Both the position numbers and the translations under genes were made by a program. A stretch of 64,000 bases of DNA, from NCBI RefSeq assembly GCF_002078015.1, contig NZ_LWBP01000002.1, positions 1 to 64,000 of the forward strand, read 5' to 3'. Source of the stretch: Niastella populi (GTDB taxonomy: Bacteria > Bacteroidota > Bacteroidia > Chitinophagales > Chitinophagaceae). The notes beneath the pieces were generated by a model. It saw only the letters and a list, made by a program, of their open reading frames with translations. It was not told where the DNA came from and made no database searches. This document shows, piece by piece, positions 1 to 64,000 of the stretch. The first letter of the stretch is position 1, and each line of letters begins with the position of its first letter.

Positions 1-21
1 GAGCATATTGAAGTAAGTGAG

Positions 22-333
22 ATGCATAAAAATGATAAAGATACATTTTCAAAAGATTATGTGGTTACTCCAAAATTTATTGATTTCGACATTGAAAAAT
101 TAGACTCCCATATTGAAAGTATTTTTGGAAAACAGGACTATAGTTTGTTGGCTCATTTTAATAAAGAAAATGAAATAGTCATTAGTTATCGTGACCGGAA
201 GAGCAATGAGTATAAAGAATATGAATTTTCACTGACTAATGACCCTAACGAAGTAATTAAAAATCTGATTCTTGTCGTTAATAGTATGATGATTGAGGTA
301 CGGACAGCCGTTTTTGAAGAACAATCAGCATAA
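22..333 (+). CDS. Hypothetical protein, 103 aa (possibly 5'-partial)
   Basis: A small acidic protein of about 103 residues with no signal peptide, membrane segment or motif I recognise. The ATG at 22 is the first in the frame, but the frame stays open to the left edge of the window, so the gene may begin further left. It ends in a TAA at 331-333. The sequence alternates charged strands and ends in a helix (residues 80-98). I do not recognise the family and give no function. Confidence 0.55.
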   Translation: MHKNDKDTFSKDYVVTPKFIDFDIEKLDSHIESIFGKQDYSLLAHFNKENEIVISYRDRKSNEYKEYEFSLTNDPNEVIKNLILVVNSMMIEVRTAVFEEQSA

Positions 334-599
334 TTAGCTAGATGCATTTTTTCAAGTGAGATTGCCTTGTTTTTGTGTTCAAAAGCTTGAATTCTTTTGT
401 TCTTTTCCCTCATCTTAAAAATGTGGGCCACCAGTCAGGGGTTGAGATTCTAAATTTTATTTAAAGCCCCTATGAATTATATATACCTCCCTAAGAGCAC
501 AAAGTCTTACTAAACTCTTTTTAAAACGGTTGTTATTTTTTAATTGATCGTGTCGAATAGAATTACTGTTCTCCATAGCTATAACCTGTTGCTGAAGTA
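334..599. other. AT-rich spacer, nothing identified
   Basis: No convincing open reading frame, RNA or hairpin was seen here. It separates the first gene from the GC-rich hairpin cluster that starts near 600. The antisense frame over 186-431 looks like a shadow of the first gene. Confidence 0.5.
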
Positions 600-1250
600 T
601 GCACTATAGACTTGGCCGCGCCCCGTTGCGCCCGCCCCGCCCACTGCAGGGCGCAGGAGCGCGAAGCGCGGGTGACCTGCAAACCGCTGTGACGGCCATA
701 TTAAATTAGCCGAAGCGACAGCGGAGGCTATGCTTATTAAATAAAGGTGGGCGGGGCAGCGCAGGGGCGCATAAGCGTCGCCCCAGCAATGGAAAACTCA
801 CTATACTCCTTAGCCTTTATAGAGTTTTTCATTGCAGGGCGACGCGCGAAAAAACAGGAAGCGGAGGAGCCTGGCAAGGCTGCCTTGATTTTGCGACCGG
901 AATGGAGCGTAATGGAGCCGGAGTGGAGCCGTGTGGACGGCATACTTCAAAAGGGCGGTGGCGCGTATGGCTTTGTGCATGGATGCAGGCCACTGCCCTT
1001 TTGAAGTATTGTTGAGCTGCGAAACGCAGGTGCAATGAAGCGGAATGAGGGAGTAAAACAAGGCAGCTTTGCAAAGGATCCGGGAGCTTCCCGAGGCGGC
1101 GCATCAAACTTTGCACAAAACCATGCCAGCAGTCCGGATGTCGAATTTTCCAATGGAGCCTGCGGAGTTGGAAAATTCGACATCTGGCAACACATGTCCT
1201 GCAACGCCCGAGCTAAAAATACAAATTAATGAAAAGGGCGTTGCAGGTCT
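600..1250. repeat. GC-rich array of consecutive inverted repeats (hairpin island)
   Basis: This stretch is far richer in G and C than its flanks and is built from successive inverted repeats. Arms are 634-644 with 747-757 (11 bp perfect), 775-805 with 818-845 (about 27 bp, few mismatches), 942-960 with 991-1009 (19 bp, one mismatch), 1137-1153 with 1168-1184 (17 bp perfect) and 1198-1209 with 1236-1247 (12 bp perfect). A looser outer pair (about 873-908 with 1037-1075) encloses the third. Long frames exist on both strands only because palindromes lack stops. Function unknown; it could be a remnant of repetitive DNA or a structured RNA. Confidence 0.8.
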
Positions 1251-1340
1251 TGTGTTGATGCCAGGCGTGGTTTTTGCGTTTGATGCGCCGCCGAGTCCTT
1301 ATTGACCTGCGTGGGCTTGCACTGGTGCCTTGTGGTTAGT

Positions 1341-1440
1341 ACTGGTGCTGGGCTTTGCACTGCAGCTTGGGTGCGTGGGTACTGTGCCATTGGAAAGATG
1401 AAGGATCTACAGGCGTACAAGTGTGCGACGCAACGAAGGC
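1341..1440 (+). repeat. Dispersed repeat, copy A
   Basis: Contains the shared core GTGCTGGGCTTTG followed by CACTGCAG. It is alignable over about 100 bp with the copy at 6421-6530, including a shared downstream block reading GCGACRCAACGRAGG. Related shorter copies lie at about 2602-2650, 3664-3722 and 4307-4360. It lies in non-coding sequence next to the hairpin array. Confidence 0.75.
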
Positions 1441-1489
1441 GAGTGTTGTTCTAAAGCCGGTTCCCTTATCTTCTTCTGGTCTAACGTCA

Positions 1490-2332
1490 TTAGTCACTCC
1501 AATTATTTAATTTTTGCTCATCTTCTTGTATCCACCGCTCCAAGTTTTCTATTTGATCTTTTACACTCCGGATTTTTTGTTCGATTTCTTCCAACCATTC
1601 TTGATGTTGCTCTCGGTATCTTTCCGTATAGGCAGATTCTACTTTTTCTTCCAATTTCATTTTTGTGGATTCAAATCGCTGTAAGGCTTCTTCAGCCTTC
1701 GCAAGTTTATCCCGATTGTTATTGAGATTATTTTTGATCCTTTCTTTTATTTGAAGGCTTTTTTCCCTTTTTTCCTCCCATGCCTCTTGCTTTTCTTTTC
1801 TTACTTGCGCTAATTCTTGTTCTCTATCTTTTGTTTCTTTCCAAAATTCATCGTGATTTATTCTTATTTTAATTATTCGTTCGTGTATTTCTGCTTTATG
1901 TTCTTTCGTCATTTCTCCCTTAACAGATGAAAAATACTGTGCAGCTTCATTCAGTTCTTTACCTCGCTCGCGCATGGTTTCTTTTGTGATTTTTAGCTCC
2001 TGAAAGGACAAGGTGGAAATGATAAAATCTTCCAATCGGCTATATTCCAATCCATCAAGCATGTGCCAAATTTTCCGAAAATGTTCCTTTGATTTATTTT
2101 CAAAATCTTCTTGGCGCTTCCGATATGCTTTTTCCCTTAGGGCATAAAAGTTTTGCCAAGCGCTATTTTTTTCAGTTATCGTCTGGTACCGCACTTCTTT
2201 AAACCCTTCTTTGATTTCACTTATTAAATCAAAAACGTCTTTCCACTCATCGGCAGTTAAGGGAAGGAGTAAGTAGCTCGATGTCTTTTCAGCCAAAACA
2301 CGAAGCTTGTTATCCAGTTTGCGAAAATCCAT
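1490..2332 (-). CDS. Predicted coiled-coil protein, 280 aa
   Basis: A 280-residue protein dominated by charged heptad-like helices (about residues 95-275, very rich in Glu, Lys and Gln), so a long coiled coil is likely. There is no signal peptide or transmembrane segment, so it is probably cytoplasmic. The ATG at 2332 is the natural start, since a hairpin and an AT-rich leader lie directly upstream. Coiled coils match unrelated proteins easily, so no family can be assigned. It lies alone among accessory genes and repeats. Confidence 0.75.
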   Translation of the reverse strand: MDFRKLDNKLRVLAEKTSSYLLLPLTADEWKDVFDLISEIKEGFKEVRYQTITEKNSAWQNFYALREKAYRKRQEDFENKSKEHFRKIWHMLDGLEYSRLEDFIISTLSFQELKITKETMRERGKELNEAAQYFSSVKGEMTKEHKAEIHERIIKIRINHDEFWKETKDREQELAQVRKEKQEAWEEKREKSLQIKERIKNNLNNNRDKLAKAEEALQRFESTKMKLEEKVESAYTERYREQHQEWLEEIEQKIRSVKDQIENLERWIQEDEQKLNNWSD

Positions 2333-2361
2333 GGTATAAAATTTTCAATTTTTCCCGTATA

Positions 2362-2389
2362 GAAAAAGCCGGCTCATAAGAAGCCGGCT
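2362..2389 (-). terminator. Terminator-like hairpin upstream of the coiled-coil gene
   Basis: AGCCGGCT at 2367-2374 and again at 2382-2389 form an 8-bp stem. Read on the minus strand the stem is followed by TTTTTCT. No minus-strand gene lies directly upstream, so it may be a leader hairpin of the coiled-coil gene instead. Confidence 0.45.
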
Positions 2390-2873
2390 GCATTTCTTCG
2401 CTCCCCTTAGGTTAGAAATACTTAAAACGTTCGGGGGCTTTCTGTTTCCGTGATTCCAACGACCGAAAGCATCGTCATTGTTGGCGGAAGGGTGTAAAGA
2501 ACTTTACGCTAACAGTATAGCAAACACTTCAATTTCTGTCAAGCCAGATAATATTATCGGAATAAGATCTCAAGAAATTCTTTAAACTGGTCTGCATGGC
2601 CTTGCAGTAGTGCCTAATGATCTGTTGTGGTGCTGGGCTTTGTAAATACTGATTGCAATAAATGAATATAAGCAATATAAGAAATATCGATCATCTTAAA
2701 AACGTGAAAAACGCCCTAATTTACAAAGCTATTTATCTCCATCTTTACTCTAAATTATGTCAAAGGTTATAGTGGGCATTTATTATTTTTTTCCTCACAA
2801 ACAATAGAATACTGTATTCCAAAAGGCGCTGAATTACTGTAGCACCCGCTAATAATTATAAAAACCAACTATT
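2390..2873. other. Intergenic region with one dispersed repeat copy
   Basis: About 480 bases without a convincing gene. It holds repeat copy B (2602-2650, core GTGCTGGGCTTTG at about 2629) and AT-rich sequence leading to the next gene. Nothing else was identified. Confidence 0.5.
2602..2650 (+). repeat. Dispersed repeat, copy B
   Basis: Shares the core GTGCTGGGCTTTG. The upstream block, resembling TTGCAGTAGTGCCTAATGAT, is also matched in copy D at 4307-4360. It is shorter than copies A and E. Confidence 0.65.
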
Positions 2874-3383
2874 ATGTTTATAACTGCAGCAATCAAAACG
2901 CTAAAAGAAGTCCTGGAATTCATTCCTACAGTAATTAATGTTATCAAAAACATTAAAAAGACTGAGTCGTCGTCTACTTTAACAAAAGTTGTTGACACCC
3001 TAGCATGCGATACCCAAGATGCAGCAGTCAATCTTCAAAAATCAATTGATGAAATAGAATATATTTTAAAAGATTCAAAATTCGACTTATCAAAAACGTT
3101 ATATGAGAATGAGGATGCTTTAAAGTTTTGGGACCTCACAAAAAATTATTACTTAAATAGAGCCACAAAAAAGATACGAGGCATTCGAGAAGACCTTCGG
3201 AGCTCGGTTGAAGATGTAGGTAGAATTTTATTGTGTCAAGGAAAATTTGAAAGCATGGAAAAATTTAATGATTTTGTAAGAATCATTACACGGGATTTAG
3301 ATACCATAGACGATAAACCTATTGGTTATATATTAAGTATCTATAGGCAAAAGCTGGAAGAATCATTGAAAATGCTAAGGTAG
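2874..3383 (+). CDS. Hypothetical protein, 169 aa
   Basis: A mostly helical, soluble-looking protein of 169 residues starting at the ATG at 2874. The N-terminal 25 residues are mildly hydrophobic but do not form a clear signal peptide. No catalytic motif is visible. It stands alone and is followed by a convincing intrinsic terminator at 3416-3455, which supports it as an independent transcription unit. I do not recognise the family. Confidence 0.65.
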   Translation: MFITAAIKTLKEVLEFIPTVINVIKNIKKTESSSTLTKVVDTLACDTQDAAVNLQKSIDEIEYILKDSKFDLSKTLYENEDALKFWDLTKNYYLNRATKKIRGIREDLRSSVEDVGRILLCQGKFESMEKFNDFVRIITRDLDTIDDKPIGYILSIYRQKLEESLKMLR

Positions 3384-3415
3384 TAATTTTGCTAACAGTT
3401 CCCTTTTATTAAAAA

Positions 3416-3455
3416 GCCGGGAAGAAATTTATACATCCCGGCCACTTCTCTTTTT
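3416..3455 (+). terminator. Intrinsic terminator after the 169-aa gene
   Basis: GCCGGGA (3416-3422) pairs with TCCCGGC (3436-3442). The stem is followed within a few bases by TCTCTTTTT, ending at 3455. Confidence 0.65.
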
Positions 3456-3783
3456 GAATGTCATGTCAAAAAAGAATTGTTTTCACGATATCATACTTAC
3501 TGATGAAAATCAAAATAATTTATTTGTTTACTTCCTTTACCATTGCTTGCATTCGAAATTCCAAAAGTTTCATAAATTTAATGTAAGTTCTTTCCTAACA
3601 TTGGTTCTGCATCTTATTAGTGGGCTGTAGAGTATTTCTACACATTATCGAAAATTACTGGGCTTTGTTCTGGCGTTCAATGGCATGCACTGGTGCTGGG
3701 CTTTGCGCTAAAACTTCGTGCCATAGTACGACGCGGAAGCTATGGAAGCGGAACAATACTTTTAATGGCCGTGCGAAAGGCAA
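3456..3783. other. Intergenic region with repeat copy C
   Basis: No reliable gene seen. The stretch 3653-3722 holds one full and one partial copy of the dispersed core. A short plus-strand frame at 3620-3835 spans the repeat and the end of a minus-strand gene and is rejected. Confidence 0.5.
3664..3722 (+). repeat. Dispersed repeat, copy C
   Basis: Contains the core GTGCTGGGCTTTG at 3693-3705. A partial core, CTGGGCTTTG, lies just upstream at about 3658-3667. Confidence 0.65.
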
Positions 3784-4077
3784 TCACTCGGATTGCAAGG
3801 TTTCAATGAATTTCTTGAAGCCTGCCTTCTCCTGATCCGTCGCCTGGGCACCTGCTGCCGGACAGAGGAATATGCCGGTGGGTAGCAGGTATCGAAGCAG
3901 CAATGCTGCGCCGGCAAATTGGAACTGCCAGTCGATACTTCCGGCGTATTCTGCCTTGTTTGTAAAGGTGATGCCCATCTTTTGCCGGAGCCAGTCCGCC
4001 GTTTTATAAAAGAGCGCAACGTCGCATGCGCCTAAGAGCTGTACTTCAGCGTATCCCTTTGCTGTCTGCAATACCAT
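3784..4077 (-). CDS. Hypothetical protein, 97 aa
   Basis: A 97-residue protein from an ATG at 4077. Its codon use is more GC-rich than its neighbours and looks like chromosomal genes of this organism. The protein seems to be a small alpha/beta domain (helix 25-36, strand 45-55) with no export signal. The family is not recognised. It lies between two dispersed repeat copies, so it may have moved with the repeat-rich DNA, but that is inference. Confidence 0.55.
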   Translation of the reverse strand: MVLQTAKGYAEVQLLGACDVALFYKTADWLRQKMGITFTNKAEYAGSIDWQFQFAGAALLLRYLLPTGIFLCPAAGAQATDQEKAGFKKFIETLQSE

Positions 4078-4420
4078 AATGGATCAACTGTTTCCGGGCA
4101 CGGTTGGTTTGAAAATTGTTTGCCGCGCAAAGGTGCAAGTTATCGGCTACATGGCAAAGAGCCACAGAGTTGAACCAGGTAAGAACGGGGTGAAAAGCCA
4201 TGCCACATATGATTATTTGTAGTTTAACGGTTCAGATAAGGTTTGAAGGTATATGGCATAAATTTAGGGAAACCTCGCAATGCCGTGACATTTTGCGCCA
4301 GCGTGGCTTTGCTATGTCGCTTAATGATTTGCACAGGTGCTGGGCTTTGTACTGCAGGCCATACGCAGAGAATCACTGATTATAGACAACCGGGTAACAG
4401 GGCTTTCAAACATTCCAAGG
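4078..4420. other. Intergenic region with repeat copy D
   Basis: No gene recognised. It contains dispersed repeat copy D at 4307-4360. A short plus-strand frame over 4243-4443 is made mostly of repeat sequence and runs into the opposite gene, so it is not called. Confidence 0.5.
4307..4360 (+). repeat. Dispersed repeat, copy D
   Basis: Core GTGCTGGGCTTTG at 4338-4350 followed by TACTGCAGG. Its upstream block matches copy B. Confidence 0.7.
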
Positions 4421-6265
4421 TTATATTTTGTTACCTTCACTAATTTTTTCAAAAGTTACCCTGTATTTACTATCAAATATTTCAACCGCTTTTTTTAAAT
4501 TTTTGAGGGAGTCATTTAGGGCTCTCCTTTCCGCTCTTGTAAATTTAGTCTTATTGTTTGCGGCAACACTTCTTATTTCGTCTTCAATGTGACTGGCCTC
4601 GGAAATAACCGAATTGATATTGGTTCCCAGATTAATTGTTGCTTTTATCGAATCAGAGAAAGAATTAAAAGTTTCAATTTTCCTCCGATACGTTTTTATT
4701 GTTTCTGTGCAATAAAATATAGTATCGTTAACTGCCCTTATTAGCCTCCTGTCTTCTTCTATGGAGACTAAGTCCAAATATTTGTTTAACGCTATTTTAC
4801 TTTCATTAACGCATTTACTGCAATTGCTATAAGTCGAAACCATATTCTGCAAGCTACTTTTTATCGCATTGTATTCGTCGGTTATGTCATCAGCGGCATT
4901 CAATCTTTCACAATACCCTTTAAACTTATTGTTATAGAGCGCCTGTTCGAGATCCTCTAATTTTTGTTTTGCATTAGTTACTATTAAATTATTCTTCAAA
5001 AAAGAAATGGCAGATACTTTAGCGATAATGGCGGAATATAACCCAAGCGCGTCATTTGATACATTATTCCCGCCGGCATTGAAAACATTCAATTTTTGAA
5101 GGTCACTGTAATATGTCAGCCGTTTAAAATATATATCAATTTGGTCATTTAATTTTCGGGTCACTGGTGCATACCCGCTATTTGCATCAGTATATAAAGC
5201 AGGCTCAATCTCTTTGGCCTTTTTCTTTATATCCTCAAATTTCAAAATAGCACTGTACGCATTAGTTAAGGGTTCTTCATCATTGGAGGATAAGGCCTTT
5301 TCAATTTTATTAATAATCTTCAAATAATCTAGCAAAACAGCTTCTGCAAAATTTTGCTGGTCGGATATGCTACTTTTGTTGACAATTAAAATGGAATCTA
5401 ATGCCCTAATTTCGCCATCAGTTATCGTAGTATATCCCGCTCTTTCAATTCTTTTGGAAGGTATGCCTTCCAATCCATAATAATTATTGAGGGTTTGCAA
5501 TACGATCAAGTATGGAAATTCCTCATATTCGGTACCGTTTTCTAAAAGCGAAAAATAACCTGAAGCACTCTTATTTAGCCTCAAATTTTCAGCTTTCGGA
5601 AGCTCCGCATCCGTTGGCGCAAAAAAGTAGATGTTATAGGATAATATCTTCTTATATTGGTTTTTGAAGGGTTCAAATAAAACTTTTGCCTCAAGCTTCT
5701 GATCTTCCGCTGCCTGCTTAAGGAGGCTCGAAAAGAAAGTATACGTCTTCTTGGCCACATCCACGCTCACCAAGCCGGTCGGATTGGTGATAAGGGGAGA
5801 AACAATATCTGACATGGAACTCAGGATCGAAAGTGCACGATTATTTATCGTGATTTGGGTAGTAATAATTGCATCTAATGTTCTTTTCTCCTCTGGTTTG
5901 TATAGGTATTTCTTTAGTATTGTTCGATCTTCAATCGTTGAAGTGTTAAAACTATTATTTTTCCCTTTTTCAAATAAAAAAAGCGGAATTTTCTGGTTTG
6001 CAGTTTCACTTGCAAGCTCCAATTCCCCATAGAAATATTTTATTGACTTGAAACGACTTTTAACAAATTCCGGAGAAGTCAACTTATCAGCGCGTCTTAT
6101 TACTACGGTAATGTCGGCATAAGGATATTTTTTGTAGTCACTGGATATTTGAGAGTTATCCATTAATTGGATATTTTCTACCTTTCGTATAGGGAAAAAT
6201 AAATTTTGCGCACTTAATTCACCGATAAAAGTAGACAACATAAAGAGCAAGTAAAAATTCTTCAT
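4421..6265 (-). CDS. Secreted helical protein of unknown function, 614 aa
   Basis: A large exported protein. The start at 6265 is preferred to the in-frame ATG at 6325 because it begins directly with a signal peptide (MKNFYLLFMLSTFIGELSAQ, cleavage after SAQ). The mature part is mixed alpha/beta for about 220 residues, then long helical stretches to the C terminus with a CSKC pair near residue 500. No enzyme motif was found. It is flanked by dispersed repeats on both sides and has no operon partner. The AT-rich codon use resembles other accessory genes here. Family not recognised. Confidence 0.75.
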   Translation of the reverse strand: MKNFYLLFMLSTFIGELSAQNLFFPIRKVENIQLMDNSQISSDYKKYPYADITVVIRRADKLTSPEFVKSRFKSIKYFYGELELASETANQKIPLFLFEKGKNNSFNTSTIEDRTILKKYLYKPEEKRTLDAIITTQITINNRALSILSSMSDIVSPLITNPTGLVSVDVAKKTYTFFSSLLKQAAEDQKLEAKVLFEPFKNQYKKILSYNIYFFAPTDAELPKAENLRLNKSASGYFSLLENGTEYEEFPYLIVLQTLNNYYGLEGIPSKRIERAGYTTITDGEIRALDSILIVNKSSISDQQNFAEAVLLDYLKIINKIEKALSSNDEEPLTNAYSAILKFEDIKKKAKEIEPALYTDANSGYAPVTRKLNDQIDIYFKRLTYYSDLQKLNVFNAGGNNVSNDALGLYSAIIAKVSAISFLKNNLIVTNAKQKLEDLEQALYNNKFKGYCERLNAADDITDEYNAIKSSLQNMVSTYSNCSKCVNESKIALNKYLDLVSIEEDRRLIRAVNDTIFYCTETIKTYRRKIETFNSFSDSIKATINLGTNINSVISEASHIEDEIRSVAANNKTKFTRAERRALNDSLKNLKKAVEIFDSKYRVTFEKISEGNKI

Positions 6266-6629
6266 GCAACAGGGTTTTGGGAGTTGGGAAATGGTAATCG
6301 GGTTGCGAAGTTTAAAAAATTTCAAAACCCAAAAAACCGGAAAAACACTGTTTTTTATGTGAGATATTACAAAAATGGCCTACCGATATTTCTTTTTTGA
6401 TCTGGAACCCTGGGCAACGATTTGTACCTGCTGCTGGGCTTTGCACTGCAGCTCGGTGCGTGGGTGCTGCGTGGATGGAAAATATGAAGCAAGTACAGGC
6501 GCCGAAGTATGCGACACAACGGAAGAAGTATCAAAGTTCAAGTGCTGCTAACAAAATTGAATTTAAACAAATGCGATTTTCTTTATCAGGATTTGCGTAT
6601 CTTATCAGCCTCTCTCCCGAAATCCTTTG
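6266..6629. other. Intergenic region with repeat copy E
   Basis: Contains the longest pairwise match of the dispersed repeat family (6421-6530). No protein gene is supported; the plus-strand frames at 6397-6793 are repeat-derived or antisense to the next gene. Confidence 0.5.
6421..6530 (+). repeat. Dispersed repeat, copy E
   Basis: CTGCTGGGCTTTGCACTGCAG-like core at 6430-6450, followed by a downstream block alignable to copy A (1341-1440) across roughly 95 bp with scattered mismatches. Confidence 0.75.
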
Positions 6630-7121
6630 TTACGGAAGCGCAGGTACAAGTAGCTCAACTGCAAATAGCGCTTGAATCTGCGCTCGCTTCCAAACTTGGG
6701 GACGATACCATCCATTCTCAAATTGCAACAATACTTTTTCTTCCGCTTTATGCGGCATTAGCTTGCACAGTACCCCTTTGTTATCCTGGTTGAAAGCAAG
6801 GTATTCACATCCGTAATTGATAAGGTGCAGGTGGGGTAATCGCTTCACTCCAATCCAGTCCCCTTTCCTATACACCGGACTATTCCGATCATCGAGCACC
6901 GGGACATATCCGTGTATGAGGCCGGTATGTTTAAATCGTACAGTCCTGAGCAGGACCCCCGGCTGCCCGTCAACCACATGAACGCTCCCTGGATACTTTT
7001 CTAAATAGAAGACTCCAGCTTTAAGATGAGCGGCAAACGGTATCCATACCATTATGAATCGTTGTGCGTTATGGGAATCGTCACAATGCACATCGTTTTG
7101 CTTCGTCAATTCCTTTTCCAT
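6630..7121 (-). CDS. S24/LexA-like domain protein, degenerate, 163 aa
   Basis: A 163-residue protein whose central part (about residues 70-150) follows the layout of S24 peptidase domains: a V(L)DDR...YRKGDWIGV segment, then NYGCEYLAF and KGVLCKL. In active S24 proteins a Ser precedes the Met-x-Pro segment and a Lys lies in the later VKR strand. Here those places hold Arg and Cys, so self-cleavage is unlikely. It may be a binding or regulatory domain. Its neighbour at 7165-7650 is a divergent paralogue in the same orientation, only 43 bp away, so they are probably co-transcribed. Confidence 0.6.
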   Translation of the reverse strand: MEKELTKQNDVHCDDSHNAQRFIMVWIPFAAHLKAGVFYLEKYPGSVHVVDGQPGVLLRTVRFKHTGLIHGYVPVLDDRNSPVYRKGDWIGVKRLPHLHLINYGCEYLAFNQDNKGVLCKLMPHKAEEKVLLQFENGWYRPQVWKRAQIQALFAVELLVPALP

Positions 7122-7164
7122 CAGCTACGTCGTTTGGTAATCAATATAGGAACGCAAACAATAC

Positions 7165-7650
7165 CTAATATTTTGGCCAGCCCGCAAGCGGTTCCACCAA
7201 AAAGAACCCGAGCAAGCTCCTGGTTCGCGGCTCACGGAGCCGGTATTTCTTGTTCTTGAATCTCAATATAATGTTGCCGTGTCCTTTCATTGATGGGTAT
7301 ATCCTGCACAGTACGCCCTTTCTTCTCTGGTCAACAACATAATATTCGCATCCCCAGAAAAAGGGCTGCATTTGTACCTTTCGGCAGATGCCGATTCTGT
7401 CGCCTTTCTTGTAGCTTGGTTCCATCCGGTCATCAGGGACAAAAATATATCCTTCGGTAAGGTGGTGGTCTCCTGGTTCCTGGGCAAGGGCAACCACGGC
7501 CAGCTTTCCTTCTTTAAGTATGATAGAACCAACGGCAGCTCGTCCGCTATACGGAACCGTTTTTTCTTCTGGATCACAGGGCAGCAGCACCTTCTTTGGT
7601 TTTGCTGCTGAAGCCTTTCTCTTCTTTGTAACCACTCGCTTCTTCTTCAT
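7165..7650 (-). CDS. S24/LexA-like domain protein, degenerate, 161 aa
   Basis: Paralogue of the preceding entry. The ATG at 7650 (MKKKRVVTKKRK) is preferred, since the longer frame back to 7794 would overlap the end of the lipoprotein gene. The first 20 residues are very basic and could bind nucleic acid. The S24-like part contains DDRMEPSYKKGDRIGI, FFWGCEYYVV and KGVLCRIYPS. The usual catalytic Ser before MEP is Arg and the Lys of the dyad appears to be Cys. Known S24 proteins are LexA/phage repressors and UmuD; a non-cleaving role here is inference. Confidence 0.6.
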   Translation of the reverse strand: MKKKRVVTKKRKASAAKPKKVLLPCDPEEKTVPYSGRAAVGSIILKEGKLAVVALAQEPGDHHLTEGYIFVPDDRMEPSYKKGDRIGICRKVQMQPFFWGCEYYVVDQRRKGVLCRIYPSMKGHGNIILRFKNKKYRLREPRTRSLLGFFLVEPLAGWPKY

Positions 7651-7735
7651 AGTTTCGGCATTGATAGGTTTAACGGGTTTTGTATCTATGAGCCAAAGAA
7701 TGCCTGCAGCATGCAGGACACTCTTTGGTTTTTCA

Positions 7736-8209
7736 TCAGTGGCGGAATTGCAGGGTATGGATCCTGGAAATACTGCCGTCCGTATTATAGTCATACGACC
7801 GTAAGGTCATTGCCGTTGCAGTGAGTTCCACAATGTCAGATGGAGTGCCGATGCCGATTATAAATACCTGATTGTCGGGAGAGAGCCGCAGCTTCGTTTC
7901 CCCATCCTCCAAAAACCAGGTGAGCTTCAAGAATTGATGGTCGGAAGGATAGCACTTTGTTGGCCCGTTGTTCGCTTCAAGGGTGCCGTCTTTAGAGAAC
8001 ACGTAATAATTATCTCTCTCGCAGGGTTTGTAGGTGCTGTACATGTCCGTAACGAGTACCCCGTTGAGATTTCGGCCCGGGAGAATGGAATCGGCCACTA
8101 TTTTCCAGGGCTGGGCGGTGAGCAGATCCGCTTTTGAGAGCGAACTGCCGCTTTTCGAGCAGGCAAACAGCAGCACGAGGCAAACCGCAGGGAGCAGTGT
8201 TTTTCTCAT
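7736..8209 (-). CDS. Lipocalin-like lipoprotein, 157 aa
   Basis: The ATG at 8209 begins a lipoprotein signal peptide with lipobox LLFACS, so Cys17 should be lipidated. The mature part starts with a segment reading LLTAQPWKI, typical of Bacteroidota lipocalin-like domains, and continues as short beta strands with F(S)KDGTL and LRLS motifs. These small exported barrels have no assigned substrate. It is the upstream member of a same-strand group with the two S24-like genes, 85 bp before the next start. Confidence 0.7.
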   Translation of the reverse strand: MRKTLLPAVCLVLLFACSKSGSSLSKADLLTAQPWKIVADSILPGRNLNGVLVTDMYSTYKPCERDNYYVFSKDGTLEANNGPTKCYPSDHQFLKLTWFLEDGETKLRLSPDNQVFIIGIGTPSDIVELTATAMTLRSYDYNTDGSISRIHTLQFRH

Positions 8210-8285
8210 ATAGCAAGTTTTAAAAAAACGGATATATAAAAGAGGTTTTTAAAGAGCAGCATAAATATAAGAGGGAAAAATATTT

Positions 8286-8318
8286 GTTGATGTGTAAACG
8301 AACGTATACCCATCAACG
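8286..8318. repeat. Direct repeat copy with inverted arms, upstream of the recombinase
   Basis: CGTATACCCATCAACG at 8303-8318 recurs with one mismatch at 8427-8442, where it spans the recombinase start. GTTGATG at 8286-8292 and CATCAAC at 8311-8317 form an inverted pair here. It could be a recombination or autoregulation site. Confidence 0.5.
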
Positions 8319-8426
8319 CTATTTGGTTGTTTTGTTAAGGTTCAAAATGGGAAACCCCAATATTCTCAAGGCTTGACTTAGATCAAAAACTTGACTTTTT
8401 GTCAATAATGTGGAAAAGTATTTGTT

Positions 8427-8442
8427 CGTATGCCCATCAACG
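8427..8442. repeat. Second direct repeat copy at the recombinase start
   Basis: CGTATGCCCATCAACG, 15 of 16 identical to 8303-8318. It overlaps the first codons of the serine recombinase gene. Confidence 0.5.
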
Positions 8443-9116
8443 ATACAAACCAGCCACCAGACATGAGATATGCCTGTCCCTACTACCGCAAGTCCACCGG
8501 CAAGCAGGAACTAAGCCTGGAGGTACAGCAGGAAGCGGTACACAGCTTTTTGAGTGCTAAGAAGTGGCACGTCCTAAAAGAGTTTACGGAAGTTGAAAGC
8601 GGCAAAAAGCATACGAACCGGCCGCAATTATTAGAGGCCTTGGCTTATTGTCGAAAGCATAATGCCGTGCTGGTCATTGCCAAGCTGGATCGGCTGGCCA
8701 GAAATGTCGCCTTCATTTCCGGCCTGATGGAAAGCAAGGTGCAATTTGTCGCTACCGATTACCCGGATGCTTCCAAAACCATGCTGCATATGCTGGCGGT
8801 GTTTGCGGAATTTGAACGGGATCAAATAAGCATCCGCACCAAAGAAGGACTGCAGGCGGCAAAGAAGCGCGGGAGCGTCTTAGGCAAGCATGGGAAAGTG
8901 TTGGCGGAGAAGAATAAACGGGATGCCGATGCCTTTGCGAAACAACTCATTCCCACGTTTGAAGAATTGCGCAATATTGGGATCACCAGTGTGCGGAAAC
9001 TAGCGGATGAACTGAACCGGCGGAAAGTGCCGACATTTCATAATAAAGGGAAGTGGCATGGGAGAAGTGTGTGGAATACAATACACAGATTCAATAGTAT
9101 AAATGTGTATAATTGA
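8430..9116 (+). CDS. Serine recombinase (resolvase/invertase family), 228 aa
   Basis: Catalyses site-specific DNA strand exchange through a serine nucleophile. The N-terminal resolvase domain (about residues 13-150) shows YYRKSTGKQE with the catalytic Ser22, then AKLDRLARN and EFERDQISIRTKEGL, which carry the conserved Arg and Glu residues. The C-terminal 60 residues form a helix-turn-helix-like region ending HGRSVWNTIHR. At 228 residues it fits the small resolvase class. A second possible start is Met12 at 8463. Two near-identical 16-bp repeats lie at its start and 124 bp upstream, possible binding sites. Target element unknown. Confidence 0.85.
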   Translation: MPINDTNQPPDMRYACPYYRKSTGKQELSLEVQQEAVHSFLSAKKWHVLKEFTEVESGKKHTNRPQLLEALAYCRKHNAVLVIAKLDRLARNVAFISGLMESKVQFVATDYPDASKTMLHMLAVFAEFERDQISIRTKEGLQAAKKRGSVLGKHGKVLAEKNKRDADAFAKQLIPTFEELRNIGITSVRKLADELNRRKVPTFHNKGKWHGRSVWNTIHRFNSINVYN

Positions 9117-9250
9117 CAAAGTCGAAAGAAGCAAAAAATTGATCTTAGACATGAAATGACAAGAGACATCCTAGTAATAAAGTCATTTCTGTTATATTTG
9201 TTTTAACATTCTCAACACTTAAACCCATGAACTGATTCTACTTTTCTACA

Positions 9251-10186
9251 ATGAAAAGAGACCTTTTTGATTATTTAGTCTACTTACTCTCTCTGGTTGC
9301 GAGTATTACCGGCATTATTGGCTTTTATCAGATAGTTGGCCCCAGCCTCAACGATCAAGGTAAATGGGGTGTGATTTTTTTGGGGATACTTGTACTTTGG
9401 TTTATGGGCCACAATTTGTACCTTATATCGAAATATCGAAAAGATATACGATACAAAAATCTATTTGAAGATATAAATTTGGCATTTGCACATTTACATA
9501 AGATTAACAGATATTGCAATGCAATCAATGATGACAATTATGAATTGCATATTAAATTCATGTCGGAAATGTTAAAGGATGGTTTAGACGCTTTTGTAGG
9601 GGCTTTTTCTAACTTGACTAATTCTAAATGCGCAATCTGCATTAAATATGTTTCTGAAAATAGCAACAAAATGCTGGAAGTCTCAACATTTATTCGCGAT
9701 TCAACATCAAAAGCAAAAAGAATAAGTAAAGAGAGGGAAAAAACACAACACTTAGTAATACGTAATGATAACTTCAAGCTTATTATTGATTCTATTGCTA
9801 ATCGAAACCCAAGTTATAAAGGATATTATTTTTGCGGGAATCTACCACTCGAAGAACCTTTTTCCAATTCCAGGCTAGACGAGTGCCCCAATTGGCCTCC
9901 TAGAAAATTAAAAATCCGTTTTTTTGATAGAATTTACCGTCAATTAAGTTGGCCATTGGATTATAAATGTATAATCGTGGTACCTCTTCTTCCACTTGTT
10001 AAGGATGAGCAAACTATTGATGGGTTACGAGGGTTTTTATGTCTTGATTCACCAAAAGTTAATGCCTTTAATAGAAAAGTTGACACAGCAATTCTTCAAG
10101 GAATAGCTGATGGATTATATAATAAAATTGATATTCTCTTCAAACTGTTAAAAAAAGATGAGGAAAAAAATAAAAGGCAGAATTAA
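9251..10186 (+). CDS. Two-TM membrane protein with GAF-like cytoplasmic domain, 311 aa
   Basis: Two hydrophobic helices near the N terminus (about residues 8-30 and 37-60) are followed by a cytoplasmic part of about 245 residues. That part has the feel of a GAF-type sensory domain: a strand with KCAICIKYV, then later CIIVVPLLPL, GLRGFLCLDSP and an F(N)RKVDTAILQGIADGL helix. The GAF assignment comes from this pattern only and is tentative. The codon use is AT-rich like transferred DNA. It overlaps the next gene by 29 bp, so the two are probably translated together. Possible stress or defence sensor, but no function is shown. Confidence 0.6.
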   Translation: MKRDLFDYLVYLLSLVASITGIIGFYQIVGPSLNDQGKWGVIFLGILVLWFMGHNLYLISKYRKDIRYKNLFEDINLAFAHLHKINRYCNAINDDNYELHIKFMSEMLKDGLDAFVGAFSNLTNSKCAICIKYVSENSNKMLEVSTFIRDSTSKAKRISKEREKTQHLVIRNDNFKLIIDSIANRNPSYKGYYFCGNLPLEEPFSNSRLDECPNWPPRKLKIRFFDRIYRQLSWPLDYKCIIVVPLLPLVKDEQTIDGLRGFLCLDSPKVNAFNRKVDTAILQGIADGLYNKIDILFKLLKKDEEKNKRQN

Positions 10187-10541
10187 CTTCTCGCTCTTGA
10201 CTCCACTTATTTTAATAACAGACCTATTAAGAGAGATTTTTGGCCTTCATACTCGCCTACATGAAATAAAATATACAAAGTATAAGAATGCGTCAAAAGT
10301 AATAAAGATTATCATTATTCATGGTAATGACATTCCCACAGAATTTAAAGAGATAGATTCTTCGCAAAAAAAAGAGCTTGTAGAAAAATTTAATTCCTGC
10401 AAAAACACCTCGCCTCTAGAAGATTGGTCACTAATAGCTATCAATGATGAGAATGGAAATGTTAACACATTGCCAGCTCTGGTATTATCAGAAGAGCAAT
10501 CAAAAAAATTACAAAAAATAATTGCAAAGTATAATCTCTAA
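10158..10541 (+). CDS. Hypothetical protein overlapping the GAF-like gene, 127 aa
   Basis: Starts at the only Met in the frame (10158), inside the last 29 bp of the upstream gene, which implies translational coupling. Residues 10-30 (FSLLTPLILITDLLREIFGL) are hydrophobic enough for a membrane-associated helix. The rest is a small alpha/beta domain with VIKIIIIHG and WSLIAIND strands. I do not recognise the family. The coupled arrangement suggests the two products work together. Confidence 0.55.
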   Translation: MRKKIKGRINFSLLTPLILITDLLREIFGLHTRLHEIKYTKYKNASKVIKIIIIHGNDIPTEFKEIDSSQKKELVEKFNSCKNTSPLEDWSLIAINDENGNVNTLPALVLSEEQSKKLQKIIAKYNL

Positions 10542-10663
10542 TTTCTTAACTCTTTAAATCAATCCTTTGTCTCAATAATTTTCACGCCACTTAATTACTA
10601 TTGACTTAATCAGGTACCTCATAGTAGGGTAATATTAAAAAATTGCCACCTAAAAATAATACT

Positions 10664-10831
10664 ATGGGGTTTGTAGTTAGATTTATATCAATTACATCGC
10701 TGTCTGCATGTTTGGGCATCTGTATGTTAGATAACCTCATCAATCTTGGGATCATCATTTGGGGGATTTCATCTATTATATGCTTTATCATTTCATTCTT
10801 GCCAATGAAGAATTGGCTTTGTCTAGACTAA
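10664..10831 (+). CDS. Small membrane protein, 55 aa
   Basis: A short frame from the ATG at 10664 (a TTG at 10643 is also in frame) encoding two hydrophobic helices separated by a short polar turn and ending KNWLCLD. A strong intrinsic terminator begins 13 bp after the stop, which supports a transcribed gene. Small two-helix proteins are hard to assign, and it may be a third member of the membrane/GAF-like unit or an unrelated peptide. Confidence 0.4.
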   Translation: MGFVVRFISITSLSACLGICMLDNLINLGIIIWGISSIICFIISFLPMKNWLCLD

Positions 10832-10843
10832 ATATTTTTCTTT

Positions 10844-10869
10844 AAAAACCGAATTGATCGGTTTTTTTT
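10844..10869. terminator. Bidirectional intrinsic terminator
   Basis: AAAAACCG (10844-10851) pairs with CGGTTTTT (10859-10866), with seven or more T after the stem on the plus strand and five T on the minus. It separates the plus-strand small membrane gene from the convergent TraD-like gene. Confidence 0.8.
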
Positions 10870-10888
10870 ATAAAGTAATCCATTAACA

Positions 10889-12277
10889 TTAAAAGAGTTT
10901 CTTTTGAGGAAAGTTGTTTATAATATTTTCTTCCGACAGAACCTCAACCCCATTTTCCTGCTTCTTAAAATCTATCTCATATCTGCTTACTGTGTCTTCG
11001 ATTATTGCTTCCTTATTTGATTTCCCATACGGCTTTATCGCCACCGTCCTCGCACTAAACGGCTTGCTGGTGGCGCTATCTATTTGCATCTTTAAATACA
11101 TCGAATACTTCGGCAGGTTTACCAAATCGCTTTCAGTGAAAACGGGATAAAACTCTTTTGCCAAGCATTCGGCATCACTGGCACCAACACGAAAACAGAC
11201 CATCGTGCCAACGTTCCCGAATATGGCAGCCCGGATGTTTTCATCCAACTGTTCAAGGTACTGATGAGCTAAGAACAACGACAATGAGTACTTCCTACAC
11301 TCTGCCAATACCCCAATATATGCCTCGCTCAAAAAGCTGTGGCATTCATCGACATACAGATAAAACGGCCGTCTTGTTTCTACATCCTGCCCTGCCCTGG
11401 AAAGCGCACCAAGCTGGATGGCATTGACAAGCAGAGAACCCAACAAGGCGCTCGTGTCTTCACCCAGTCTGCCTTTGCTTAAATTGCAAATGAGCATGTT
11501 TCCTTCATCCATTATCTGCCGTATGTCAAAACTGGATGTTTGATGCCCGACCGTATTACGCAGCGGCGCGCTCGCCTGGAATACTCCCAGCTTGTTTAGG
11601 ATCGGGCTTATGGCTTCTGATCTGAATGCAGGCGCATACTTATCAAATTCCAAAAACCAGAAATCAAGCAAATGTTTGCTGCGTACGCGTGCCAGGATAT
11701 TGTTTCGGTATAGCTGGTTCGTTAAGAGCGGTTGAATGTCTAACAAGGTTCCTTGACCGAACTCTAGCAGGGTCATTAAACAATACCTAAGTATGTGCTC
11801 CAATCTCGGCCCCCAGGAATCCCACATTTTTTGGAATGTTGAAATGAGGCCGGAAGCAGCAAGGTGATATTGATCCGGCAGGATACCGGCTAGCGGATTA
11901 AAGGCAATAGCATATTCGGCAGGGTTGAAATAGATTACCTGCTGGGTGCGCCAGGAAGGAATATAGTGAAGCAAGTGTTCAGCGACGTCTCCATGAGGAT
12001 CTATTAGGCATATACCCTTCCCTTTCTCAATATCCGAAATAGCCATGTTCTCCAGTAAAGTGGATTTGCCAACGCCGCTTTTTCCGAGGCAATATAAATG
12101 GGCGAGACGGTCTTTATCCTTAATGTAAAAGGGACGGTGCATTCCTCTGAAATCAGTTATTCCAACTGGCGTAAGTGAAATGTCCGTACCATTTTTGGGT
12201 TCCACATTTATAAGGCTACCTATAAAGGCATGAGCACGTAAGAGAGACAGAATTGCTAACCAGCTACACCAAATCAT
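10889..12277 (-). CDS. TraD/VirD4-like coupling ATPase, 462 aa
   Basis: An AAA-type DNA-pumping ATPase of the type IV coupling/HerA-like group. Walker A is GKSGVGKS (residues 65-72). A DPHGD segment follows at about 93-97, and Walker B is FYLYVDE (305-311) followed by CHSF. The N terminus has one short hydrophobic stretch (residues 2-20), less than the two helices of full coupling proteins, so it may be truncated or soluble. The start overlaps the last 14 bp of the integrase gene, so both are likely in one transcript. No relaxase or mating-pair genes are visible, suggesting a mobilisable remnant. Confidence 0.8.
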   Translation of the reverse strand: MIWCSWLAILSLLRAHAFIGSLINVEPKNGTDISLTPVGITDFRGMHRPFYIKDKDRLAHLYCLGKSGVGKSTLLENMAISDIEKGKGICLIDPHGDVAEHLLHYIPSWRTQQVIYFNPAEYAIAFNPLAGILPDQYHLAASGLISTFQKMWDSWGPRLEHILRYCLMTLLEFGQGTLLDIQPLLTNQLYRNNILARVRSKHLLDFWFLEFDKYAPAFRSEAISPILNKLGVFQASAPLRNTVGHQTSSFDIRQIMDEGNMLICNLSKGRLGEDTSALLGSLLVNAIQLGALSRAGQDVETRRPFYLYVDECHSFLSEAYIGVLAECRKYSLSLFLAHQYLEQLDENIRAAIFGNVGTMVCFRVGASDAECLAKEFYPVFTESDLVNLPKYSMYLKMQIDSATSKPFSARTVAIKPYGKSNKEAIIEDTVSRYEIDFKKQENGVEVLSEENIINNFPQKKLF

Positions 12278-13160
12278 TCAACGGATGCTTGGTAATCTGA
12301 GATCGCAAATGTTGTGGGCTTGCGTATAAGTAGATCGTTGTCGTTTTTATGTCGCTATGCCCCATCATCTGCGAAAGGCTGTATATGTCGCAGCCTCCTT
12401 CGAGCATGAGCGTAGCGAAGGTGTGGCGGAGTTTGTGAATGGTGAACTTCAAGCCCGATGCGGCTCGCATTTCAGTGACAATGTGCTTTATCCCATCCTT
12501 TGTAATGCCACGGTTCAAGGTTAATGAGGTAAAGAACTCAGGACACGTCTTATTGAGCCGTTTCCGTTCATCTAAGTAACGCTTCAAGGTTTGCGCTAAA
12601 GCCAAACTCATCGGCACTATTCTGTCTTTGCTTCCCTTTCCCTGGTTAACAAATATGGTCAGATTTTCAATATCAACGTCTGTGTACTTTAGTTTCAGCA
12701 ATTCCTTGAACCGCAACCCTGCGAAAATGAACATTGAAAACATCGCATGGTTCCTATACCGAACGAACCGGTACTTATAGGGATAATTAAAAACAACCTC
12801 CAACAACCGCAACGCATTTTGCTTTGTAAACTTGTTCGGCAACCGCTTTTCAAGCTTGGGAACTTCAATATCTCCAACCGGGCTGCTTTTCAAATATCCT
12901 TCTGCCTGGCACCAGCGGAAAAACACGACAAACGTCTTGTGGTAAATAATAAAGGTATTGGCCTTCCATTGGCGTTTTGTTCGGCCATAGAACAAGAAGG
13001 AGCGGACATTTTCATTCGTTACATCCTCAATCTTCTCGACTGCTGCCCACTGGCAATAAAACTGAATAACCTGTCGATACCGTTTGATTGTTTCTTTTGA
13101 ATAACCCCGTATGAATAACGAATAATCATAAAACCTTTCTGCTAAGAGCTTAATATCCAT
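12264..13160 (-). CDS. Tyrosine recombinase/integrase, 298 aa
   Basis: Site-specific recombinase with an N-terminal SAM-like core-binding domain (about residues 1-90) and a catalytic domain. Visible catalytic residues: Arg in FAGLRFKELL, the HKLRHTF block, the His of MMGHSDIKTT and the Tyr of TIYLYASP. The ATG at 13160 (MDIKLLAERF) is preferred because the frame extending to 13331 would read through the tRNA exon and intron. The gene ends 14 bp inside the TraD-like gene. Its 5' end lies 37 bp from the 3' end of tRNA-Thr, the classic position for an integrase of a tRNA-targeting element. Confidence 0.9.
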   Translation of the reverse strand: MDIKLLAERFYDYSLFIRGYSKETIKRYRQVIQFYCQWAAVEKIEDVTNENVRSFLFYGRTKRQWKANTFIIYHKTFVVFFRWCQAEGYLKSSPVGDIEVPKLEKRLPNKFTKQNALRLLEVVFNYPYKYRFVRYRNHAMFSMFIFAGLRFKELLKLKYTDVDIENLTIFVNQGKGSKDRIVPMSLALAQTLKRYLDERKRLNKTCPEFFTSLTLNRGITKDGIKHIVTEMRAASGLKFTIHKLRHTFATLMLEGGCDIYSLSQMMGHSDIKTTTIYLYASPQHLRSQITKHPLNDLV

Positions 13161-13196
13161 GCTTGCACACTCTCTATCTCCGCAGTGCTTTTCTTG

Positions 13197-13450
13197 AGCC
13201 GTTGGCCGGGATTGAACCGGCGACCTCCCCCTTCGCTTGTACCTCTTCTTCACATATTCAAGAGGGCTAGACTGTATCTTTTTCCCTTTCAGGAAACCCT
13301 TGTCAGTCGTTCGGGCGGATATATCCGCCACGGTCTTGGCCTATCCAGGCTATTGACCGTAATTCGGGATTCATCAGAACATTGCTATTCGGATGGGCAG
13401 GGATTGTGCGTCCCACCATGGGGGTGCTCTACCAACTGAGCTACAACGGC
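13197..13450 (-). tRNA. tRNA-Thr(GGU), split by a group I intron
   Basis: On the minus strand, exon 1 (13450-13415, 36 nt) gives acceptor GCCGTTG, D arm GCTC...GAGC, anticodon stem CCCCC and loop ATGGT. Exon 2 (13233-13197, 37 nt) gives AA, stem GGGGG, AGGTC, T arm GCCGG-TTCAATC-CCGGC, acceptor CAACGGC and discriminator T. Joined, the exons make a complete 73-nt cloverleaf with anticodon GGU (Thr). CCA is not encoded. The interruption falls exactly after U36, a position used by group I introns in other bacterial tRNAs. Confidence 0.93.
13234..13414 (-). ncRNA. Group I self-splicing intron in tRNA-Thr, 181 nt, no ORF
   Basis: Read 5'-3' on the minus strand, helices occur in group I order: P4 ACGGTC (13360-13355) with GACCGT (13335-13330); P5 GCCT/AGGC inside it; P6 GGCGGAT/ATCCGCC (13329-13314); P7 GACTG (13308-13304) with CAGTC (13274-13270), the latter inside AAGATACAGTCT, close to the conserved S element; P8 between them; P9 CCTCTT/AAGAGG (13265-13242). 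The intron ends in G and the upstream exon ends in U, as required. P3 is weak (about AATCCC with GGGTTT) and P1 is imperfect. It encodes no endonuclease. Confidence 0.85.
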
Positions 13451-13818
13451 ATGCATAATTCACATATCGCCCGCTACCAGTTTTGCGCTGGTAGTAGTAG
13501 CGATGTCGCATTTTTCGTCATTTTCTCTTTATTTGACAAGGAATATTCATTTTACCAATACTCCGTGTTTATTACCATTAAACACTAACGTACCAATTTC
13601 TAAAAATCACTTGGAAACAAAGGGAAAAATGAGAAACATGCTTCAGATATATATACCGTTGGAACTACCTGTTTATGTCGGATATATCTTTTAAAAAAAT
13701 ATACAAAAAGTAGCTGCGAAAGATATGTTATTTGTAAGGTAACAGGCTGGTTTAACTCTATTACATTTTTTGTGTTTTATAAAGTACCTACAAAGCAATC
13801 ACGCAATACATAAATAAT
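13451..13818. other. Intergenic region upstream of tRNA-Thr
   Basis: No gene recognised. A hairpin CTACCAG/CTGGTAG lies at about 13474-13494, and the tRNA promoter is expected in this stretch on the minus strand. The rest is AT-rich with no repeat noticed. Confidence 0.4.
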
Positions 13819-14362
13819 TCAAATCTTTTTCACGACCACATTTTTTATAAAGGCTTTTTCAGGGCCCCATGCCCGAAAGCCGATCGAACCGTATTCAGGG
13901 GTAAGGGAAAATGGCATATAACTACTTTGATCTTTATTATTCTCATCTTTATAATCGAACTTAAACATAAATACACCAGCGGGTATTACCCAAATGCGAT
14001 CAAAAATCCTCCTTCTTTTCAGAAATATTTTTATATTAACTGTACTCTTATCACAAGAAATCTCGCACTTGTACCATGAATCAACTTTTACCGGTTCATC
14101 AAAAACCATATTGACGTCTTTAGGTTGCCATACCTTCCATCCTCCATTTATATATAAATGAGGCCCAATGCCACTCCGTTTTATCTGTAGCATGCCGTAT
14201 TGCGCAAGATCATTAGCTCTTATAATAATTCCTAGTCCACCATCATCATTTGTTCCCCAATTAGCAATTTGGAAATCAAAAGATAATTTATAGTTGTTCC
14301 AATTAAGGATATCTGAATAGATAAAGCCTGTACTTGCATCGGTAATTTCATAAGCACCCTTT
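13819..14362 (-). pseudogene. Lectin-like membrane protein, C-terminal part (split by IS21 element)
   Basis: This is the 3' part of a gene whose 5' part lies at 17061-17322. Removing the element and one copy of the 5-bp duplication gives 262 + 539 = 801 nt, an intact frame of 266 codons. This part encodes a concanavalin/DUF1080-like beta sandwich: WNNYKLSFDFQ, GGLGIIIRANDL, a WYKCEIS strand and the closing YGSIGFRAWG...IKNVVVKKI. Such domains bind or cleave glycans. The gene has been recently inactivated, as the frame is otherwise clean. Confidence 0.85.
14358..14362. repeat. Target site duplication, left copy
   Basis: CCTTT directly before the left end of the IS21-like element, identical to 17061-17065. 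Confidence 0.85.
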
Positions 14363-14460
14363 TGTGATCGGCAATTAACAATGCATAGAAATTAGCAATT
14401 AAGGATGTAGAAGTTCGGCAAATAAGGATGCATAATTTCGGCAAACAGGAATGCATGACA
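14363..14460. repeat. IS21 left terminal inverted repeat and internal iterated sites
   Basis: The terminal repeat spans 14363-14410. Further units starting CGGCAA at about 14415 and 14438 continue the series towards istA, at spacing near 23 bp. Confidence 0.8.
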
Positions 14461-14510
14461 ATCAATAACAATAATTCCATATTTGAGTGCCATAAAAGGG
14501 CAAGAAAAAT

Positions 14511-16067
14511 ATGGATAAAACAATTAATGATTGGATCATGTATTACGAAATTCAAAGATTACTACGAGAAGGATGTAGCCAGAACGCAGTTGCTAAAGCC
14601 ATCAACATGGATCCCCGTACCGTAAAAAGGTATGCAAGGATGAGTGAAGCTGATTTTACGGCAGAGTTGGAAAAAAGAAGCATTAGGCCCCGTTTGTTAA
14701 ATCTCTACGAAGGGTTCATTAAAGACAAGCTAACCCAAAGCCCAGCAGCCAGTGCTGCACAGGTGCACGATTGGTTGAAAGAACATCATCCTGATTTTCC
14801 TCTTGTAGCTCCCAGGACCGTGTATAATTTTGTAATGAATGTAAGGCAGAAGTATGGTATTGCAAAGGAAGAAACAACGCGTCAATATTTTGCAGTAGAG
14901 GAACTGCCATATGGTTTTCAAGGCCAGGCTGATTTTGGTCAGTATATCATGCGTCATGCAGAAAAGAAGCGTAAAAAAGTTTACTTCTTTGCAATGATGT
15001 TATCACGTTCACGTATGAAGTTCCTTCGTTTCTCTGAAACCCCTTTCACTACTGTTTCTGCCATTGATGCACATGAAGAAGCCTTTGAGTTTTTTAAAGG
15101 CATTCCAGAAGAAGTTGTGTATGATCAGGACCGGCTGTTTTTGATAGATGAACGCCTGGGTGATTTATTAATGACACAGGATTTTAAAACCTATGTTTTT
15201 GAACAGGATTTTCAAGTTCACTTTTGTAGAAAATCGGATCCTGAAAGTAAGGGCAAAGTAGAAAATGTGATAAAGTACGTGAAGCAGAACTTTCTATATG
15301 GCAGGGTCTATTATGACATTGATACATTGCAAGTACAAGCCCTGCAGTGGCTGCAGCGTACTGGTAATGGAATGCCGCATACTACCACACGTAAGATACC
15401 TTTGCAGGAATGGATGATTGAACAAACTCATCTAAGGTCATGGTGCACTGTAAAGTTACTCCCGTCTTACCTGGCCCGTTTTGTACGTAAGGATAATACG
15501 TTTTCCTACAATGGGAACTTCTATTCTGTCCCTAAAGGTACGTATAAGAAAAAAGACAGCATCGTGTTTGTATATCTGAAAGATGAAGAGCTACATATCC
15601 ACAACAATGATATGCAGCGATCATTTCTTTGCAAGCATACTATTATCGAAAGAAAGGGTCTTAAAATTATCAATGCCGATCATAAGCGTGATAAATCACA
15701 GAAGATAAATGACCTGATTGCAAGCACCGCAGCGCTGTTTTCAGACCCACAGCTGGCCACCCATTACTTTGAATTGATACGACAGGATAAAAAAAGGTAC
15801 CTGCGTGACCAGGTCCAGGCTATACGTGACCTTGTACAAGGTCGTAATAAGGCGCTGGTGGCAGAGGTGCTTCAGAAATGTGTTGCAGAACGTTTTTTAA
15901 GCGCGGGCATGTTTAAGGAGCTCTTATCGCTGTTTGAAGCGGAAAACAGGCACGCTGATGGCGGAGAAGCCAAAATCATATTGCTTGACCCTGATAACAC
16001 CTTAAAAGCCCAGATACAACCCGATAAAAGTGATCTGGATGCATATGAACAAGCTTTTAGCAGTTAA
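14511..16067 (+). CDS. istA: IS21-family transposase IstA, 518 aa
   Basis: DDE transposase that cuts and joins the element ends. An N-terminal helix-turn-helix (about residues 10-45, with MDPRTVKRYARMSE) recognises the ends. The RNase H-like catalytic core begins near residue 135 with QGQADFGQY (first Asp); the second Asp lies in EEVVYDQDR and the Glu in SKGKVENVIKYVK. A beta-rich C-terminal domain and a basic helix follow. Length fits the family. Codon use is AT-rich. The ATG at 14511 follows the iterated end repeats directly, and istB begins 116 bp after its stop. Confidence 0.93.
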   Translation: MDKTINDWIMYYEIQRLLREGCSQNAVAKAINMDPRTVKRYARMSEADFTAELEKRSIRPRLLNLYEGFIKDKLTQSPAASAAQVHDWLKEHHPDFPLVAPRTVYNFVMNVRQKYGIAKEETTRQYFAVEELPYGFQGQADFGQYIMRHAEKKRKKVYFFAMMLSRSRMKFLRFSETPFTTVSAIDAHEEAFEFFKGIPEEVVYDQDRLFLIDERLGDLLMTQDFKTYVFEQDFQVHFCRKSDPESKGKVENVIKYVKQNFLYGRVYYDIDTLQVQALQWLQRTGNGMPHTTTRKIPLQEWMIEQTHLRSWCTVKLLPSYLARFVRKDNTFSYNGNFYSVPKGTYKKKDSIVFVYLKDEELHIHNNDMQRSFLCKHTIIERKGLKIINADHKRDKSQKINDLIASTAALFSDPQLATHYFELIRQDKKRYLRDQVQAIRDLVQGRNKALVAEVLQKCVAERFLSAGMFKELLSLFEAENRHADGGEAKIILLDPDNTLKAQIQPDKSDLDAYEQAFSS

Positions 16068-16183
16068 TTACTCGTGATCCCAGAAGATGGCCGCAAAATC
16101 AACTTGCGTTGGTAGCGGCCCTCTTTGTTTACAATGTATGCCTCATTTACCTCTCTATTTTTTAATCAAACAATACAAAACAA

Positions 16184-16939
16184 ATGAACGTCAAAAACAG
16201 AATCGCCAGCCATTGCAAGTACTTAAGGTTAAATGCAATCGGGGAACAGATACAATCGCTTGCAGATAATGCATCGCATGAAGGCATTAGCTATTTAGAT
16301 TTTGCTGCCAGGATGTTGGAAGTAGAAATCAAACACCGCCAGGATCGAGAGATGTTAAACAAGATACGTATTGCGCGACTACCGGTTAACTATGACCTGA
16401 AGCATTATGATTGCACTGCAGTGGAAGGCATGCCTGGCAGCCGGTTGGAACAGCTTAAAGAATTAACCTGGCTTGATCAGAACTTTAGCCTTGTTATCAT
16501 GGGACCTAATGGGATCGGAAAAACAATGCTCGCGGCGGGATTGTGTTACCACGCTATAGAAGCAGGGTACAGGGCCTATTTTAGAACAATGGAGGATATT
16601 ATGACTATACTCAAAACCAAAGGTATCTCTAAAGTTGCTATGACCGATTACAGGAGGCTTTGTAAAGCACATTTTATCGTTATTGATGACATTATGATGA
16701 TCTCCATTGCCAGAAACGAAGCCAACGCCTTTTTTCATTTTATCAATGCCCTGCATGAAAAAGTATCCTTTGTCATTACCACCAATAAATCACCCAAAGA
16801 ATGGGTGGAAACCATCGGAGACGAGGTCATCACTACCTCTATTCTGGACCGCTTACTGTACCGTTGTGAAATCATCAAACTTTCTGGAGAAAGTTACCGC
16901 CTCAAGAATAGAAAAACAATCTTTGGAAAAGCAAAGTAA
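16184..16939 (+). CDS. istB: IS21-family helper ATPase IstB, 251 aa
   Basis: AAA+ ATPase of the DnaC/IstB group that assists IstA in target choice. Walker A is GPNGIGKTMLA (about residues 107-117) and Walker B is FIVIDDI (about 165-171). The N-terminal 90 residues are helical with the LDFAARMLEVEIKHRQDRE segment usual for IstB. It lies downstream of istA in the same orientation and ends 121 bp before the right end of the element. The long form is intact. Confidence 0.92.
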   Translation: MNVKNRIASHCKYLRLNAIGEQIQSLADNASHEGISYLDFAARMLEVEIKHRQDREMLNKIRIARLPVNYDLKHYDCTAVEGMPGSRLEQLKELTWLDQNFSLVIMGPNGIGKTMLAAGLCYHAIEAGYRAYFRTMEDIMTILKTKGISKVAMTDYRRLCKAHFIVIDDIMMISIARNEANAFFHFINALHEKVSFVITTNKSPKEWVETIGDEVITTSILDRLLYRCEIIKLSGESYRLKNRKTIFGKAK

Positions 16940-17012
16940 AAACCGATAATTTTGGCAAATAGTCATGCACCTGTTCCCTTTTAAAATTATGCACATATCC
17001 CGCCACATCATA

Positions 17013-17060
17013 CTACATCCTTAATTGCCAATTTCTATGCACTGTTGGTTGCCGACTACA
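17013..17060. repeat. IS21 right terminal inverted repeat
   Basis: The reverse complement matches the left terminal repeat at 42 of 48 positions. A related iterated unit continues inward to about 16950. Confidence 0.85.
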
Positions 17061-17065
17061 CCTTT
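17061..17065. repeat. Target site duplication, right copy
   Basis: CCTTT, identical to 14358-14362. Confidence 0.85.
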
Positions 17066-17322
17066 ATTCGGGACAGTTGAAAAGTACCGTATCCCATCCA
17101 GTCCTCTATATCTTTTCTTCTTGTTAGGGAAGAAAAAACAAACTGTCTATCCTTTGAAAGAAAATAAATGGTGAAAAGTAAGGTAATAAAAATTCCGATC
17201 AGAGAAATTATATCTTCATAACCAGGCCATAATTGCCAACCTGCATAGACGACTGCGGTTCCAAGTAGAGCCGCCACTATTTCTTTTTCATATCTTCTAA
17301 TTAAATAGTATATTTTTTTCAT
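17061..17322 (-). pseudogene. Lectin-like membrane protein, N-terminal part (split by IS21 element)
   Basis: The 5' part of the gene continued at 13819-14362. The start at 17322 (MKKIYYLIRRYEKE) is chosen over an upstream ATG that would overlap the integrase gene. Two hydrophobic helices (about residues 14-33 and 39-56) anchor the protein, and the glycan-binding-like domain then begins with DWMGYGTFQLSRIK, which joins in frame to GAYEITDAS across the insertion. The likely original product was a 266-residue membrane-anchored lectin-fold protein, not enzymatic as far as I can see. Confidence 0.8.
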
Positions 17323-17407
17323 GCTCTTCGATATCCAAATCAGCTTAAGGTAATTGCAACTAAAACTCAATCCTAATAGGATAATATTAAGCCTTTTGAT
17401 ACTCTCG

Positions 17408-18343
17408 TCAAATAAGCCTATCAACACTCATTTGCTCAATATCCCCACGCATTTCGTCCGTTGGAAGGCAACGCAGGTAAACCATAGTCATTCGTATATC
17501 ATTATGCCCCATCAATTGTTTAAGCATAGCGATGTTATTACTTGTTTGTAAAAAATTCACAGCAAAAGTGTGTCTGAACCGATGTAGGTGAAATTCTACT
17601 CCAGAAGTTTTTTTAATCCTGTTTACGAAGTGTAATAAGCCGTCATAACTTAACTTATCATCTCTTACTGCAGATACAATTAAATAAGGAGTTACATAGT
17701 GCCTTCTCTCATGTAGATAATCTTTTAAATGCATTGCGACTATCGAATGCAACGGCAATTGTCGACTTCGACCTGATTTTGAAGTTTCCCCTCTTACGGT
17801 TACTATCCTTCTTTCAAAATCAATGTCGCGAACTTGCAACAGGATTAATTCTTCGCGTCTTAATCCGCAAAAAAGCAAGATGTAAAAGATTGATAAATTT
17901 CTTTTTAGCAGGAGTATGTTTTTGTTACCTTGATTATGGACTGCCGCAAGTATTTTTTCTATCTCCTCTTTTTTTAGAAATTTCTTGTCTACATACTCCG
18001 GGACCGGATACTCCATTACTTCAAACGGATTATTCTTTATATACTTCCTTACCTTAAGCCATTCAAAGAAGCTATTTAGCTTGCTCCAATAAGTAGCTGC
18101 TGTGGATTTTTTAATTCCGACTTTAATTAATCCACGCCCAACTACTCTTTTTCTTTCTTGCAGAATTTTGAAAAATTGAATCATGGATGAAGGGGTAATT
18201 GATTCAATTCCAATAGAGGGCATTAGTTTATAAAAAGTATCAAATGTTTGTTTATATCCACGTAACGTTTCAGGCCGCACTTTGCGTACATATTCACATT
18301 CGTACATGAATTCATTAAACAGTTGTTGCAGGTCTTTCTTCAT
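17408..18343 (-). CDS. Tyrosine recombinase/integrase, 311 aa
   Basis: A second integrase, clearly different in sequence from the one at 12264-13160. The core-binding domain spans about residues 1-115. The catalytic domain shows the Arg in FCGLRREELILL, the HLHRFRHTF block, the His of LMGHNDIRMT and the Tyr of MVYLRC. The ATG at 18343 fits. A perfect 15-bp hairpin lies about 60 bp upstream at 18402-18437, between it and the divergent XRE gene. No tRNA lies next to it, so its attachment site is unknown; it may mark the left side of the 18.4-24.8 kb block. Confidence 0.9.
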   Translation of the reverse strand: MKKDLQQLFNEFMYECEYVRKVRPETLRGYKQTFDTFYKLMPSIGIESITPSSMIQFFKILQERKRVVGRGLIKVGIKKSTAATYWSKLNSFFEWLKVRKYIKNNPFEVMEYPVPEYVDKKFLKKEEIEKILAAVHNQGNKNILLLKRNLSIFYILLFCGLRREELILLQVRDIDFERRIVTVRGETSKSGRSRQLPLHSIVAMHLKDYLHERRHYVTPYLIVSAVRDDKLSYDGLLHFVNRIKKTSGVEFHLHRFRHTFAVNFLQTSNNIAMLKQLMGHNDIRMTMVYLRCLPTDEMRGDIEQMSVDRLI

Positions 18344-18401
18344 GCAGTATTGCTATACTTTCCGTTACTCCATCATTATTGAAAAAATATTTTGACTACT
18401 A

Positions 18402-18437
18402 AAGGGGGAAAGAATTATTCACAATTCTTTCCCCCTT
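18402..18437. promoter_or_regulatory. Perfect 15-bp palindrome between divergent integrase and XRE genes
   Basis: AAGGGGGAAAGAATT (18402-18416) and its exact reverse complement (18423-18437) are separated by 6 nt. The right arm, CAATTCTTTCCCCCTT from 18422, recurs at 19815, 22277 and 22493. It could be an operator for the XRE protein, a hairpin in the leader, or a terminator. Confidence 0.6.
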
Positions 18438-18470
18438 ATTGAATAAAAAATTGATTGGTATTTTTTTTAT

Positions 18471-18893
18471 ATGGCGAAGCCCAGGACAGGTATAGCGAAC
18501 AATTTAAAATGGTATCGCGAATCGTATGGGTATAGCCTGAAAGACGTTGCAGAACTGTTGGGACATACTAGCACCAGCAGTATTTCCAACTGGGAAACGG
18601 GAAACGTGATCCCTAATTTGTTCACTGCTTTTAAATTAAGCAGGCTTTGCAGAACCTCATCAGCTCATTTATTTGAAGACTTATATAAATTGGCAATAAT
18701 TGAAACAGATGCTTCCAAAACCGAATTTATCCCCAGAAAGAACAATCTATTCGACGCCTTCAAATTAAGCAGACTTCAAAAGACTATGCCAGAGGATCTA
18801 TTTGAAGAATTATATAAGCAGGCGGTGGCAGAAACCGATGCTGCTGAAAAGGAATTTCTTGCAAGAAAAAACAAACCTCATTTTACTGATTAG
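18471..18893 (+). CDS. XRE-family HTH regulator with internal duplication, 140 aa
   Basis: The N-terminal HTH (about residues 6-58: NLKWYRESYGYSLKDVAELL then SISNWETGNVIPN) marks a Cro/CI-like DNA-binding protein. The rest is a tandem duplication of about 43 residues: LFTAFKLSRLCRTSSAHLFE... and LFDAFKLSRLQKTMPEDLFE..., each ending in a (F)xxRKN segment. The duplication extends the last helix region of the HTH. The start ATG at 18471 follows 34 bases after the end of a palindrome that could be its operator. It is a likely regulator of this accessory block. Confidence 0.8.
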   Translation: MAKPRTGIANNLKWYRESYGYSLKDVAELLGHTSTSSISNWETGNVIPNLFTAFKLSRLCRTSSAHLFEDLYKLAIIETDASKTEFIPRKNNLFDAFKLSRLQKTMPEDLFEELYKQAVAETDAAEKEFLARKNKPHFTD

Positions 18894-18904
18894 TTCCTCC
18901 CTAT

Positions 18905-18933
18905 AAAGGACATTACTTTTCTAACTGTCCTTT
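18905..18933 (+). terminator. Hairpin after the XRE gene
   Basis: AAAGGACA (18905-18912) pairs with TGTCCTTT (18926-18933). There is no strong T-run. The same arms occur as a tight palindrome in the modules at 19901 and 22386, so it may be a regulatory site and not a terminator. Confidence 0.4.
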
Positions 18934-19019
18934 AGGTGAATAGCCAACAGATAATAGACGGCAAATAATCTATTTGCTTTGGCATTGCAACTTCTTTCTG
19001 GTTGGAATGAAGCGTATAT

Positions 19020-19070
19020 AACGTACGAACGAACGTTTTATTAATAATAACGTACGACGTAACGAGCGTT
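19020..19070. repeat. Two palindrome-like AACGTACGA repeats upstream of a two-gene unit
   Basis: AACGTACGAACGAACGTT (19020-19037) and AACGTACGACGTAACGAG (from 19049) are related units separated by a TTATTAATAAT-like AT block. A DnaA-box-like TAATCCACA lies downstream near 19102. Operator or iteron-like function is possible but unproven. Confidence 0.45.
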
Positions 19071-19117
19071 CCAACTAATGCACGCGCTTATTAACAACTT
19101 AATCCACAGGTAAAGCA

Positions 19118-19354
19118 ATGAATGATTACAGTCCCGAGGAGCAAAACCTCGCGTATAAGTTCGCAGACGCATTAAATGACCATAAATCAATTCAATGGCA
19201 TCTTTCGCTCGTCAGAAAATACGAATTATGGTCTTTACGAAAAGAGCTGGAAGAAGCGTTAGCTGTTCCAGATAACGAAGTGCGAAAAAGCAGGGCAGCA
19301 ATTTATAATTCACGGGTAAAAGCCTATGGAGTCGAAAAGAGTGCTCGGGATTAG
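19118..19354 (+). CDS. Small helical protein, 78 aa
   Basis: A charged, helical 78-residue protein from the ATG at 19118 with no motif I recognise. It overlaps the start of the RuvC-fold gene by 29 bp, which suggests translational coupling and joint function. Codon use is similar to its neighbour. The two repeats at 19020-19070 lie in its leader. Confidence 0.6.
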   Translation: MNDYSPEEQNLAYKFADALNDHKSIQWHLSLVRKYELWSLRKELEEALAVPDNEVRKSRAAIYNSRVKAYGVEKSARD

Positions 19355-19814
19355 CCTGGGCACTCGCAAGCTCGGCATTGCTGTCGTGCAAGGCGATCGG
19401 GTACCGTACTTTGCTTCCAAAGCATTTCTTGAAGCATGGTCTGAAAAGAAACCTCGAAGGATTCTTTCACTTATTGACCGATATGTTTCGAAGTTCCAAA
19501 TAAATTGGATTGCTATTAAAACGCCGCGGGTCACGGTCGAATCACCGAAACTATCGGCACTCCAGGCAACTATTAAAGACTGGGCAAAAGAAAAAGGAAT
19601 AGAAATACACACCTACACAGTCGCAGAGTGCAAGCAGGCTCTTGGCTTGCATAAACGGGCAAATAAAGAAAAATGCATGCGATTATTAGTTGAGCAATTC
19701 CCTCCCTTGCAAAGCAAGTATGAACAGGAAATGAAAAATAAGTCAGCTCATTATGAAAAGCTATTCGAAGCGATCGCTGTTGCCCGTGCCCTATATCAAC
19801 GGCTTCGATTGTAA
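19326..19814 (+). CDS. RuvC/YqgF-fold protein with altered active site, 162 aa
   Basis: The N-terminal VLGISLGTRKLGIAVVQGD strand-turn-strand is the RuvC/RNase H-fold signature, and the total length (162 aa) matches RuvC. In active RuvC enzymes the first strand reads GIDPGT; here the Asp is Ser (GISLGT). The second acidic residue, normally in a VxxE strand, is replaced in NWIAIKTPRV. The C-terminal AHYEKLFEAIAVARAL resembles the last active-site helix. I infer an inactive fold that may still bind branched nucleic acid. It overlaps the preceding small gene. Confidence 0.65.
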   Translation: MESKRVLGISLGTRKLGIAVVQGDRVPYFASKAFLEAWSEKKPRRILSLIDRYVSKFQINWIAIKTPRVTVESPKLSALQATIKDWAKEKGIEIHTYTVAECKQALGLHKRANKEKCMRLLVEQFPPLQSKYEQEMKNKSAHYEKLFEAIAVARALYQRLRL

Positions 19815-19990
19815 CAATTCTTTCCCCCTTACTTGACCAATATCTTGCCGATACACTTCGACTAGATCTTTTCTTTCAAATTTAGCGTGCAACTACTGAA
19901 AAGGACATTGTCCTTTGAAAAACACGCATGTAGTGTGAAGAATGAGCATGGCATAGCCATGCAAGCCCGATAGCAGTATCGGGCTTTTTT
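19815..19990 (+). ncRNA. Repeated non-coding module 1 (candidate small RNA) with terminator
   Basis: A 176-bp unit starting CAATTCTTTCCCCCTTA, with a palindrome AAGGACATTGTCCTT (19901-19915), a hairpin GCATGGC/GCCATGC (19946-19962) and a terminator AGCCCGATA/TATCGGGCT (19964-19985) followed by TTTTT. A second copy of the same layout, with identical palindrome and terminator, lies at 22277-22466. Conservation of these parts with drift between them suggests a structured transcript. Promoter not identified. Confidence 0.5.
19964..19990 (+). terminator. Intrinsic terminator of module 1
   Basis: Nine-bp stem AGCCCGATA/TATCGGGCT with GCAG loop, then TTTTT. Identical to 22441-22462. Confidence 0.85.
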
Positions 19991-20108
19991 GTGCCGAATA
20001 AACTATCATAAATTAATCATTATTTTTTGGGTGTTTTTCACGATTTTTTTGACCCATTGAACACATACTTTCACTTATTCATTAAACCGTAAAACATAAA
20101 CTGCTTTT

Positions 20109-20723
20109 ATGAAACAAATTTCAGGATTCGTCATTCTTGTTAGTCTTTTGGCTATCGGATGCAGGGTAGTAAACACATCCAGAAAGAGTGCAGGAATTTC
20201 TAAACAAGGGCTATACAAAAATGGAGCCGCTATTGAACCGACGTTCTTTTGGTCACATTATGATGCAACACAAAGAAGCGGACTCTATCTGATTACTCCC
20301 GATAACAAGGTAAAAGTTATATCAGAACCACCGCCTGATGCAGCAACCAATAAAATGCTGGATGTACTTGCCAAAACCAATGTAAAAGACAAGGTAGAAG
20401 CAGAAGCCAAAGTTTCAGCCGTGAAATCCGTGGCAGAATTGGGCAAGAGAACGGTAGCAATCAATTTTGTTCGCGATATTGGGTTTAGAATTGAAGCATT
20501 GCTCAACAACAATACAACAATAGATGCTAACACCGTAACCCTCTATACCCTACTGCTTGAAAAAGCAAAAGAAATATCATTAGCCGAATCGAATACGGAA
20601 GTGGTAAAAAACAAGGTAGACATTCTCAAAGAACTCAATTTAATTCTTTCAAAAGCCGATTCAACAGCCCCCAAACTGTCACAAGCAGACTTGATAAAGG
20701 AAATAGAAAATGTAATTAAATAA
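20109..20723 (+). CDS. Lipoprotein of unknown function, 204 aa
   Basis: Signal peptide MKQISGFVILVSLLAIGC with lipobox LAIGC, so Cys18 should be lipidated. The mature protein has a short strand segment (FFWSHYDATQRSGLYLITPDNKVKVIS) and then long helices with many Lys and Glu to the C terminus. No enzymatic motif is visible and I do not recognise the family. It lies downstream of module 1 and is separated from the convergent amidase-like gene by a 22-bp-stem hairpin. Confidence 0.7.
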   Translation: MKQISGFVILVSLLAIGCRVVNTSRKSAGISKQGLYKNGAAIEPTFFWSHYDATQRSGLYLITPDNKVKVISEPPPDAATNKMLDVLAKTNVKDKVEAEAKVSAVKSVAELGKRTVAINFVRDIGFRIEALLNNNTTIDANTVTLYTLLLEKAKEISLAESNTEVVKNKVDILKELNLILSKADSTAPKLSQADLIKEIENVIK

Positions 20724-20736
20724 TAATTTACTACTT

Positions 20737-20785
20737 AATCTTCAAGAAGGAATCTGCAGTTGTTGCAGATTCCTTCTTGAAGATT
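20737..20785. terminator. Very stable bidirectional hairpin between convergent genes
   Basis: A perfect 22-bp stem (20737-20758 with 20764-20785) with a 5-nt loop. There is only a weak T-rich tail on either side, but its place between two convergent lipoprotein genes fits a terminator or end-protecting hairpin. Confidence 0.6.
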
Positions 20786-20945
20786 ATTATGTTGAACAGA
20801 TTACCATCAAGCAGAGTGTTCTCCCTGTGGCTGCGCGCCCACCATTTCTGAACCACTGACAGGATTGAAGCGCAATAAGGCATATCTCATGATTTAATGT
20901 ATAACTAAACCTCATCACTTTAGCGGAGTTTTGCATAAGATAAAA

Positions 20946-22154
20946 TTATTTACCACTGAACCAGTCTTTCGGAAGCAAGGGATCATTTGCATTCATATCA
21001 GTACCGCCTTGCGTTCCTCCACTCACAGGTTGAATAGCCTTATTAAGCACCCTCCAGCCATAGTGAATACCGCCGATTTCAGACAACCGTTTATTACCTG
21101 CAGGCAAATCACGTTCCCAGTTTCTGTATGTAACTCGAATTTCGACCAGTCTTCCAACAACCTTCCTCTCTGTTACCAAAGCACTGTGAGTAATCCTGCT
21201 TCCATCTAAACGACCAAACTGAACAATATCTCCTGGATAAAGTTCGGAATCACTGAAACATGCTGGATATATTCTGCCGGACTTTACCACATACTCGGAG
21301 AATGACTGCGCAACAGCCCAACTACATGAAAAGCATTTTTGTATTAAACACCCAAGATTATTATCACAACATGGTCTTCCATCTGCCCACCAGTCTTTGG
21401 TTTTCGTCCATCCGCCAAAAAGTAAGCACTGGGATAAGAAGTTAGTGCAATCACCATGTTCTTGAAAATCACAATAAAATTCACTGGGGTTGTCCCAGTG
21501 TTCTAGTGCGTACTTTATTGCTTTTTGTGAATTATAGGGCGGTGGTAAATCATTTACCCCTAACTCTGTTTGGATTCTATTCAGCCTTTCCTTATCGAAC
21601 AAACCAGTTTGTGATGCGTAATTCACATACCAAGGTTCGAACTCACTGGAACCTGAATATGAGAATCTTGAAATAATCCAAACACCGCTTTTTTGCTTCA
21701 TTATTACGTCGTAGTAATTACCACCTTCAGTAACCATATATTTTCCGGTTAATGAATCTTTAATATTATCTGTCATCGTAAAGCGATGTAGAACCCTAAG
21801 GACAACCGAATCTTTCCTCTTCTGGAAACTATCAATTTTCACAGCACTCGTATAATCAGTATATATAACACCATGCTCCGAGTGCGTTTTCTTAAAGGCC
21901 AAAATCTTATTGGCAAGGGTTGTATCACTCGGATTTTCCTGATAGTTTAACCAATCAGTGCTGGTAGATTTTCCGGTCGCCAAATTATACTGACCATCCA
22001 AATAGCTTTGGAGAATTGGCTGCACTTCCGAAATTATTTTTTCATCACTGAAAGCAGAAAGATCAAAAGACTGGTTGCTTTTTTTGTTGCAGGCTAAAAC
22101 AATAAGAACAGCAATTAGTACCAGGGCCCCTACAGCAGTTAATACTTTTCTCAT
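20946..22154 (-). CDS. Lipoprotein with amidase_6-type domain, 402 aa
   Basis: Signal peptide with lipobox VLACN (Cys22). A lumenal N-terminal half of about 180 residues (VLRVLHRFTM..., WIISRFSYSG) is followed by an amidase domain of the Amidase_6 type: YNSQKAIKYALEHWDNPSEF, then GDCTNFLSQCLLFGGW (likely catalytic Cys), W(A)VAQSFSEYV, YPGDIVQFG and ITHSALVTER (likely His). Members resemble peptidoglycan hydrolases of Firmicutes, where the domain is common; substrate here is not shown. A lone gene on the minus strand. Start ATG at 22154 precedes the signal peptide directly. Confidence 0.8.
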   Translation of the reverse strand: MRKVLTAVGALVLIAVLIVLACNKKSNQSFDLSAFSDEKIISEVQPILQSYLDGQYNLATGKSTSTDWLNYQENPSDTTLANKILAFKKTHSEHGVIYTDYTSAVKIDSFQKRKDSVVLRVLHRFTMTDNIKDSLTGKYMVTEGGNYYDVIMKQKSGVWIISRFSYSGSSEFEPWYVNYASQTGLFDKERLNRIQTELGVNDLPPPYNSQKAIKYALEHWDNPSEFYCDFQEHGDCTNFLSQCLLFGGWTKTKDWWADGRPCCDNNLGCLIQKCFSCSWAVAQSFSEYVVKSGRIYPACFSDSELYPGDIVQFGRLDGSRITHSALVTERKVVGRLVEIRVTYRNWERDLPAGNKRLSEIGGIHYGWRVLNKAIQPVSGGTQGGTDMNANDPLLPKDWFSGK

Positions 22155-22263
22155 AAATAGCCGATTTAATTACAGTATTGTATATATCCTATATTAATTA
22201 AAACAACAATACCCCCGATTCTGACTTGATTTTAATCGACTTTTGAAATAATTATTTTCAACA

Positions 22264-22466
22264 TTTCCATTTCTGGCAATTCTTTCCCGCTTCTTCCGCC
22301 AATCTTCTCCATATACACTTTTCCCTGAACCTTCTTTTACAACCAAATATCAGTTAACCAGAGAACCATGTATCCAGTCGTTGAGAAGGACATTGTCCTT
22401 TGAAAACCTTGCATGTTTGCAGCAGTGTGTGTTGTGTGCGAGCCCGATAGCAGTATCGGGCTTTTT
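22264..22466 (+). ncRNA. Repeated non-coding module 2 (candidate small RNA) with terminator
   Basis: Same architecture as module 1: CAATTCTTTCCCGCTT at 22277, a 190-bp body with ATACACTT at the same place, palindrome AAGGACATTGTCCTT (22386-22400), and terminator AGCCCGATA/TATCGGGCT (22441-22462) followed by T-rich sequence. The word at 22264-22286 is repeated exactly at 22480-22502, so a truncated third unit follows directly and leads into the ArdC-like gene. Confidence 0.5.
22441..22466 (+). terminator. Intrinsic terminator of module 2
   Basis: Stem AGCCCGATA/TATCGGGCT with GCAG loop and TTTT tail, identical stem and loop to 19964-19985. Confidence 0.85.
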
Positions 22467-22479
22467 CCTGGTCTCTATT

Positions 22480-22502
22480 TTTCCATTTCTGGCAATTCTT
22501 TC
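22480..22502 (+). repeat. Exact 23-bp direct repeat upstream of the first ArdC-like gene
   Basis: Identical to 22264-22286; includes the CAATTCTTTC word seen at 18422 and 19815. It lies 75 bp before the gene start, a plausible regulatory position. Confidence 0.6.
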
Positions 22503-22577
22503 TCCCTTATCTCGTCCTGCCTTTGTTCATACACTCCCTTCTGAAACAATCCTCTTTCACAATTAGCCATCACCAGT

Positions 22578-23438
22578 ATGAACGTAGCACAAAAGTCAGC
22601 ATCGCAAGACGTCCACTCTTTCGTTACCTCCCGGATAATTGAACAACTAACCATTGGCATCATTCCGTGGCAAGAAGAGTGGAGGAGCGAGCACCCCCAA
22701 TACATGAACGGCTACCCGATGGACTACATCAATGTCCTGCTGTTAGGAATCCTGCCGTACCCGCGCAAAGTGTTTTTTACCGCCAAACAAATGAGGCGGA
22801 ATAACGTAAGCACCAAGCGGGGTGAAAAAGGGTTTACCATTCTCGGCATCAGACATTCGAAAACCCGGCCGTCCCTGTACTGCACGACGGTGTACCATCC
22901 AATTAATCTAAAAGCGGAATATGATGACCTGTTGCCGGCTGAAAAGATTGTCCGCAACCCGATTAAAGCGTGTGAGAAAATCATTGCTGGTATGCCCAAG
23001 CTGCCGCGCATCGTCCCCGATACCTCGCCGGCATATTACAGCCTGTCCGCTGACACGATCAGCATGCCCGACAAGGAACGCTTTGCAAACGAAGAGCTGT
23101 ATTACAGCTCCCTCTTTTACGTCCTCGCCCAATGTACCGGCCACCGCTCCCGTATGAACCGGGAATGTGCCGTCCCTCGACACCCCGATGATGCGAAAAC
23201 CCATACCCTTGAGGATTTAATCACTGAAATGACTGCGGGCTATCTGTGCAATTATGCAAGTATCGCTCCGTCGTTTTTGATTAGATACCACAGCGATTGC
23301 GACGGCTGGCTCCGGAAAATAGAGACTGACAAGGAAATGGTTATTACGGCCGCTATGTACGCACAAGAGGCCATTAACTACATCCTCAATCGCAATCCGA
23401 TGCTAAACCCTATTCAAACAGGTGTATACACGCCATAG
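22578..23438 (+). CDS. ArdC-like anti-restriction protein, degenerate protease motif, 286 aa
   Basis: The N-terminal domain (about residues 8-125) matches ArdC-like ssDNA-binding domains: IIEQLTIGIIPWQEEW, YMNGYPMDYINVLLL, and STKRGEKGFTIL. The C-terminal metalloprotease-like domain (about 130-270) normally carries an HELAH-type zinc motif before STGH; here it reads LFYVLAQCTGHRSRMNRE, with His and Glu of HExxH changed to Tyr and Val and the second His to Gln. The third-ligand helix LITEMTAGYLC is kept. It is probably catalytically dead but may still bind DNA. A divergent paralogue follows 43 bp downstream. Confidence 0.75.
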   Translation: MNVAQKSASQDVHSFVTSRIIEQLTIGIIPWQEEWRSEHPQYMNGYPMDYINVLLLGILPYPRKVFFTAKQMRRNNVSTKRGEKGFTILGIRHSKTRPSLYCTTVYHPINLKAEYDDLLPAEKIVRNPIKACEKIIAGMPKLPRIVPDTSPAYYSLSADTISMPDKERFANEELYYSSLFYVLAQCTGHRSRMNRECAVPRHPDDAKTHTLEDLITEMTAGYLCNYASIAPSFLIRYHSDCDGWLRKIETDKEMVITAAMYAQEAINYILNRNPMLNPIQTGVYTP

Positions 23439-23481
23439 CACGTGCCCATCAAAAGAATTTTCTCACCTAAAATTTTCAGTT

Positions 23482-24315
23482 ATGAATGGAATACACCATT
23501 CCCCTACCCCGCAGGAGGTATACAATATTGTTTCCAATCACCTAATAGCACAGCTCGAAAAGAAAGTGATTCCCTGGCATGTTTCATTTGCAAAAGGCGG
23601 ATTGCCGCAGAACCTCATCAGCGGCAAACCATATTCCGGCCTGAACGTCTGGCTGCTGGCTGCACTTAACTATGCGCATAACGTGTTTCTGACTCAGCAG
23701 CAGGCGCAGTCAATGGGAGCAACCATAAAGAATGGAGAAAAAGGGCACCTAGCGATATACTACACGCCCGAAAAGGAGCTGCGGTATTCCCACGTCTTCA
23801 ATATCGCTCAATGCGAGAATATACCACCGGATTCGATTCCCCCTCAATTCGAGGTTTCGGATCCGATAAAAAAATGCAAGAGAATTGCTGAAGAAATGCC
23901 TAAGCATCCGGCTATTGATGTCGGCGGCGCCCACGTATTCTACAGCTACCAGGACGACACCGTGCACATGCCTGACCCTGAGTTTTTTCACGACAGAGCC
24001 TCCTTTTTCAGCAGCCTCTTTTACGGCCTCATGTGTTCAACCGGCCATGAAATCAGGCTGAATCGGAAAGAACTATTGCAGGCCAAGCGGCTTGCGACGC
24101 CTCGCATGTACAGTACGGATGACCTGATCGCTGAAATGGGTGCAACGTATTTATGCGGCATAGGCGGCATAGAGCAAACGCATTTGCGCTATGACTACTT
24201 TGATGCTGAAGGCTGGCTGTATCGGTTTCGGACACACAACCAGTTTGCGATTGTGGCCGGCAAAGCCGCTCAAGCTGCCGTGAATTACATACTCAACATC
24301 CCCCCTGAAACATGA
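23482..24315 (+). CDS. ArdC-like anti-restriction protein paralogue, degenerate, 277 aa
   Basis: The start at 23482 (MNGIHHSPTPQEVYNIVS) is preferred to an earlier in-frame ATG inside the upstream gene. The N-terminal domain shows LIAQLEKKVIPWHVSF, NLISGKPYSGLNVWLL and MGATIKNGEKGHLAIY. In the protease-like domain the zinc motif reads LFYGLMCSTGHEIRLNRKEL, so His, Glu and the second His are replaced. The later helix DLIAEMGATYLC is intact. Same orientation and short spacing suggest an operon with the preceding paralogue, with a shared terminator at 24321-24345. Confidence 0.75.
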   Translation: MNGIHHSPTPQEVYNIVSNHLIAQLEKKVIPWHVSFAKGGLPQNLISGKPYSGLNVWLLAALNYAHNVFLTQQQAQSMGATIKNGEKGHLAIYYTPEKELRYSHVFNIAQCENIPPDSIPPQFEVSDPIKKCKRIAEEMPKHPAIDVGGAHVFYSYQDDTVHMPDPEFFHDRASFFSSLFYGLMCSTGHEIRLNRKELLQAKRLATPRMYSTDDLIAEMGATYLCGIGGIEQTHLRYDYFDAEGWLYRFRTHNQFAIVAGKAAQAAVNYILNIPPET

Positions 24316-24320
24316 TATAG

Positions 24321-24345
24321 AAGCCTGAATGTTCAGGCTTTTTTT
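24321..24345 (+). terminator. Intrinsic terminator of the ArdC-like operon
   Basis: AAGCCTGAA/TTCAGGCTT stem with a 2-nt loop and seven T. Confidence 0.85.
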
Positions 24346-24349
24346 ATTG

Positions 24350-24378
24350 AAAAGAAAAAAGCCTGTATAAACAGGCTT
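24350..24378 (-). terminator. Intrinsic terminator of the XRE gene
   Basis: AAGCCTGT/ACAGGCTT stem (24359-24378). On the minus strand it is followed by TTTTTTCTTTT. It faces the terminator at 24321-24345. Confidence 0.8.
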
Positions 24379-24393
24379 AAGTGATTTGCATTG

Positions 24394-24804
24394 CTAATCA
24401 GGTACAGATTTTAAAAAGTGCTCTAACCTTTCCACCGTCTTCGGCAGCGGCTTCTTCCTCCCCCGTTCATACCCATTAATCAACGCTTCCTCTATCCCCA
24501 CCAGTTTCGCAAACGCTTCCTGGGTTAACCCGTGCAGGTACCGGTATTCCTTTATTTTCCCGCCCAAGGTGCTGGTATCCACCTCCCAGGGAAAGTACCC
24601 CAAAAAGACAGTTATGGCCGGATACCGCTCAACCCCCGGCTCGGTTTTGTTCTTCTCCCACAGGGTAATGGTGTTGTAGAAAACCCCAAAATGGGAAGCA
24701 ACTTCATGTTGTGTCATACGCAATTCCAGCCGCCGATTTCGTAACTTGTCTCCCAATGAAACCGCCACAGGCACCATCTTCTTCCCCCGGACAGGCTTCG
24801 GCAC
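24394..24804 (-). CDS. Protein with two tandem XRE-type HTH domains, 136 aa
   Basis: Two Cro/CI-like helix-turn-helix units in one chain: LGDKLRNRRLELRMTQHEVA...TLWEKNKTEP (about residues 17-60) and LGGKIKEYRYLHGLTQEAFA...NGYERGRKKP (about 79-120). The start may be at 24804 or at Met10 (24777). The 5' end of the gene overlaps the opposite-strand DUF763 frame by tens of bases. It is the last gene of the accessory block and could regulate the ArdC-like genes, an inference from position only. Confidence 0.75.
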   Translation of the reverse strand: MPKPVRGKKMVPVAVSLGDKLRNRRLELRMTQHEVASHFGVFYNTITLWEKNKTEPGVERYPAITVFLGYFPWEVDTSTLGGKIKEYRYLHGLTQEAFAKLVGIEEALINGYERGRKKPLPKTVERLEHFLKSVPD

Positions 24805-26048
24805 TGTTTCCTCTAACGCGGAACAAATCCGCAGAGCGCTCCGGCACAGCAGATCTACCTTTGCACTATGGCGCGGTTCCGCCCTGGCTGGCAGAACGCA
24901 TGGCCAGGCTGGGTCTTGCCATTACCGAGGTGATCCTGATGGAATATGGAAAGGCCGATTGGGTTCGCCGCATGAGCGATCCCTGCTGGTTTCAAAGCCT
25001 TGGCGCTGTAATGGGGATGGACTGGCACTCGTCGGGTATCACTACTTCAGTATTGGGTGCTTTAAAAAAGGCCATCAACCCGCTTTCGAAGGAACTGGGT
25101 ATTTATATCTGTGGCGGCAAAGGCAAACATTCGCGCCAGGTGCCAAATGAATTATTAGCTATCGGCGAGAAAACCGGTCTGAATGCGAAACAGCTTGTTC
25201 ACTGCAGTAAACTCAGCGCAAAGGTTGATAACACCGCCATACAGGATGGATTTCAATTATACCTGCACGCTTTTATCGTAAGCAATGAAGGCGAATGGGC
25301 GGTTGTACAACAGGGTTTGAATGATGCAACCGGCACCGCCAGACGATATCACTGGCATTCACAACAATTACAATCATTCGTAAACGAACCGCATACAGCT
25401 ATCTGTGGATTGCAATCGGGCAATATTCTAAACCTGGTCGATAAAGATGCCGCAGCTACCCGTTCAGGTATCGTTTCCCTATCTAAGGAATCGCCATCAT
25501 ATTTATTACCTGAAATACAACAACAGGTTATTTTGCCGGCGCATCATGATGTTCGGGCAAAAGATGTTGACCTTAAAAGGCTTGGCGCCATGTTATGGCT
25601 TACTCATGAAAGAAAGCCCGCTGATTTTGAAGAGTTATTAATGCTTGAAGGAATGGGCCCGCGTACACTACAGTCACTTGCATTGGTAAGCGAAGTCATT
25701 CATGGTACTAATTCGCGGTTCAAAGACCCGGCCCGTTTTGCATTTGCGCATGGCGGTAAGGACGGACATCCATTCCCGGTTCCAACAAAAGTGTATGATG
25801 AAACCATCGATACCCTGCACCAGGCTGTTCAAAAAGCAAAGATCGGTGAGAGCGATAAACTGCTTGCTATTAAAAAGCTGACCGAACTTTCGCAAAAAGC
25901 GGAAGAGGATTTCATACCGAACAATAACTTCGAACAACTTATTGAAAAGGAGCGCAACGAATCGTGGCGTTATGGGGGCAGAACCGTAATGGGAATTGAA
26001 AAGCCGCCTTCCAAAAGGTCGAAAGGAGTACAGTTGCGGCTGTTCTAA
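24756..26048 (+). CDS. DUF763 family protein, 430 aa, altered N terminus
   Basis: Conserved DUF763 core from about codon 43 of the longest frame: RSGTADLPLHYGAVPPWLAE, then DWHSSGITTSVLGALK and LMLEGMGPRTLQSLALVSE. Members normally start one or two residues before RSGTADLP. Here about 25-40 extra residues of low complexity (SSSPGQASALFPL) precede it, encoded opposite the XRE 5' end, so the native start seems to have been replaced when the accessory DNA arrived. The ATG at 24756 is used; 24711 is also possible. The family's biochemical role is unknown to me; helix-hairpin-helix-like features suggest nucleic acid binding. Confidence 0.8.
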   Translation: MKPPQAPSSSPGQASALFPLTRNKSAERSGTADLPLHYGAVPPWLAERMARLGLAITEVILMEYGKADWVRRMSDPCWFQSLGAVMGMDWHSSGITTSVLGALKKAINPLSKELGIYICGGKGKHSRQVPNELLAIGEKTGLNAKQLVHCSKLSAKVDNTAIQDGFQLYLHAFIVSNEGEWAVVQQGLNDATGTARRYHWHSQQLQSFVNEPHTAICGLQSGNILNLVDKDAAATRSGIVSLSKESPSYLLPEIQQQVILPAHHDVRAKDVDLKRLGAMLWLTHERKPADFEELLMLEGMGPRTLQSLALVSEVIHGTNSRFKDPARFAFAHGGKDGHPFPVPTKVYDETIDTLHQAVQKAKIGESDKLLAIKKLTELSQKAEEDFIPNNNFEQLIEKERNESWRYGGRTVMGIEKPPSKRSKGVQLRLF

Positions 26049-26319
26049 ATGGGAATATCGTGAAACGGCAAACGTGAAACGTGAAATAGCTCGCGATATT
26101 TGAGATTAATAACTATCGTCGGCCAAAAAAATTTTTGATGCTTGTTATAATAATAAAGGCTGCCAAAATTGCTTTTGAACAGCCTCAATAATATTTATGG
26201 GTCACCGGGTGGTGAATGTACCGCGATCTTTATGATCAATTAACGAGCTTACGCCGCCAAAAAATTCTATTGCCTTTCTGTATTTTCATAATCACATTAG
26301 CAAATCATCACATTACTTA

Positions 26320-27567
26320 TTACGCCTTATTCCCTCTTTGCCTGCCATTATTATTTGATCTTCCCTGATGATGTCTTCTACCGCCTCCGCCGCCACCCCT
26401 GTTCTTTGGACGGAACTGCGGTTTATACTCAGGAGCGGGCCCAAACTCTTCCGGTATAGCCGGTTTTTCAACCGCTTTGCCGATTAGTTTTTCAATGACG
26501 GCAAACTTGTTTTGTTCGGCCGGACTAACCAGCGTGAACGCAATACCATCGGCCTCGGCACGTGCCGTTCTGCCAATCCGGTGCACATAATCCTCCGCAT
26601 CGCGTGGTACATCGTAATTTATAACCAGGTCAATGGTATCGATATCGATCCCACGGCTTAATATATCCGTAGCTACGAGAATGGGAATGCGGCCGCTGGT
26701 AAAACCACTCAACACATCTTCGCGCTGCGCCTGCTCCAGGTCGCTATGGATCTCGGCGATCTTAAACCGGGCGCGTTCCAGTTCGCGCGCCAGCGATTTC
26801 ACGCTTTGTTTACGGCTGCAAAATACCAGCGCACTTTTAAACTGAACGTTCTTTAAAATATCTTTCAGCAAAGGAAGCTTTTGGGGTTCAAAAACAACAA
26901 AAGCTTTCTGTACTATCTTTTCCGGAGGTTTTGAGATGGCAATATTGATCTCGGTAGGGTCTACCAGGATCTTCCTTGCCAGTTGCCTGATCTTATCGGG
27001 CATGGTAGCCGAAAACAACAGGGTTTGCCTTTTAGCCGGCAGCGTGCCGATGATCTTGTTGATATCATCGGAAAAACCCATATCAAGCATTCTGTCTGCC
27101 TCATCGAGCACCAGGAACTGCAGCTGCTTGAATTGCACATAACCCATGTTCAGATGGGCGATCATGCGGCCGGGGGTACAAATGACGATATCAGTGCCCG
27201 TTTGCAACGCCTTTTTCTCGGCCACAAAGTTACTTCCGTCATTTCCGCCATATACTGCAATGGAGCTCAGATTGGTAAAATAGGAAAGGCCTTCGAGGTG
27301 CTGGGCAATCTGGATCGCCAACTCACGGGTAGGCACAATTACCAGCGCACCAACCTGGCCTTCAATGCGATGGCTCAGTAACCGGTTGATCACCGGAAGC
27401 AAAAAGGCGGCGGTTTTGCCGGTGCCGGTTTGGGCAGAGGCAATTATATCTTTTCCGGCAAGAATAGGCGGAATTACCTTCTCCTGCACGGGAGTAGCGT
27501 TTTCGTAGTTGGAGGCTTCAATGCCTTCTAATAAGTCAGGGTGGAAACCGAATTCTGTAAAGCGCAA
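26320..27567 (-). CDS. rhlE: DEAD-box RNA helicase RhlE-type, 415 aa
   Basis: ATP-dependent RNA helicase for ribosome assembly and RNA turnover. The Q motif region (FGFHPDLLEGIEASNYENATPVQ), motif I AQTGTGKT, motif II DEADRMLDMGF, motif III SAT and motif VI HRIGRTARAE are all visible. The C terminus is a short Gly/Arg/Asn-rich tail, typical of RhlE. The start is a TTG at 27567 (MRFTEFGFHP), as no ATG lies in frame in front. The gene is alone on the minus strand with terminal ATCACATT-type words just after the stop. Confidence 0.95.
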   Translation of the reverse strand: MRFTEFGFHPDLLEGIEASNYENATPVQEKVIPPILAGKDIIASAQTGTGKTAAFLLPVINRLLSHRIEGQVGALVIVPTRELAIQIAQHLEGLSYFTNLSSIAVYGGNDGSNFVAEKKALQTGTDIVICTPGRMIAHLNMGYVQFKQLQFLVLDEADRMLDMGFSDDINKIIGTLPAKRQTLLFSATMPDKIRQLARKILVDPTEINIAISKPPEKIVQKAFVVFEPQKLPLLKDILKNVQFKSALVFCSRKQSVKSLARELERARFKIAEIHSDLEQAQREDVLSGFTSGRIPILVATDILSRGIDIDTIDLVINYDVPRDAEDYVHRIGRTARAEADGIAFTLVSPAEQNKFAVIEKLIGKAVEKPAIPEEFGPAPEYKPQFRPKNRGGGGGGRRHHQGRSNNNGRQRGNKA

Positions 27568-27718
27568 GATGAAATGGTATTTAGGTGTTTGCGGAGCATG
27601 GTCCTGCAGATAAAAATTATATATAGCAAATATAATGGAATTTGAGCATGTTAATCAATAAAGTACAGCAGCCCCTCCCCGGGCACAGCCTTTGCCTTAT
27701 TGACCCTAAAGCATTCAT

Positions 27719-27913
27719 ATGGAAAAACGAGTTTTGGGAATGATTCTCGCACTTGTTGGCATTGTGGGACTTATACTTGCCGGCGTTAACTTTATCAACG
27801 GGGGTTCGGGCTCACATAACATTAAGCAAATCATTCTTTACGGCGTATTGGGAGCCATTTTTTTCTTTGCCGGTGTTGGCCTTATTCGCAATACCCGCGA
27901 CAGGGCAACATAG
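27719..27913 (+). CDS. Small two-helix membrane protein, 64 aa
   Basis: An ATG at 27719 starts a 64-residue protein with helices at about 7-25 and 36-55 and a Gly-rich loop (NGGSGS) between them. It ends basic (RNTRDRAT). It is a common type of small Bacteroidota inner-membrane protein of unknown role. It lies 84 bp upstream of the DNA glycosylase gene on the same strand and may share its promoter. Confidence 0.65.
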   Translation: MEKRVLGMILALVGIVGLILAGVNFINGGSGSHNIKQIILYGVLGAIFFFAGVGLIRNTRDRAT

Positions 27914-27996
27914 CAGAATGTGGAATTCTGTACACGGCTACCACTTCTTTTCCTGCGTATTAAGTATATAACCTGTCACTAATACCCGGTTTACCT

Positions 27997-28866
27997 ATGC
28001 CTGAAGGGCCAAGCATTGTCATTTTAAAAGAAGCGGTTCAGTTGTTCAAAGGCAAAAAAGTACTGGCTGTAGCCGGTAATTCTACCCTTGATATCGACCG
28101 GTTGGCCAATCAAAAAGTGACCGACTTTAAAAGCTGGGGAAAACATTTTCTTATTTGTTTTCCCAACTTCACCGTGCGCATTCATTTTATGCTTTTCGGT
28201 TCCTACAGCATAAATGAACAAACCAAAAAAACGCCGCGGCTTCATCTGCATTTCAGTAATGGCGACCTGTACTTTTACGCCTGCTCCGTTAAATTTATTG
28301 AAGAAGATCCCGATACCATCTACGACTGGACCGGTGACCTGCTCAATAAAAACTGGGACGCTAAAAAGGCCAGAAAGAAATTGAAAGCGCAGCCCGATCA
28401 ACTTGCCTGCGATGCCCTGTTAGATCAGCATATTTTTGCCGGCTCAGGTAATATCATCAAGAATGAAGTACTATTTCGCATCGGCATTCATCCCGAAAAT
28501 AAAATAAAAGACCTGCCACCACGTAAACTCACCGAACTTGTAAATGAAGCCTGTAATTACAGCTATGATTTTCTCGACTGGAAAAAAGCCTTTGTTCTCA
28601 AAAAACACTGGCTGGCGCATACGAAGAAAACCTGTCCGCGTTGTAATATTCCACTCATAAAAGAATACCTGGGCAAAACCAGGCGCCGCACTTTCTTTTG
28701 CGAAAACTGCCAGGTGCTGTACACAACCGGCAGGCAAAAACCGCCTGCAAAGAAAAAACCTGCAGTGGCAAAAGTGAAACGGCAAACGGCATACGTAAAT
28801 AATGCAAGCCATGAGCAGCGAGCCGTAAGCCGTAGCGGCAACTCAAAATCAAAAGCGAAGAAATAA
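27997..28866 (+). CDS. Fpg/Nei-family DNA glycosylase (endonuclease VIII-like), 289 aa
   Basis: Base-excision repair enzyme. The mature N terminus MPEGPS supplies the catalytic Pro1 and Glu2 after Met removal; EGPS is the endonuclease VIII type. A middle helix-two-turn-helix part (LLDQHIFAGSGNIIKNEVLF) and a C-terminal zinc finger with CPRCNIPL and FFCENCQ are visible. The tail after residue 245 is very basic and low in complexity (KKKPAVAKVKR), as in several Bacteroidota members. Length is normal otherwise. Confidence 0.92.
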   Translation: MPEGPSIVILKEAVQLFKGKKVLAVAGNSTLDIDRLANQKVTDFKSWGKHFLICFPNFTVRIHFMLFGSYSINEQTKKTPRLHLHFSNGDLYFYACSVKFIEEDPDTIYDWTGDLLNKNWDAKKARKKLKAQPDQLACDALLDQHIFAGSGNIIKNEVLFRIGIHPENKIKDLPPRKLTELVNEACNYSYDFLDWKKAFVLKKHWLAHTKKTCPRCNIPLIKEYLGKTRRRTFFCENCQVLYTTGRQKPPAKKKPAVAKVKRQTAYVNNASHEQRAVSRSGNSKSKAKK

Positions 28867-28913
28867 TAGCTATCTTAAATGCTGAACGGCATTTCAAAAA
28901 AGGAATTCATTCA

Positions 28914-28955
28914 TAAAAAAAGAGTGAGCCGCCTGTGAAAGCAACTCACTCCTGT
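28914..28955. terminator. Bidirectional terminator between convergent genes
   Basis: GAGTGAG (28922-28928) pairs with CTCACTC (28945-28951). A run of A precedes it on the plus strand, so it ends in TTTTTTT on the minus strand, facing the icmF gene; a TTATTTTT tail serves the plus strand. Confidence 0.7.
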
Positions 28956-29032
28956 TATTTTTAATAGCGTACCGCACATCCATGTCGCACCCAGGTATTA
29001 TCCCAATATCACATTATCCCATTATCACATTA

Positions 29033-32000
29033 TCACATTGACCTCCTGTACTGTCCCCCCACTTCAAACAATGCATGAGTGATCTGGCCAAGTGAACAAT
29101 ACTTCACGGTTTCCATCAGCTCTTCAAAAATGTTCCCATTGTTGACGGCTACCTTTTTAAGCCGGTTCAACATCTCTTCCGATCTGTTCTCATTCCTTTT
29201 CCAGAATGCATGCAGGTTCTGGATCTGCTGTTCTTTTTCTTCGGTTGTACTGCGAATTACTTCACCCGGCAAAATCGTAGGGCTCCCCTTTTTATTAAGA
29301 AAAGTATTCACCCCGATAATCGGCAGGTCGCCATTATGTTTAAGACTTTCGTAATGTAAACTTTCTTCCTGGATCTTATTACGCTGGTACATGCGTTCCA
29401 TAGCGCCCAGCACACCACCCCGTTCGGTAAGGCGGTCAAATTCTGCCAGCACCGCTTCTTCAACCAGGTCGGTCATTTCTTCAATAAGAAAAGAACCCTG
29501 TATAAAGTTTTCGGTTTTCGCGCTGCCCAGCTCGCGGTTGATGATGAGCTGAATGGCCATGGCGCGGCGTACACTTTCTTCCGTTGGCGTAGTGATCGCT
29601 TCATCATAGGCGTTTGTATGTAAACTGTTGCAGTTGTCGTAAATGGCGTATAATGCCTGCAGCGTAGTACGAATATCATTGAAATCGATCTCCTGGGCAT
29701 GCAGGCTGCGGCCTGAGGTTTGAATATGGTATTTCAGTTTCTGGCTGCGGTCGTTGCCTTTGTATTTATACTTCATGGCCTTGGCCCAAATACGCCGCGC
29801 TACCCGGCCTATGACACTATATTCTGCATCCATCCCATTGCTGAAGAAGAAAGACAGGTTGGGAGCGAACTCATCGATATGCATGCCGCGGCTCAGGTAA
29901 TATTCTACATACGTAAACCCATTGGCCAGGGTAAACGCCAATTGCGTAATGGGGTTGGCGCCGGCTTCTGCAATGTGATACCCGCTGATACTTACACTGT
30001 AAAAATTGCGCACCTTTTGCTGAATGAAATATTCCTGCACATCACCCATCAGCTTCAATGCAAACTCGGTGCTGAAGATGCAGGTGTTCTGTGCCTGGTC
30101 TTCTTTCAATATGTCGGCCTGCACGGTGCCGCGTACCTGGGCCAGCGCTTCGGCTTTTATTTTTGCGTAAACATCAGCCGGTAATACGTCTTCACCCGAT
30201 ACGCCCAGTAATTTCAAACCCAAACCATCATTGCCATCGGGCAGGCGTTCAGGAGCTGATGGATTGTAATAAGTGGGTTTTGTAAGATGCTGAAATTTCT
30301 TTGCCATTTCACCATCCACCCGTGACCATTCACCATTTGCCGCTATCCATTTTTCACATTGCTGATCGATGGCCGCATTCATAAAGAACGCAAGTATTAT
30401 CGGGGCCGGACCGTTTATGGTCATGCTCACCGATGTTTTAGGATCGCACAGATCGAAACCGCTGTATAATTTTTTGGCGTCATCAACCGTGGCAATGCTT
30501 ACCCCGCTGTTGCCTACTTTACCATAGATATCGGGCCGGTGAGCCGGGTCTTCTCCATACAGGGTCACACTGTCAAAGGCGGTTGACAACCGGCGCGCCG
30601 GCTGATCGAGCGACACATAGTGAAAACGTTTGTTGGTACGTTCGGGACCGCCTTCGCCGGCAAACATGCGCGTAGGGTCTTCGCCTTCGCGTTTTAACGG
30701 AAACACGCCCGAAGTATATGGATATTCACCCGGGATATTTTCCTGCAATTGCCATTTCAGAATATCGCCCCAGTCAGTATACCTGGGCAGCACCACTTTA
30801 GGTATCCTTGTTCCGCTGAGCGAGCGGGTGGTCATTGGTTGTTTAAAAACTTTATCGCGTACCTGGTATTCAAAGAAATCGGCTTTGTATTTGGCAACAA
30901 CCCCGGGCCATTCTTCCATCAGTTTTCTGCATTCGGGATGTATTTTCTCTTCAAGCGATTTCTTTATTAACCCAAGTTCGTCTTTTACGGCGGCAGACAA
31001 TGCGGTAACGGCAGAAAGCGTTCCCTGCACCTGGTATAATTGGGAGGCCAGCGCGCATTGTTCTTTTACCCATTCATCATAACCGCGGTTGGCATCCGAA
31101 ATCTCAGAAAGGTAGCGTACGCGTTTGGGCGGAATGATCTGCGATCTGGTGGTGGTGTCTTTAAGATGCGCATGCACTTCCACCTGTCCGAATTCAATGC
31201 CTGTTTTTGTTTTAATGGTGATCATCAGCTTTTCGAACAGCTCATTGATGCCCGCATCGTTGAACTGGGCGGCAATGGTGCCGATCACCGGCAGTTCTTC
31301 CTCTTTGGCCGACCATAACCCATGGTTGCGTTTGAACTGTTTACGCACATCGTGCAAGGCATCGAGTGCGCCGCTTTTATCGAATTTATTGATGGCGATC
31401 ACATCGGCATAATCGAGCATGTTGATCTTTTCCAGCTGCGAGGCCGCGCCATATTCGGGCGTCATCACATACAGGCTCACATCGCAATATTCAAGAATGC
31501 TGACGTCGCTTTGTCCAACCCCGGCCGATTCAAGAATGATAAGATCAAAAGCGGCTTCTTTACATACATCGATGGCGTCCTGTACATGTTCGCTTAACGC
31601 AACATCGCTATCGCGGGTGGCCAGTGAGCGCATGTAAGCGCGGGGCGAATGAATGCTGTTCATTCGAATGCGATCACCCAACAGGGCGCCGCCTGTTTTC
31701 TTTTTGGATGGGTCAACAGAAATAACGGCTATCGTTTTTTCAGGAAATGCATTCAAATAGCGCCGTACAATTTCATCGGTAACGGATGATTTGCCGGCGC
31801 CGCCGGTACCTGTAATGCCTAATACGGCCCCCTCCCGGCCTCCCCCGGTGGGGGAGGGGTTAGATACCTCGCTATTATTCTCGTCAATCTCTTTATCGGG
31901 CAGTTTAGAGAGTGAGTCTTGTATATTATCCAAAACCTTTTCGAGTTCGTAAGTAATTTCATCGTTGGTAAACCGGATTACCTGAAAGCCTAATTTATTA

Positions 32001-32875
32001 AGGACATCAGTTCTTTCTTTGTCACTGATTTTCATGTCAGGTAATTGATGGTAATTACCATCAACCTCTATGATTAATCCCTTTTTCAAACAAACAAAAT
32101 CAGCAATAAAGCTTCCGATTATATGCTGCCTTTTGAATTTATACCCTTCTTTTTTATTTCTAAGTTTATCCCATAATATTTCTTCGGCAACTGTAGCTTC
32201 GTTTCTATGTGACAAAGCAAATTCTTTAAGCATTCCATATAATGACGGATCGGCTTTGAACTGGTTTACCGTGATCGATGATCCATCATATATGGTTTCC
32301 GGCCTAATCTTATTTTCAGCCAATGTAATTGCACGGGCTATCCTTCTTATATCTTTCTTTTCCCCCAACGGCAATTTCCCATTCCACTTACGGAAAGCCA
32401 GCCAATAATCAGACTGCTGACCTTCTCCTCCCCCACCGGGGGGAGCAGGGAGGGGGCTACATTGCTTTATCACATCTTCGATCATCCCTTCCAACCCTAA
32501 CCTTCTTCCATCATCCGGACTATAGATCCGCGTAATACCATAACTGTGCAATTCGGTGATCTCCTGCGGCAAAATGGTGCCGCCCCCGCCGCCGAATATT
32601 TTTATATGCCCGCATCCATTTTCATCGAGCAGGTCTTTCATGTATTTAAAGAACTCCACATGACCACCCTGGTAGCTGGTAATGGCAATGCCCTGGGCAT
32701 CTTCTTCAATGGCACATTCAACGATCTCTGCTACCGACCGGTTATGACCAAGGTGGATGATCTCGGCGCCCTTCGACTGTAATATGCGCCGCATTATATT
32801 GATAGCAGCATCATGACCATCAAACAGGGAAGCGGCAGTAACTATCCTTACTTTATTAACTGGCGTATTACTCAT
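29033..32875 (-). CDS. icmF: IcmF-like fused acyl-CoA mutase with an inserted DUF559 domain, 1280 aa
   Basis: Adenosylcobalamin-dependent mutase with its G-protein chaperone in one chain. Order: B12-binding domain (about 1-140, with [14 protein letters not shown]), linker, G domain (about 352-560, Walker [12 protein letters not shown]), mutase barrel to the C terminus. Fused isobutyryl-CoA mutases interconvert isobutyryl- and butyryl-CoA; other substrates are possible. The usual family length is about 1,090; here about 190 residues are extra, mainly the DUF559-like nuclease domain (about 215-325) between Pro/Gly-rich segments (140-150 and 339-350) that translate the flanking GC-rich inverted repeats. 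The frame is intact through it. Single gene, convergent with the glycosylase. Confidence 0.88.
31826..31862. repeat. Left GC-rich inverted repeat of the cassette
   Basis: Reads GGCCCCCTCCCGGC, then TCCCCCGGTGGGGGAGG at about 31841-31857. It matches the reverse complement of 32421-32460 with few differences. Confidence 0.7.
32421..32460. repeat. Right GC-rich inverted repeat of the cassette
   Basis: Contains CTCCCCCACCGGGGGGAG (a hairpin of its own) followed by CAGGGAGGGGGCTAC. It is read in icmF as the segment [13 protein letters not shown]. Confidence 0.7.
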
Positions 32876-33059
32876 AATTCAAGCATTACAAAATCGGGCT
32901 AAAGTTAGTTCAAAAAAGCTAATGCTTGTTAGTATTCCATGCATATCTGCTTGTAAAACTGAATAAAATGCTAAACTTCCGGGAACGATTCCGGAATTTT
33001 TCGTTTGGTTTGCAGTGAAAATGAAATAGTTTCGGCCAACAAAAAATTATACTGGTAAA

Positions 33060-33917
33060 ATGAAGCTTATACGTTTTGGAAAATCAGGGCAGGAAAAGCC
33101 CGGTGTTGAATTGCCCGATGGAAAAAGAATTGACACCAGCGCTTTTGGCGAAGATTATACCGAGCAATTTTTGACCAACGATGGCATTGCCCGTTTGGCG
33201 GCATGGTTAAAAACAAACCAGTCTGCATGCCCTGCAGTTGACCCTGATGAGCGGTTGGGCGCTCCCCTTGCCCGCCCTTCAAAGATCGTATGCATTGGTT
33301 TAAATTATGTTGACCATGCGAAAGAAACCGGTGCTGCAACCCCTGCCGAGCCGATCATATTTTTTAAATCTACTACTGCCATGTGCGGTCCCAACGACCA
33401 GTTGGTGATCCCAAAGAACAGCACAAAAACCGATTGGGAAGTGGAGCTGGCTGTTGTGGTTGGTAAAAAAGCATCTTACGTAGAAGAAAAAGACGCCATG
33501 GACTATATAGCAGGTTACATGCTGCACAATGATTATAGTGAGCGTGCTTTTCAACTGGAGCGCAACGGCCAGTGGGTGAAAGGTAAAAGCTGCGACACAT
33601 TTGCACCGCTGGGCCCCTGGCTGGCTACAAAAGATGAAATTGCCGATATTCATAACGTGCGCCTATGGCTTACCGTGAACGGAAAAACAATGCAGGATGG
33701 CAATACATCTAACCTCATCTTTAAGCTCCCGTATCTGATCTCATACCTGAGCCAGTTCATGACCCTGCTCCCGGGCGATATCATCAGCACCGGTACACCT
33801 GCAGGCGTAGGTCTTGGACAAAAGCCTGAACCGTTTTACATAAAACCAGGTGATGTAATTGAACTTGGTATCGATGGCCTGGGAAAAAGCAAACAGGTTG
33901 CAGTAGCATACAAATAG
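33060..33917 (+). CDS. Fumarylacetoacetate hydrolase family enzyme, predicted 2,4-diketo-3-deoxy-L-fuconate hydrolase, 285 aa
   Basis: The C-terminal FAH domain (about residues 72-283) shows KIVCIGLNYVDHAKE, IIFFKSTTAM, DWEVELAVVVG (metal-binding Glu), and GDIISTGTPAGVG. In the fucose oxidative pathway it would cleave 2,4-diketo-3-deoxy-L-fuconate to pyruvate and L-lactate. Other FAH members of the ureidoglycolate lyase type look alike, so the substrate is inferred from the cluster. First gene of a plus-strand group of six, followed 130 bp later by the mutarotase. Confidence 0.85.
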   Translation: MKLIRFGKSGQEKPGVELPDGKRIDTSAFGEDYTEQFLTNDGIARLAAWLKTNQSACPAVDPDERLGAPLARPSKIVCIGLNYVDHAKETGAATPAEPIIFFKSTTAMCGPNDQLVIPKNSTKTDWEVELAVVVGKKASYVEEKDAMDYIAGYMLHNDYSERAFQLERNGQWVKGKSCDTFAPLGPWLATKDEIADIHNVRLWLTVNGKTMQDGNTSNLIFKLPYLISYLSQFMTLLPGDIISTGTPAGVGLGQKPEPFYIKPGDVIELGIDGLGKSKQVAVAYK

Positions 33918-34047
33918 TTTATTGTTTATAGTTTATGGTTTATGGTTGCCCAATTTCATAACGCCTGATAAATGGCGAGAACCGAAACAGTCAGGAAATC
34001 CTGAAATAAAGAAACTATAAACCAGAAACAAAAAACCAGAAACTGAA

Positions 34048-34377
34048 ATGAGATATTGTTTTGCCCTGGATCTGAAAGATGATCCTGCACTGATTGCCGA
34101 ATACGAGCGCCATCACGATCATATTTGGCCCGAGATCGTGGAGAGTATCAGATCCTCAGGCATTGAAGTGCTCGACATTTACCGCACCGGCAATCGCTTA
34201 TTCATGATCATGGAAACAAATGATCGGTATTCACATGCAGAAAAAGCAAAGGCCGATGCCGCCAATTCTAAAGTTCAGGAATGGGAAACGCTTATGTGGA
34301 AGTTTCAGCAGGCGCTCCCCTGGGCCAAACCCGGCGAAAAATGGATATTGATGGATAAGATCTTCAGTCTTACCTGA
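34048..34377 (+). CDS. L-rhamnose/L-fucose mutarotase family protein, 109 aa
   Basis: A small dimeric ferredoxin-like sugar epimerase of the RhaM type (DUF718): MRYCFALDLKDDPALIAEYE, HHDHIWPEIVESIRSSGIEV and FMIMETND are typical. It converts alpha and beta anomers of the deoxy sugar. Its place in the fucose cluster points to L-fucose as substrate. It lies 19 bp before the lactonase gene. Confidence 0.85.
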   Translation: MRYCFALDLKDDPALIAEYERHHDHIWPEIVESIRSSGIEVLDIYRTGNRLFMIMETNDRYSHAEKAKADAANSKVQEWETLMWKFQQALPWAKPGEKWILMDKIFSLT

Positions 34378-34396
34378 AACAAGTAAATGTATTGCT

Positions 34397-35287
34397 ATGA
34401 ACATGAAAAAATATTACGATGCTGCCCCTGACGAAGCCTTTGGTGGCGACACAGACCGCACTGCCGTGATCGACTCACACGTTCACTTCTGGAAATACGA
34501 TAAAAAAACCTACGACTGGATAGATAAATCCATGAAGACCTTACAACAGGATTATCTGCCCGAACACCTGTCGCTGGTATCAAAAAGAAATAATGTCGAT
34601 GGCGTTGTGGCCGTACAGGCAACCCAAACAGAAATGGAAACCCATTTCCTGGTTGAGCTGGCCAAAACACATAACATTATCAAAGGCGTTGTTGGCTGGA
34701 TAGACCTGCAGGCTGATAATATTGCCGACCGCCTGCAATACTTTTCCCAATACCCTGTTATAAAAGGGTACCGCCATGTAGTGCAGGGCGAACCGCTCGA
34801 TTTTCTGGCCAGGGAAAATTTCCGCCGCGGCGTTGCGGCATTAAAGGCGTACAACTATACGTACGATATTCTCATCTTCCATAACCAGTTGCCGCCGGCC
34901 ATCGATTTCGTTCGGGCATTCCCCGATATGCCGCTTGTAATTGACCATTGCGCCAAACCCGACATCAGGCATAAGAACATAGATGAATGGAGAACAAACA
35001 TGAAGGAAATAGCAAAGTTCCCGAATGTATGTTGTAAGTTATCGGGTTTGTTCACCGAAGCCAGCTGGAAGGAATGGAGCGCGGCTGATTTCTTTCCCTA
35101 CCTCGATGTAGTGTTTGAAGCGTTCGGCCCGAACAGGTTACTGTTCGGCAGCGACTGGCCCGTAATGTTGCTTAGCGGCATTTATGTGCAATGGAAAAGT
35201 TTGCTTGAAAAATACATGGAGAACTATTCGCACGACGACCGCGAAAAAGTATTCGGCCTCAATGCCATTCAATTTTATAATTTATAA
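34397..35287 (+). CDS. Amidohydrolase 2 family, predicted L-fuconolactonase, 296 aa
   Basis: TIM-barrel metal hydrolase: the first metal motif DSHVHFW (HxH), later IDHCAKPDI and the final GSDWPV supply the usual ligands. It would open L-fucono-lactone to L-fuconate. Close relatives act on other sugar lactones. The stop is 5 bp before the dehydrogenase start, so they are surely in one transcript. Confidence 0.85.
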   Translation: MNMKKYYDAAPDEAFGGDTDRTAVIDSHVHFWKYDKKTYDWIDKSMKTLQQDYLPEHLSLVSKRNNVDGVVAVQATQTEMETHFLVELAKTHNIIKGVVGWIDLQADNIADRLQYFSQYPVIKGYRHVVQGEPLDFLARENFRRGVAALKAYNYTYDILIFHNQLPPAIDFVRAFPDMPLVIDHCAKPDIRHKNIDEWRTNMKEIAKFPNVCCKLSGLFTEASWKEWSAADFFPYLDVVFEAFGPNRLLFGSDWPVMLLSGIYVQWKSLLEKYMENYSHDDREKVFGLNAIQFYNL

Positions 35288-35292
35288 TCAAC

Positions 35293-36075
35293 ATGGATTT
35301 ACATCTCACCAACAAAGTGTTTATTGTTACCGGAGGTGCCAAGGGAATAGGAGCAGCCATTAGCAGTTCCATTGCAGCCGAAGGCGGTATTGTTGTTATA
35401 GCAGGAAGAAAAAAAGAAGACAATCAGGTAAAGGTTGATGAAATTATAAAAGCAAAAGGCAGGGCCACCAGCATTGCGGTTGAACTGGCTGACCCGGCCG
35501 CCTGTAAGGAAGTGATCGACTTCACGGTGAAAGAATATGGCCGTATCGATGGCATTATCAATAATGCCGGTGTAAATGATGGCGTAGGTTTGGAAAGCGG
35601 TTCGCCCGAAAAATTCTTTCAATCGCTTCAGAAGAACCTGAGCCATTTTTATAACCTGGCGCATTATGGGTTGCCGTACCTGAAAGAAACAAAAGGTACT
35701 ATTATAAACATTGGTTCTAAAGTCGCCGATACCGGCCAGGGCAATACCTCGGGTTACGCGGCTTCAAAAGGCGCTATCAATGCCCTTACGCGTGAATGGG
35801 CCGTTGAATTACTGCCTTACTCCATTCGCGTAAATACAGTTATCCCGGCTGAAGTATGGACGCCTTTGTATGAGAACTGGATCAACACGCTGCCCAACCC
35901 GAAAGAGAAGCTGGCGCAGATCGTTTCGAAAATACCGCTTGAGAAAAGATTCACTACATCGGAGGAGATCGCCGATATGACGGTGTTCCTGCTCAGCAGC
36001 CGCTCGAGCCATACAACCGGTCAGATCATTTATGTAGATGGCGGTTACACGCATCTCGATCGTTCACTGACGTAG
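35293..36075 (+). CDS. SDR oxidoreductase, predicted L-fucose dehydrogenase, 260 aa
   Basis: Short-chain dehydrogenase with the cofactor motif VTGGAKGIGAA, NNAGVN, the Ser of NIGSKVA and YAASKGA (Tyr and Lys). It would oxidise L-fucose to L-fuconolactone with NAD(P)+. The substrate is inferred from neighbours. The TGxxxGxG pattern starts at residue 12, as is usual. Confidence 0.85.
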   Translation: MDLHLTNKVFIVTGGAKGIGAAISSSIAAEGGIVVIAGRKKEDNQVKVDEIIKAKGRATSIAVELADPAACKEVIDFTVKEYGRIDGIINNAGVNDGVGLESGSPEKFFQSLQKNLSHFYNLAHYGLPYLKETKGTIINIGSKVADTGQGNTSGYAASKGAINALTREWAVELLPYSIRVNTVIPAEVWTPLYENWINTLPNPKEKLAQIVSKIPLEKRFTTSEEIADMTVFLLSSRSSHTTGQIIYVDGGYTHLDRSLT

Positions 36076-36123
36076 AACCACAAACAACAAACCACAAACA
36101 ACAAACTAATAACTCCCGATTGC

Positions 36124-37413
36124 ATGGCCCTTCCATCATCATCCAGTAGTTCCTCCCTGAAAACACAACAGGTTAAAGGATATTTATTTCCTTTTATTCT
36201 GGTTACCAGCCTGTTTTTCTTTTGGGGCTTTGTGCATAATCTCGACCCGGTATTGATACCACACTTGCGGGAAGCATTTACATTAAACTTTTTGCAGGCG
36301 TCGCTGGTCGACTTTTCCGTTTTCATTGCTTATTTTGTTATGGCGCTGCCTGCCGGGTTCATAATGCGAAAATATGGTTATAAGTCAGGTATATTATTAG
36401 GGCTTTTATTATTTGGTATTGGCTCATTATTATTCATACCGGCAGCCAATACCCGTGCCTATGTATTGTTCCTGGGCGCGCTGTTCGTTATAGCGAGCGG
36501 ACTTACATTTTTAGAAACCGCAGCAAACCCATATGCGGCCTTGCTGGGGCCAAAAGAATCATCTACCCAACGGTTAAACCTGGCACAGTCATTCAACGGA
36601 CTGGCAGTTGTACTTGCCCCCATACTTGGTGGTAAATTCATTTTGTCGGGAGCAACTTTAACTGAAGCGCAAAAAGCCTCCATGACGCCGCAGGCGCTGG
36701 ATGCATATCTGGCGGCCCAGGCATCTACAGTAAAAGGGCCTTATTTAATTTTAGGTATCATCATCCTTGCTGTGGCGCTGATCTTTGCATTTACAAAGCT
36801 GCCTGAAATAAAGGAGGAAGAAGAAGGAGAAGGTAAACAATCCAGTTTCGCCAACGCATTCAGGCATAAACACCTTATTTGGGCAGTAGTAGCCCAGTTC
36901 TTTTATGTAGGCGCACAGGTTTGTGTTACCAGTTTCTTTATAAATATTGCAATGGATGCCGCTCATATCGACAAACAAACGGCATCGGTTTATCTTGGCT
37001 TAGGTTATGGATTGGCTTTCATGATAGGCCGTTTTGCCGGCACCTTTTTTATGAAATTTATCAGCCCCAATAAACTGCTGGCAATTTATGCAGCTATAAA
37101 TATTGTATTATCAGCCATAGCCATTGTAAGCAGCGGCATGATAACCGTATATGCATTGATTGGTGTCGGCTTCTTTATGTCGATCATGTTCCCAACCATT
37201 TTCTCACTGGGCATTCAGGGCCTCGGCGTTGACACTAAAATTGGTTCCAGCCTTATCATTATGTCTATTGTAGGTGGTGCATTGATACCACTTGCCATGG
37301 GCGGTATTGCCGATATCACTAAAAATATCCAGAACGGTTATATCATTCCATTGATTTGCTTTATTGTGATATTCTACTTCGGCTGGAAAGGTTATAAAGT
37401 AAAAACAGTTTAA
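36124..37413 (+). CDS. fucP: L-fucose:H+ symporter FucP, 429 aa
   Basis: MFS transporter with twelve predicted helices. It keeps the FucP signature LFFFWGFVHNLDPVLIPHLRE in helix 1, FLETAANPYAALLG, and RLNLAQSFNGL in helix 5. It imports L-fucose with protons across the inner membrane. The first 18 residues are Ser-rich and hydrophilic (PSSSSSSSL). A hairpin at 37443-37470 follows it. Confidence 0.92.
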   Translation: MALPSSSSSSSLKTQQVKGYLFPFILVTSLFFFWGFVHNLDPVLIPHLREAFTLNFLQASLVDFSVFIAYFVMALPAGFIMRKYGYKSGILLGLLLFGIGSLLFIPAANTRAYVLFLGALFVIASGLTFLETAANPYAALLGPKESSTQRLNLAQSFNGLAVVLAPILGGKFILSGATLTEAQKASMTPQALDAYLAAQASTVKGPYLILGIIILAVALIFAFTKLPEIKEEEEGEGKQSSFANAFRHKHLIWAVVAQFFYVGAQVCVTSFFINIAMDAAHIDKQTASVYLGLGYGLAFMIGRFAGTFFMKFISPNKLLAIYAAINIVLSAIAIVSSGMITVYALIGVGFFMSIMFPTIFSLGIQGLGVDTKIGSSLIIMSIVGGALIPLAMGGIADITKNIQNGYIIPLICFIVIFYFGWKGYKVKTV

Positions 37414-37442
37414 ACCGGATACTTTATTAAGCTGAAAAGTTA

Positions 37443-37470
37443 GCAACGCCCGACCGTTAACAGGCGTTGC
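37443..37470 (+). other. Intra-operon hairpin after fucP
   Basis: GCAACGCC (37443-37450) pairs with GGCGTTGC (37463-37470). No T-run follows, so it more likely shapes RNA processing than ends transcription. Confidence 0.45.
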
Positions 37471-37531
37471 AAATTGTGAGTTTTCCCTGTCAACTTTTCA
37501 ACTTATTAACTTATCAACTTAACTTGCACCC

Positions 37532-38302
37532 ATGTTTCGACTCGATAATAAAACGGCCATCATTACCGGTGGCGGAAGCGGTATAGGAAAAGCCATCGCC
37601 GTAGTATTTGCAAACCAGGGCGCCAGGGTTCATATTTTAGATATGGATGAACAGGGCGCCACCAGTGTAGTAAAAGAAATAACCACCGATGGCGGCAAAG
37701 CGCATTTCTATAAATGCGATGTTTCAAAACAGGCAGAAGTTAAACAGATAGTTGACGGTATTGCCGCCGGCGGCGCAATCGATATTCTCATCAACAACGC
37801 CGGCATTGCCCACATCGGCACCGCAGATTCTACTGCCGAAGCGGATTTCGATCGCCTGGTAAGCGTAAACGTAAAAGGCGTGTATAACTGTTTACATACT
37901 GTGTTACCGCATATGAAGCAAAATGGCGGCTCCATTTTAAACATGGCCTCCATTGCCTCACTGGTGGGCATACCCGACCGCTTCGCGTACTCTATGACCA
38001 AGGGTGCTGTTGTAGGCATGACGTTATCCGTTGCAAAAGATTACCTCAAATACAATATCCGCTGCAACTGTATTTCACCGGCCCGCGTACATACCCCATT
38101 CGTTGACGGGTTCCTGGCTAAGAACTACCCGGGCAATGAAGCCGAAATGTTTGAAAAGCTGTCGAAGACCCAGCCCATCGGCCGCATGGGTAAACCGGAG
38201 GAAATCGGATACCTGGCTTTATACCTTTGCTCAAACGAAGCGTCTTTCATCACCGGCTGTGATTACCCCATAGACGGCGGGTTCACCAAGCTGAACAACT
38301 AA
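37532..38302 (+). CDS. SDR oxidoreductase, predicted 2-keto-3-deoxy-L-fuconate dehydrogenase, 256 aa
   Basis: Second short-chain dehydrogenase of the cluster, with ITGGGSGIGKA, NNAGIAHI, the Ser in NMASIASLVG and YSMTKGA (Tyr and Lys). It would oxidise 2-keto-3-deoxy-L-fuconate to the 2,4-diketo acid, the substrate of the first gene of the cluster. It is not a duplicate of the SDR at 35293, the two differ widely. An intrinsic terminator follows at 38328. Confidence 0.8.
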   Translation: MFRLDNKTAIITGGGSGIGKAIAVVFANQGARVHILDMDEQGATSVVKEITTDGGKAHFYKCDVSKQAEVKQIVDGIAAGGAIDILINNAGIAHIGTADSTAEADFDRLVSVNVKGVYNCLHTVLPHMKQNGGSILNMASIASLVGIPDRFAYSMTKGAVVGMTLSVAKDYLKYNIRCNCISPARVHTPFVDGFLAKNYPGNEAEMFEKLSKTQPIGRMGKPEEIGYLALYLCSNEASFITGCDYPIDGGFTKLNN

Positions 38303-38327
38303 TTAATAGTAATTCAATACATTATGC

Positions 38328-38360
38328 AATGCGAAGTCTTTATGGCTTCGCATTTTTTTT
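38328..38360 (+). terminator. Intrinsic terminator of the fucose cluster
   Basis: AATGCGAAG (38328-38336) pairs with CTTCGCATT (38346-38354), followed by at least six T. Confidence 0.9.
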
Positions 38361-38779
38361 GCCGGTAACCTGGCTGAAACCTATCATCTGCCTTTCATCC
38401 TTGGGTTATCTTAAGGTATTCTTAGGGTCATCTTAGGGTTAAAACCCCAGGAAAACCCTAAGATGACCCCAGGATGACCCTAAGATGAGAGGAACCACAG
38501 ACCAGGGAAAGGCCGGTAACAGACCTTGCTGATACAATACCTGCGCTTTGCCCTGTATAGCTTTATTTTTAAAAGAGAAAGGAAAATGTGCGGAAGATTG
38601 AAGTACAGTTTTGTTTAATTCCGCTCTTTTTTGATTACAAACCCTCCGTTATACTGCACTTGTTTATATAGCCTGTAACTGCTTTCATAACCAAAACACA
38701 GCTAAATTATTTTGGCTTACAGCATTTTCATACCCCGAATTGTCTTATTTTGTGGTAACTCAAAGCTATTGCACCACGG
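38361..38779. other. Intergenic region with a palindromic array
   Basis: About 420 bases with no gene recognised. It holds the palindromic array at 38408-38487 and leads to the haloperoxidase group. Confidence 0.5.
38408..38487. repeat. Palindrome built of three head-to-head 11-bp units
   Basis: The left arm repeats ATCTTAGGGTC-like units three times (38408-38440); the right arm repeats the reverse complement (AACCCTAAGATG, ACCCCAGGATG, ACCCTAAGATG, 38453-38487). Together they form a stem of about 33 bp with a few mismatches and a small loop. Confidence 0.75.
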
Positions 38780-39328
38780 ATGAAACGCGCTGCTGCCATA
38801 TTGCTGCTGATCATCTTCCTGTTTAACTGGTTTGGATATCGGTTATTGTCCGATTATATGCAACACCGGGCTGACACCCAACTGGAATCACAACTCGATC
38901 AACATCAATACAATGAAGCCAGCCTTATAGAAATACGCGTTCCGCTCAACATGCCATACCAGAATATCTCCTCCGGCTTTGAACGGTACGATGGCGAAAT
39001 AGAATACAAAGGCATCCACTATAAATACGTAAAACGCAAAGTGGCTAACGGTGAGTTGGTATTATTATGTTTACCCAACGAAACCAGAATGAAATTGCAG
39101 AACGCCCGTGAGGAGTTCTTTAAACTGGTGAACGATCTGCAAAACGCGCAGGAAAATAATTCATCGCCCGCCAGCTCCATCAAAAATCCCATTACCGAAT
39201 ACTGGCAGGAAGAAAACAACTGGCGGCTGGAAGCACTGACAGCGCAACAGCATCGATATACCGGCTATGCCATTGTTATTCCCCCCTCTCCACTCATTAC
39301 TACGCCAGCCCAGCCTCCCGAATGCTGA
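38780..39328 (+). CDS. Membrane-anchored hypothetical protein, 182 aa
   Basis: A single N-terminal hydrophobic helix (AAAILLLIIFLFNWFGYRLL) anchors a periplasmic part of about 150 residues with a Pro-rich C-terminal tail. It contains IRVPLNMPYQ and a GIHYKYVKRKV strand. I do not recognise the family. It lies 81 bp before the haloperoxidase-like gene, on the same strand, and may be its partner. Confidence 0.65.
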   Translation: MKRAAAILLLIIFLFNWFGYRLLSDYMQHRADTQLESQLDQHQYNEASLIEIRVPLNMPYQNISSGFERYDGEIEYKGIHYKYVKRKVANGELVLLCLPNETRMKLQNAREEFFKLVNDLQNAQENNSSPASSIKNPITEYWQEENNWRLEALTAQQHRYTGYAIVIPPSPLITTPAQPPEC

Positions 39329-39409
39329 TCGCTATTGGTTTTAAGGGAAAGTCTTAGCCAGTTTCATATCATCAGGCAATTTTTGATTTAAAAAAATTGA
39401 TGCCATATC

Positions 39410-40747
39410 ATGCGTCCATTATTGTTTGCCATTATTATGGTGATCGCCATCTCTTGTTCGCAACAGAAGAACGATTACCAGCAGGTTCTTCATGATCCTG
39501 TTCTTTACAGTAAAGTAACCGGTTTGCTAACTGAGGTCATTACCTACGATATTTTTACGCCACCGGTAGCCAGCCGCATTTATGCCTACGCCCACCTGGC
39601 GGCATATGAAACCATGGCGCGTGGCGATAGCAGTTATACCTCGCTGAAGGGCCAGTTGAAAGATTTTGCCGGGGTGCCCGCACCGGACGCCGGCAAGGCC
39701 ATCGATTATCGATATGCGGCGCTTATGTCGTTTATGGAAGTGGGCAGAACACTCACCTTTTCGAAAGACATGACCGACAAGATCGTTGACTCTCTGCAGG
39801 CGCTGGCACTGGATCATGGAATGCCTGCCGAAATAAAACAAAACTCCGAAGCTTATGGGATTGCAGTGGCAAAAGCCGTGCTGGGCTGGAGCAAGAAAGA
39901 CAACTATGCCGAAACCCGCTCAGCCGCCAAATACACCGTGCCTACCGATGAAGGCAAATGGGTGCCTACCCCGCCGGGATATTTTCAGGCCGTAGAACCG
40001 GCATGGAGAACCATTCGCACCATAGCGCTCGACAGCAGCAACCAGTTTCCTCCACCGCCGCCCTGTGCATTTGGCAAAGACCCCGCCTGCTCGTTTTATA
40101 AAATAACCAAAGAGGTTCAGGACACCGTTTCGAACCTAACCGAAGAACAAAAGGCCATAGCCAGTTTTTGGGACTGTAATGGTTTTAAGTTAAACGTGGT
40201 TGGTCACACCATGTACGCTACCAAGGCCATGACGCCCGGGGGCCACTGGATGGGCATTACCGGCATTATTTGCAAGAATCAGCAAGCCGATTTCAACAAA
40301 ACGGTTTATACCTATACCACCGTCTCTTTTGCCCTGATGGATGCCTTTATTGCCTGCTGGGACGCGAAATTCACGTTCAACCTCATCAGGCCCGAAACGG
40401 TGATCAATAAATATATTGATGCCAACTGGAAACCATTTCTGCAAACACCGCCTTTTCCTGAATATACCAGCGGCCATTCCATTATTTCAACGGCCGCCGC
40501 TACTGTGCTAGAACATATTTACGGTAAACAAACACCGTTCAGGGACAGCACTGAACGTGCCTGGGGTTTTGCCGACAGAAGTTTTGAAACGCCCAGGCAG
40601 GCAGCCGACGAAGCGGGCATGAGCCGCTTTTACGGCGGCATACACTATCGCTCTTCCGTAATTGTAGCAAGAGAACAGGGCATTAATGTAGGAAACTATG
40701 TACTGTCGAAACTACAGATGAAAAAAGGGCAGCTCGCAAGCAAATAA
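39410..40747 (+). CDS. PAP2/vanadium haloperoxidase-like lipoprotein, 445 aa
   Basis: Lipobox AISCS after a short signal peptide (Cys16). The C-terminal half has vanadate/phosphate-binding motifs: KFTFNLIRP (K-x6-RP), PFPEYTSGHS, and SRFYGGIHYRSS (SR-x5-H). In vanadium haloperoxidases and PAP2 phosphatases the His is followed after three residues by Asp; here that position is Ser (HYRSS). Known members oxidise halides or remove phosphate; which applies here is open. It begins a run of four exported proteins with the genes to 44511. Confidence 0.8.
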   Translation: MRPLLFAIIMVIAISCSQQKNDYQQVLHDPVLYSKVTGLLTEVITYDIFTPPVASRIYAYAHLAAYETMARGDSSYTSLKGQLKDFAGVPAPDAGKAIDYRYAALMSFMEVGRTLTFSKDMTDKIVDSLQALALDHGMPAEIKQNSEAYGIAVAKAVLGWSKKDNYAETRSAAKYTVPTDEGKWVPTPPGYFQAVEPAWRTIRTIALDSSNQFPPPPPCAFGKDPACSFYKITKEVQDTVSNLTEEQKAIASFWDCNGFKLNVVGHTMYATKAMTPGGHWMGITGIICKNQQADFNKTVYTYTTVSFALMDAFIACWDAKFTFNLIRPETVINKYIDANWKPFLQTPPFPEYTSGHSIISTAAATVLEHIYGKQTPFRDSTERAWGFADRSFETPRQAADEAGMSRFYGGIHYRSSVIVAREQGINVGNYVLSKLQMKKGQLASK

Positions 40748-40754
40748 AATACAT

Positions 40755-40800
40755 AGTGTGCCACACCTGCTTTACACTCGCAATCAAGGTGTGGCACACT
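40755..40800 (+). repeat. Intra-operon palindromic repeat, copy 1
   Basis: AGTGTGCCACACCT (40755-40768) and its exact reverse complement (40787-40800). A diverged copy lies between the next two genes at 41925-41971. Confidence 0.75.
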
Positions 40801-40826
40801 TAAACACCTATACCAAAACAACTATC

Positions 40827-41918
40827 ATGAAGAAGACTATTGTTATATCGTTTCTATACCTGTTATTAACTTACCATGCGCAATCACAGGGTTGCGTGGC
40901 AATCAGAAGCACCGGCGGCTTTTGCACCCGTGATCAGGCTATGGAGCATGGGTCGAACAACTGGATGCTGTCGGTAAACAACCGCTATTTTAAATCGTTC
41001 CGCCACTTTGTGGGTAAAGAAGAACAAAAACACCGCACCGAACAGAATACCGAAGTAATTAACTATTCATACACGTTAGATCTGGTGCTCACCCGTATTT
41101 TTAAGAACGGCTGGTCTTTAGCGCTCGACGTTCCGGTTATATCAAACGACCGCTCCTCGCTGTATGAGCATGGCGGCAACAACGGTGGAAAAGGCGCCCG
41201 CCATTTTACCAGTTCTTTTGGCCTGGGCGATATTCGCATAGTGGGCTATAAGTGGTTGTTAGATCAAACCAAAATGCCAAAGGGTAATATCCAGGTTGGG
41301 CTGGGCCTCAAACTGCCAACAGGCGATTACCGCTACCAGGATTATTTTGTAAAAAATGATTCCACCAAAGTACTGGGCTATGTCGATCAGTCAATTCAGT
41401 TAGGCGATGGCGGAACCGGGTTCACTACCGAATTAAATGCTTACTATAATTTCAATTCCGTTATTGGTGCATATACCAATTTATATTACCTCATCAACCC
41501 GCGAGAACATAACGGCGTATCAACAGCGCGGGGAGGAACGCCTTCTGCCACTGCCGTTCAATATGGCACGGCGGTAATGAGCGTACCCGACCAGTGGATG
41601 ATACGTGCCGGAGTAAATGCTACCTGGCAAAACTTCACCTTATCTGCCGGTGTGCGTAAAGAATGCCAGCCCGCTAAAGACCTTATCGGCGGCAGTATGG
41701 GTTTTCGCCGGCCGGGTTATATCGTATCCATTGAACCGGGCCTGAACTACCAGTTCAAAAAAGCTACCATATACGCCTACGTTCCTTTCGCAGTAAAACG
41801 TAACCGCATTCAAAGCGTTGCCGATATGCTGAGAACGGAAGCAACCGGCGTACATGCACAGGGCGATGCAGCCTTTGCCGATTACCTCGTTAACATCGGC
41901 TGCGCTTTTAAATTTTAA
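40827..41918 (+). CDS. Outer-membrane beta-barrel protein, 363 aa
   Basis: Signal peptide MKKTIVISFLYLLLTYHAQS with cleavage near QSQG; the start at 40827 is chosen for this. The mature protein is made of alternating hydrophobic strands (YSYTLDLVLTRIF, SLALDVPVIS, IQVGLGLKLPTGDY) and ends in KF, as barrels do (VNIGCAFKF). The N-terminal segment GCVAIRSTGGFC could be a disulphide loop. Resembles putative porins of the MetA-like group, but no substrate is known. Its neighbours are the two haloperoxidase-like genes. Confidence 0.75.
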   Translation: MKKTIVISFLYLLLTYHAQSQGCVAIRSTGGFCTRDQAMEHGSNNWMLSVNNRYFKSFRHFVGKEEQKHRTEQNTEVINYSYTLDLVLTRIFKNGWSLALDVPVISNDRSSLYEHGGNNGGKGARHFTSSFGLGDIRIVGYKWLLDQTKMPKGNIQVGLGLKLPTGDYRYQDYFVKNDSTKVLGYVDQSIQLGDGGTGFTTELNAYYNFNSVIGAYTNLYYLINPREHNGVSTARGGTPSATAVQYGTAVMSVPDQWMIRAGVNATWQNFTLSAGVRKECQPAKDLIGGSMGFRRPGYIVSIEPGLNYQFKKATIYAYVPFAVKRNRIQSVADMLRTEATGVHAQGDAAFADYLVNIGCAFKF

Positions 41919-41924
41919 CCAAAA

Positions 41925-41971
41925 AAGTGTACCACACCTCTTTTGCGAAGGTGTGCAGGTGTGGCAAACTT
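41925..41971 (+). repeat. Intra-operon palindromic repeat, copy 2
   Basis: AAGTGTACCACACCT and AGGTGTGGCAAACTT form a 15-bp stem with two mismatches, related to 40755-40800. Confidence 0.7.
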
Positions 41972-41993
41972 TCTATACAAAACCTAATTGTTT

Positions 41994-42950
41994 ATGATAC
42001 AATTCCGGAAGGCCTGCAGGCGGTATTGCATTTTACTTATTTTCTGTATTCAGGTCGCATTTTCTGTTAATGCCCAAACAGAGATCGATGGCATTATGAT
42101 GGCCAAAAACAATTTGTGTATAGGTCCCATGTATGGTTACAGCAGCTGGAAGAATTATTGGGAAGGAACCCTGAAAAGGGAAAACCTGAACCTGGGCACC
42201 GTTTCTACCCAAATGATCAGCGTAATGGGTAACTACGGTATCACCAACAAGCTGAACATTCTGTTTGGCGCACCGTACATAACCACTAAAGCATCTGCGG
42301 GTACGCTGCACAGCCAGAAAGGCATTCAGGATGGTTCGCTGTGGTTAAAATGGATGCCCGTAGAACGAAAACTCGGCAACGGCGATCTCTCCCTGTATGG
42401 TATTGCCGGGGTTTCTGCACCGCTTTCAAAATATGTTGCCGATTACCTGCCGCTGTCGATAGGTTTGCGCAGCAAAACATTTTCATTAAGGGCCATGGGC
42501 GACTACCAGTTAGGAAATTTCTTTGTAACGGCATCGGCCACTTATGTGTTCAGGGACAATATCAGGATCGACCGCGACGCCTATTACACTACACAAATGC
42601 ACTATACCAATGAGGTGTCGATGCCCAATGTTTTCACTTACAACATCCGCGCCGGATACCGCAGCCTCAATTTTATAGCAGAAGCTTTTCTGGATAACAT
42701 GATCACGCAGGGCGGGTTCGATATTACACGTAACAATATGCCCTTTCCCAGCAATACCATGAATGCGATGCGCCTGGGCGCCTGGTTGAAATATGAATTG
42801 AACAAACCGAAAGGTTTGTCGTTTATTGCCACCGGTAACTACGTAGTGTCAGGAAGGAATGTGGGTCAGGCGACCACCATCGGGGGCGGCATATTCCAGA
42901 TCATTGATTTCAACAAAAAGAAACCCGCCTCTTCATCGCTAAAAAAATGA
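41994..42950 (+). CDS. Second outer-membrane beta-barrel protein, 318 aa
   Basis: The ATG at 41994 begins a signal peptide (CILLIFCIQVAFSVNA), preceded by a basic stretch. Strands such as NKLNILFGAPYITT, GDLSLYGIAGVSAP, NFFVTASATYVF and LSFIATGNYVVSG alternate as in outer-membrane barrels. It belongs to the same broad group as the preceding barrel but is not closely similar. The stop is 5 bp before the second haloperoxidase-like gene. A TTG at 41988 is an alternative start. Confidence 0.7.
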   Translation: MIQFRKACRRYCILLIFCIQVAFSVNAQTEIDGIMMAKNNLCIGPMYGYSSWKNYWEGTLKRENLNLGTVSTQMISVMGNYGITNKLNILFGAPYITTKASAGTLHSQKGIQDGSLWLKWMPVERKLGNGDLSLYGIAGVSAPLSKYVADYLPLSIGLRSKTFSLRAMGDYQLGNFFVTASATYVFRDNIRIDRDAYYTTQMHYTNEVSMPNVFTYNIRAGYRSLNFIAEAFLDNMITQGGFDITRNNMPFPSNTMNAMRLGAWLKYELNKPKGLSFIATGNYVVSGRNVGQATTIGGGIFQIIDFNKKKPASSSLKK

Positions 42951-42954
42951 AACA

Positions 42955-44511
42955 ATGAAAAAACTACTCTACATCATAATACCTGCATTTGTGATCGCAG
43001 CTGGCGCCATTCCCTTTGCCTGTTCAAAAAAAACAGGCGGTAGAACCGATGACCTGCCGGCACTGCAACCCGGTAAAACCGATATCGATGCCGGAAGCTG
43101 GAAACCCATTCTCCTCACTTCAGCCAATGAATTTGCTGTATCGGCGCCGGTGGCCACCAACACACCGGAATACATTGCGCAGATGAACGAGATAAAAAGC
43201 TGGCAGGCGTCGTTAACCGAGGATGAAAAGAATATGGTGAAATACTGGAGCGCCGGCGCTATCCTACGCTGGAACGAGATCCTGCGCGAACTGGTAGCCA
43301 AATACAACCTGGCGCCTTACCAGAACGATGACGGCACGTATCCGGGCCCCAATGCCAATAACCCATTGGCCTACCCGCAATTTCCCTTTGCCAACCCGCC
43401 TTACGCAGCACGTGCCTACGCCTACGTAAGCGCCGCCCAGTACGATGCACTGGTAGCCGCCCACTATTATAAAAAATTATATAACCGACCGGCTCCTTAT
43501 AAGGTAAACGCCACTATTAAAACGTTGATACCACAATCAGACCTGCCATCGTATCCATCGGAAGACGCAGCCGTTATTGGCGCGGCCGTGGAAATGATGA
43601 AACTGCTATTCCCCGGCGACCAGGATTTCATTCAGCAAAAAGCGGAAGAACATAAACGTGCACGCATAATTGCCGGCGCCAATGTGCGCAGTGATCTTGA
43701 AGCCGGCGAAGCGCTGGGTAAAGCAGTAGCCCAAAAGTTCGTTACCCGGGCCCGCGGCGACCGCGCCGGGTCAGCGGCAGGTACTCAGGCCGACTGGACA
43801 AAGCTGGAAAACGATTGTATTGCCCGGGGTGAAATTCCATGGAGCAGCCTTGAAATACCTAAACGCCCGCCCATGCTTTCTGCATTCGGAAAAGTAAAAA
43901 CTTTTCTGTTTGATTCTTTAACGGCTGTTTCCCTACGCCCCGGCCCGCCGCCGCTTACCGCAAGCGCCAAAATGAAAGACGAAACGGAGGAAGTGTATAA
44001 AATCATACAGGACGATTCGCGCGATCACTACCGCATTGTGCATTTTTGGGCCGATGGCATTGGCACTTCTACCCCACCCGGTCATTGGGACGCTATAGCC
44101 GCTGAAGATTTTATTAAAAAGAATTATAGTGAAGTACGCTGGGCCCGTAATATGGCTTTACTGAACATGGCGCTGATGGATGCGGCCATTGTATGCTGGG
44201 ATGCCAAAATGTTTTATTTCAACCCGCGCCCATCGCAACTGAACCCCAAAATAAAAACACTCACCGGCGTGCCTAATTTCCCGTCCTATATTTCGGGCCA
44301 CGCAACATTCAGCAGTTCAGCCGCTGCCATTCTATCGCACATTGTTCCAGAACGCGCAATAGCATACAATGAAATGGCCCGGGAAGCAGCATTGTCGAGA
44401 TTATATGCGGGAATACACTTTCGGGCCGATTGTGAAGTGGGTTTGGAAACAGGAAAGAAAGTGGGCAACTATGCCATTCAACGGGCGCAAAACGATGGAG
44501 CAGGCAATTAA
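42955..44511 (+). CDS. PAP2/vanadium haloperoxidase-like lipoprotein, 518 aa
   Basis: Lipobox IPFACS (Cys23). It carries the full set of vanadate/phosphate-binding residues: KMFYFNPRP (K-x6-RP), FPSYISGHATFS and SRLYAGIHFRAD (SR-x5-H-x3-D). Compared with the 445-residue relative at 39410 it retains the final Asp. Oxidation of halides or phosphatase activity outside the inner membrane is likely; which is not clear from sequence. It closes a five-gene group and is followed 276 bp later by a strong terminator. Confidence 0.83.
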   Translation: MKKLLYIIIPAFVIAAGAIPFACSKKTGGRTDDLPALQPGKTDIDAGSWKPILLTSANEFAVSAPVATNTPEYIAQMNEIKSWQASLTEDEKNMVKYWSAGAILRWNEILRELVAKYNLAPYQNDDGTYPGPNANNPLAYPQFPFANPPYAARAYAYVSAAQYDALVAAHYYKKLYNRPAPYKVNATIKTLIPQSDLPSYPSEDAAVIGAAVEMMKLLFPGDQDFIQQKAEEHKRARIIAGANVRSDLEAGEALGKAVAQKFVTRARGDRAGSAAGTQADWTKLENDCIARGEIPWSSLEIPKRPPMLSAFGKVKTFLFDSLTAVSLRPGPPPLTASAKMKDETEEVYKIIQDDSRDHYRIVHFWADGIGTSTPPGHWDAIAAEDFIKKNYSEVRWARNMALLNMALMDAAIVCWDAKMFYFNPRPSQLNPKIKTLTGVPNFPSYISGHATFSSSAAAILSHIVPERAIAYNEMAREAALSRLYAGIHFRADCEVGLETGKKVGNYAIQRAQNDGAGN

Positions 44512-44787
44512 ACTAAATACCAAAAAATGACAGGTGGATGAAATTATAAAGGCGGCATTAACAATATGGCCGGCAAACAATATTTCAGAAAAACGGCCCA
44601 CCTTTTACCCAGATACCCATATTGGCCCCCCGGATGGCCGCTCACTGTACATAACCGTGGGAAGCAGGTTTTAAATGGGGCCGGGCGTAGTCGAAGGGGG
44701 AATTAAGCATTGAACGCCCTGAGGGTGAAACGCACACTAAAATGACCAACCTTTTTCAATAGCGCATAAATAGTAAGTCAAATCATC

Positions 44788-44818
44788 CCGTTCCGATTTC
44801 TATCGGAACGGTTTTTTT
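44788..44818 (+). terminator. Intrinsic terminator
   Basis: CCGTTCCGAT (44788-44797) pairs with ATCGGAACGG (44802-44811), followed by seven T. Confidence 0.9.
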
Positions 44819-44824
44819 ATTTAT

Positions 44825-44832
44825 TACATTTG
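44825..44832 (+). promoter_or_regulatory. Bacteroidota -7 promoter-like box of the trehalase gene
   Basis: TACATTTG fits TAnnTTTG; it lies 36 bp before the trehalase start, immediately after the terminator. A good -33 box was not identified. Confidence 0.5.
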
Positions 44833-44867
44833 ATTCCGGAAACCCCTGATAATTAAATGTAGTAAGG

Positions 44868-46445
44868 ATGAAAAAACTGTTCCTGTGTTTACTGGTAAGC
44901 TGGCAGTTTGTTAGTACGATTGCTCAACCACCTGCCACCCCCGACAAGATCTATGGCGAATTATTCCGCGATGTGCAGCTAAGCAAGGTATTTCCCGATG
45001 GAAAAACGTTCGTTGATTGCGTTCCCAAAAGGAACCCCAAACATATTGTTGCCGACTACCTGCAACAGAAAGGCGCTGCCAAATTCGATCTGCAACAATT
45101 TGTGCAGAACAATTTTGAACTGCCGCCCCCGCCGCCGCAGTTCAACTACATAACGCAGGAAAAAGACGTGACCGCCCATATCAAAAACCTTTGGGCCGTG
45201 CTGCGCCGCGACCCCGATACCGTTGTTATCGGCAGTTCTTTGCTGGCATTGCCGAACCCCTATATAGTTCCGGGAGGCCGCTTTCGCGAGATCTATTACT
45301 GGGATTCCTATTTCACCATGCTGGGGCTGCAGGCAAGCGGCGAAGGGGAGCTGATGGAGAACATGATAAAGAACTTTGCCTGGATGATCGAGATCTACGG
45401 CCATATCCCTAACGGTAACAGAAGTTATTATCTCAGCCGCTCACAACCACCCTTCTTTGCACTGATGGTCGATCTGCTTGCCGATATCAAAGGCGATTCC
45501 ATACTGCTAACGTATATGCCTGCGCTGGAAAAGGAATACGAATTCTGGATGGATGGCTCAGCTAAATTAAAAACCGGCCAGGCATTCAGGCGGGTGGTAA
45601 AGCTGAACGATACCCTGGTATTGAACCGCTATTGGGATGATTATGCTTTTCCCCGCCAGGAAAGCTATAAGGAAGATGTGGAAACCGCACAACGTTCGGG
45701 CCGCAATAAAAAAGAAATGTACACGCATTTGCGCGCCGGCGCCGAAAGCGGTATCGATTTCAGCAGCCGCTGGTTCAAAGATAAAAAGAGCCTCACCAGT
45801 ATCAACGTTACCGATATGGTACCCGTTGACCTCAACAGTTTATTGTATTTTCTCGAAACCGTGCTTTCTCAGGCCAAATTCATTGCGCACGACAGCAAGG
45901 CTTCGGCCGACTATGCGCGGAAGGCTGAAAGAAGAAGACTGGCCATTGATAAATATTGCTGGAACAAAACCCTGAAATATTACACCGATTATAATTTCCG
46001 CACCCGCAAGACCTCGGACATCGTAACCCCGGCTGGCATGTACCCGTTCTGCGTTTTCACCAGAAACCCCGATTATATGAGCCTGCTGGCACGGCAGGCT
46101 GCTGAACAGGTAAAATCAAAACTGTTACAACCGGGCGGCGTAACGGCTTCTCCATTCAATACCGGCCAGCAATGGGATGCCCCCAATGGATGGGCGCCCC
46201 TGGAATGGATGACCATTTGGGGACTCGATCGTTGCGGACAGCGGGAACTGGCGCGCGATATTGCCGAGCGCTGGGTAAAACTGAATGTGGATGTGTATAA
46301 ACGCACCGGCAAACTGATGGAGAAATATAATGTAGTTGACCTTAACGCGGAAGCCGGCGGCGGCGAATACCCCGGTCAGGATGGCTTCGGCTGGACGAAC
46401 GGGGTGCTGCTGGCCCTGATCAATAAATATGGGTTGCCGAAGTAG
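44868..46445 (+). CDS. treA: Periplasmic trehalase (GH37), 525 aa
   Basis: Hydrolyses trehalose to two glucose. The signal peptide (MKKLFLCLLVSWQFVSTIAQ) puts it in the periplasm. Family signatures visible: PGGRFREIYYWDSYF (about residues 138-152), the middle SGIDFSSRW segment, and QWDAPNGWAPLEWMTI near the C terminus. Length fits bacterial GH37 enzymes. A single gene with its own promoter-like box. Confidence 0.93.
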   Translation: MKKLFLCLLVSWQFVSTIAQPPATPDKIYGELFRDVQLSKVFPDGKTFVDCVPKRNPKHIVADYLQQKGAAKFDLQQFVQNNFELPPPPPQFNYITQEKDVTAHIKNLWAVLRRDPDTVVIGSSLLALPNPYIVPGGRFREIYYWDSYFTMLGLQASGEGELMENMIKNFAWMIEIYGHIPNGNRSYYLSRSQPPFFALMVDLLADIKGDSILLTYMPALEKEYEFWMDGSAKLKTGQAFRRVVKLNDTLVLNRYWDDYAFPRQESYKEDVETAQRSGRNKKEMYTHLRAGAESGIDFSSRWFKDKKSLTSINVTDMVPVDLNSLLYFLETVLSQAKFIAHDSKASADYARKAERRRLAIDKYCWNKTLKYYTDYNFRTRKTSDIVTPAGMYPFCVFTRNPDYMSLLARQAAEQVKSKLLQPGGVTASPFNTGQQWDAPNGWAPLEWMTIWGLDRCGQRELARDIAERWVKLNVDVYKRTGKLMEKYNVVDLNAEAGGGEYPGQDGFGWTNGVLLALINKYGLPK

Positions 46446-46632
46446 GTGAATGGTCAATGGTCAATGGTCAATGGCTCGCGATTATTCAGGTTTAATTACG
46501 CCCCTGCGCCGCCCGAATTTCGAGCCGATTGCCGACATACGCCGCGCTGAGGTTTGCCGCTTCACATTTGCCGGTTGTCGATTGTATTTCACCAGCTCAT
46601 TAGCAAATTAGCTAATTGTCACATTAACGATT

Positions 46633-46640
46633 TACTTTTG
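46633..46640 (+). promoter_or_regulatory. Promoter-like box of the beta-lactamase gene
   Basis: TACTTTTG fits TAnnTTTG and lies 16 bp before the ATG at 46656, with a TTG at 46616 as a weak upstream element. Confidence 0.45.
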
Positions 46641-46655
46641 CGCCAAATTTCCTCT

Positions 46656-47477
46656 ATGCTTAAATGGATTACCGGAAGCCTGTTTGTTATTCTCGTTTTT
46701 GCCTGCTCACCCAATAATGTTACAGTTGATAACAGCCTGAAAAAATATTTCGATAAATATAAAGTTTCCGGCTGCTTTGGCCTTTTCGATAACGGACAGG
46801 GAAGTTTTACCATTTATAACCTGCCCCGGTATAGCGACAGCACCTATACGCCTGCCTCTACTTTCAAGATCGTTAACTCACTTATTGGCCTGGAAACAGG
46901 GATGGTAAACGATACCAATACCGTATTGAAATGGGACAGCGTGCAACGCCAGCGCACTGAGTGCAACCGCGACATGACCATGTGGGATGCCTTCCGCATT
47001 TCCTGTCCGCCATGGTACCAGGAGCTGGCCCGCCGTATCGGTAAAGAAAAAATGCAGCACTGGCTCGATACCCTCGGCTACTCGCGCCGCTACGATACAT
47101 TTCAAATAAAAAACAATCTCGATACCTTCTGGCTCGATAACACTGCCAAAGTAACCGCCGATGAGCAATTGGGACTGGTGAAGAAATTATACTTCGATCA
47201 ACTGCCTTTTCAGAAAAGGACCCAACGCATTGTACGCAGCATGATGCTGTGGGAAAACAACAGCAATTACAAACTGAGCTATAAAACCGGCTGGAACACT
47301 ACCGACAAAGGCAATCAACTTGGCTGGCTTATCGGCTGGATAGAAGAGAATAATCACCCATACTTCTTCTCATTACAGGTTGAAAGCCCCGATCCGAATG
47401 TGGATTTTAAAACCATCAGAATAAACATGTTGAAGGAGATCCTGAAAAGTTATGGCTTTTTTGAAGGAAAGAAGTAG
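46656..47477 (+). CDS. Class D (OXA-like) beta-lactamase, lipoprotein, 273 aa
   Basis: Serine beta-lactamase. The start at 46656 (MLKWITGSLFVILVFACS) is chosen over an upstream frame because it begins a lipobox signal peptide (Cys17). Motif 1 is PASTFKI with the catalytic Ser-x-x-Lys; the KTG motif is in YKTGWN; LDTFWLDNTAKVTADEQ and LPFQKRTQ are typical. The SxV motif reads SCPPWYQELARRIG (Pro in place of Val), and the YGN motif reads YSRRYDT. Possible substrates are penicillins, unproven. It lies alone. Confidence 0.88.
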   Translation: MLKWITGSLFVILVFACSPNNVTVDNSLKKYFDKYKVSGCFGLFDNGQGSFTIYNLPRYSDSTYTPASTFKIVNSLIGLETGMVNDTNTVLKWDSVQRQRTECNRDMTMWDAFRISCPPWYQELARRIGKEKMQHWLDTLGYSRRYDTFQIKNNLDTFWLDNTAKVTADEQLGLVKKLYFDQLPFQKRTQRIVRSMMLWENNSNYKLSYKTGWNTTDKGNQLGWLIGWIEENNHPYFFSLQVESPDPNVDFKTIRINMLKEILKSYGFFEGKK

Positions 47478-47782
47478 GTTAATTTGCTAATGTGATAATG
47501 AATACAATTTGAACGGCTGGGTACTTGCCGGCTGCCGAATATATAAAATTTAATACCTTACAAATGCCTGCCCGCCGTCGCATATGCTCCGGCGGGCTTT
47601 CGTTTTGAGTCCGGTTCTCTACCCTTGTCAACCTGGCAACCCCCGTCAACTAATCAATTGGTATAACCCCCACGTATTTTAACTATGAAAATCGGTCATA
47701 AGTGCTTAATTTGTAACGAATATTAATTTGGTTTAATTCTTGCACTCCCATTAGCACATTAGCAAATCAGCACATTAGCACA
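47478..47782. other. Intergenic region upstream of batB
   Basis: Holds an intrinsic terminator at 47570-47606 and, at 47751-47784, four ATTAGCACATT-like words just before the batB start. No gene seen. Confidence 0.55.
47570..47606 (+). terminator. Intrinsic terminator after the beta-lactamase region
   Basis: GCCCGCCG (47570-47577) pairs with CGGCGGGC (47590-47597), followed by TTTCGTTTT. Confidence 0.75.
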
Positions 47783-48784
47783 TTGAATTTCCGTTTCCAA
47801 CATATCGAATACCTCGTCGCCCTGGCCACTATCCCGCTGATAGTTGTTCTGTACTTCCAGTTAATGTACTGGAAAAAGAACACCGTTAAAAAGATCGGAG
47901 ACGCAAAGCTGGTGCAGGCGCTTATAGCCAACTATTCGCCCATCAACTTTCTGCTCAAATTTATATTCTTCGCCCTGGCGCTGGCAGCCGTTATTGTGGC
48001 TTCCGCCAATTTGCAAAAACCGGGCGCCAGGGACAATGTACAACGCAAAGGTGTAGATGTGGTGATCGCCATGGATGTAAGTAAAAGCATGCTGGCTGAA
48101 GATATAAAACCCAACCGGTTAGAACGGGCCCGTCAGCTCGTATATAAACTGATTGACCAGTTACCGAACGACCGTGTGGGCCTGGTGCTTTTTGCAGGAA
48201 GGGCCTATTTGCAAATGCCGCTTACCACCGACCACGGCGCCGCCCGTATGTATATTCAACAGGCTGGTCCCGAAGTAGTGCCAACCCAGGGCACCATAAT
48301 TTCAGAAGCTTTACGCGCCGGTAATTCGGCATTCAATAGCAAGGAGAGAAAATTCAAATCTATAGTTTTGATCACCGATGGTGAAGACCATGACCCGCAG
48401 GCCGTGCCGCTGGCGCAACAACTGGCCGAAGATGGCGTCATGATCAATAGCGTTGGTATTGGCTCGGCAGAAGGTGCGCCTATTATGGACCCTGCTACCA
48501 ACGAATACAAAAAAGACGAAAACGGCAATACCGTAGTATCGCGGCTGAACGAAACCGAATTGCAGCAACTGGCCGGTGCTACCAAGGGCATTTATGTAAA
48601 ACTGAATGATGTAGATGATGCGGTGAATGCCATCACCAAACAGTTAAGCACCATTGAATCAACTGTCCTCGATGATAATGCCTTCAGAGATTACAAAAGT
48701 TATTTCCAGTGGTTTCTGGTAATTGCCTTTGTTTTCCTGATGGCAGAATTCTTTTTACCTGAACGGAAATGGAAAGCAGCGTGA
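47783..48784 (+). CDS. batB: BatB-like von Willebrand factor A protein, 333 aa
   Basis: Inner-membrane protein with two N-terminal helices (about 10-26 and 56-73), a VWA domain with MIDAS DVSKS (about residue 97) and a C-terminal helix (about 306-325). The start is a TTG at 47783 (MNFRFQHIEYL), needed to include the first helix. Bat proteins act with BatC-E and MoxR in stress tolerance of several bacteria. batA and the MoxR/DUF58 genes are not next to it. It overlaps batC by 16 bp. Confidence 0.85.
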   Translation: MNFRFQHIEYLVALATIPLIVVLYFQLMYWKKNTVKKIGDAKLVQALIANYSPINFLLKFIFFALALAAVIVASANLQKPGARDNVQRKGVDVVIAMDVSKSMLAEDIKPNRLERARQLVYKLIDQLPNDRVGLVLFAGRAYLQMPLTTDHGAARMYIQQAGPEVVPTQGTIISEALRAGNSAFNSKERKFKSIVLITDGEDHDPQAVPLAQQLAEDGVMINSVGIGSAEGAPIMDPATNEYKKDENGNTVVSRLNETELQQLAGATKGIYVKLNDVDDAVNAITKQLSTIESTVLDDNAFRDYKSYFQWFLVIAFVFLMAEFFLPERKWKAA

Positions 48785-49410
48785 CAAACCCGATCAACAT
48801 ATTATGGCTGATGCCATTGTTCCTTGCATTGCCCGCTGTGGTAAAGGCACAGGATGAAAATGCGGCTATCCGCGAAGGCAACAAGCTGTATCACGAACGG
48901 CAGTTCGATAAAGCGTTGCCCGCATATCAGAAAGCGATTGAGCAGAACCCGCAAAGTTCAACCGCCCGCCTTAACCTGGCCAATGCCCGCTACCGCACCG
49001 GCAACCTGCCCGATGCGGAAAAATCGTTCGATGAACTGATAGAAAAAACAAATGACAGGAATTATAAAGTAAAAGGTTATTACAACAAAGGAGTAACCTT
49101 AACCAAACAAAAAAAGCTGCAGGAAAGCATCGATGCTTATAAGCAAACCTTAAAACTCGATCCAACCGATGAAGATGCCCGGTTCAACCTGCAAAAAGCG
49201 TTAACCGAATTGAAACGACAAAACCAGGGCAAACAGCAAAAACAACCGCAACAAAAACAGCAGCAGAAAAAACAGCCTCAACAGAACAAGCTCGATAAAA
49301 GAAAGATTGAACAATACCTGAAATCGCTTGAGCAAAAAGAACAGGAAGTGCAGCGGAAAATACAACAAAACCGCTCCCGTTCCGTAACGCAGCCGGAGAA
49401 GGACTGGTAG
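48769..49410 (+). CDS. batC: BatC-like TPR protein, 213 aa
   Basis: N-terminal signal-like helix (INILWLMPLFLALPAVVKA) then three tetratricopeptide repeats (about residues 29-152: NKLYHERQFDKALPAYQKAIE, LANARYRTGNLPDAEKSFDEL, KGVTLTKQKKLQESIDAYKQ). The rest is a Gln/Lys-rich linker and a helical tail. It starts inside the last 16 bp of batB, showing coupled translation. BatC interacts with BatB in other species. Confidence 0.82.
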   Translation: MESSVTNPINILWLMPLFLALPAVVKAQDENAAIREGNKLYHERQFDKALPAYQKAIEQNPQSSTARLNLANARYRTGNLPDAEKSFDELIEKTNDRNYKVKGYYNKGVTLTKQKKLQESIDAYKQTLKLDPTDEDARFNLQKALTELKRQNQGKQQKQPQQKQQQKKQPQQNKLDKRKIEQYLKSLEQKEQEVQRKIQQNRSRSVTQPEKDW

Positions 49411-49456
49411 AAGTTATAAGTTATAAGTTATAAGTTTTAAGTGATAAGTTTTAAGG
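49411..49456. repeat. AT-rich tandem repeat after batC
   Basis: AAGTTATAAGTTATAAG-like units of 7-8 bp, about five copies with drift. No function suggested. Confidence 0.7.
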
Positions 49457-49642
49457 TTGGGGTTCGGGGTAATATTTAAATTAGTCTTCCCTTCAATTGT
49501 TCTTCACGCTTTAACTGCGGACATATTTACCTTCAACAGGCCCCTGTTAACCTGTCAAATTATTCCTCCTGCTGCATTAACCCTTCAACACCAGACTTTT
49601 ACCGTACTTATTAGTTAACACTTACTACTTATTACTTTATCG
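49457..49642. other. Intergenic region upstream of ispG
   Basis: About 185 bases, AT-rich with no gene found. It leads to a promoter-like box at 49643-49650. Confidence 0.5.
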
Positions 49643-49650
49643 TAATTTTG
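49643..49650 (+). promoter_or_regulatory. Promoter-like box of ispG
   Basis: TAATTTTG fits TAnnTTTG, 57 bp before the ATG at 49707. Confidence 0.5.
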
Positions 49651-49706
49651 CAGACATTTTGCCGTTTTAACCGGCAATTACCAATCTTAAAATCATTAGC
49701 AATACA

Positions 49707-51692
49707 ATGCAGCTTTACTGCGACTCATTGACCGAATATAAAAGACTGACAACCCGCGAAGTACGAATTGGCGACCTGCTGCTGGGCAACTTCAATCCTA
49801 TTCGGGTGCAAACCATGACCACCACCGATACCATGGACACCCTGGCTACCGTAGAGCAAAGCATCCGTTGTATAGAAGCAGGCGCAGAAATGGTGCGCAT
49901 TACCGCACCCAGCAAAAAAGAAGCGGAAAACTTACTCAACATAAAGAACGAACTGCAAAAAAGAGGTTATAAAACGCCGCTTATTGCAGATATCCATTTC
50001 ACACCCAACGCCGCTGAAATAGCAGCCCGCATCATTGAGAAAGTGCGGGTAAACCCGGGCAATTATGTTGACAAAAAGAAATTTGAACAAATAGATTATA
50101 CCGATGCGGAATATGCCGAAGAGATCGACCGCATTCGCGAACGGTTTTCCCCGCTCGTTAAGATCTGTAAAGAATATGGCACCGCCATGCGTATTGGCAC
50201 CAATCACGGTTCGCTCAGCGACCGTATAATGAGCCGTTATGGCGATACGCCTATGGGCATGGTTGAAAGCGCCATGGAATTCCTTCGCATAGCACGCAAC
50301 GAAAGCTATCATAATATTGTACTGAGCATGAAGGCCAGCAATCCGCAGGTAATGGTGCAGGCCTACCGGTTACTGGTGAATGTAATGATGGATGAATTTA
50401 ATGAATGCTATCCATTGCACCTCGGCGTAACGGAAGCCGGCGATGGCGAAGATGGAAGAATAAAATCGGCCATCGGTATCGGCACCCTGCTCGAAGATGG
50501 CATCGGCGATACCATCCGCGTGTCGTTAACGGAAGATCCTGAATTCGAGATCCCGGTTTGCCGCGATCTTGTAAAACGATACACTTCGCGCGAAACAGCA
50601 ATAAAGGAAACTATACCCGCCATTACAAAAGTTCCGTTTTCACCGTTTGAATATACCAAACGGAATACCAACACCGTTTCAAACATCGGTGGCAAACAGG
50701 TACCGGTAGTTGTTGCCGATTTTATGAAAGCGGCAACCATTCGCCATGAAGACCTGCAGGCCATTGGTTATACCTATAATACCGGAACTGATAAATTCAC
50801 TATAGCAGATGCTGCTGCCGATTATATTTACACCGGCAAAAAGCTGCTCGACTTTCCCTTACCCGGCACGCTGAAAGTTATTTGCGATCATAGCACCTGG
50901 CTGAATGCGCCTGATAAAGAAAAATATTACCCGTTATTCCAGTCGACAGAATACCTCAAAAGCACCGATCGTTCGGGAGTGCTGAACTTTGTGGCCGCTG
51001 ATGTAAATGAACCGGCTTCTCTGGAGTTACTCCAGGCTATTCGAAAAGACAAAACCATAGTGCTGTGTTTGTATTCTTCGAACGCACATGCCATGCCATC
51101 GGTACGCCGTTACATTATAGAGTTAATGAACCAGGGCATCAACTGCCCGGTAATACTGGCGGTGGAAAGCGAGGATACTACCATCGATGAACAGCTGATC
51201 CACTTTTCAACCGATAGCGGCGCGCTGCTGCTCGATGGAATGGGTGATGGAATTTGGCTTATGAATGAACCAGAAAAGATCCGGAACCAGCAAGTGAGCG
51301 GCCGTACGTACCTCGAAACAAAGAACAATCACCAGTTCATCAATAATACTTCCTTCTCTATATTACAGGCTACCCGTACGCGTATTTCGAAAACCGAATA
51401 TATCAGTTGCCCTTCGTGCGGCCGAACCCTGTTCGACCTGCAGGAAACCACGGCGAAGATCCGTTCGGTGACCCATCACCTGAAAGGCGTAAAGATCGCC
51501 ATTATGGGATGTATAGTGAACGGTCCCGGCGAAATGGCCGATGCCGATTTTGGTTACGTAGGCAGCGGCCCGGGTAAGATCACTTTATATAAAGGAAAAG
51601 AAATTGTGAAACGAAATGTTGACAGCGCCATTGCTGTTGAAGAATTGATTAATTTGTTGAAGGAAAATAATGCGTGGATTGAGAAAGCCTAG
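49707..51692 (+). CDS. ispG: 4-hydroxy-3-methylbut-2-enyl-diphosphate synthase IspG, long form, 661 aa
   Basis: Reduces methylerythritol cyclodiphosphate in the MEP isoprenoid pathway with an Fe-S cluster. The N-terminal barrel (GDLLLGNFNPIRVQTMTTTDT, TAPSKKEAENL, GTNHGSLSDRIM) and the C-terminal cluster-binding part with CPSCGRT and IMGCIVNGPGE are clear. At 661 residues it has the extra central domain of Bacteroidota and plant enzymes; E. coli IspG has 372. Single gene with repeated words after its stop. Confidence 0.95.
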   Translation: MQLYCDSLTEYKRLTTREVRIGDLLLGNFNPIRVQTMTTTDTMDTLATVEQSIRCIEAGAEMVRITAPSKKEAENLLNIKNELQKRGYKTPLIADIHFTPNAAEIAARIIEKVRVNPGNYVDKKKFEQIDYTDAEYAEEIDRIRERFSPLVKICKEYGTAMRIGTNHGSLSDRIMSRYGDTPMGMVESAMEFLRIARNESYHNIVLSMKASNPQVMVQAYRLLVNVMMDEFNECYPLHLGVTEAGDGEDGRIKSAIGIGTLLEDGIGDTIRVSLTEDPEFEIPVCRDLVKRYTSRETAIKETIPAITKVPFSPFEYTKRNTNTVSNIGGKQVPVVVADFMKAATIRHEDLQAIGYTYNTGTDKFTIADAAADYIYTGKKLLDFPLPGTLKVICDHSTWLNAPDKEKYYPLFQSTEYLKSTDRSGVLNFVAADVNEPASLELLQAIRKDKTIVLCLYSSNAHAMPSVRRYIIELMNQGINCPVILAVESEDTTIDEQLIHFSTDSGALLLDGMGDGIWLMNEPEKIRNQQVSGRTYLETKNNHQFINNTSFSILQATRTRISKTEYISCPSCGRTLFDLQETTAKIRSVTHHLKGVKIAIMGCIVNGPGEMADADFGYVGSGPGKITLYKGKEIVKRNVDSAIAVEELINLLKENNAWIEKA

Positions 51693-51762
51693 CTTAAAGC
51701 CATAAGCCTTAAGCTGTAAGCAAATACCGAATTAAAAGCTTACGGCTTAAAGCTTACAGCCT
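51691..51762. repeat. Palindromic words after ispG
   Basis: Repeats of AGCTTAAAGC and GCTTACGGC in both orientations; arms can pair as a hairpin. Possible terminator without a T-run. Confidence 0.5.
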
Positions 51763-51805
51763 CCAACAAAGATATCAAAATTCAAAACTTACAACCAAAG
51801 TTGCA

Positions 51806-52759
51806 TTGAACCGCATCGACCGACTACACGCCATTCTCACCCACCTGCAAAGTAAAAAAAGAGTTACAGCGCAGGAGGTGGCCGATCGCTTTAACATCAG
51901 CTTACGCACCGTGTACCGCGATGTTAAGGCATTGGAAGAAAGCGGCGTGCCGGTGATCGGCGAAGCAGGCAGCGGTTATACCATAATGGAAGGCTACCGC
52001 CTGCCGCCCGTAATGTTCACGCAGGAAGAAGCTTCCGCCCTGCTCCTCGGCGCCAAACTGGCCGAACACCTTTCCGACGAATCGATCAAAAAACATTTCA
52101 ATGCGGCCCTGTTTAAAATAAAAGCGGTACTGCGCTCAACCGACAAAGAGCACATGGACCAGCTGAACGATAATATTGCCGTGATTAGCCGCCTGCCGTC
52201 CGATGACTCCGCAGGCCGTTTCCTGGTAGACCTGCAAAAAGCGCTGGGCGATAAAAGAGAGATCCATATCCGCTACCAGAGCGGGCAGGATGCCGTTACC
52301 GAGCGAACGCTTGAGCCCATCGGGCTTTGCCATTACGGCCAGGCCTGGCACCTGATCGGCTGGTGCAAACTGCGCAACGGTTACCGCGATTTCAGGGTAA
52401 GCCGTATACAACAACTGCAAATACTTGAAAATACATTTGAACCCGACGCCCATCCCTCATTACAGGAATACCTGCAGTCGATGATCAACACCTCCGAACT
52501 GCAGGAGGTTTGTATCAGGTTCACCAAATCGATGGCCCGCTACCTCGGTAGCCAGAAATATTATTACGGGTATGTTCGCGAAGAAGTGAAAGACGACCAG
52601 GTATATATGTATTATGTTACTTCCCATCTTGAATACATTGCCCGCTGGCTGTTGATGTATACCCATCATGTTACCATTGAATCGCCCGAAGCGCTGGTAA
52701 ACATCATGAGAGAGCTTACCGAAGAAGTGCGCCAGCATTATCTGCCGGTAAACGCTTAA
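51806..52759 (+). CDS. YafY-like transcriptional regulator (HTH-11 and WYL domains), 317 aa
   Basis: An N-terminal winged helix (about 1-60: DRLHAILTHLQSKKRVTAQE, SLRTVYRDVKALEESGVPV) is followed by a WYL domain (about 135-315, with RTLEPIGLCHYGQAWHLIGW). WYL proteins sense nucleic acids or other small ligands and often repress. The start is a TTG at 51806. It has no close partner, though a DinB-like gene lies 208 bp downstream, a pairing common in Bacteroidota. Confidence 0.88.
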   Translation: MNRIDRLHAILTHLQSKKRVTAQEVADRFNISLRTVYRDVKALEESGVPVIGEAGSGYTIMEGYRLPPVMFTQEEASALLLGAKLAEHLSDESIKKHFNAALFKIKAVLRSTDKEHMDQLNDNIAVISRLPSDDSAGRFLVDLQKALGDKREIHIRYQSGQDAVTERTLEPIGLCHYGQAWHLIGWCKLRNGYRDFRVSRIQQLQILENTFEPDAHPSLQEYLQSMINTSELQEVCIRFTKSMARYLGSQKYYYGYVREEVKDDQVYMYYVTSHLEYIARWLLMYTHHVTIESPEALVNIMRELTEEVRQHYLPVNA

Positions 52760-52966
52760 TGCTAAAGGCTTAACGCTGCCTCCCGAAATGGGTTCAGTCC
52801 GAATAAACTCAGTTATTTCGAAATTCGGCACCAGGCGTTTAGCATTCCGCCTTCTGCCTTCCGCATTTCAAAAAAATTCGACGAACGACAGTTTCCTACT
52901 GACATACTGCTGTCACATTCTGCCTGTTACTTTGGTCTAGTAACTATCAAATTAAAACCAGATCAA

Positions 52967-53455
52967 ATGATACGCAGCATTCATGATTTTCTCGATCGTT
53001 GGAAAGAAGAAACACAAGCTACTTTAAAGATCTTCAACAGTTTAACCGACGAAAGCCTGCAGGTTGCCATTCCCAATGGCCGCACATTGGGCCGGCTGGC
53101 CAATCACATTGTAGAAACAGTTACCGAGCTGCCCAGCAAACTCGGTTTGCCCATTAAAGAACAATACGGCAACTATTCCACTGTTCAGGAGCTTATTACA
53201 AATTATAAAAAATACAGCGATCAGCTGATAGGGGCTATCATCAGCAATTGGGACGATGATATGCTGGAAGAAGAAAACAACCTCTACGGCGATCCCTGGA
53301 AGAAAGGTTTTTCATTATGGGTACTGATCATACATCAAACACATCACCGCGGGCAAATGACGGTGCTGATGCGCATGGCCGGACTGAAAGTGCCCGGCAT
53401 TTACGGCCCCAGCAAGGAAGAGTGGGAAGCATGGGGGGAGGCGGCGCTTCCATAG
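52967..53455 (+). CDS. DinB-family protein, 162 aa
   Basis: Four-helix metal-binding bundle: NHIVETVTE carries the first His ligand and HQTHHRGQMTVLMRMAG the second and third. DinB/YfiT-like proteins act as thiol-dependent transferases or stress proteins; the substrate is unknown. It lies downstream of a WYL regulator. The length is normal. Confidence 0.82.
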   Translation: MIRSIHDFLDRWKEETQATLKIFNSLTDESLQVAIPNGRTLGRLANHIVETVTELPSKLGLPIKEQYGNYSTVQELITNYKKYSDQLIGAIISNWDDDMLEEENNLYGDPWKKGFSLWVLIIHQTHHRGQMTVLMRMAGLKVPGIYGPSKEEWEAWGEAALP

Positions 53456-53750
53456 AGCTGGCTATCAGGTGGCTGCTGCTGGAAGCAAATATCAGGTGGC
53501 CCAAAGGCGCCGAATCAGGAAGTAAGAAGTACGGGAAAACTAAATATTAGCGAGGGCAAACCCGGTGATACCGATTTTTTGAACAGCCCCTTGTCAACCT
53601 GTTAACCAGTCAACTTACTTCCTGCTTCATATTTCCTCCTTCATGCCCCTCAATGCTGACTTCGTACCTCATGATAATGTTCCGTACCGGACATATTCAT
53701 ATTTTGTCTGATCTCACCAGGATCAAACGTCACAACCAAAAGACTTCCAT

Positions 53751-54251
53751 ATGCATATCAAAACATATCCGCCGCTAACGGTTTTAAGCAGTATACATCA
53801 AACCACCATGTCGCAATTACAGCAGTTTGGTCCGGTTATGGCTGAATTATACGCAGTAGCCGGACGAAAAAGTTTTATCAATGGACCGCTGCATTGGATC
53901 TATTATGGAATGGATGGAAACCCTGATACGGTATTTACCCTGGAGATCGCCATCCCCATCAGGAAGGCGTTTCAATCAACAAAATTCAAAGTGAGGGAGC
54001 TTGACTTTTTTAAAGCTATTACGTTCCCGCACGAAGGGTTGTGGGAACATTTGCCCGGCAGTCATGCGCAGATCATGGAACGCCTGGCCGAGCACAACAT
54101 ACCGGTTACCAATGAGTGCAGGGAGGTATTTTTAAATATCGACTTCTCGCAACCGGAAAAGAATATGACCGAAATACAAATAGGGGTATCGCCAGGAAAA
54201 ACACAAAACCGGTCCGCATCAAAAAGGCGGCTGTTTCCGGTATACATTTAA
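53751..54251 (+). CDS. GyrI-like small-molecule binding domain protein, 166 aa
   Basis: A stand-alone GyrI/AraC-effector-binding-like fold: PPLTVLSSIHQTTMSQLQQF, then PLHWIYYGMDGNPDTVFTLEI and a helix GSHAQIMERLAEHNIP. Such proteins bind small ligands. The C terminus is basic (SASKRRLFPVYI). The gene is followed by a strong hairpin at 54270-54321. The assignment is by pattern only. Confidence 0.6.
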   Translation: MHIKTYPPLTVLSSIHQTTMSQLQQFGPVMAELYAVAGRKSFINGPLHWIYYGMDGNPDTVFTLEIAIPIRKAFQSTKFKVRELDFFKAITFPHEGLWEHLPGSHAQIMERLAEHNIPVTNECREVFLNIDFSQPEKNMTEIQIGVSPGKTQNRSASKRRLFPVYI

Positions 54252-54269
54252 AGGCTCAACGCAGAACGC

Positions 54270-54321
54270 AAAACGCTTAACGCAAAACGCCAATACAGGC
54301 GTTAAACGTTAAGCGTTTTTA
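54270..54321. terminator. Nested hairpin terminator
   Basis: AAAACGCTTAACG (54270-54282) pairs with CGTTAAGCGTTTT (54307-54319); an inner AACGCC/GGCGTT hairpin sits in the loop. It ends in a T-run on the plus strand, between convergent genes. Confidence 0.7.
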
Positions 54322-54416
54322 TTTTAAACCGCTGCGCATTCGCGAGGCTTTAGCTGAGTAAAGCCTGCCTGCCGGGCCTACATCCTGTATTTGTATTCCA
54401 TTATCACATTATCACA

Positions 54417-55562
54417 TTAGCTAATTACTTTCGCTCCATCTTCAATCTGCGTTACATATACCTCGGGCGTTTGTTTGAACAGGCCATTGAATGCAGCCTG
54501 TATCTTTTGCGTAAAGTTCTCAACCGCATCTGCCTGAACAATATTGATTGTACAGCCGCCAAAACCGCCGCCCATCATGCGGCTACCGGCCACACCGGTA
54601 ATGTGCTGGGCGCATTCTGCCAGAAAATCAAGCTCGGTACAACTCACTGAATATTTTTTACTCAACCCTTCATGGGTTGCTATCATCAATTTTCCAAAGG
54701 TAGCAAGGTCATTCTTTTTAAGCGCTTCGCAGCCGGCCAGTAATCTTTCTTTCTCATAAACAACATACGAGCAACGATCGAACACAATGGGCGGTAACTC
54801 GTCCCTGTGTTGCAGCAATTGAGCAGGCTCCACATCGCGCAATGAATTAATGTTGGGGTAATGCTTTTTCAGAATGGCAATCCCTTCCTCGCATTGCTGG
54901 CGGCGCACATTGTATTCGCTGCTGGCCAGGGAGTGGCTAACCATGCTGTTCACCAGCACGATCTTATAACCGGGAAAATCGAACGGAATATATTCGTATT
55001 CGAGACTGCGGCAATCGAGCTTCATTACATGCCCCTTCTTTCCATGAAGACTGGCAAACTGGTCCATGATACCGCACTGCAAACCAACAAACGTATGTTC
55101 GGTTTTTTGCCCAATGAATGCGAGGTCCATCCGGCTCAGTCCCAACTGAAACAGTTCATTCAACGCAAATCCATAAGCTGAACACAGAGCGGCCGAAGAG
55201 CTCATACCGGCGCCAACGGGAATATCGCCATCGATAAGCAGGTCGACCCCGCCGATCTTTTTACCTCTTTGCTGAATATGGTACGTTACTCCCAGCAGGT
55301 AGTTCATCCAGCCTTTATGCGGCTCCGATACATCTAAAGAAAATGAATATGATTCATTGAACTGGTTGGCAAATACATTTACGGTGTCAGTTCCATTGGG
55401 AGCAATTGCAACATAGATCTTTTTGTCCACAGCACCGGGTAAAACAAAACCGAAATTGTAGTCGGTATGTTCGCCAATAAGATTAACCCTTCCCGGCGCT
55501 CCGATGATAGTGGCTTCTTTATTATACTTCTCCCTGAAAACCTGCTGTAATTTTTTGATCAT
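54417..55562 (-). CDS. galK: Galactokinase, 381 aa
   Basis: Phosphorylates galactose at C1 (Leloir pathway). GHMP kinase motifs are present: GRVNLIGEHTDYNFGFVLP near residue 24 (galactose signature), PVGAGMSSSAALCSAYGF (ATP loop) and MMGGGFGGC near the C terminus. The ATG at 55562 is 58 bp from the divergent galM start, so both share a control region. Confidence 0.95.
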   Translation of the reverse strand: MIKKLQQVFREKYNKEATIIGAPGRVNLIGEHTDYNFGFVLPGAVDKKIYVAIAPNGTDTVNVFANQFNESYSFSLDVSEPHKGWMNYLLGVTYHIQQRGKKIGGVDLLIDGDIPVGAGMSSSAALCSAYGFALNELFQLGLSRMDLAFIGQKTEHTFVGLQCGIMDQFASLHGKKGHVMKLDCRSLEYEYIPFDFPGYKIVLVNSMVSHSLASSEYNVRRQQCEEGIAILKKHYPNINSLRDVEPAQLLQHRDELPPIVFDRCSYVVYEKERLLAGCEALKKNDLATFGKLMIATHEGLSKKYSVSCTELDFLAECAQHITGVAGSRMMGGGFGGCTINIVQADAVENFTQKIQAAFNGLFKQTPEVYVTQIEDGAKVIS

Positions 55563-55620
55563 TGCTATCGTTAGATTGAATTAATTTTAAAAAATTTTCC
55601 GTAATTCCTAATTTGAGACC

Positions 55621-56583
55621 ATGAGTTTTAATGTTTCCCGCACCAACCAAAATGGGTTGTCGTTGGTAAAGCTGCAAGATAATGCAACAAATACAATCAT
55701 TACCATTCTTCCTGAATACGGCGCCCTGTTACATGGTTTTGAGATCCCGGTAAATGGGGAACACCTGAACATCATAGACAATTATTCCAACAAAGAACAG
55801 CTCGAAAAGGAACTGGCATTATCATACAAAAGCAGTAAGTTATCGCCTTTCGTTTGCCGGCTGCGCAACGGTAAATACAAAATTGACGACGAAGCTTTTG
55901 AGTTCAGCAAAAAATACAACGACGGCAATGCCATTCATGGATTGTTGTACAACAAACCTTTCAGGATAGTCGATGAATTTACCGACGAGCGGCAGGCCAG
56001 CATTACGCTCAGGTACCATTTCAAACGGGAAGACCCTGGCTATCCCTACGATTATGTTTGCGAAGTTCGCTACACCCTGATGCAGCAAAGCCTTTTGCAG
56101 GTAGAAACAATTGTTCTCAACCTCGATAAAGAAGAAATTCCTTTGGCCGACGGCTGGCATCCCTATTTTCAACTGGGCGGCATTATCGACGATTATGAGA
56201 TCCAGATTGCTACCAACACCCTGGTTGAATTCGATAAAAACCTCATTCCTACCGGTGAGTTGGTGCCCGACGATTCTTTTTCCCGGCCCGGGCGCATCGG
56301 CAACCGGGAACTCGATAATTGTTATGTGATACAACCGGTAGAGCAAAATCCCGCCGTACTGATGCTAAACCCTGCTAATGGCGTATATCTTTCGATCTAC
56401 AACAGTCCCCGTTACCCCTACCTGCAACTTTATACGCCGCTGCACCGCAAAAGCATCGCCATCGAAAACCTCAGCGCCGCGCCCGACTGTTTCAACAATG
56501 GAATTGGCCTGGTAATGCTTGCCCCCAACGCCTCCCAAACTTTTACCGTTTGGTATCAGGCGGGAGTGGCTGAAAACGATTAA
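55621..56583 (+). CDS. galM: Aldose 1-epimerase (galactose mutarotase), 320 aa
   Basis: Interconverts alpha and beta sugar anomers. Family motifs: PFVCRLRNGKYKIDDEAFEF, NAIHGLLYNKPFR (His), DGWHPYFQLGG (His) and LYTPLHRKSIAIENLSAAPD (Glu). It lies divergent to galK with a short shared region. Together they supply Leloir steps; galT and galE are not in the window. Confidence 0.9.
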   Translation: MSFNVSRTNQNGLSLVKLQDNATNTIITILPEYGALLHGFEIPVNGEHLNIIDNYSNKEQLEKELALSYKSSKLSPFVCRLRNGKYKIDDEAFEFSKKYNDGNAIHGLLYNKPFRIVDEFTDERQASITLRYHFKREDPGYPYDYVCEVRYTLMQQSLLQVETIVLNLDKEEIPLADGWHPYFQLGGIIDDYEIQIATNTLVEFDKNLIPTGELVPDDSFSRPGRIGNRELDNCYVIQPVEQNPAVLMLNPANGVYLSIYNSPRYPYLQLYTPLHRKSIAIENLSAAPDCFNNGIGLVMLAPNASQTFTVWYQAGVAEND

Positions 56584-56606
56584 CTTGCCGTAAATAACAA
56601 CCTGTA

Positions 56607-57383
56607 ATGAAGAAGTATTTCAAATATGTTCTTACCGTAGCGCTCGCCATTTTTTTTGTAAGCTGCTATGAAGTAAATGAAGAAATAGAGATCAATGCCG
56701 ATGGCAGCGGTTCCTATGTCACCAAAATGGATATGGGCCAGCTGATAGAAATGATGCAAACGTATGCCGGTGAGGAAGAATTAAAAAAGGAAGGACTGGA
56801 TAGAGCGCTCGATACTACCATACTTTTCAATTCTTTGATCGATTCGGCCAAAGATGCTACCGCTGAACAAAAAGAATTGATGAAAGACGGGAAAATGAAA
56901 ATGCAAATGAATATCAGGGAAAAGGTATTCAAACTCGACCTGAGCTTCCCGTACAAAAACCTGAACAGCCTGCAACAATTAATGAGCGGCAAAGCCGGTG
57001 GAACCGGTATGACTTCCGCATTGAAAAATGTATTCGGCAAAAAAGAAGGTGAGCAGGAACCAGCTGCCCCCAAAGGGCCCGATATGGGTGATTTTGCCGC
57101 TATTTATAATGTAACGATCAAAAATGGCCTCATTGAAAAAAAGGTGAACGCCGAAAAGTACAAGGAATTCATGGACCGCCCCGAAATGGCGCAAATGAAA
57201 CAGCTTGCCAGCTCAGGCATGGAAATATTGTACACTACTACCATCAAATTACCACGCGCTGCCAAAAAAGCTGATAACCCCCTCATTAAATTATCTGACG
57301 ACAAAAAAACAGTGACCATGAGGTACAACCTGCTTGAGTTACTGGAGAACCCCGAAAAATTTGCTTATACAATTCAATATTGA
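56607..57383 (+). CDS. Lipoprotein of unknown function, 258 aa
   Basis: Lipobox FVSC (Cys20) after a signal peptide. The mature part begins YEVNEEIEINADGSGSYVTKMD, a beta-hairpin-like segment found in several Bacteroidota lipoproteins, and continues with a helical middle and the strand ILYTTTIKLPRAAKKA. It has no known function to me. It lies 65 bp before nadB. Confidence 0.75.
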   Translation: MKKYFKYVLTVALAIFFVSCYEVNEEIEINADGSGSYVTKMDMGQLIEMMQTYAGEEELKKEGLDRALDTTILFNSLIDSAKDATAEQKELMKDGKMKMQMNIREKVFKLDLSFPYKNLNSLQQLMSGKAGGTGMTSALKNVFGKKEGEQEPAAPKGPDMGDFAAIYNVTIKNGLIEKKVNAEKYKEFMDRPEMAQMKQLASSGMEILYTTTIKLPRAAKKADNPLIKLSDDKKTVTMRYNLLELLENPEKFAYTIQY

Positions 57384-57448
57384 GCCTAAAGTAAACATTG
57401 GATTAGCAGCATTTTTAACAAGGTTTAGATTTTGGAACCCAATATATT

Positions 57449-59056
57449 ATGCAAACTGATTTTCTTGTTATCGGTTCCGGTATAGCCGGATTGACATTTG
57501 CGCTCAAGGCAGCGCAACGTTACCCCGATAAAAAAGTACTGGTAATTACCAAAACACAGGCCGATGAAACCAATACCAAATACGCCCAGGGCGGTATTGC
57601 CGGTGTAACCGATTTTGAAAAAGACAGCTTCGATAAACATATTGAAGACACCCTGATTGCCGGCGACGGCCTTTGCAATAAACAGGTGGTTGAAATTGTG
57701 GTGAAAGAAGGCGTTGACCGTATTCAGGAACTGATCGAATGGGGCGCACAATTCGATAAACAATCTGACGGCGATTATAAACTGGGAAAAGAAGGCGGAC
57801 ACAGCGAATTCCGCATCCTTCATCATAAAGATATTACCGGCAAAGAAATGGAACGGGCGCTGCTGGAGGCAGCCCAAAGCTTTCCCAACATTGAAATAGT
57901 TAAACATTGTTTTGTAGTTGACCTGCTTACCCAGCACCACCTTGGCTACCTGGTAACCAAATCAACCCCTCATATTGAATGTTACGGGGTGTATGTATTG
58001 AACCTGCAAAACAACCAGATCGAAAAGATCATTGCCAAAATAACGGTGTTGGCCAGTGGCGGAAACGGACAGGTATACCGCTCCACCACCAATCCCAATA
58101 TAGCTACCGGCGATGGCATTGCCATGGTTTACCGGGCAAAAGGCCGTATCGAGAACATGGAGTTCATCCAGTTCCATCCTACCGCCTTGTATGAACCGGG
58201 CGTACTGGGACAATCATTCCTGATCACCGAAGCGGTACGCGGCGATGGCGGCATCCTGCGCAATAAAAAAGGGGAAGCGTTTATGGAACGGTACGACCCG
58301 CGCAAAGACCTGGCCCCCCGCGATATTGTGGCCCGCGCCATCGATAGCGAAATGAAAATAACGGGTACCGAACATGTATACCTCGACGTTACCCATATTC
58401 CTGCCGAAAAATTTATAGAGCATTTCCCCAACATATACGAAAAATGCCGGTCGATCGGCATCGATGTATCGAAACATTACATACCGGTAGCGCCCGCAGC
58501 GCATTATAGCTGCGGCGGCATCAAGACCGATGAATGGGGACGCACATCAATAAAGAACCTATACGCTGCCGGCGAATGCGCCAGCACAGGTTTGCACGGC
58601 GCCAACCGCCTTGCCAGCAACTCGCTGCTGGAAGCAATGGTTTTTGCCCATCGCTGTTTCATAGATGCGGCGGAGAAAATAAAAACCATCAACGGGTCGA
58701 TACTGGCCCAATCGGTACCCGACTGGAAAGCCACCGGCACCACCTTACCAAAGGAAATGATCCTCATAACCCAAAGCTTCAAAGAACTGCAACAGGTAAT
58801 GAGCGATTATGTAGGTATCGTTAGAACGAACATCAGGTTGGAACGCGCAGCCAAACGCCTCGACCTGTTGTGGGAAGAAACAGAAGCGCTGTATCAGACA
58901 ACCGCCCTCTCACCGCAACTGTGTGAACTGCGCAATATGATAACGGTAGGTTACCTGATCGTAAAATGCGCAGCCTTCCGCAAAGAAAGCCGTGGATTGC
59001 ATTTCAATACCGATTACCCGTACAAGAGTACGCTGGTGCAGAATATTGTTTTATAA
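57449..59056 (+). CDS. nadB: L-aspartate oxidase, 535 aa
   Basis: Oxidises L-aspartate to iminoaspartate, first step of NAD synthesis. FAD-binding GSGIAGLTFALKAA (residues 8-21), TKYAQGGIAGV, EFIQFHPTALY, and HYSCGGIKTD with the active-site region are clear. Length fits the family. nadA and nadC are not adjacent. It ends 13 bp before the MurU-like gene. Confidence 0.95.
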   Translation: MQTDFLVIGSGIAGLTFALKAAQRYPDKKVLVITKTQADETNTKYAQGGIAGVTDFEKDSFDKHIEDTLIAGDGLCNKQVVEIVVKEGVDRIQELIEWGAQFDKQSDGDYKLGKEGGHSEFRILHHKDITGKEMERALLEAAQSFPNIEIVKHCFVVDLLTQHHLGYLVTKSTPHIECYGVYVLNLQNNQIEKIIAKITVLASGGNGQVYRSTTNPNIATGDGIAMVYRAKGRIENMEFIQFHPTALYEPGVLGQSFLITEAVRGDGGILRNKKGEAFMERYDPRKDLAPRDIVARAIDSEMKITGTEHVYLDVTHIPAEKFIEHFPNIYEKCRSIGIDVSKHYIPVAPAAHYSCGGIKTDEWGRTSIKNLYAAGECASTGLHGANRLASNSLLEAMVFAHRCFIDAAEKIKTINGSILAQSVPDWKATGTTLPKEMILITQSFKELQQVMSDYVGIVRTNIRLERAAKRLDLLWEETEALYQTTALSPQLCELRNMITVGYLIVKCAAFRKESRGLHFNTDYPYKSTLVQNIVL

Positions 59057-59069
59057 AATCATTCAACCG

Positions 59070-59810
59070 ATGAACAATCCACCCAATGCCAGCCTCCAGG
59101 GCATGATCTTCGCCGCCGGTTTGGGCACCCGCTTCAAACCATGGACCGACAAACATCCCAAAGCGCTGGCTGTCGTAAACGGTAAAAGTTTATTGCAACA
59201 CAATATCGAATACCTGCAACAATACGGCATAACCAATGTAGTGGTAAATGTGCATCACTTCGCCGGTCAGATCGTTGACGTACTGCAAAAGAACAAAGGC
59301 TGGGGCAGTACCATAACCATCAGCGATGAAACCGAAGAAGTGCTGGAAACCGGCGGCGGAATAAAGAAAGCGGAACCGTTGTTCACGGCCGATACTATAG
59401 TAATCATTAACGTTGATATACTTACTGATCTCGATCTGGGCAGGCTCATAGGCTATCATCAGCAACACCAGCCCGTATCAACCCTGGCTGTCACCAACCG
59501 CACCACCTCGCGGTACTTTTTATTCAATGAGCAGGATACGCTTTGCGGCTGGCGCAATACCAAAACGGGGGAAGAAAAAATAGCGCGGCAGGCGGCTACC
59601 TACCATTCAAAAGCCTTTAGCGGCATTCATGTTATCAGTAAAGAATTATTATCACTTATTCAGCGCCAGGGAAAATTCTCCATTGTAGATGCCTACCTCG
59701 AACTGGCGCCCACACATATCATAAAAGGATTTGATCATAGCGGTTCGCGGTTCATAGATGTAGGTAAACCCGATTCGGTGGCGCAGGCAGAACAGTTGTT
59801 TGCCCACTAA
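59070..59810 (+). CDS. murU: Nucleotidyltransferase, MurU-like, 246 aa
   Basis: Left-handed or Rossmann-type sugar nucleotidyltransferase: MIFAAGLGTRFKPWTDKHPKAL is the nucleotide-binding signature, and NVDILTDLDL and KAFSGIHVIS complete the fold. In the cell-wall recycling pathway MurU converts MurNAc-alpha-1-phosphate to UDP-MurNAc. The next gene encodes an AmgK-like kinase that would supply its substrate, which supports this assignment. The start at 59070 is used; a start at Met12 is possible. Confidence 0.8.
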   Translation: MNNPPNASLQGMIFAAGLGTRFKPWTDKHPKALAVVNGKSLLQHNIEYLQQYGITNVVVNVHHFAGQIVDVLQKNKGWGSTITISDETEEVLETGGGIKKAEPLFTADTIVIINVDILTDLDLGRLIGYHQQHQPVSTLAVTNRTTSRYFLFNEQDTLCGWRNTKTGEEKIARQAATYHSKAFSGIHVISKELLSLIQRQGKFSIVDAYLELAPTHIIKGFDHSGSRFIDVGKPDSVAQAEQLFAH

Positions 59811-59957
59811 AAGGGGTTCGGGCCTACCCTTCCCGTGCGGTCAGAAAACGACCGCCCTTTCTCTATTTTCCTACTCCCGGATGGGGAAAATTTAACTGCG
59901 TTTTTTTGCATTTCGGCATGAGTTTATTACATTACTTTTACTGACCTATAAACAACT

Positions 59958-61415
59958 ATGCAATCAATAATCGACGGAATAAACAAACTCTATGCTGAGT
60001 GGAGCGGCTCGGCCTGTGATCGTATAGAGATCCTGCCTCAATCTGGTTCTGACAGAAGATATTTTCGTATCCATACCAAAAAAGGAACATGCATTGCCAC
60101 CCATGGCCATAACGTTCCAGAAAACGAAACCTTTATTTACTTTTCCCAACACTTTTATAACCAGCAGCTTCCGGTGCCCGAGATCTACGCACTGAGCGAA
60201 GACAAAACCATTTACCTGCAGCAGGACCTTGGCGATGTGTCGTTACTTAACCGCCTCGAAGAAGAAGGGTTTTGCGATAATATATATAACCTTTTTAAAG
60301 CAAGCCTGCATCAGCTGGCATTATTGCAGATAAAAGGGCACGATGGCCTTGATTACAGCCGCTGCCTTACCAACCAGGAATTTGGCAAACAGGCTATTAT
60401 GGCCGACCTGCTGTATTTCAAATACTATTTCCTCGATGCCTTGCGTAAACCCTACGACAAGCAAAAACTTATCGACGATTTTGAAGCGCTGAGCAACTAC
60501 CTCACGCATACTGAATATAAATATTTCATGTTCCGCGACTTCCAGAGCCGCAACATTCTGGTAACGCCCGTTAATACGGTTCACTTTATCGATTACCAGG
60601 GCGGTATGCAGGGCGCACCACAATACGATGTGGCCAGTATGATATGGCAGGCACGCGCCAACCTGCCCGATGACTGGAAGGAAAACCTGTTGAACGATTA
60701 CATCGATTCTTTTGAACAAATAAAAAACGAACAGATAAACCGCCACCTGTTCAAAAGCCAGTACAATGGGTATGTGCTCATCAGGCTGCTACAGGTATTG
60801 GGCGCCTATGGTTTTCGCGGACTGTTCGAACGGAAGGCCCAATTCCTTACAAGCATTCCGCAGGCCCTGAAAAACCTGCGCGTGTTCATTAACGACCATA
60901 ACCTCGGCATTGCAGTTCCCGAATTCAGTAAAGTTTTACAGGTTTGCGTAAGTGATGAGATCATTGACCGGTTCACCCCATTGACCGCCGATGAGGAAAC
61001 TCCGCTAACCGTTAGCGTTCAAAGTTTTTCATTCAGAAAAGGAATACCCGCCGATACTTCGGGAAACGGCGGCGGGTATGTGTTCGACTGCCGCGGTATC
61101 CTTAACCCGGGCCGGCTCGAGCAATTCAAAACGCAAACCGGCCGCGATAAAGGCGTTAAGGATTTCCTGGAACAGCAAACCCGCATGGCCGAGTTCCTGA
61201 ACAGCGTGTTCGACATCGTAGACATTTCGGTTGAAGATTATATCCGCCGTGGCTTTGATCACCTCTCTGTAAGCTTTGGCTGCACCGGCGGTCAGCACCG
61301 CAGCGTTTATGCAGCCGATGCCTTGGCCCGTCACCTGCGTAATAAATTCAAGGTTAAAGTAGAACTAAAACATGTTGAACAGGAAGCCAAAAATTGGGTG
61401 AACGAAGCGAAGTGA
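59958..61415 (+). CDS. AmgK-like sugar kinase fused to RapZ C-terminal domain, 485 aa
   Basis: The N-terminal two thirds (about 1-330) is an aminoglycoside phosphotransferase-type kinase: a P-loop-like start (LPQSGSDRRYFRIH), KYFMFRDFQSRNILV (catalytic Asp and Asn) and FIDYQGGMQGAPQYDVAS. AmgK phosphorylates N-acetylmuramate at C1. The C-terminal third (about 350-480) is a RapZ C-terminal domain with GGYVFDCRGILNPGR and SVSFGCTGGQHRSVYAAD. In E. coli this domain senses glucosamine-6-phosphate and guides RNase E. The fusion suggests a link between muropeptide recycling and amino-sugar sensing. murU precedes it. Confidence 0.83.
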   Translation: MQSIIDGINKLYAEWSGSACDRIEILPQSGSDRRYFRIHTKKGTCIATHGHNVPENETFIYFSQHFYNQQLPVPEIYALSEDKTIYLQQDLGDVSLLNRLEEEGFCDNIYNLFKASLHQLALLQIKGHDGLDYSRCLTNQEFGKQAIMADLLYFKYYFLDALRKPYDKQKLIDDFEALSNYLTHTEYKYFMFRDFQSRNILVTPVNTVHFIDYQGGMQGAPQYDVASMIWQARANLPDDWKENLLNDYIDSFEQIKNEQINRHLFKSQYNGYVLIRLLQVLGAYGFRGLFERKAQFLTSIPQALKNLRVFINDHNLGIAVPEFSKVLQVCVSDEIIDRFTPLTADEETPLTVSVQSFSFRKGIPADTSGNGGGYVFDCRGILNPGRLEQFKTQTGRDKGVKDFLEQQTRMAEFLNSVFDIVDISVEDYIRRGFDHLSVSFGCTGGQHRSVYAADALARHLRNKFKVKVELKHVEQEAKNWVNEAK

Positions 61416-61439
61416 GAATTGGGTCGGGAGGTAAATCAT

Positions 61440-61447
61440 TATCTTTG
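61440..61447 (+). promoter_or_regulatory. Promoter-like box of the acyltransferase gene
   Basis: TATCTTTG fits TAnnTTTG, 7 bp before the ATG at 61454, so the transcript would have almost no leader. Confidence 0.45.
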
Positions 61448-61453
61448 TGCTAC

Positions 61454-62335
61454 ATGTATTACATAGTTTATAGTTTATTGTACCTGGTTTCATTATTACC
61501 GCTGCGCGTATTATACATTATTTCAGATGGCCTTTATTTAATTGTATATCGCCTGTTGGGGTATCGCCGGAAAGTGGTGCTGGAGAACCTTGAAATGGTG
61601 TTCCCCGAAAAAACACCGGCCGAACGAAAAAAGATCGCCCGGAAATTCTACCACAATTTTATTGACAGCATTATAGAAAGCCTGAAAATGGTATCGGCCA
61701 GCGATGCCTATATTCAAAAACGGGTTGGCGGCAATTGGGAAGTATTGAGCCAGTTGCATAAAACAGGCCGCAGTTGTCAAATACACCTCGGGCATACCTT
61801 CAACTGGGAATGGGCCAACCTCGCCGGCGCCAAAATAATGCCATATACCTTTCTGGGTGTTTACATGCCTATCAAAAACAGAATCTTCGACAGGCTGTTC
61901 CGTAAGCTGCGGGCCAAGTCGGGATCTGTTTTAATACCAGCCACTGACATGCGTAAGGCCATGCTTCCCTGGCGCAGCCGGCAGTATTGTATAGGGCTGG
62001 TTGCCGATCAGGCGCCCGCCAATCCTGAAAAAAGCTTTTGGCTTAACTTTTTTGGAAAACCTACCGCATTTGTAACCGGTCCCGAAACCGGGGCACGTGC
62101 AGGCAATATCCCTGTTGTATTTGCCAATATTGAAAAACCGCGGCGCGGCTATTACAAGGTTGTGTTTACCCTGGCCGAAGAACAGCCCGGCTCCGTTGAG
62201 CGGGGTGAACTTACCCTGCGTTATGCCCGTTACCTTGAGAATGTAATAAGACAACAACCTGATATGTGGCTGTGGAGCCACCGCCGCTGGAAACGGCCCT
62301 GGAAAGAAGAATATAAAGCCCTCTGGATAGAGTGA
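61454..62335 (+). CDS. LpxL/HtrB-type lysophospholipid acyltransferase, 293 aa
   Basis: Inner-membrane acyltransferase of lipid A or related lipids. Start at 61454 (MYYIVYSLLYLVSLLPLRVL) gives the N-terminal helix; the frame 20 codons longer runs into the preceding gene. The HxxxxE site is HTFNWE in QIHLGHTFNWEWAN; later LVADQAPANPEKSFWLNFFG and MWLWSHRRWK are typical. Length fits the family. It is followed by an intrinsic terminator. Confidence 0.88.
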   Translation: MYYIVYSLLYLVSLLPLRVLYIISDGLYLIVYRLLGYRRKVVLENLEMVFPEKTPAERKKIARKFYHNFIDSIIESLKMVSASDAYIQKRVGGNWEVLSQLHKTGRSCQIHLGHTFNWEWANLAGAKIMPYTFLGVYMPIKNRIFDRLFRKLRAKSGSVLIPATDMRKAMLPWRSRQYCIGLVADQAPANPEKSFWLNFFGKPTAFVTGPETGARAGNIPVVFANIEKPRRGYYKVVFTLAEEQPGSVERGELTLRYARYLENVIRQQPDMWLWSHRRWKRPWKEEYKALWIE

Positions 62336-62368
62336 TCGCTCACCGGGGAAGAACGATTTACCATATTG

Positions 62369-62403
62369 AGCCCTGACGTATTCATTTCGTCAGGGCTTTT
62401 TCC
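62369..62403 (+). terminator. Intrinsic terminator after the acyltransferase gene
   Basis: AGCCCTGACG (62369-62378) pairs with CGTCAGGGCT (62388-62397), with T-rich tail. Confidence 0.88.
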
Positions 62404-62540
62404 TTTCAACAAGTAATTCACTGAATAGCAACCAACAGTATTATAACGGTATTTTAAAGGTGTTTTTCACGTTCGATTTGCCCGCCCAACACCTGCCCCA
62501 ATGAAGGCCCTAATACTGAACGTTAATCGTCTTTATTAAA

Positions 62541-62924
62541 TTAAAATGCTGCTACCCATCTGAAGCAGGTGTTTTCATAACCCGTTTTGATACACTGGGA
62601 ACACCGGTAAAACTGGATACACAAAAAGAACTGATACTTTTTCGAATTGTTCAGGAAGTATTCAACAACATTATCAAACATGATGAAGCTACAGAACTCT
62701 TAATCGAGATCAATTTTTTACCTGGGGTTGTAACAATAACTATAACGGACAATTGAAAGGGTTTTGATTTTACGTTGCAGGATATAAATGAAAATCCTAA
62801 TTTTGGATTAGGGTTGCGGAATATGCATAGCCGGGCCCAATTAGTCGGTGCACAATTCAACCTTACCAGTATCCCCCGAATAGGAACTACAGTTATTCTT
62901 TCCCTACCCTTTTCCTCACCATAA
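62541..62924 (+). pseudogene. Sensor histidine kinase remnant, C-terminal ATPase domain
   Basis: In one frame the DNA reads the N box QEVFNNIIKHDEA, then the G box ITDN followed by a TGA stop at 62754-62756 where a Gly is expected (N-G-K-G-F-D), then KGFDFTLQ and GLGLRNMHSRAQLVGA, ending at a TAA. The phospho-acceptor part and the sensor are missing. It must have been a NarL-type partner kinase of the next gene, now lost. A premature stop and truncated 5' part show decay. Confidence 0.75.
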
Positions 62925-62937
62925 ACCCTTAACCATT

Positions 62938-63612
62938 ATGCTAAAGACCAATTCCAGCACTAATGCCAGCGTGGCAATTGTAGATGACCACATTCTGCTA
63001 CGCAATGGACTTGCCAATCTTATCCGGGGGCTAGAAACGTATGCCGTTCTATTCGAAGCCAACAACGGAAAAGATTTTATCAAACAATTACAACCCAGGC
63101 TCTTACCGGACATCGTATTGCTCGACATCAATATGCCGGAGATGGATGGTTATGAAACTGCCCTTTGGCTCAAACGTAATTATCCCGGTATCAAGATCCT
63201 GGCCTTATCTATGTACGACAATGAGAACTCGATCATTCGTATGATGAAGAACGGTGCAAAAGGTTATATCCTGAAAGACATTGATCCCATGGAGTTTCAC
63301 CGGGCGCTTGACTCACTGATGGGCAATGGATTCTATTATTCAGAACTTATTACCGGAAAACTGATCCATGCCGTTAGTAAAATGGATGAACCGGATAACA
63401 CGCCCAAACCACCAGGCCAACTTAAACCAAGCGAAACTGAATTCCTGAAACTTGTTTGCACTGAAATGACCTATAAGGAAATAGCGGAAAAAATGTTTCT
63501 TAGCGCCCGCACTATCGATGGTTATCGCGACGCCCTGTTTGAAAAACTGAATGTAAAAAGCAGGGTAGGCCTTGTACTGTACGCTATTAAGAATAACATT
63601 GTCAACGTGTAA
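62938..63612 (+). CDS. LuxR/NarL-family response regulator, 224 aa
   Basis: N-terminal receiver domain (about 10-130): VAIVDDHILLRNGLANLI with the acidic pair, LLDINMPEMDG with the phospho-acceptor Asp, and LALSMYDN and KGYILKDI. C-terminal LuxR-type HTH (about 163-222: ETEFLKLVCTEMTYKEIAEK, LSARTIDGYRDALFEKLNV). Its adjacent kinase is a remnant, so it may now be activated by another kinase or be an orphan. The gene is intact and a terminator follows it. Confidence 0.92.
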   Translation: MLKTNSSTNASVAIVDDHILLRNGLANLIRGLETYAVLFEANNGKDFIKQLQPRLLPDIVLLDINMPEMDGYETALWLKRNYPGIKILALSMYDNENSIIRMMKNGAKGYILKDIDPMEFHRALDSLMGNGFYYSELITGKLIHAVSKMDEPDNTPKPPGQLKPSETEFLKLVCTEMTYKEIAEKMFLSARTIDGYRDALFEKLNVKSRVGLVLYAIKNNIVNV

Positions 63613-63674
63613 CTATAACAGGAAGGCGAGGGAAATGAGCGAACAGATTATAGTGAGCGGCATTTTAAACTAAA

Positions 63675-63716
63675 AACCCTATAAGGTTTTAGCGTTAGCT
63701 TACACCTTATAGGGTT
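63675..63716 (+). terminator. Terminator-like hairpin after the response regulator
   Basis: AACCCTATAAGGT (63675-63687) pairs with ACCTTATAGGGTT (63704-63716), 13 bp. The T-tail is weak. Confidence 0.65.
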
Positions 63717-63836
63717 CTTGATTTATAGCTTCTGAATAATGCTTTACGGCTTTCTGCCTTTCAACATTTATCAGTCAGGCATTTAATCAACCCGCTGATC
63801 GTTCGGATACCCACTTACCTTACCCTCACCATTCAC

Positions 63837-64000
63837 CTAATTCAACACACTGTTATCTTTTACGATCTCTATGCCTTCCTGAGTTCTGATAGCATTGAAG
63901 CCACCCAATACATTACGCAGGTTGTGAATACCCTGGCGTTTCATCAGCGAAGCTGCTATAACGCTTCGGTAACCGCTGCCGCAGTAGAGGTACAGGTTCT
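63837..64000 (-). CDS. Rhodanese-domain protein, C-terminal end (partial)
   Basis: The minus frame entering at the right edge reads NLYLYCGSGYRSVIAASLMK then NVLGGFNAIRT and ends in TAG at 63839-63837. The Cys in CGSGYR is the rhodanese active-site loop. The end resembles the rhodanese part of MBL-fold/rhodanese fusions (sulfur dioxygenase or ETHE1-like), but only about 54 residues are seen. The 5' part lies beyond the window. Confidence 0.75.
   Translation of the reverse strand, partial: NLYLYCGSGYRSVIAASLMKRQGIHNLRNVLGGFNAIRTQEGIEIVKDNSVLN

Follow-up and report, generated by a model that had tools for sequence, protein, structure and literature searches.

Inteins that carry a homing nuclease lie in frame within conserved proteins, are distributed patchily and recur at the same sites, and homing genes fused to the fungal mitochondrial rps3 reside within a protein gene without splicing. 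REP and REPIN elements with their RAYT enzyme are hairpin repeats in inverted pairs with a DNA-acting enzyme between them. The Rickettsia palindromic elements are palindromic repeats of about 150 bp found in frame in many unrelated genes (PMC10969869). The insert reported here resembles each of these systems in some respects and departs from it in others. It shares with I-Bth0305I, an EDxHD homing endonuclease, the fold of the catalytic domain, the sequence profile and lineages that cluster by site, but it has no surrounding intron or intein, it is a domain of a host enzyme, and the Pfam scan of that enzyme showed no additional DNA-binding module. Like inteins with a homing nuclease, it is an in-frame nuclease in conserved host proteins with patchy presence at recurrent sites; unlike them it has no splicing domain and occupies loops whose length varies, which obliges the host to tolerate the insert. 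The inserts differ from the rps3 homing genes in that most are internal and they occupy about 15 kinds of bacterial genes. Inverted hairpin pairs around a DNA-acting enzyme recall REP/REPIN-RAYT, but here the enzyme is a DUF559 nuclease rather than an HUH transposase, and the repeats lie in coding frames. With the Rickettsia elements they have in common in-frame palindromes in many unrelated genes, a likeness of placement, whereas some repeat pairs here enclose a nuclease and each repeat measures about 31 bp instead of the about 150 bp given for those elements (PMC10969869). A literature search (DUF559/COG2852/PF04480, in-frame homing, nuclease palindromes, LeuRS inserts, EDxHD/Vsr and split inteins) found no description of such inserts in titles and abstract openings; subscription papers were mostly outside its coverage, and an earlier description is possible.

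The icmF gene of the window (the whole stretch of 64,000 nucleotides that was analysed) is a single open frame of 1280 aa according to the ORF listing, in which Pfam places the B12-binding domain at aa 10-113, DUF559 at 217-322 and MeaB at 349-551, followed by the mutase domain. The DUF559 match (PF04480; E 8.6e-31) scores 106.5 bits, above the curated cut-off of 20.6, and lies in frame between the B12-binding and the MeaB-like G domains, which agrees with the preliminary description of a complete DUF559 domain in the IcmF linker before the G domain. The features of the gene are as follows.

29033-32875, minus strand: icmF, fused isobutyryl-CoA mutase, containing the insert (ORF and Pfam domains B12-binding, MeaB, MM_CoA_mutase and DUF559)
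32427-32457, minus strand: left GC-rich inverted repeat, a hairpin by itself, in loop 1 after the B12 domain (repeat search)
32309-32413, minus strand: native IcmF linker segment (SDYW...AENK, aa 155-189, 35 residues) between the left repeat and the nuclease (homologous segment in insert-free relatives)
32228-32287, minus strand: N-terminal extension of the nuclease, 20 residues (its ADPxxYxxL part is common to many DUF559 copies of other hosts)
31910-32227, minus strand: DUF559 nuclease domain with a Vsr/EDxHD-like fold (Pfam, residue conservation, matches to 3hrl and to I-Bth0305I, 3r3p)
31827-31857, minus strand: right GC-rich inverted repeat, a hairpin by itself, adjoining the G domain (repeat search)

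The two repeats form an inverted pair of 31 nt with 90% complementarity, of which the left one is translated as (S) plus 10 residues and the right one as 11 residues. The GC-rich inverted repeats noticed in the preliminary description were thus located at 31827-31857 and 32427-32457, but the left one stands apart from the nuclease, separated by 35 native residues and the short extension. That a mobile cassette sits in a coding gene holds as far as the unbroken frame, the patchy presence and the homing-like character are concerned; it does not hold for one tight cassette bounded by the repeats, as native linker lies inside. This native segment argues for more than one insertion event, as a single insertion does not explain it. 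The paired-repeat picture also needs correction in that each repeat forms a hairpin alone and has solo copies elsewhere in the genome.

The Pfam scan of IcmF at E up to 0.001 detected no intein (splicing/Hint) domain, in keeping with the absence of intein splicing motifs noted before, and no intron was found by Rfam in positions 31400-32900 at E up to 1. The sole Rfam match in this interval was an sRNA, far under its gathering score. The G domain of IcmF has one full-length match in its own genome, and the second match is a MeaB-like frame of 307 aa. In an AlphaFold2 model of residues 1-620 (mean pLDDT 72) the host domains are predicted to be folded and DUF559 to form a module of its own, at low to moderate confidence, with the repeat peptides partly below pLDDT 50 (aa 145-153 and 333-346).

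Comparison with relatives, proposed earlier as a way to find the empty site, revealed that the insert is lacking in five of the nine readable IcmF genes of the same genus. The insert-free frames (G001, G003, G004, G006 and G007) are 1124-1134 aa long, against 1281 for the gene of the window counted likewise, so the excess amounts to 147-157 residues and not to the roughly 190 first estimated. DUF559 is present in the IcmF of G000, G002, G005 and G009. In G005 the portion of icmF that precedes the linker is read in a different frame, and the gene therefore appears broken there; G008, a genome 61% complete, yielded only a MeaB-like match. When the linkers were inspected by eye, the left repeat was found in variable loop 1, followed by the native segment and then by DUF559 and the right repeat in variable loop 2, before the Walker A motif. 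Each of the 13 IcmF loci that carry the insert at the site of the window and have a readable linker shows this order. Counting perfect, GC-rich hairpins with a stem of at least 6, loop 1 contains one in 11/13 insert-bearing but 1/97 insert-free loci, and loop 2 in 12/13 versus 5/97; the 97 are those parsed among 101 insert-free loci, and as some linkers are identical between entries they are not all independent.

Some individual IcmF loci deserve mention. L301 is the only insert-free gene that has hairpins in both loops. By eye, shortened repeat-like peptides persist in two further insert-free genes (L299 and L300), together with a YDG..LEGA remnant in L300, which we read as probable in-frame loss of the nuclease. 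The gene at L167 carries a DUF559 of a different lineage at the IcmF site, and L296, which seemed insert-sized, turned out to contain a run of N. The linker type differs between insert-bearing and insert-free species of the genus; the trees are too weak to demonstrate a transfer, and we did not retain co-conversion of the linker as an interpretation.

Inserts of this kind extend to many other genes. PF04480 matches were obtained in 27 of 59 genomes of relatives, many in long frames, and at E up to 1e-18 in 126 of 294 genomes of the same family, where 96 of the best 150 DUF559 matches by E-value were in frames of at least 250 aa. Adding 80 of 84 further long-frame loci to the earlier ones brought the number of DUF559-bearing frames of at least 250 aa to 100, and with L038 and L039 set aside as other long proteins there were 98 host frames with 101 copies. 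The hosts are of about 14 kinds in the family-level sample, with further ones phylum-wide, about 15 overall. Besides IcmF they include LeuRS, MetRS, MetH, AroC, CinA, ligase-associated DEXH helicase, AcsA, HsdR, IspG, adenine deaminase, ArgB, HemE and M23 peptidase, named by NCBIfam and Pfam on at least one representative per cluster and for the other members by sequence clustering and motifs; some host frames end at contig edges. LeuRS has two insertion sites, IcmF three and MetH four (one in the C part, two in the N part, in L165/L170 and L135, respectively, and one before the B12 domain), and three LeuRS genes have two inserts. The nuclease is N-terminal to the host domain in the eight ArgB copies and C-terminal to it in the HemE copy; most other copies are internal. 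The insertion loops vary in length in IcmF, LeuRS site 1 and MetH.

LeuRS is an essential enzyme. In 56 genomes its matches were mostly two or three fragments of a single gene, all in the same frame, with or without an insert, as exemplified by G154, where a single LeuRS of 1327 aa contains the insert in a genome that is 100% complete. Being essential and mostly single-copy, LeuRS must function with the insert or lose it after transcription. Among the exceptions, two LeuRS loci occur in G311, and the fragments are split between two contigs in G033 and G184.

We built a tree of 117 DUF559 copies, leaving out 8 of 125 domain matches (two unrelated long proteins and six short fragments); the alignment has few columns and many forks are open. 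On this tree 29 changes are required for the 19 groups, which are 18 host sites plus the free copies, compared with a mean of 81.5 in shuffled labels, and none of 200 shuffles was as low as 29. By site, two changes are needed for IcmF1 (11 rows), one for ArgB (8 rows) and 11 for LeuRS1 (29 rows), where the starred branches force three; these three may be gains or losses. Clustering by site was not seen for MetH-N (three rows), adenine deaminase (three) and HsdR (two). These three small groups excepted, the lineages are tied to homologous sites and present patchily, as those of homing endonucleases are. The closest relative of 72 of the 101 in-frame copies sits at the same host site, and in no case (0/101, and 0/43 for genomes with several copies) is it in the same genome. 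LeuRS1 copies are spread over 28 genomes with 22 genus codes, and IcmF1 copies over 11 and 7.

The distances between DUF559 copies increase with those between their hosts at seven of eight sites, significantly at six: the Spearman coefficients are 0.26 for LeuRS1, 0.54 for LeuRS2, 0.50 for IcmF1, 0.59 for MetH, 0.43 for AroC, 0.90 for MetRS, 0.75 for CinA (not significant) and -0.09 for ArgB. Such a correlation at most sites is more readily explained by old vertical insertion than by horizontal homing at a high frequency, so the distances point to a mostly vertical descent with losses, and they suggest exchange at ArgB and in the LeuRS1 pair L130/L026. Within the genus of the window at least two insert changes are forced on the LeuRS tree and only one on either icmF tree, and the case for patchiness within the genus therefore comes from the LeuRS tree. 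In the nuclease, synonymous sites have come close to saturation or passed it within the genus, where the amino acids are 81-92% identical, so the invasion was not recent there. A recent arrival of the cassette is not supported, given this saturation and nuclease distances that follow host distances at most of the sites tested.

In the numbering of the DUF559 segment of the window, E29, W33, Q48, D57, E68, H74, D83 and R86 are invariant in all 101 in-frame copies, and D70 is kept in 100. The E, D, E, D, H and D columns are conserved, and a catalytic role among them is a family-based reading; the fold and the profile match 3r3p, and a residue-by-residue correspondence to the EDxHD motif is our interpretation. 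Among six IcmF copies a rough dN/dS of 0.045-0.119 (about 0.045-0.12) was obtained for 5 of the 15 pairs, synonymous differences being over the correction limit in the other ten. Frameshifts would be purged because they harm the host; missense decay is possible, yet none was seen at the conserved columns. A profile search of the PDB returned 3hrl ('endonuclease-like protein', E 1.1e-33) and 3r3p ('mobile intron protein', I-Bth0305I, E 1.9e-6), followed by PvuRts1I (E 0.0055). The fold search with Foldseek used a domain model built from three sequences, the best of five by mean pLDDT (77 versus 53-60), and ranked 3hrl first (E 2.3e-7), followed by two chains of 3r3p, the catalytic domain of I-Bth0305I (E 3.6e-4).

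The genome-wide repeat search recommended in the preliminary description did uncover other copies. With the insert missing from five of nine same-genus genes and the repeats present elsewhere, the conditions named there as a refutation do not apply. A relaxed pattern matched 12 places in the genome of the window (control 0), of which two are the icmF pair and ten are solo. Eight of the ten solo copies are inside ORFs with Pfam domains on both sides or around them, i.e. they are palindromes in frame within unrelated genes as in the Rickettsia elements. These ORFs encode DNA ligase, coproporphyrinogen oxidase, homocysteine methyltransferase (MetH N part), UvrD-like helicase, the MetH activation part, FecR, FG-GAP/UnbV and Mur ligase; the other two copies (L213 and L215) appear intergenic. 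Five in-frame solo repeats (L207-L210 and L212) are read in the frame of the right icmF repeat. L217, also a right-type solo repeat, is translated in a different frame; L214 and L216 belong to the left type. The solo repeat in the MetH N part occupies a site that holds DUF559 in L165 and L170, and the site of the one in the MetH C part holds DUF559 in L044 and others. At the C site, surveyed in 30 loci of which 21 could be parsed, G000 alone has a full repeat and G002 is empty, and no target duplication was seen there by eye; short repeat-like pieces were seen by eye in G007 and G008. Tested against a cross-locus null, which is conservative since null pairs share GC-rich repeat families, the repeat arms of 44 of the 117 DUF559 copies exceed the 95% level (38/98 of those not labelled free and 6/19 of the free ones), with a median score of 16.5 versus 9.5 for the null. 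The remaining 73 are below this threshold, and the MetH C-site copies are at null level.

We regard it as slightly more probable than not that the insert is a homing-endonuclease-like element resident in frame within host proteins, which persists in permissive loops instead of being spliced. The element is found in frame, its hosts mostly have one copy per genome (LeuRS) or are single in the genome of the window (IcmF), and it recurs at homologous sites across genera; its lineages cluster by site, its active-site-type residues are conserved, its presence is patchy, and solo-repeat alleles occur at two shared sites. Lineages bound to sites, a patchy distribution, a nuclease that is intact and a fold of the homing type together make up the pattern of a homing element in which splicing is absent, and the variable-length loops and flexible linkers offer tolerance as the alternative to splicing. 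A DUF559 nuclease of the I-Bth0305I fold would have no gene borders of its own and would be translated as one more domain of a conserved enzyme, anchored in a permissive loop by flexible Pro/Gly linkers that are the translated GC-rich hairpin repeats. The domain would cut insert-free alleles of the host gene, recombinational repair would copy the insert into the cut allele, and the host would work as one unspliced chain; in-frame deletion could restore the empty site or leave a repeat scar. We more tentatively suggest, at somewhat less than even chances, that this constitutes a third route, beside introns and inteins, by which homing endonucleases survive in conserved genes, with no splicing and with the solo repeats as its short form.

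The vertical signal is also compatible with a domesticated role, i.e. an accessory domain that entered long ago and was kept for the cell, in DNA repair, mismatch correction or defence, on a strongly expressed carrier and descending vertically with losses. Retention of the active-site-type residues, the rise of DUF559 distances with those of the hosts at most sites, the saturation of dS in the genus and a weaker kinship to the restriction enzymes PvuRts1I and AbaSI would all suit such a domain. It is harder to reconcile with about 15 unrelated kinds of carrier that have no evident shared theme, with the lack of the insert in close relatives, with lineages that cluster by site and with the decay of the free DUF559 copies, and we consider domestication rather unlikely. 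Removal of the insert by some unknown process at the protein or RNA level, leaving a mature host without it, would account for a frame kept at both ends in conserved and partly essential enzymes. Against this stand the negative Pfam intein and Rfam intron scans of IcmF, the position of the inserts in variable-length loops of IcmF, LeuRS site 1 and MetH, and an AlphaFold2 model in which the IcmF host domains are predicted to fold and parts of the repeat peptides fall below pLDDT 50; such processing seems very improbable.

The hairpin repeats themselves could also be the mobile units, inserting in frame like the Rickettsia palindromes, possibly with the help of a hairpin-acting transposase, with DUF559 as trapped cargo. 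The ten solo copies, eight of them in frame in ORFs with Pfam domains, speak for this explanation, as do the two at MetH sites that carry DUF559 in relatives and the way in which hairpins track the insert in IcmF. But the genome of the window has only two Y1_Tnp matches, neither near these repeats, which leaves a transposase link or a REPIN-RAYT system unsupported; no target duplication was seen by eye at the MetH site, and no DUF559 copy is closest to one in its own genome. We think this explanation improbable, and the repeats may be mobile units with a nuclease cargo or linkers selected together with the nuclease.

If the homing-like element in permissive loops is the correct reading, the Rickettsia-type in-frame palindromic repeats would gain an autonomous partner and a possible driver. 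About 100 genes of about 15 kinds, several of them essential, with an apparently intact nuclease and no sign of splicing, would then show another route of survival. It would also account for odd long enzymes in annotations of Bacteroidota, and LeuRS, MetRS, MetH and IcmF would supply natural examples of sites that tolerate the insertion of a domain.

As a control we searched 60 genomes of the same family for GIY-YIG, and among the matches listed the frames were shorter than 180 aa, except for frames of about 600 aa, which we take to be of UvrC size, one HsdR, and two others of 499 and 320 aa. Small nucleases in this family therefore do not as a rule reside in frame within host genes, and GIY-YIG was rejected as a second in-frame cargo, given the one HsdR gene only among the matches listed. 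The scale of the DUF559 family, with 98 host frames of about 14 kinds and further hosts in the phylum, goes beyond what the preliminary description anticipated. Phylum-wide, PF04480 was matched at E up to 1e-20 in 159 of 395 genomes, and among seven representatives scanned LeuRS, MetH and HsdR again served as hosts, while one frame contains PurQ.

The two GC-rich inverted repeats of the window icmF (31827-31857 and 32427-32457), each of which also forms a hairpin, were compared with their homologues, and between species the hairpin arms were found to differ by paired changes, CCTCCCCC/GGGGGAGG versus CCCCCTCC/GGAGGGGG. Because the arms differ in this paired manner, selection may act on the DNA or RNA hairpin itself as well as on the peptide, or the hairpin may be exchanged whole. 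In the single-contig, same-genus genome G005, the B12 part and the linker of icmF (L048/L075) are not in the same frame, and therefore this gene looks broken or missequenced.

The phylum-wide sample of 395 genomes included four loci (L328, L329, L330 and L333) where DUF559 lies with LPLGEGxGEG-type linkers inside long frames. These frames look like restriction-system methylase or specificity genes; a domain scan of L328 and L333 gave no more than a weak PglX match, in L333. An HsdR gene (L124, frame 2770-6909) holds in frame both a GIY-YIG and a DUF559 domain, nucleases of two distinct types. LeuRS of the window genome (L242) is encoded in a frame of 1061 aa, and its alignment revealed an additional in-frame segment of about 130 residues that lies after SSRFVYRIN and is absent from the eight same-genus relatives aligned with it. 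This segment did not figure among the hits of the DUF559 search and differs from the DUF559 inserts.

A free DUF559 copy, truncated, lies at 1400-1800 of L002, between genes that we take to be nuoF and nuoG, and has CCCCTNAAGGGG hairpins on both flanks. Among same-genus relatives its counterpart is in one frame in L055 and shortened or broken in L035 and L059. In the upstream region of L036, CCCCCTAAA..CCCCCTAAAGGGGGA hairpin units are arrayed in tandem, adjoining a broken DUF559 copy.
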